From JACRDV01 sp024860865 [NCBI: Methanobacteriota archaeon] (GTDB taxonomy: Archaea > JACRDV01): 12,498 nt of DNA. Where the stretch lies: the NCBI GenBank assembly GCA_024860865.1, contig JACRDV010000098.1, positions 1-12,498 on the forward strand, given 5' to 3'. A model generated the notes under the pieces. The model worked only from the letters and a program-made list of their open reading frames with translations. It did not search any database and was not told where the DNA came from. Every line of letters starts with the position of its first letter. Positions within the stretch are counted from its first letter, which is position 1. Position numbers and translations under genes: made by a program. Shown here one piece after another: positions 1 to 12,498 of this stretch.

Positions 1-324
1 AAGTGCGCCTGCTCCGCTTGCTCCAAATCCAAACTTCATTGGAACCTCGAGCAAATGAGCAACCGATATAGAATATTGCAGACCTGCCATTTCAAGCATT
101 GTTTTGACAACTGTTTCAGTAACTGGAGCTGGAACCTGCTTTTCATCAATTGTTATGTTGATTGAAGTTGAGCTCGATTTTTCAGCATTAACTTCGGTTA
201 AAACTCCTTTTGTGATTACAACACCTGCCCCGCGGGACCCAATTTGAGTTGCATCAATCGCCTTTTCATCACAAATTTCAAAAAAACCAGTTATATGTCC
301 TGGAACAAATGCAACTGCTCTCAT
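1..324 (-). CDS. Pantoate kinase (GHMP kinase family), 3' part missing
   Basis: The N-terminal 108 codons of a protein that continues beyond base 1. It probably phosphorylates pantoate to 4-phosphopantoate, the first step of the archaeal route that replaces pantothenate kinase in CoA synthesis. The start reads MRAVAFVPGHITGFFEI, typical of archaeal pantoate kinases, followed by a Gly-rich turn with SRGAG. The GHMP ATP-binding loop GFGASGAGAL sits at about residues 99-108, right at the window edge. The ATG at 324 overlaps the coaBC stop codon (ATGA), so translation is probably coupled. Linkage to coaBC supports the call, since both act in the same pathway. Another GHMP kinase is possible but less likely given the PGHITGFFEI start and the context. 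Confidence 0.85.
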   Translation of the reverse strand, partial: MRAVAFVPGHITGFFEICDEKAIDATQIGSRGAGVVITKGVLTEVNAEKSSSTSINITIDEKQVPAPVTETVVKTMLEMAGLQYSISVAHLLEVPMKFGFGASGAGAL

Positions 325-1556
325 TTTAAGCGCTCAACTACAATATCAAAAATCTTCTTTGCGATTTCGCGTTTGGAGGTTAGAGGGACATGGACAACCT
401 TCTTATTGGGGCCAATAATAAAAACCTCGTCTGTATCAGAACCGAAGTGACAGCCAGTTCTGCCAACGTCATTTGCTACAATTAAATCTACGTTTGTATC
501 TTTCATGCAGTAATAAGCTGAAGCAATTAGATCCTCATCAGTTACTTGAAATTCTGCTTTAAACCCAACTACAAAAATGTTTGGGAAATCTTCTTTTATT
601 TTTTTAATAATCTTTGGTAAGGGTTTGAGAACAACTGTGTGCTCCCGAGAAGAATCAAGTTTTAAGCTAGAAGGATTTTCTACAAAAAAGTCTGCCACTG
701 CAGCTGCTCCAACCACTATGTCGTATTTATTTGGTTTTAGCTCAGCGATTACTGCATCGTTCATCTCTCTAGTTGTTACAACATTGATAACTCTCATATA
801 CTCTGGAGGCTTTTGAGCACCTGGCCCATAAACTAAAGTTGCCCTTCCTCCTCGAGCTGCTGCCTCTTCTGCAATTGAAATCCCCATCTTCCCTGAACTT
901 TTGTTTGTTATAGTTCTAATTGGGTCAACGTGCTCAACCGTTGGTCCAGCCATCACTAAAACTTTTTTCCCACTCAAATCCTTTTGATGATGCAACTCTT
1001 TTATTACAAAATTAACGATTGTTTCCATTGGTGCAAGCTTCGCCGTTCCTTCCTCAACTTTTGGCTCAATGAATTTCACTCCAATTGACTTTAATTTCTC
1101 GATGTTTGCCTTTAAGATCGAATTTTCATAAAGAGAAATATGCATAGCTGGTGCTATTGCAACTGGAATTTTTGAACCGAGCGCGGTTAAGGCTATACAG
1201 GTTACCGGTGTATCATAAATCCCGCAAGCGATTTTAGAAATAGTATTTGCAGTAGCAGGCGCAACTAAAACAAAATCAACTTTTGATTGCCCCTCTGTAA
1301 GTTGGATATACTCAAGTTTTCCGGTCAACTCAGTTACAACAGGATTGCCAGTTCCAAACTCTAACGTGTCTGGATGAATTATTTTTTGAGCAGCAGAGCT
1401 CATAACTCCAAAAACTTCAGCACCATTCCTAATCAATTCCCTTGAAATTTTCGGAGTCCCAATTGCCGCAACGCTGCCAGTAACACAAAGTGCGATCTTT
1501 TTGTCCTTTAGGAGCTGGCTTTTGGCGCCCTTAATAATCTTGGTTGGGTGTTCCAA
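321..1556 (-). CDS. coaBC: CoaBC: phosphopantothenoylcysteine decarboxylase / phosphopantothenate-cysteine ligase
   Basis: A 411-aa cytosolic bifunctional enzyme that joins cysteine to 4'-phosphopantothenate and decarboxylates the product to 4'-phosphopantetheine. The N-terminal flavoprotein (CoaC) domain covers about residues 18-190, with the FMN-binding VTGSVAA (25-31) and APATANTISKIACG (99-112). The CoaB ligase domain covers about 195-411, with MAGPTVEHVDPIRTITNKSS (202-221), GAAAVADF (283-290) and GFKAE (331-335). The start is TTG at 1556: an AGGTG site (1565-1569 on the plus strand) lies 8 nt upstream and overlaps the stop of the KH gene, and no ATG is nearby. Two CoaC motif positions differ from the bacterial enzyme: Tyr83 where bacterial Dfp has its active-site His, and PAMH (136-139) instead of PAMN. 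Length and domain order are normal for a fused CoaBC. Confidence 0.93.
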   Translation of the reverse strand: MEHPTKIIKGAKSQLLKDKKIALCVTGSVAAIGTPKISRELIRNGAEVFGVMSSAAQKIIHPDTLEFGTGNPVVTELTGKLEYIQLTEGQSKVDFVLVAPATANTISKIACGIYDTPVTCIALTALGSKIPVAIAPAMHISLYENSILKANIEKLKSIGVKFIEPKVEEGTAKLAPMETIVNFVIKELHHQKDLSGKKVLVMAGPTVEHVDPIRTITNKSSGKMGISIAEEAAARGGRATLVYGPGAQKPPEYMRVINVVTTREMNDAVIAELKPNKYDIVVGAAAVADFFVENPSSLKLDSSREHTVVLKPLPKIIKKIKEDFPNIFVVGFKAEFQVTDEDLIASAYYCMKDTNVDLIVANDVGRTGCHFGSDTDEVFIIGPNKKVVHVPLTSKREIAKKIFDIVVERLK

Positions 1557-1567
1557 AATTAGTGCAC

Positions 1568-2074
1568 CTACTCAATGGAAATTTTCATGGGCTTATTGGT
1601 TAACTGAAGCAACAAGTTCTCAATTATTGGAACTGGTATGGGCAATCTGTCAGCGTCATTTTTCGATACCCTTATCCTATACTCTTCTTTACCATCTGGC
1701 AAAAATCTAACGTTGAGTCCTAATAATCTCACCGGAAGAATTAACTCTTGGATCATTAATTTTTCATTTTCACTTCGCTCAACTATCCTTATGCGCTTGC
1801 CTAGCTCTGTTGAAAGGATTTTTGCAATTTTTCCGCTCTTCCCAATAAGCAAACCGGCTTTTCCTCGCTCAGTTATAATTATGAGCAAATCATCAGCTGC
1901 GATTGCCCGCTCAAAAGATGCCTCTCTAAACATCTTTGACTTCTGCTCGAGCGTATATAGGGTCCTGGCTACATTTACCTCGAGATCGCTGATTTCACCC
2001 TTCCTTAGCTTGCTCTCGCAAGCAGGGCACAGGATGCCGCTTCTCAAGCATACTTCACAGATAGGCGTGCGCAT
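1568..2074 (-). CDS. Zinc-finger and KH-domain RNA-binding protein (archaeal NusA-like)
   Basis: A 168-aa protein. An N-terminal zinc knuckle is formed by Cys6, Cys9, Cys16 and Cys19 (CxxC-x6-CxxC). A short helical linker follows, then a KH domain at about 62-100 with the nucleic-acid-binding loop IGKSGK (77-82), and a basic alpha/beta C-terminal part. Related archaeal proteins are annotated as NusA-like or Zn-ribbon/KH proteins; a role in transcription or translation is inferred and the RNA target is unknown. The ATG at 2074 has a GGTGGTT site (plus-strand 2077-2083) just upstream. It is the first gene of a leftward operon with coaBC and pantoate kinase. Why an RNA-binding protein is grouped with CoA genes cannot be read from the sequence. 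Confidence 0.85.
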   Translation of the reverse strand: MRTPICEVCLRSGILCPACESKLRKGEISDLEVNVARTLYTLEQKSKMFREASFERAIAADDLLIIITERGKAGLLIGKSGKIAKILSTELGKRIRIVERSENEKLMIQELILPVRLLGLNVRFLPDGKEEYRIRVSKNDADRLPIPVPIIENLLLQLTNKPMKISIE

Positions 2075-2118
2075 TTAACCACCAATAAAAAAAGCTTTGA
2101 GATGTTTCTTTTTACTTG

Positions 2119-2140
2119 GTTCAATTATAATAAAAATATT
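2119..2140 (-). promoter_or_regulatory. Possible promoter of the KH-coaBC-pantoate kinase operon
   Basis: On the minus strand this A+T stretch contains TTTATTATAA, 50-65 bp upstream of the KH start codon. A TATA box here would give a leader of roughly 25-35 nt carrying the GGTGG ribosome site. Other AT-rich elements nearby (around 2141-2165) could serve instead, so the assignment is tentative. Confidence 0.3.
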
Positions 2141-2163
2141 GTTCATAAATACCCAGTATAAAA

Positions 2164-2220
2164 GACTCAAAATGTTTTAAACCAAGCTCCGGCCTTAGTT
2201 TGACTCATCCTATGTTTTAA
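2164..2220 (+). repeat. Imperfect direct repeat upstream of the cdhA promoter
   Basis: Copy one (2164-2180) reads GACTCAAAATGTTTTAA and copy two (2202-2220) reads GACTCATCCTATGTTTTAA. Both share GACTCA, a spacer of 2 or 4 nt, then ATGTTTTAA. Their 3' ends are 40 bp apart, and both lie upstream of the TATA element at 2245. A third partial match, GACTAT, begins at 2232. The placement fits an operator for an activator or repressor of the cdh operon, but no regulator is identified. Confidence 0.45.
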
Positions 2221-2237
2221 TGCCACGGTTAGACTAT

Positions 2238-2252
2238 CATAAGATTTATATG
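2238..2252 (+). promoter_or_regulatory. TATA/BRE promoter of the cdh operon
   Basis: CATAAGA (purine-rich, BRE-like) is followed by TTTATATG at 2245-2252. Archaeal transcription usually starts about 25 bp downstream of the TATA centre, which would be about 2271-2276, right at the cdhA ATG (2276). No Shine-Dalgarno sequence precedes that ATG, which agrees with a leaderless or almost leaderless mRNA. Confidence 0.65.
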
Positions 2253-2275
2253 GTTTTGCCATCTTCATTATTTAC

Positions 2276-4642
2276 ATGAAAAATTCTATCATGAAAAATT
2301 ATGATAAATCTACTACTTCAGACTTGCTTATCAAAGGCGAAGGTTTAGAGGTATACATAGGAGAAATTGCGGAAGAGACCTGGAAAGAGGAAAAAATTGG
2401 ACCGACTCCAGAGCCAAATGTGACTGCTCTGCGAGAATGGGATTTCAAACTTCTTAAGCGCTATCCTCCTTTTTATTCGCCAGTTTGTGACCTGTGTTGT
2501 TTGTGCACTACTGGGAAATGCGATTTGTCCAAAGGAAGAAAGGGAGCCTGTGGAATTGACATAAAAACCCAGCAAGCGCGTGTGAGTTTATTGACTAGCT
2601 GCATGGGAACCTCTGCTCATGCTGGTCACGCACGCCACCTTTTGGAGCATTTAATCGAGAAATACGGCCCTACCCACCCGATTGACCTCGGTTTAAACAT
2701 TGAAGTGGAGGCCCCACTTATCCGGCTCGTATTAGGGATTCGCCCTAAGAAGCTGATTGACCTCCGAAAACCGGTCGATTATGTTGAAAAACAGCTCATT
2801 CATTTGATGTCTGCCACAAATATTGGGCAGGAAAAAAGTCACTTAGACTTTGAGTCCAAGGCATTGCATGCGGGCATGCTCGATTTAATTGCCCTTGAAG
2901 TTGCTGACATTGCACAAATTGTTTCGCTCAAAATGCCAAAGGCTGACCCTGAAGCTCCATTAGTTGACTTTGGGCTTGGAACAGTAGATACTTCAAAGCC
3001 AGTTGTATTATGCATCGGGCACAATGTGTTGCCAGCCGCATCTGTCGCAGAGTATCTTGAGAAAACTGGTTTAAATGATAGAGTTGAAATATGTGGAGTC
3101 TGTTGCACCGCTCAAGATATCGCAAGGATAAATCCAAAGGCAAAGGTCATTGGTTCTTTAGCTAGACAGCTCTATGCAGTTAAATCAGGAATTGCTGATG
3201 TAATTATTGTTGACGAACAATGTGTTAGAACAGATACTATGGAAGAAGCGCAGAAAATTAAGAGCGTTGTGATTGCAACTAATGACAAAATTTGTATGGG
3301 ATTACCCAACCGAACAGATGATGACCCGGATAAAACAGTTGAAGAATTAGTTAATGGAGTTATACCTGGGGCTCTAATTCTCGATCCTGAAGTTGTAGGT
3401 GAAGTAGCAGTCAAAGCAGCTCTTCGGCTCTCTGATCAAAGGGCTCAATTTAAAAAATTGATAAAAAAAGAAGAGTTAATCGAGCTCGCTAAAAAATGCA
3501 CTGAGTGTCAGATGTGCAACCGTGCTTGCCCAAACAACTTGCCGGTCTATGAAGGAATGAGACTAGCAAAAGAAGGTTATTTAGAAAAACTTGCGGAGAT
3601 TTATGAACTATGTATTGGATGTGGAAGATGCGAGGTTGAATGTAAAACCAAGCTTCCGATAATCAGCATGCTTTCAAAGGCTGGAGAGAAAAGTTTCAAA
3701 GATGAAAAGTATAAGCTAAGGTGTGGAAGGGGACCAATTCAAGACGTTGAAATTAGAAATGTTGGGCGCCCAATTGTTTTCGGAGAAATCCCTGGGGTTA
3801 TTGCATTCGCAGGCTGCCCTAACTATCCAAAAAGTGGAAAAGAACTCGTTGAGATAGCAGAGGAATTTTTAAAGCGACGCTATATAATTGTGGCAACTGG
3901 GTGCTCAGCCATGAGCCTTGCAATGCATAAAGATGAGGAAGGAAAGACCATTTATGAAAAATATCCCGGAAATTTCGATGCAGGCGGCATTGTTAACCTC
4001 GGTTCTTGTGTTACAAATTCACATGCAGCAGGAGCTGCTGTTAAAATAGCGAGCATATTTGCTAGAAGACCTCTCCGTGCAAATTATGAAGTTATTTCAG
4101 ATTATATACTCAACAGAATTGGAGCGGTTGGCATTGTCTGGGGAATCATGGCGCAAAAAGCATTTGCAATTACTACTGGTCTAAACCGGCTTGGGATCCC
4201 AATTATATTTGGACCATATGGGTCAAGATTCAGGAGGCTATTCCTTGGAAGAAAAGATCTCCCAGAGAATTGGGAGATATATGACTATAGAACTAAAGAA
4301 AAAATGCTGGGTGAACCTGCACCAGAACATCTTTCTTGCGTAGTTGAAACAAAAGAGGAAGCAATTGTTATGGCCGCCAGGCTCTGTATTAGACCAAATG
4401 ATACAGCTATTGGCAGAAAAATTAAACTCTCCCATTATATCGATCTCAGCAAAAAGTATCTTGGAGAAACGCCGTCTGATTTAGATTTATATGTTCGATC
4501 TGAAAATGATATACCAATTACAATTAAAGAGGAAGTCCTTCAATTCCTGAGTGCAAAAGGATGGAAACCGCGAAAAATTCCACTAGATCCAACTATATTG
4601 GACCCTGCTAAATTGCATCCATCTCTATTAAGGCCGGAGTGA
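2276..4642 (+). CDS. cdhA: CODH/ACS alpha subunit (nickel-iron carbon monoxide dehydrogenase)
   Basis: A 788-aa cytosolic subunit that interconverts CO2 and CO at a Ni-Fe-S C-cluster and supplies CO to CdhC. The N-terminal cysteine set for the B/D clusters is at Cys71, 74, 75, 77, 82 and 92. Probable C-cluster and nearby residues are His249 (IGHN), Cys276/277 (CGVCCTAQD), Cys316 (EQCVRTD), Cys514 (GCPNYPKS), Cys543 (GCSAMS) and Cys578 (GSCVTNS). Between these lies a two-cluster ferredoxin insert, Cys408/411/414/418 and Cys446/449/452/456, the hallmark of the archaeal form. The length is normal (about 780-810 aa in methanogens). The first ATG is chosen because the TATA spacing points to it; a second in-frame ATG at 2291 lies in a repeated ATGAAAAATT (2276-2285 and 2291-2300). 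First gene of the operon. Confidence 0.97.
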   Translation: MKNSIMKNYDKSTTSDLLIKGEGLEVYIGEIAEETWKEEKIGPTPEPNVTALREWDFKLLKRYPPFYSPVCDLCCLCTTGKCDLSKGRKGACGIDIKTQQARVSLLTSCMGTSAHAGHARHLLEHLIEKYGPTHPIDLGLNIEVEAPLIRLVLGIRPKKLIDLRKPVDYVEKQLIHLMSATNIGQEKSHLDFESKALHAGMLDLIALEVADIAQIVSLKMPKADPEAPLVDFGLGTVDTSKPVVLCIGHNVLPAASVAEYLEKTGLNDRVEICGVCCTAQDIARINPKAKVIGSLARQLYAVKSGIADVIIVDEQCVRTDTMEEAQKIKSVVIATNDKICMGLPNRTDDDPDKTVEELVNGVIPGALILDPEVVGEVAVKAALRLSDQRAQFKKLIKKEELIELAKKCTECQMCNRACPNNLPVYEGMRLAKEGYLEKLAEIYELCIGCGRCEVECKTKLPIISMLSKAGEKSFKDEKYKLRCGRGPIQDVEIRNVGRPIVFGEIPGVIAFAGCPNYPKSGKELVEIAEEFLKRRYIIVATGCSAMSLAMHKDEEGKTIYEKYPGNFDAGGIVNLGSCVTNSHAAGAAVKIASIFARRPLRANYEVISDYILNRIGAVGIVWGIMAQKAFAITTGLNRLGIPIIFGPYGSRFRRLFLGRKDLPENWEIYDYRTKEKMLGEPAPEHLSCVVETKEEAIVMAARLCIRPNDTAIGRKIKLSHYIDLSKKYLGETPSDLDLYVRSENDIPITIKEEVLQFLSAKGWKPRKIPLDPTILDPAKLHPSLLRPE

Positions 4643-4646
4643 TTCA

Positions 4647-5177
4647 ATGGAAGACCGGGTTGTCCCTTGGCAAATTGGTAACATTGCTTATTCAACTCAT
4701 GCTAAAGTATTATATCCGCCGGAAATGGCTCGTGTAATTAATCGAGCAAAGAGACCACTAATTGTCGTTGGCTCAGGCCTAACGGAAAAACTTGAACTAA
4801 ATTTATTTGATTATGTTATTGAGCTCTCAAAAACACGAAATTTACCGGTTGTTGCCTCTGGAAACACCTATAAAGAATTTATTGCGCGCAATTTTAAACC
4901 AGTTGCGATTTTGGGCATCCTTGAGTTAATAAACCTAATTAAAGACCAAAATTGGCGCGGATTCGATGGGAAAGGGCAATATGATGTATTAATCTTGCTA
5001 GGAATTTTCCCTCTCCTTGCAAATCAGGCTTTATTTGCTGCTAAACACTTTGCTTCAATTATAACAATTAGCATTGATCAGCATTATGAGCCCAATGCGA
5101 CATTTTCCTTCTCAAATTCAACGGTTGAAGAATGGAAAGAAAATTTAAATGAGTTATGCGCCAATCTGAAAAAATAG
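4647..5177 (+). CDS. cdhB: CODH/ACS epsilon subunit
   Basis: A 176-aa partner of CdhA, forming the alpha2-epsilon2 CODH module of archaeal complexes. The family has a Rossmann-like fold; a role in electron transfer through a bound flavin has been proposed but is not settled. The sequence shows the typical start IGNIAYSTHAKVLYPPEMA, a beta-strand/Gly turn at RPLIVVGSGL (about 36-45) and a second nucleotide-fold core around YDVLILLGIFPLLANQAL. The ATG follows the cdhA stop by 4 bp, and its GGAG site (4636-4639) lies within the end of cdhA. Length matches the family (about 170 aa). There are no Fe-S cysteine motifs, as expected. Confidence 0.95.
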   Translation: MEDRVVPWQIGNIAYSTHAKVLYPPEMARVINRAKRPLIVVGSGLTEKLELNLFDYVIELSKTRNLPVVASGNTYKEFIARNFKPVAILGILELINLIKDQNWRGFDGKGQYDVLILLGIFPLLANQALFAAKHFASIITISIDQHYEPNATFSFSNSTVEEWKENLNELCANLKK

Positions 5178-5188
5178 AGGGTGAAGTG

Positions 5189-6601
5189 ATGTTCAAGGAC
5201 CTTCCAGTTGATGTTGGAGTTGTTTATGAAGGAGAAAGAATTAGAAGCAAAGAGATGTTTGTTGAATTTGCTGGACCAAAATCATTTGGAGCTGAACTGG
5301 CTCAAACAAGAAGGATGGATGAAATACAAGATGGAAAGATAACAATAATTGGTCCAGAAATTACCGAAATGAAAGAAGGCGGCCGGTATCCATTTGCAAT
5401 TTTAGTTGAAGTGGCTGGGGAAAAGGTTGAGAAAGATTTAGAGGGGATTTTAGAGCGCAGAATTCATGAATTTATTAACTATGTTCAAGGGGCCATGCAC
5501 TTAAACCAACGCGATGCAATTTGGTTGAGAGTCAATAAAGAGTCACGAAAAAAAGGCCTCACATTAAATCATATAGGCAAAGCTATAACTAGATTGTTTA
5601 AGGCTGAATATCCTTTTATTGAAAAAGTCCAAGTTACATTCATCACTGATGAGTCTAAAGTTAAAGAATTTGTTAAAAAGGCAAGAGAGATCTATGGTGA
5701 GCGCGATGCAAGGGTTAGGGGAATAAAAGAAGAAGAAGTTGATAAGTTCTATGGCTGTGTGCTTTGCCAATCATTCTCCCCCTCTCACGTTTGTGTTATA
5801 ACCCCTGAGAGAATTTCGCTTTGTGGAGCAATCTCTTGGCTGGATGGGCGTGCTGCTGCTAGGATTAACCCAGAGGGAGCGAATTTTGAGGTTGAAAAGG
5901 GTAATCTCTTAGACCCAATAAGAGGGGAATATGAAGGGGTGAACAAAGTTGTTGAAAAGAGGTCGGGGGGGTCTGTAAAAAGATTTTTCTTGCACAGTAT
6001 CTTTTCATTCCCCCACACAAGTTGCGGCTGCTTTGAAGCAATCGCATTCTATATTCCAGAAGTGGATGGGATTGGAGTAGTTACCAGGGACTTCAACGGT
6101 TTAACTCCATTTGGGATTCCCTTTTCAACTATGGCTGGCCAGGCAGGCGGTGGAGTTCAGATTAGTGGTTTCACTGGGATTGGAACAGAATATTTCCGCT
6201 CTAAAAAATTCTTCCAAGCAGATGGAGGATATAATCGCCTGGTTTGGTTACCAAAAATTTTTAAAGAGAGAATAAAAGATGCGATCCCCCCAACGCTTTA
6301 TGATAAAATTGCAACTGAGGAGACTGCTCCAGATTTGAAAGCGCTAAAAGAATTTTTACAAAAAGTCAATCATCCTATCACTGAACGTTGGAAAGAAAAG
6401 GTACCTGCAGCTGTACCTCAAATGGCAGAAGTTGTTGAAGCGAAAAATGAAGCTAAGGCTAGCGAGAGACCTGAAGTTGTAGCTCCGGTTGCTTTGCCAA
6501 CTGCAATGGTTCCAGCTGCTGGCGGGATTAAAATCATCCTAAAGAATGCAAAGATTTACGCTGAAAAAGTGATTATTGTCCGCCGGGAGGAGAAAAAATA
6601 G
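5189..6601 (+). CDS. cdhC: CODH/ACS beta subunit (acetyl-CoA synthase)
   Basis: A 470-aa enzyme that joins a methyl group, CO and CoA into acetyl-CoA (or cleaves it) at the Ni-Ni-[4Fe-4S] A-cluster. The A-cluster cysteines are visible: Cys190, Cys193, Cys202, Cys212, Cys279 and Cys281 (GCVLCQ, HVCV, LCGA, SCGC). This agrees, with a shift of one residue, with the pattern known for Methanosarcina CdhC. As in other archaea, the bacterial N-terminal CO-channel domain is absent. An Ala/Pro/Glu-rich linker (about 405-446) leads to a short C-terminal tail. The ATG at 5189 is preferred to the in-frame start at 5156: it has a strong GAGGGTGA site (5177-5184), and the upstream start would overlap cdhB. 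Gap to cdhB is 11 bp. Confidence 0.96.
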   Translation: MFKDLPVDVGVVYEGERIRSKEMFVEFAGPKSFGAELAQTRRMDEIQDGKITIIGPEITEMKEGGRYPFAILVEVAGEKVEKDLEGILERRIHEFINYVQGAMHLNQRDAIWLRVNKESRKKGLTLNHIGKAITRLFKAEYPFIEKVQVTFITDESKVKEFVKKAREIYGERDARVRGIKEEEVDKFYGCVLCQSFSPSHVCVITPERISLCGAISWLDGRAAARINPEGANFEVEKGNLLDPIRGEYEGVNKVVEKRSGGSVKRFFLHSIFSFPHTSCGCFEAIAFYIPEVDGIGVVTRDFNGLTPFGIPFSTMAGQAGGGVQISGFTGIGTEYFRSKKFFQADGGYNRLVWLPKIFKERIKDAIPPTLYDKIATEETAPDLKALKEFLQKVNHPITERWKEKVPAAVPQMAEVVEAKNEAKASERPEVVAPVALPTAMVPAAGGIKIILKNAKIYAEKVIIVRREEKK

Positions 6602-6604
6602 CAG

Positions 6605-7366
6605 ATGCAAAAAAGAACAGTTATAGCAGTTAGCGGCAAAGGTGGAACAGGGAAGACAATTGTCGCTGCTTTGTTAGTTAAAATTTTGACTGGAAATTCT
6701 AAGAGCATTTTAGCAATTGATGCTGATCCAGATTCAAACCTGCCTGAGGCGCTTGGAGTTGAAGTCAAAGGAACTGTTGGCGGAATTCGAGAGAAATTGC
6801 TTTCTGGAAGGGATCAAATCCCACCTGGTGTAGTGAAGCGTGACTTGCTTGAATATCAGATTATGGAAATACTAACAGAGACACCAAATTTCGATCTTTT
6901 AGTTATGGGGCGCCCAGAAGGACCGGGCTGCTATTGTGCAGTCAACCATTTGTTGCGCGAGATAATCGATACTTTTGCAAAAAATTATGATGTGGTAGTT
7001 ATTGATACAGAAGCTGGGCTAGAGCATTTGAGCAGAAGGACTACTCGAGATGTAGATACCTTATTGGTTGTGACTGATCCGACTAAGCGCGGACTAATGA
7101 CTGCAAAGCGGATTAAAGACTTAGTCAAAGAGCTGAACATTAGTATAAATAAAATATATGTAATCGCAAACCGCGTTACTGAACCAACAATTGGACCGAT
7201 AAAAAAATCTGCAGCTGAACTTGGATTAACATTAATAGGTATAATCCCGGAAGATCAAAACATAACTCAATTTGATTTAAATGGCAGACCAATAATTGAG
7301 CTATCTCCAAACTCGCCAGCATTAAAATCGATTGCTCAAATTGCACAAGCATTGGAGTTATTTTAA
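6605..7366 (+). CDS. cooC: CooC-type nickel-insertion ATPase (first copy)
   Basis: A 253-aa P-loop ATPase of the SIMIBI/MinD class, inferred to load nickel into the CODH C-cluster or ACS A-cluster. The deviant Walker A motif SGKGGTGKT is at 10-18, DADPDSNLPEALG at 39-51 follows switch I, and the CooC signature Cys-X-Cys is at Cys109/Cys111 (GPGCYC). The Walker B-like strand is VVVIDTEAGLEHLSRR. The ATG lies 3 bp after the cdhC stop, with GGGAGGAG (6585-6592) 12 nt upstream inside cdhC. Its position after cdhABC matches methanogen cdh operons. It differs clearly from the second copy at 10409 in the 55-100 region, so the two may serve different metal centres. Confidence 0.92.
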   Translation: MQKRTVIAVSGKGGTGKTIVAALLVKILTGNSKSILAIDADPDSNLPEALGVEVKGTVGGIREKLLSGRDQIPPGVVKRDLLEYQIMEILTETPNFDLLVMGRPEGPGCYCAVNHLLREIIDTFAKNYDVVVIDTEAGLEHLSRRTTRDVDTLLVVTDPTKRGLMTAKRIKDLVKELNISINKIYVIANRVTEPTIGPIKKSAAELGLTLIGIIPEDQNITQFDLNGRPIIELSPNSPALKSIAQIAQALELF

Positions 7367-8532
7367 TGAAGAAAGATTTAGCTGAATTGCTTAAGCTGTT
7401 AAAAGATGTAGATTCACTCGAGCTTGAAAAGGTTAGAATAGAAGCTGAAGAACTTGAGCTTGATTTATCATCACCTGCAGTCCAAACTATATTAACTGAG
7501 CTCCCCAAGGTTGTTCCAAAACTTGTTGAACAAAAATTCCAGTTTCCAGTTGAATCTTATCTTGGCCAAGTTGCAGAAGTCCAACTTGGAGCTGCGAGAG
7601 CTGAAGGTGGAACAAGAGGGAAAATTGTAAAGGTTGGTGGAGATAAAGCCCCTCCATTTTATAGGTTTGATTCAACTATAGTTAACAGACCAGTAATTGC
7701 TTTTGATGTTTTTGATACACCCCAACCACAATTTCCAAAAGTTCTCAAGGAAGAATGGAAAGATGTTTGGGAAGACCCAGCTGCTTGGGCAAAAAAAGCA
7801 GTTGAGAGGTATGAAGCAGATTTAATAACTATTCACTTAATTAGTGCTGATCCATTAATTAAAGACACCGCGCCAAAAGAAGCTGCTAAAACTGTTGAAA
7901 AGGTCCTGCAAGCTGTTGATGTCCCAATAGTAATAGGAGGCTGTGGTGCTCCAGAAAAAGATCCTTTTGTGCTCGAGGCTGCGGCTGAAGTTGCTCAAGG
8001 AGAACGATGCCTGTTGGCCTCAGCAACCTTGGATAGTGATTATAAACGGGTGGCTCAAGCTGCCCTAAAATATAATCATGTTGTTCTGTCCTTCACTTCA
8101 ATGGACATCAACAACCAAAAAGAGTTGAACAGATATCTTCTGAAAGAGGGATTACCTCCAACCTCAATAATTATGGATCCAACTACTGGTGCACTTGGTT
8201 ATGGACTAGATTATACCCTAAGCCTAATGGAACGGATTAAACTCAGTGCACTTAGAGGAGAGAAAGAGTTACAAATGCCAATATCTAGTGGAACAACAAA
8301 TGCTTACGGAGCGAGAGAGAGTTGGAAAAAGAGGGATGAGTGGGGGCCCAGAGAATACAGGGGTCCACTCTGGGAAATTGTAACCGGTCTAACTGCTACA
8401 CTGGCAGGCGCTAATATGCTAATGATGCTCCACCCAACTGCAGTTCGAATTTTAAAAGAGATTATTGATAGCTTAACCACAACTGAAGGGTATGGACCAC
8501 TTATTGAAAATTGGATTGCTCAAATCAGGTGA
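7366..8532 (+). CDS. cdhD: CODH/ACS delta subunit (corrinoid Fe-S protein small subunit)
   Basis: A 388-aa subunit that pairs with CdhE to form the corrinoid protein carrying the methyl group between tetrahydropterin and the A-cluster. The protein is a TIM barrel preceded by an alpha-helical N-terminal extension of about 80 residues rich in Leu and Glu. Family stretches include FYRFDSTIVNRPVIAFDVFD, a GGCGAPEKDP loop, MDPTTGALGYGLDYTLSLMER, and a Trp-rich C-terminal segment with EWGPREYRGPLWEIVTG. The ATG shares one base with the cooC stop (TAATG) and has GGAG at 7354-7357, so coupling is likely. The length is close to the shorter archaeal CdhD forms. No internal break is seen. Confidence 0.95.
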   Translation: MKKDLAELLKLLKDVDSLELEKVRIEAEELELDLSSPAVQTILTELPKVVPKLVEQKFQFPVESYLGQVAEVQLGAARAEGGTRGKIVKVGGDKAPPFYRFDSTIVNRPVIAFDVFDTPQPQFPKVLKEEWKDVWEDPAAWAKKAVERYEADLITIHLISADPLIKDTAPKEAAKTVEKVLQAVDVPIVIGGCGAPEKDPFVLEAAAEVAQGERCLLASATLDSDYKRVAQAALKYNHVVLSFTSMDINNQKELNRYLLKEGLPPTSIIMDPTTGALGYGLDYTLSLMERIKLSALRGEKELQMPISSGTTNAYGARESWKKRDEWGPREYRGPLWEIVTGLTATLAGANMLMMLHPTAVRILKEIIDSLTTTEGYGPLIENWIAQIR

Positions 8533-8537
8533 ATTTT

Positions 8538-8999
8538 TTGCCATCAGCAATTGAAATTTACAAATATCTCCCAAAAACCGATTGTAAGTTATGCAAAGAG
8601 ATCACTTGCATGGCATTCGCCATTAAGGTAGCTAAGGGTGAACTAGCAATTGATGATTGCCTCGTATTGAAAAGCCCTGATTATAGCGGGCAATATCAAA
8701 AACTCCAAAAAATGTTGCCAACAAAGAGAGAAGTTACTGGATTGATCATTTATGGAGAGAAATGCAATGGCTGCGGAAATTGTGTGATAGCTTGCCCAGT
8801 TAATGTTTCATCAAACTTAATGATTGCTGGCGGAAAAGGTCCAGAAACTGGAGATGTTGTGCTAAGGATTGAAAATGGGAAGGTTATTATTGCTGATTTA
8901 AAAAAGTGCAGGAGATTTGAGGAAGGAGGAGACGAGGCGGCTAAATCCTGCAGAGTTTGTGCTGAAGTTTGCCCAACTGATGCAATTGATTTCAAGTAG
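8538..8999 (+). CDS. CdhE-like Fe-S domain fused to a two-cluster ferredoxin
   Basis: A 153-aa protein with two parts. Residues 1-60 copy the N-terminal [4Fe-4S] domain of CdhE: SAIEIYKYLP, Cys16, Cys19, Cys24 and Cys41, with CMAFA shared exactly. Residues 70-153 form a ferredoxin with Cys76/79/82/86 (CNGCGNCVIACP) and a second cluster Cys124, 138, 141 and 145, whose first two cysteines are spread apart by 13 residues. The start chosen is TTG at 8538, because AGGTGA (8527-8532) lies 5 nt upstream and overlaps the cdhD stop; GTG at 8529 is an alternative. Position between cdhD and cdhE, 10 bp before cdhE, suggests it delivers electrons to the corrinoid protein, perhaps to reactivate oxidised Co(II). 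That role is inference. The ferredoxin half recalls small ferredoxins of formylmethanofuran dehydrogenase clusters. Confidence 0.88.
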   Translation: MPSAIEIYKYLPKTDCKLCKEITCMAFAIKVAKGELAIDDCLVLKSPDYSGQYQKLQKMLPTKREVTGLIIYGEKCNGCGNCVIACPVNVSSNLMIAGGKGPETGDVVLRIENGKVIIADLKKCRRFEEGGDEAAKSCRVCAEVCPTDAIDFK

Positions 9000-9009
9000 G
9001 TGGCTCGAT

Positions 9010-10407
9010 GTGAAGCGAATTTCTCCCATTGAAATCTACAACCTATTGCCAGGAACGAATTGTGGAGAATGTAAAGAAAGCTCTTGCATGGCATTTGCAA
9101 CCAAATTGCTCAATCGAGAAGCAAATATTTCGCTTTGTGCTCCAATTGAAAAACCAGAATACAAACCAAAAAAAGAAAAATTAATTGAAATCCTGTCACC
9201 ACCGATCAAAGAAGTGACTATTGGTACTGGAGAAGGTGCGGTTGCAATCGGCGGAAAAGTTGTTATGTACAGACATGACCTTACTTTTCATAATCCTACT
9301 GCATTTGCAATAGATGTCCATGATGAAATGCCAGAAGAAGCTTTAATTGATCGAATAAAATTTGTTCAAAACTTTAAAGTAGAAAGGATTGGTAAAGTTC
9401 TAAAATTAAATTTAATAGCTGTTCGCTCAGTTTCTAATGATCCTAAAAAGTTTGCAAATACAATTGATATTGTTCTCAAAAACTCAAACTTTCCGCTAAT
9501 TCTATGTTCATTTGATCCGACCGTGCTTGAAGCTGGATTAAAACTTTCAAGTGAAAGGCGGCCTTTGATCTATGCAGCTACAAAAGAAAACTGGGAGCAA
9601 GTTGCAGGGTTAGCTAAAAAATATAAATGCCCAGTTGCAGTTTTTGTGCCAAACAACCTTGATTTGCTCACATCGATAGCTTCTTGGCTAAAAGAAAGGG
9701 GAGTTGAAGATTTAGTTTTAGATCCAGGTACTCTAATATTGGGAGCATCATTGGCAGATACTCTTGACAACTTTGTGATGCTGAGGCGAGCTGCGATTGA
9801 AAGAGGGGATAAAAGAATCGGTTATCCACTATTGGGGGTGCCAGCGGTAGTTGGGCTAATTATTCAGGATCCAGTTGAAACACCGCTTAGAGAAGCGACT
9901 ATTGCGGCGATCTTAATGAATAGATATGCTGATGCTCTAATATTGCATACAACTGAAATTTGGGCTTTATTAGGTTTAATGACCATTAGGCAAGATATAT
10001 ACAGTGATCCAAGGATCCCAAGTAAAGTTCAGCCAGGAGTGTATACATATGGACAACCCGATGAAAGAAGCCCTGTGTTGGTGACCTCTAATTTTGCTTT
10101 AACTTACTATACTGTTGTTGGGGATATTGAAAGCGCAAAACTTAACTGCCATCTTTTAGTTCTTGATACAGAAGGCCTTAGCGTGGAAACATCTGTGGCT
10201 GGAAGAAAGTTTACAGCTGAGAAACTTGCAGATTTAATTAAAACTTCTGGAATAGAAAAAAAAGTTAAACATAAAAAATTGATTATTCCTGGATTTGCTG
10301 CTCGATTAAAAGGAGATATTGAGGATGCAACTGGTTGGGAAATAATGGTTGGTCCAAGGGATTCTTCTGAAATTCCAAGTTACTTAACAAAACACTGGAG
10401 CAGCTAG
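9010..10407 (+). CDS. cdhE: CODH/ACS gamma subunit (corrinoid Fe-S protein large subunit)
   Basis: A 465-aa subunit that binds the corrinoid cofactor and a [4Fe-4S] cluster and carries the methyl group to CdhC. The N-terminal Fe-S domain uses Cys18, Cys21, Cys26 and Cys43 (NCGECKESSCMAFA). A TIM-barrel middle part follows, with VMYRHDLTFHNPTAFAIDVH and VEDLVLDPGT, and a C-terminal corrinoid-binding region contains SNFALTYYTVVGDIES and LIIPGFAARLKGDIED. GTG at 9010 is the likely start: AGGTGG (8998-9003) sits 6 nt upstream and the protein then begins just before SPIEIYNLLP, as in relatives. An in-frame ATG at 8980 lacks a ribosome site and would overlap the preceding gene. Length agrees with the family (about 460 aa). 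Confidence 0.96.
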   Translation: MKRISPIEIYNLLPGTNCGECKESSCMAFATKLLNREANISLCAPIEKPEYKPKKEKLIEILSPPIKEVTIGTGEGAVAIGGKVVMYRHDLTFHNPTAFAIDVHDEMPEEALIDRIKFVQNFKVERIGKVLKLNLIAVRSVSNDPKKFANTIDIVLKNSNFPLILCSFDPTVLEAGLKLSSERRPLIYAATKENWEQVAGLAKKYKCPVAVFVPNNLDLLTSIASWLKERGVEDLVLDPGTLILGASLADTLDNFVMLRRAAIERGDKRIGYPLLGVPAVVGLIIQDPVETPLREATIAAILMNRYADALILHTTEIWALLGLMTIRQDIYSDPRIPSKVQPGVYTYGQPDERSPVLVTSNFALTYYTVVGDIESAKLNCHLLVLDTEGLSVETSVAGRKFTAEKLADLIKTSGIEKKVKHKKLIIPGFAARLKGDIEDATGWEIMVGPRDSSEIPSYLTKHWSS

Positions 10408-10408
10408 A

Positions 10409-11185
10409 TTGAAAGTTGCAATTGCTGGTAAGGGTGGAACTGGAAAAACAATTGTTGCAAGTACTTTAGCGAGAATTCTTGCAAGAAAGGGATTTAGAGT
10501 TATTGCAGTTGATGTTGATCCAACCCTCAATTTAGCTTCGAGCCTTGGAATCGAACTTAAAGAAAAGAAGCCTATCTCACAAATGAAAGAATTGATTGAA
10601 AACCGAACGGGAGCTAGGCCTGGAGAAGGGTTTGGTGGCTTTTTTAAACTCAATCCAAAAGTTGATGATGTTCTCGATAAGTTTGGAATAGCTGGACCTG
10701 ATGGAGTCAAACTTTTGCTCGTTGGAACAGTCGAGCGCGGTGGAGAGGGTTGCTTTTGCCCAGCTAGTGCATTTCTGAGGGCATTATTAAGGCATTTAGT
10801 TTGGAAAGAAAAAGACATGATAATACTGGATATGGAAGCTGGTATTGAGCATCTAGGCAGAAAAACTGCTGAAAATGTTGATGCGTTTATAATAATGGTT
10901 GAGCCTTCTCAAAAGTCAATTGAGGTTGCTAAACAAATTAATCAATTAGCACAAGATATTGGAATTAAAAAAATTTTTGCAATAGCTAATAAAGTCCTAA
11001 GTGAAGTTGATGTAAAAAATATCTCGAATTCGCTTTCTGCTGTTGGAATTAAACTAATTGGAACAATTCCATTTGACCAAAATATTACAAAGGCAGATGC
11101 TATGGGGAAAGCATTAATTGATTTTGCGCCATCAGCCCCTTCTGTTCAAGCTATTGAAGAGATTTCAATTAAATTGGCTGGCTGA
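10409..11185 (+). CDS. cooC: CooC-type nickel-insertion ATPase (second copy)
   Basis: A 258-aa P-loop ATPase with deviant Walker A AGKGGTGKT (6-14), DVDPTLNLASSLG (35-47) and Cys-X-Cys at Cys115/Cys117 (GEGCFC), plus MEAGIEHLGRKTAENVDA. Its 55-110 region (PISQMKELIENRTG, LNPKVDDVLDKFGI, VERGGEGCFC) resembles bacterial CooC such as Carboxydothermus CooC1 more than the first copy in this operon does. TTG at 10409 is the start, 1 bp after the cdhE stop, with GGAG (10397-10400) 8 nt upstream. It is the last gene of the operon. A metallochaperone role for CODH or ACS is well supported by family; which metal centre it serves is not known. Confidence 0.92.
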   Translation: MKVAIAGKGGTGKTIVASTLARILARKGFRVIAVDVDPTLNLASSLGIELKEKKPISQMKELIENRTGARPGEGFGGFFKLNPKVDDVLDKFGIAGPDGVKLLLVGTVERGGEGCFCPASAFLRALLRHLVWKEKDMIILDMEAGIEHLGRKTAENVDAFIIMVEPSQKSIEVAKQINQLAQDIGIKKIFAIANKVLSEVDVKNISNSLSAVGIKLIGTIPFDQNITKADAMGKALIDFAPSAPSVQAIEEISIKLAG

Positions 11186-11333
11186 CTTGCTTTTCGATCT
11201 TAATGTCCCATTAAATAGCACGAACAAACCAATAGTGCTACAATTATGGAACCTTCTACAAACTGGTCCGACGTACGTCTTAATCAAATTTAAATCTCTA
11301 AATTGAATCATAATCATAAATTGGTGGTTAGGA
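11186..11333 (+). other. Intergenic region after the cdh operon
   Basis: These 148 bp hold no convincing gene. They contain an inverted repeat TAGCAC/GTGCTA (11216-11221 and 11235-11240, 13-nt loop) and a perfect 10-bp palindrome GACGTACGTC (11270-11279). No strong poly-T terminator follows the operon; only TTGCTTTTCG just after the stop is T-rich. Read-through into the next gene cannot be excluded. Confidence 0.5.
11286..11296 (+). promoter_or_regulatory. Candidate TATA box for the gene at 11334
   Basis: AAATTTAAATC is AT-rich and lies about 30 bp before the GGTGGTT ribosome site at 11323-11329. A start of transcription near 11316-11320 would give a short leader carrying that site. The same 8-bp AATTTAAA recurs at 12293-12300 upstream of the KaiC-like gene. 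Confidence 0.35.
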
Positions 11334-11873
11334 GTGACAAAAGCAGAAGCAACAAAAATAACACAGTCAAAAGCAGATGAAGAAAAATTTGAAAAATATT
11401 ACATGCATTTTCTTGCTGGAGAATTGATGCACGAAGTTTTGTTTGGTACTTTACCAAACAAACTTAAAGCGTATGAAGGAATGGAAGAAGAGGAAATCTC
11501 CCGCATGTTAAGAGAAATCTCTGCTGAGGCTATTGTCAATGCTATTAATCTAGGTGGTGTTGTTTCATCCCATGTTGCACTACTTGAAAGTTTTGAGGAT
11601 AAAGTGACACTCTGTTATAAGATTTATGAATCAATGGGATTCAAATTTTGCCATAACATCTTTAAAGAAACCAAGGACTCTATCACAATCCAAGTAACCG
11701 AATGCCCGCACATAGAATATACAAAAAAGAATCCTCTTGCATGCTTTTCTTGCATGGGTTTAAAGCTAGGAATTTTGAAGGTAGTTTTTGGAATTGATAT
11801 TAAAAAACTAAATGTTCCAAAAAGGTTGGCTCTTGGAGACGATTGTTGCCTGATAGAAATCCCAAAGAAATAA
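11334..11873 (+). CDS. Unassigned cysteine-containing protein, possibly a V4R/MetOD1-like sensor domain
   Basis: A 179-aa soluble protein that I do not firmly recognise. An N-terminal helical half (about 1-75) is charged and Glu/Lys-rich. The C-terminal half (about 90-179) is alpha/beta with a set of cysteines: Cys94, Cys106, Cys124 (ECPH), Cys137/Cys140 (CFSC) and Cys171/172 in a GDDCCLIEI end. The layout, with CP, a Gly-containing helix (MGLKLGILKVVFG) and a final GD..C..I strand, resembles small ligand- or metal-binding domains of the V4R, methanogen output domain or ATC-hydrolase kind. This is a pattern impression only. The GTG start at 11334 has GGTGGTT at 11323-11329. It lies 148 bp after the cdh operon, so it may be separately transcribed, and it precedes a membrane protein and a KaiC-like ATPase. 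Confidence 0.82.
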   Translation: MTKAEATKITQSKADEEKFEKYYMHFLAGELMHEVLFGTLPNKLKAYEGMEEEEISRMLREISAEAIVNAINLGGVVSSHVALLESFEDKVTLCYKIYESMGFKFCHNIFKETKDSITIQVTECPHIEYTKKNPLACFSCMGLKLGILKVVFGIDIKKLNVPKRLALGDDCCLIEIPKK

Positions 11874-11914
11874 GAAAAACCAAATAAAAAGTCTTAAGAA
11901 TCTCTCTACTGTTT

Positions 11915-12286
11915 ATGAACTTTAGAACTTTTAAAGGTGAAGTAGCCTTGGTAAGTTATATAGAAACTGGAATTGGGTTAATTACGATTTTTATCGGACT
12001 TATCTCTATAATCTTAATTGGGCGCTATGTGCCAGAATTAAGTAAAGGTGCACTCAAAGAATTTTGTAATAGGTTTGCAATTGCTATTGTATTCGTGTTA
12101 TGTTTTTCTATTTGGCATACTCTGAGGGAGTACTTTGAGTGGAAAGAGAATATAGGGGAATTTATGGAATATCCTGAGTATATTTTCATAGTTTTAGCTT
12201 ATATTTCATTTTTCATCTCTGCTCGGAAAGTGGTTCAGATAGCCAAACTTTATGGATTTGAGAAAATATTCCAGAAAGAACAGTAA
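11915..12286 (+). CDS. Small three-helix membrane protein of unknown function
   Basis: A 123-aa hydrophobic protein with three predicted membrane helices at about 17-38, 53-70 and 86-102, and a charged C-terminal tail (KLYGFEKIFQKEQ). No catalytic motif is visible. Two starts are possible. ATG at 11915 has no ribosome site but lies about 28 bp after an AATAAAAAG element, so it could be read from a leaderless mRNA. In-frame TTG at 11948 has AGGTGA (11935-11940) 7 nt upstream and would remove 11 residues without touching the helices. The gene lies 41 bp after the cysteine-containing protein and 45 bp before a KaiC-like ATPase, so it might anchor or sense for that ATPase; this is inference. Confidence 0.75.
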   Translation: MNFRTFKGEVALVSYIETGIGLITIFIGLISIILIGRYVPELSKGALKEFCNRFAIAIVFVLCFSIWHTLREYFEWKENIGEFMEYPEYIFIVLAYISFFISARKVVQIAKLYGFEKIFQKEQ

Positions 12287-12331
12287 ATAGCGAATTTAAA
12301 CTCAAATCCAAATAGTGGTGATAATAAGTCA

Positions 12332-12498
12332 ATGTTAATACCAAGCGGAATACCAGGTTTAGATGATTTATTATATGGTGGATTTAGTTCCGGCTCAAAT
12401 ATCCTTGTAGTAGGACCACCAGGTTCAGGTAAATCGATTTTCAGCAGGCAAATTCTGTACAATGGGTTGAATAAAGGCTTTTCTTCAGTTTATATTAC
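12332..12498 (+). CDS. KaiC-like RecA-superfamily ATPase, N-terminal part only
   Basis: The first 55 codons of a protein that runs off the right edge. It begins MLIPSGIPGLDDLLYGGFSS, the usual start of archaeal KaiC/GvpD-type ATPases, followed by a Walker A motif GPPGSGKS at about residues 29-36. Such proteins act in archaeal signal transduction, often with small partner or membrane proteins. The ATG at 12332 has GGTGAT (12317-12322) about 9 nt upstream. An AATTTAAA element at 12293-12300 may be a promoter of its own. The family call is secure; the specific function cannot be judged from this fragment. Confidence 0.88.
   Translation, partial: MLIPSGIPGLDDLLYGGFSSGSNILVVGPPGSGKSIFSRQILYNGLNKGFSSVYI

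Follow-up and report, generated by a model that had tools for sequence, protein, structure and literature searches.

Reductive activation of the corrinoid iron-sulfur protein (CFeSP) is served by a single [4Fe-4S] cluster, as stated in the part of the source available to us, and the same part sets out the HgcA-HgcB pair, a precedent in which a ferredoxin accompanies a corrinoid protein related to CdhE (PMC7305189). The accessible portion of the work on the methanogenic CODH/ACS structure names CODH, ACS and CFeSP subunits and no part resembling the ferredoxin described below (PMC11474084). CODH of Ca. Ethanoperedens is bound by an additional electron-transfer subunit, the gene of which lies in the ACDS operon. 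The same work describes an archaeon, other than that of the window, in which CODH and formylmethanofuran dehydrogenase (Fwd) each have an extra electron-transfer subunit of similar build, which, as far as the excerpted text goes, is a precedent for both enzymes sharing such a part (PMC11493965). Methanosarcina acetivorans has a fwdG2B2D2 cluster, for which the text at hand describes no link to cdh (PMC2838876).

The window, that is, the whole stretch of 12,498 nucleotides analysed here, holds an archaeal CODH/ACS operon with all eight genes on the + strand, separated by gaps of at most 10 bases or joined by small overlaps. One of them, between cdhD and cdhE, encodes a protein that is here named FdX. 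The features are the following.

2276..4642, + strand: cdhA, CODH alpha (TIGR00314, 1164 bits)
4647..5177, + strand: cdhB, CODH epsilon (TIGR00315, 139 bits against a cut-off of 101)
5156..6601, + strand: cdhC, ACS beta (TIGR00316, 697 bits)
6605..7366, + strand: CooC-like ATPase 1, named from context, with family matches of the CbiA/MinD/ParA type
7366..8532, + strand: cdhD, corrinoid protein delta (TIGR00381, 527 bits against a cut-off of 253)
8526..8532, + strand: CAGGTGA, putative ribosome-binding-like site for FdX, as read from the sequence
8538..8999, + strand: FdX, open frame of 153 aa with a TTG start, a FwdG-type dicluster ferredoxin with an N-terminal CdhE-type FeS domain
8538..8738, + strand: N-terminal FeS domain and linker of FdX, residues 1-67 (PF04060, identity with CdhE, fold matches)
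8739..8996, + strand: FwdG-type ferredoxin half of FdX, residues 68-153 (phmmer match to 5t5i_G)
9010..10407, + strand: cdhE, corrinoid protein gamma (NF003195, 601 bits against a cut-off of 306)
10409..11185, + strand: CooC-like ATPase 2, named from context, with family matches of the CbiA/MinD/ParA type

The gap between cdhD and FdX is 5 bases and that between FdX and cdhE is 10 bases, the start of cdhE being taken as GTG 9010, a chosen start in a frame whose longest ORF begins at 8917. The AGGTGA at 8527-8532 overlaps the stop of cdhD and is followed by 5 bases and then the TTG of FdX. A scan near FdX with a bacterial promoter model gave 2 promoter-like sites against 2.0 expected, and 0 terminators against 0.7. 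On both sides FdX is flanked by cdh genes and not by the fwd genes that would be looked for around a FwdG, and no rnf gene was found among the window proteins scanned against domain families. The first-pass annotation had placed the gene between two corrinoid-protein genes; its position between cdhD and cdhE stands, but the term is loose for cdhD, as the corrinoid is carried by CdhE. The window's CdhE has an intact FeS motif, CX2CX4CX16C, of its own. A chance or mis-called open frame was ruled out by conservation, and an assembly artefact by the occurrence of the same fusion in at least 48 of 394 archaeal genomes.

Two CooC-like ATPase genes (6605-7366 and 10409-11185) are present in the window, more than one being listed only for the window, L102 and L111 among the loci read. 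The gene at 11334-11873 (+), 3' of the second, gave a weak match to MetOD1 (methanogen output domain 1), of 27.6 bits where the cut-off is 23.8, and may encode a sensor or a regulator. Transcribed away from the cdh operon are genes for a KH-domain protein (1568-2074, - strand) and for a CoaBC-type flavoprotein with DFP and Flavoprotein domains (321-1556, - strand), the latter putting a coenzyme A synthesis gene beside acetyl-CoA synthesis.

FdX is a real and conserved protein in which two known modules are combined, with a kinship to FwdG. A Pfam scan placed PF04060 at residues 11-42 (E 1.2e-11) and Fer4/Fer4_7 from residue 71 on, in a frame that is open throughout, and so bears out the earlier description of a 153-aa fusion between a CdhE-type FeS domain and a two-cluster ferredoxin. 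Residues 3-67 are identical to the N-terminus of the window's CdhE at 30 of 66 positions (45%, E 1e-10), for which reason the FeS domain common to the two is not due to chance; the kinship claimed for the first 60 or so residues was correct. In the PDB, the FeS half matched the bacterial corrinoid iron-sulfur protein 2h9a (E 1.3e-7). The ferredoxin half matched 9sfi_U, labelled only '4Fe-4S binding protein' (E 2.5e-15), and FwdG 5t5i_G at E 2.4e-12 with phmmer and E 2.7e-16 with a ten-sequence profile, which again had Fwd and CFeSP chains on top. Judged by sequence similarity, FwdG is the closest relative of this half with a described function. Part of FdX thus matches a characterised subunit with another role, one that the first-pass annotation had not named.

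The presumed [4Fe-4S] ligands are Cys16, 19, 24 and 41 in the FeS domain, and Cys76, 79, 82 and 86 together with Cys124, 138, 141 and 145 in the ferredoxin half. These 12 cysteines were invariant in 10 of 10 aligned FdX sequences, C-R-R at residues 124-126 is likewise invariant, and the three cluster motifs and C-R-R were kept in all 50 FdX sequences read. Such motifs and the gene context point to a protein with three predicted [4Fe-4S] clusters and to a low-potential electron carrier, and the electron-transfer role proposed at the outset fits the invariant cysteines. PF04060 preceded the ferredoxin half in 10 of 10 FdX scanned, so that FdX is not, like FwdG, free of further domains. An AlphaFold2 model built with 7 sequences had a mean pLDDT of 70.3 and a pTM of 0.46, with the FeS half confident and the ferredoxin half poorly modelled (pLDDT 35-76 by blocks of ten). 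With this model, the top four Foldseek matches were chains of the CFeSP large subunit and the rest were weak; only 2ycl_A had an E below 0.001, the next three CFeSP chains being at 0.0012, 0.0019 and 0.034.

FwdG (5t5i_G) and the ferredoxin half both have a GGKGP stretch between the cluster motifs; FwdG, of 82 aa, aligns to this half only, whereas FdX adds PF04060 and the C-R-R loop. CdhE and the CFeSP large subunit (2h9a, 2ycl, 4c1n) share the N-terminal FeS domain and are also the top fold matches, but FdX is without the corrinoid domain and has a ferredoxin in its place. The RnfB chain 8ahx_B aligned to FdX profile positions 7-95, which cover the FeS domain and the first Fer4 cluster; as it spans parts of both halves, it is a precedent for the pairing of an FeS domain with Fer4. 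FdX differs from RnfB in scoring 31.2 bits against a family cut-off of 68.7, in its FwdG-type second half and in that no membrane helix is apparent on reading. HgcB is a dicluster ferredoxin paired with a CdhE-related corrinoid protein, and no FeS domain is described for it in the part of the source at hand (PMC7305189); FdX scores 20.5 bits against the HgcB cut-off of 99, and the HgcA model matches the window's CdhE under its cut-off. The first-pass annotation did not regard the fusion as a standard subunit. No description of FdX as a CODH/ACS component was found in a search of main texts from the open-access literature; the pairing itself has the precedent of 8ahx_B.

The gene neighbourhoods were read at 50 loci, namely those of 48 FdX genomes and L004 and L005, with the duplicates L003, L006, L007 and L008 and the truncated L011 left out. 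The order cdhD-FdX-cdhE was present in 14 of the 50, with both neighbours found in 13 and L099 at a contig end, and these loci span four archaeal families (f1 with 1 genome, f2 with 10, f57 with 2 and f99 with 1). As would be expected of an ACDS subunit, FdX is therefore encoded within the cdh operon in several lineages. FdX adjoins fwd genes (fwdB, fwdD or fwdA) in 28 of the 50 loci, with cdh genes sharing the run in 7 of these. The check proposed earlier, whether the gene always sits between cdhD and cdhE, thus had a negative outcome, and the designation as an extra operon member is right for the conserved slot but too narrow for a family that is not confined to cdh operons.

FdX is directly 5' of fwdB in 21 loci, with fwdD next in 18 of these, and the order FdX-fwdB-fwdD occurs in 22 of the 50 overall. 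An array FdX-fwdB-fwdD-cdhA-cdhB-cdhC-cooC was found in four (L121, L123, L125 and L131). In three, cdhE is followed by FdX and then by fwd genes, L135 having about 1.7 kb and two ORFs between cdhE and FdX. In two loci FdX comes after genes for a FwdF-like polyferredoxin and for another ferredoxin, and in L006, which duplicates one of these loci, the best solved match of this second ferredoxin was FwdG (E 3.6e-16). The remaining six have FdX elsewhere, L103 among them at a contig edge. Neighbour names rest on NCBIfam with one representative each: FwdB, FwdA, FwdC and HdrA2 were over cut-off, the polyferredoxin matched FwdF under cut-off, and FwdD was named by position and shared cluster and not by family match. 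At nine loci (L112 to L119 and L122) a small protein is encoded directly 5' of FdX-fwdB, which in L112, the one scanned, belongs to the ferredoxin-thioredoxin reductase beta family (PF02943).

CODH usually exchanges electrons with ferredoxins. FdX could accordingly be a ferredoxin dedicated to CODH (CdhAB), through which electrons leave or enter that enzyme, without contact to the corrinoid. The ACDS-operon subunit of Ca. Ethanoperedens that binds CODH speaks for this in the text available (PMC11493965). Against it, the FeS half resembles CdhE, and cdhA was found near FdX only in the window and not in the 13 other cdh-type loci, several of which end at contig ends; we regard such a role as improbable.

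The FdX profile matched in 63 of the 394 archaeal genomes, with full-length proteins in at least 48 (the window's own included) and partial ones in 15; since scoring was limited to nine candidates in each genome, the true number may exceed 48 of 394. In the same genomes CdhC, accepted at E up to 1e-30, was present in 98 and FwdB, accepted at E up to 1e-40, in 115. Among the 48 genomes with full-length FdX, 44 had CdhC, 45 had FwdB, 41 had both and none had neither, and the FdX family belongs to the archaeal Wood-Ljungdahl pathway. Homologues apart from cdh genes, which the first-pass annotation had set down as counting against its proposal, do exist at the fwd-adjoining loci, yet no FdX genome was without both enzymes. 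FdX and CdhC occurred without FwdB in three genomes (G048, G328 and the window's own, G000), and FdX and FwdB without CdhC in four (G257, G248, G099 and G293). The absence of CdhC is partly an assembly effect, as cdhE adjoins FdX in G248, and in G099, which is 99% complete, CdhC was not found at E 1e-30. Full-length FdX was found in at least 44 of the 98 CdhC genomes and hence not wherever CODH/ACS is; no full-length FdX turned up in 48 of the 89 genomes that have CdhC together with FwdB, from which it follows that CODH/ACS can do without it. The window's genome shares only the rank of domain with every other genome compared, which suggests that it is alone in its phylum within this set.

It was also considered that FdX is a mere FwdG paralogue working with Fwd, its place in the cdh operon reflecting co-regulation of pathway genes. 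The FwdG-type ferredoxin half with its GGKGP stretch agrees with this, and so do the 21 loci with FdX-fwdB and the two in which FdX follows FwdF-like and FwdG-like genes. In G245, a genome of the FdX-fwdB-fwdD type, the best solved matches of CdhC and CdhA were the ACDS chains 9c0s_E (E 5.8e-229) and 9c0q_A (E 0), which we take to be from a Methanosarcina. The fwdG2B2D2 cluster of M. acetivorans has the order found in the 22 loci, as given in the portion of the source consulted, and we infer that its FwdG2 is FdX (PMC2838876). The conserved cdhD-FdX-cdhE slot argues against a mere paralogue, as do the fwd genes of the cdh-type genomes. In ten of these the surroundings of one FwdB were read, G000, G048 and G328, where FwdB was not found, and G379 lying outside the sample. 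In nine of the ten the fwd run has a FwdG-like gene of its own for a protein of 208-246 aa, with a two-motif ferredoxin start and a resemblance to the FwdG-like protein of L006; none was seen in the fwd run of G023. Read by eye, these nine proteins lack both C-R-R and a preceding FeS domain. Since the fwd runs of nine genomes own a FwdG-like gene, the FdX of the cdh type is, in these nine, additional and not simply FwdG. A further point against the paralogue is that FwdB was not found in the window's genome and FwdA gave weak partial matches only, which may be an assembly gap, as Ftr and Mch score over their cut-offs in this assembly, the completeness of which is 92.45%. On balance the paralogue is an unlikely explanation. 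The FwdG-like proteins of the fwd runs in L141 and L143-L150 (e.g. L143:3677-4333) carry a C-terminal extension of about 140 aa that looks winged-helix-like by eye.

The joint operons raise the question of whether FdX couples CODH and Fwd directly, sparing or bypassing free ferredoxin. Such coupling would agree with the four FdX-fwdB-fwdD-cdhA-cdhB-cdhC-cooC runs and the three of the cdhE-FdX-fwd type, with the 41 of 48 FdX genomes that own both CdhC and FwdB, and with the match of each half to one partner's protein. However, 43 of the 50 loci are without genes of both enzymes in the FdX run, although some end at contig ends; shared regulation alone can yield joint operons; and in the 14 loci with FdX inside the cdhD-cdhE pair no fwd gene was named nearby. 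Direct coupling is therefore held to be doubtful. A related proposal, to which we give a small probability, makes FdX a common subunit that would dock to CODH/ACS by its CdhE-like domain and to Fwd by its FwdG-like half. If it were true, electrons would pass directly between the two branches, methyl and carbonyl, of the Wood-Ljungdahl pathway in archaea.

In a tree of the 50 FdX sequences a starred set of 21 comprised 13 of the cdhD-FdX-cdhE rows, two fwdF-type rows and six other rows, and the fwdB-type rows formed separate groups. The window's FdX was a long branch outside both, with no firm support. From the C-R-R cysteine to the next cysteine there are 11-13 residues in all 14 cdh-type rows (13 in the window) and 8-9 in 22 of 25 rows of the FdX-fwdB (21) and FdX-fwdB-cdhA (4) types, 3 of the 21 FdX-fwdB rows having 11-14. 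The loop is 11 residues in the six other rows, 13 and 14 in the two fwdF-type rows, and 8, 8 and 11 in the three cdhE-FdX-fwd rows. Its length follows clade rather than neighbourhood, and the value of the window agrees with the cdh side. In all 17 CdhE rows read, of which two represent one gene, the FeS motif of CdhE was intact. A tree of 66 FeS domains (50 from FdX and 16 from CdhE, the duplicate L003 row being dropped) was poorly resolved. Recent duplication of the neighbouring CdhE domain was not supported, and the CdhE rows as one clade were not rejected (p-AU 0.54).

The best reading of these results is that FdX transfers electrons for both of the enzymes with which the archaeal Wood-Ljungdahl pathway handles CO2 and CO at low potential, the family being encoded with Fwd in one set of lineages and with CODH/ACS in another that includes the window. 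For the window itself we tentatively propose, at slightly less than an even chance, that FdX is a dedicated CODH/ACS component that links the CdhD-CdhE corrinoid protein with either a carrier or CODH by transferring low-potential electrons. The ferredoxin half would feed the FeS half, which, by analogy, could bind CdhDE and pass the electrons on to it. The most likely single use would be the return of Co(II) to Co(I). The proposal draws on the cdhD-cdhE slot, the co-occurrence with CdhC and FwdB, the motifs kept in 50 of 50 sequences, the CdhE-like FeS half, the separate FwdG-like genes, the loop length and the HgcA-HgcB precedent. Counted against it are the fwd-adjoining loci, the 48 of 89 genomes without FdX, G099, the RACo matches given below, the intact FeS motif of CdhE, the long branch of the window, loops of 11-14 residues outside the cdh type and the poor model of the ferredoxin half. 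Fwd has no corrinoid, and as 28 of the 50 loci adjoin fwd genes, a corrinoid-specific job is not general to the family; a wider role, serving or linking CODH/ACS and Fwd, fits the joint operons.

The first-pass annotation had likened the purpose of FdX to that of the activator RACo, a comparison that is now weakened. The RACo C-terminal domain PF14574 was absent among the 12 Pfam families matching FdX at E 0.001. A RACo-family match was found in 9 of the 14 cdh-type genomes, that in G000 being a fragment at a contig start which covers 84 positions and contains one stop, and FdX is accordingly unlikely as a replacement of RACo. The RACo-family proteins of these genomes may serve other methyltransferases.

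To our knowledge it is not settled how the archaeal CODH/ACS keeps its corrinoid reduced, nor how electrons are shared between the reduction of CO2 to CO and that to formyl-methanofuran. FdX combines a half of either enzyme system and is encoded in operons of both, and so offers a concrete protein with which to approach the two questions, within a carbon-fixing pathway that is among the oldest.

A variant of the protein was seen in two Methanocellales MAGs, L009 (5776-6267) and L010 (about 1942-2428), with a C-R-R ferredoxin half of 59% and 55% identity to FdX, in a gene convergent with cdhE, end to end. In front of this half stand about 78 residues of a different N-terminal sequence, for which L009, the one scanned, gave no Pfam match, and in these proteins something else seems to have taken the place of the FeS domain.
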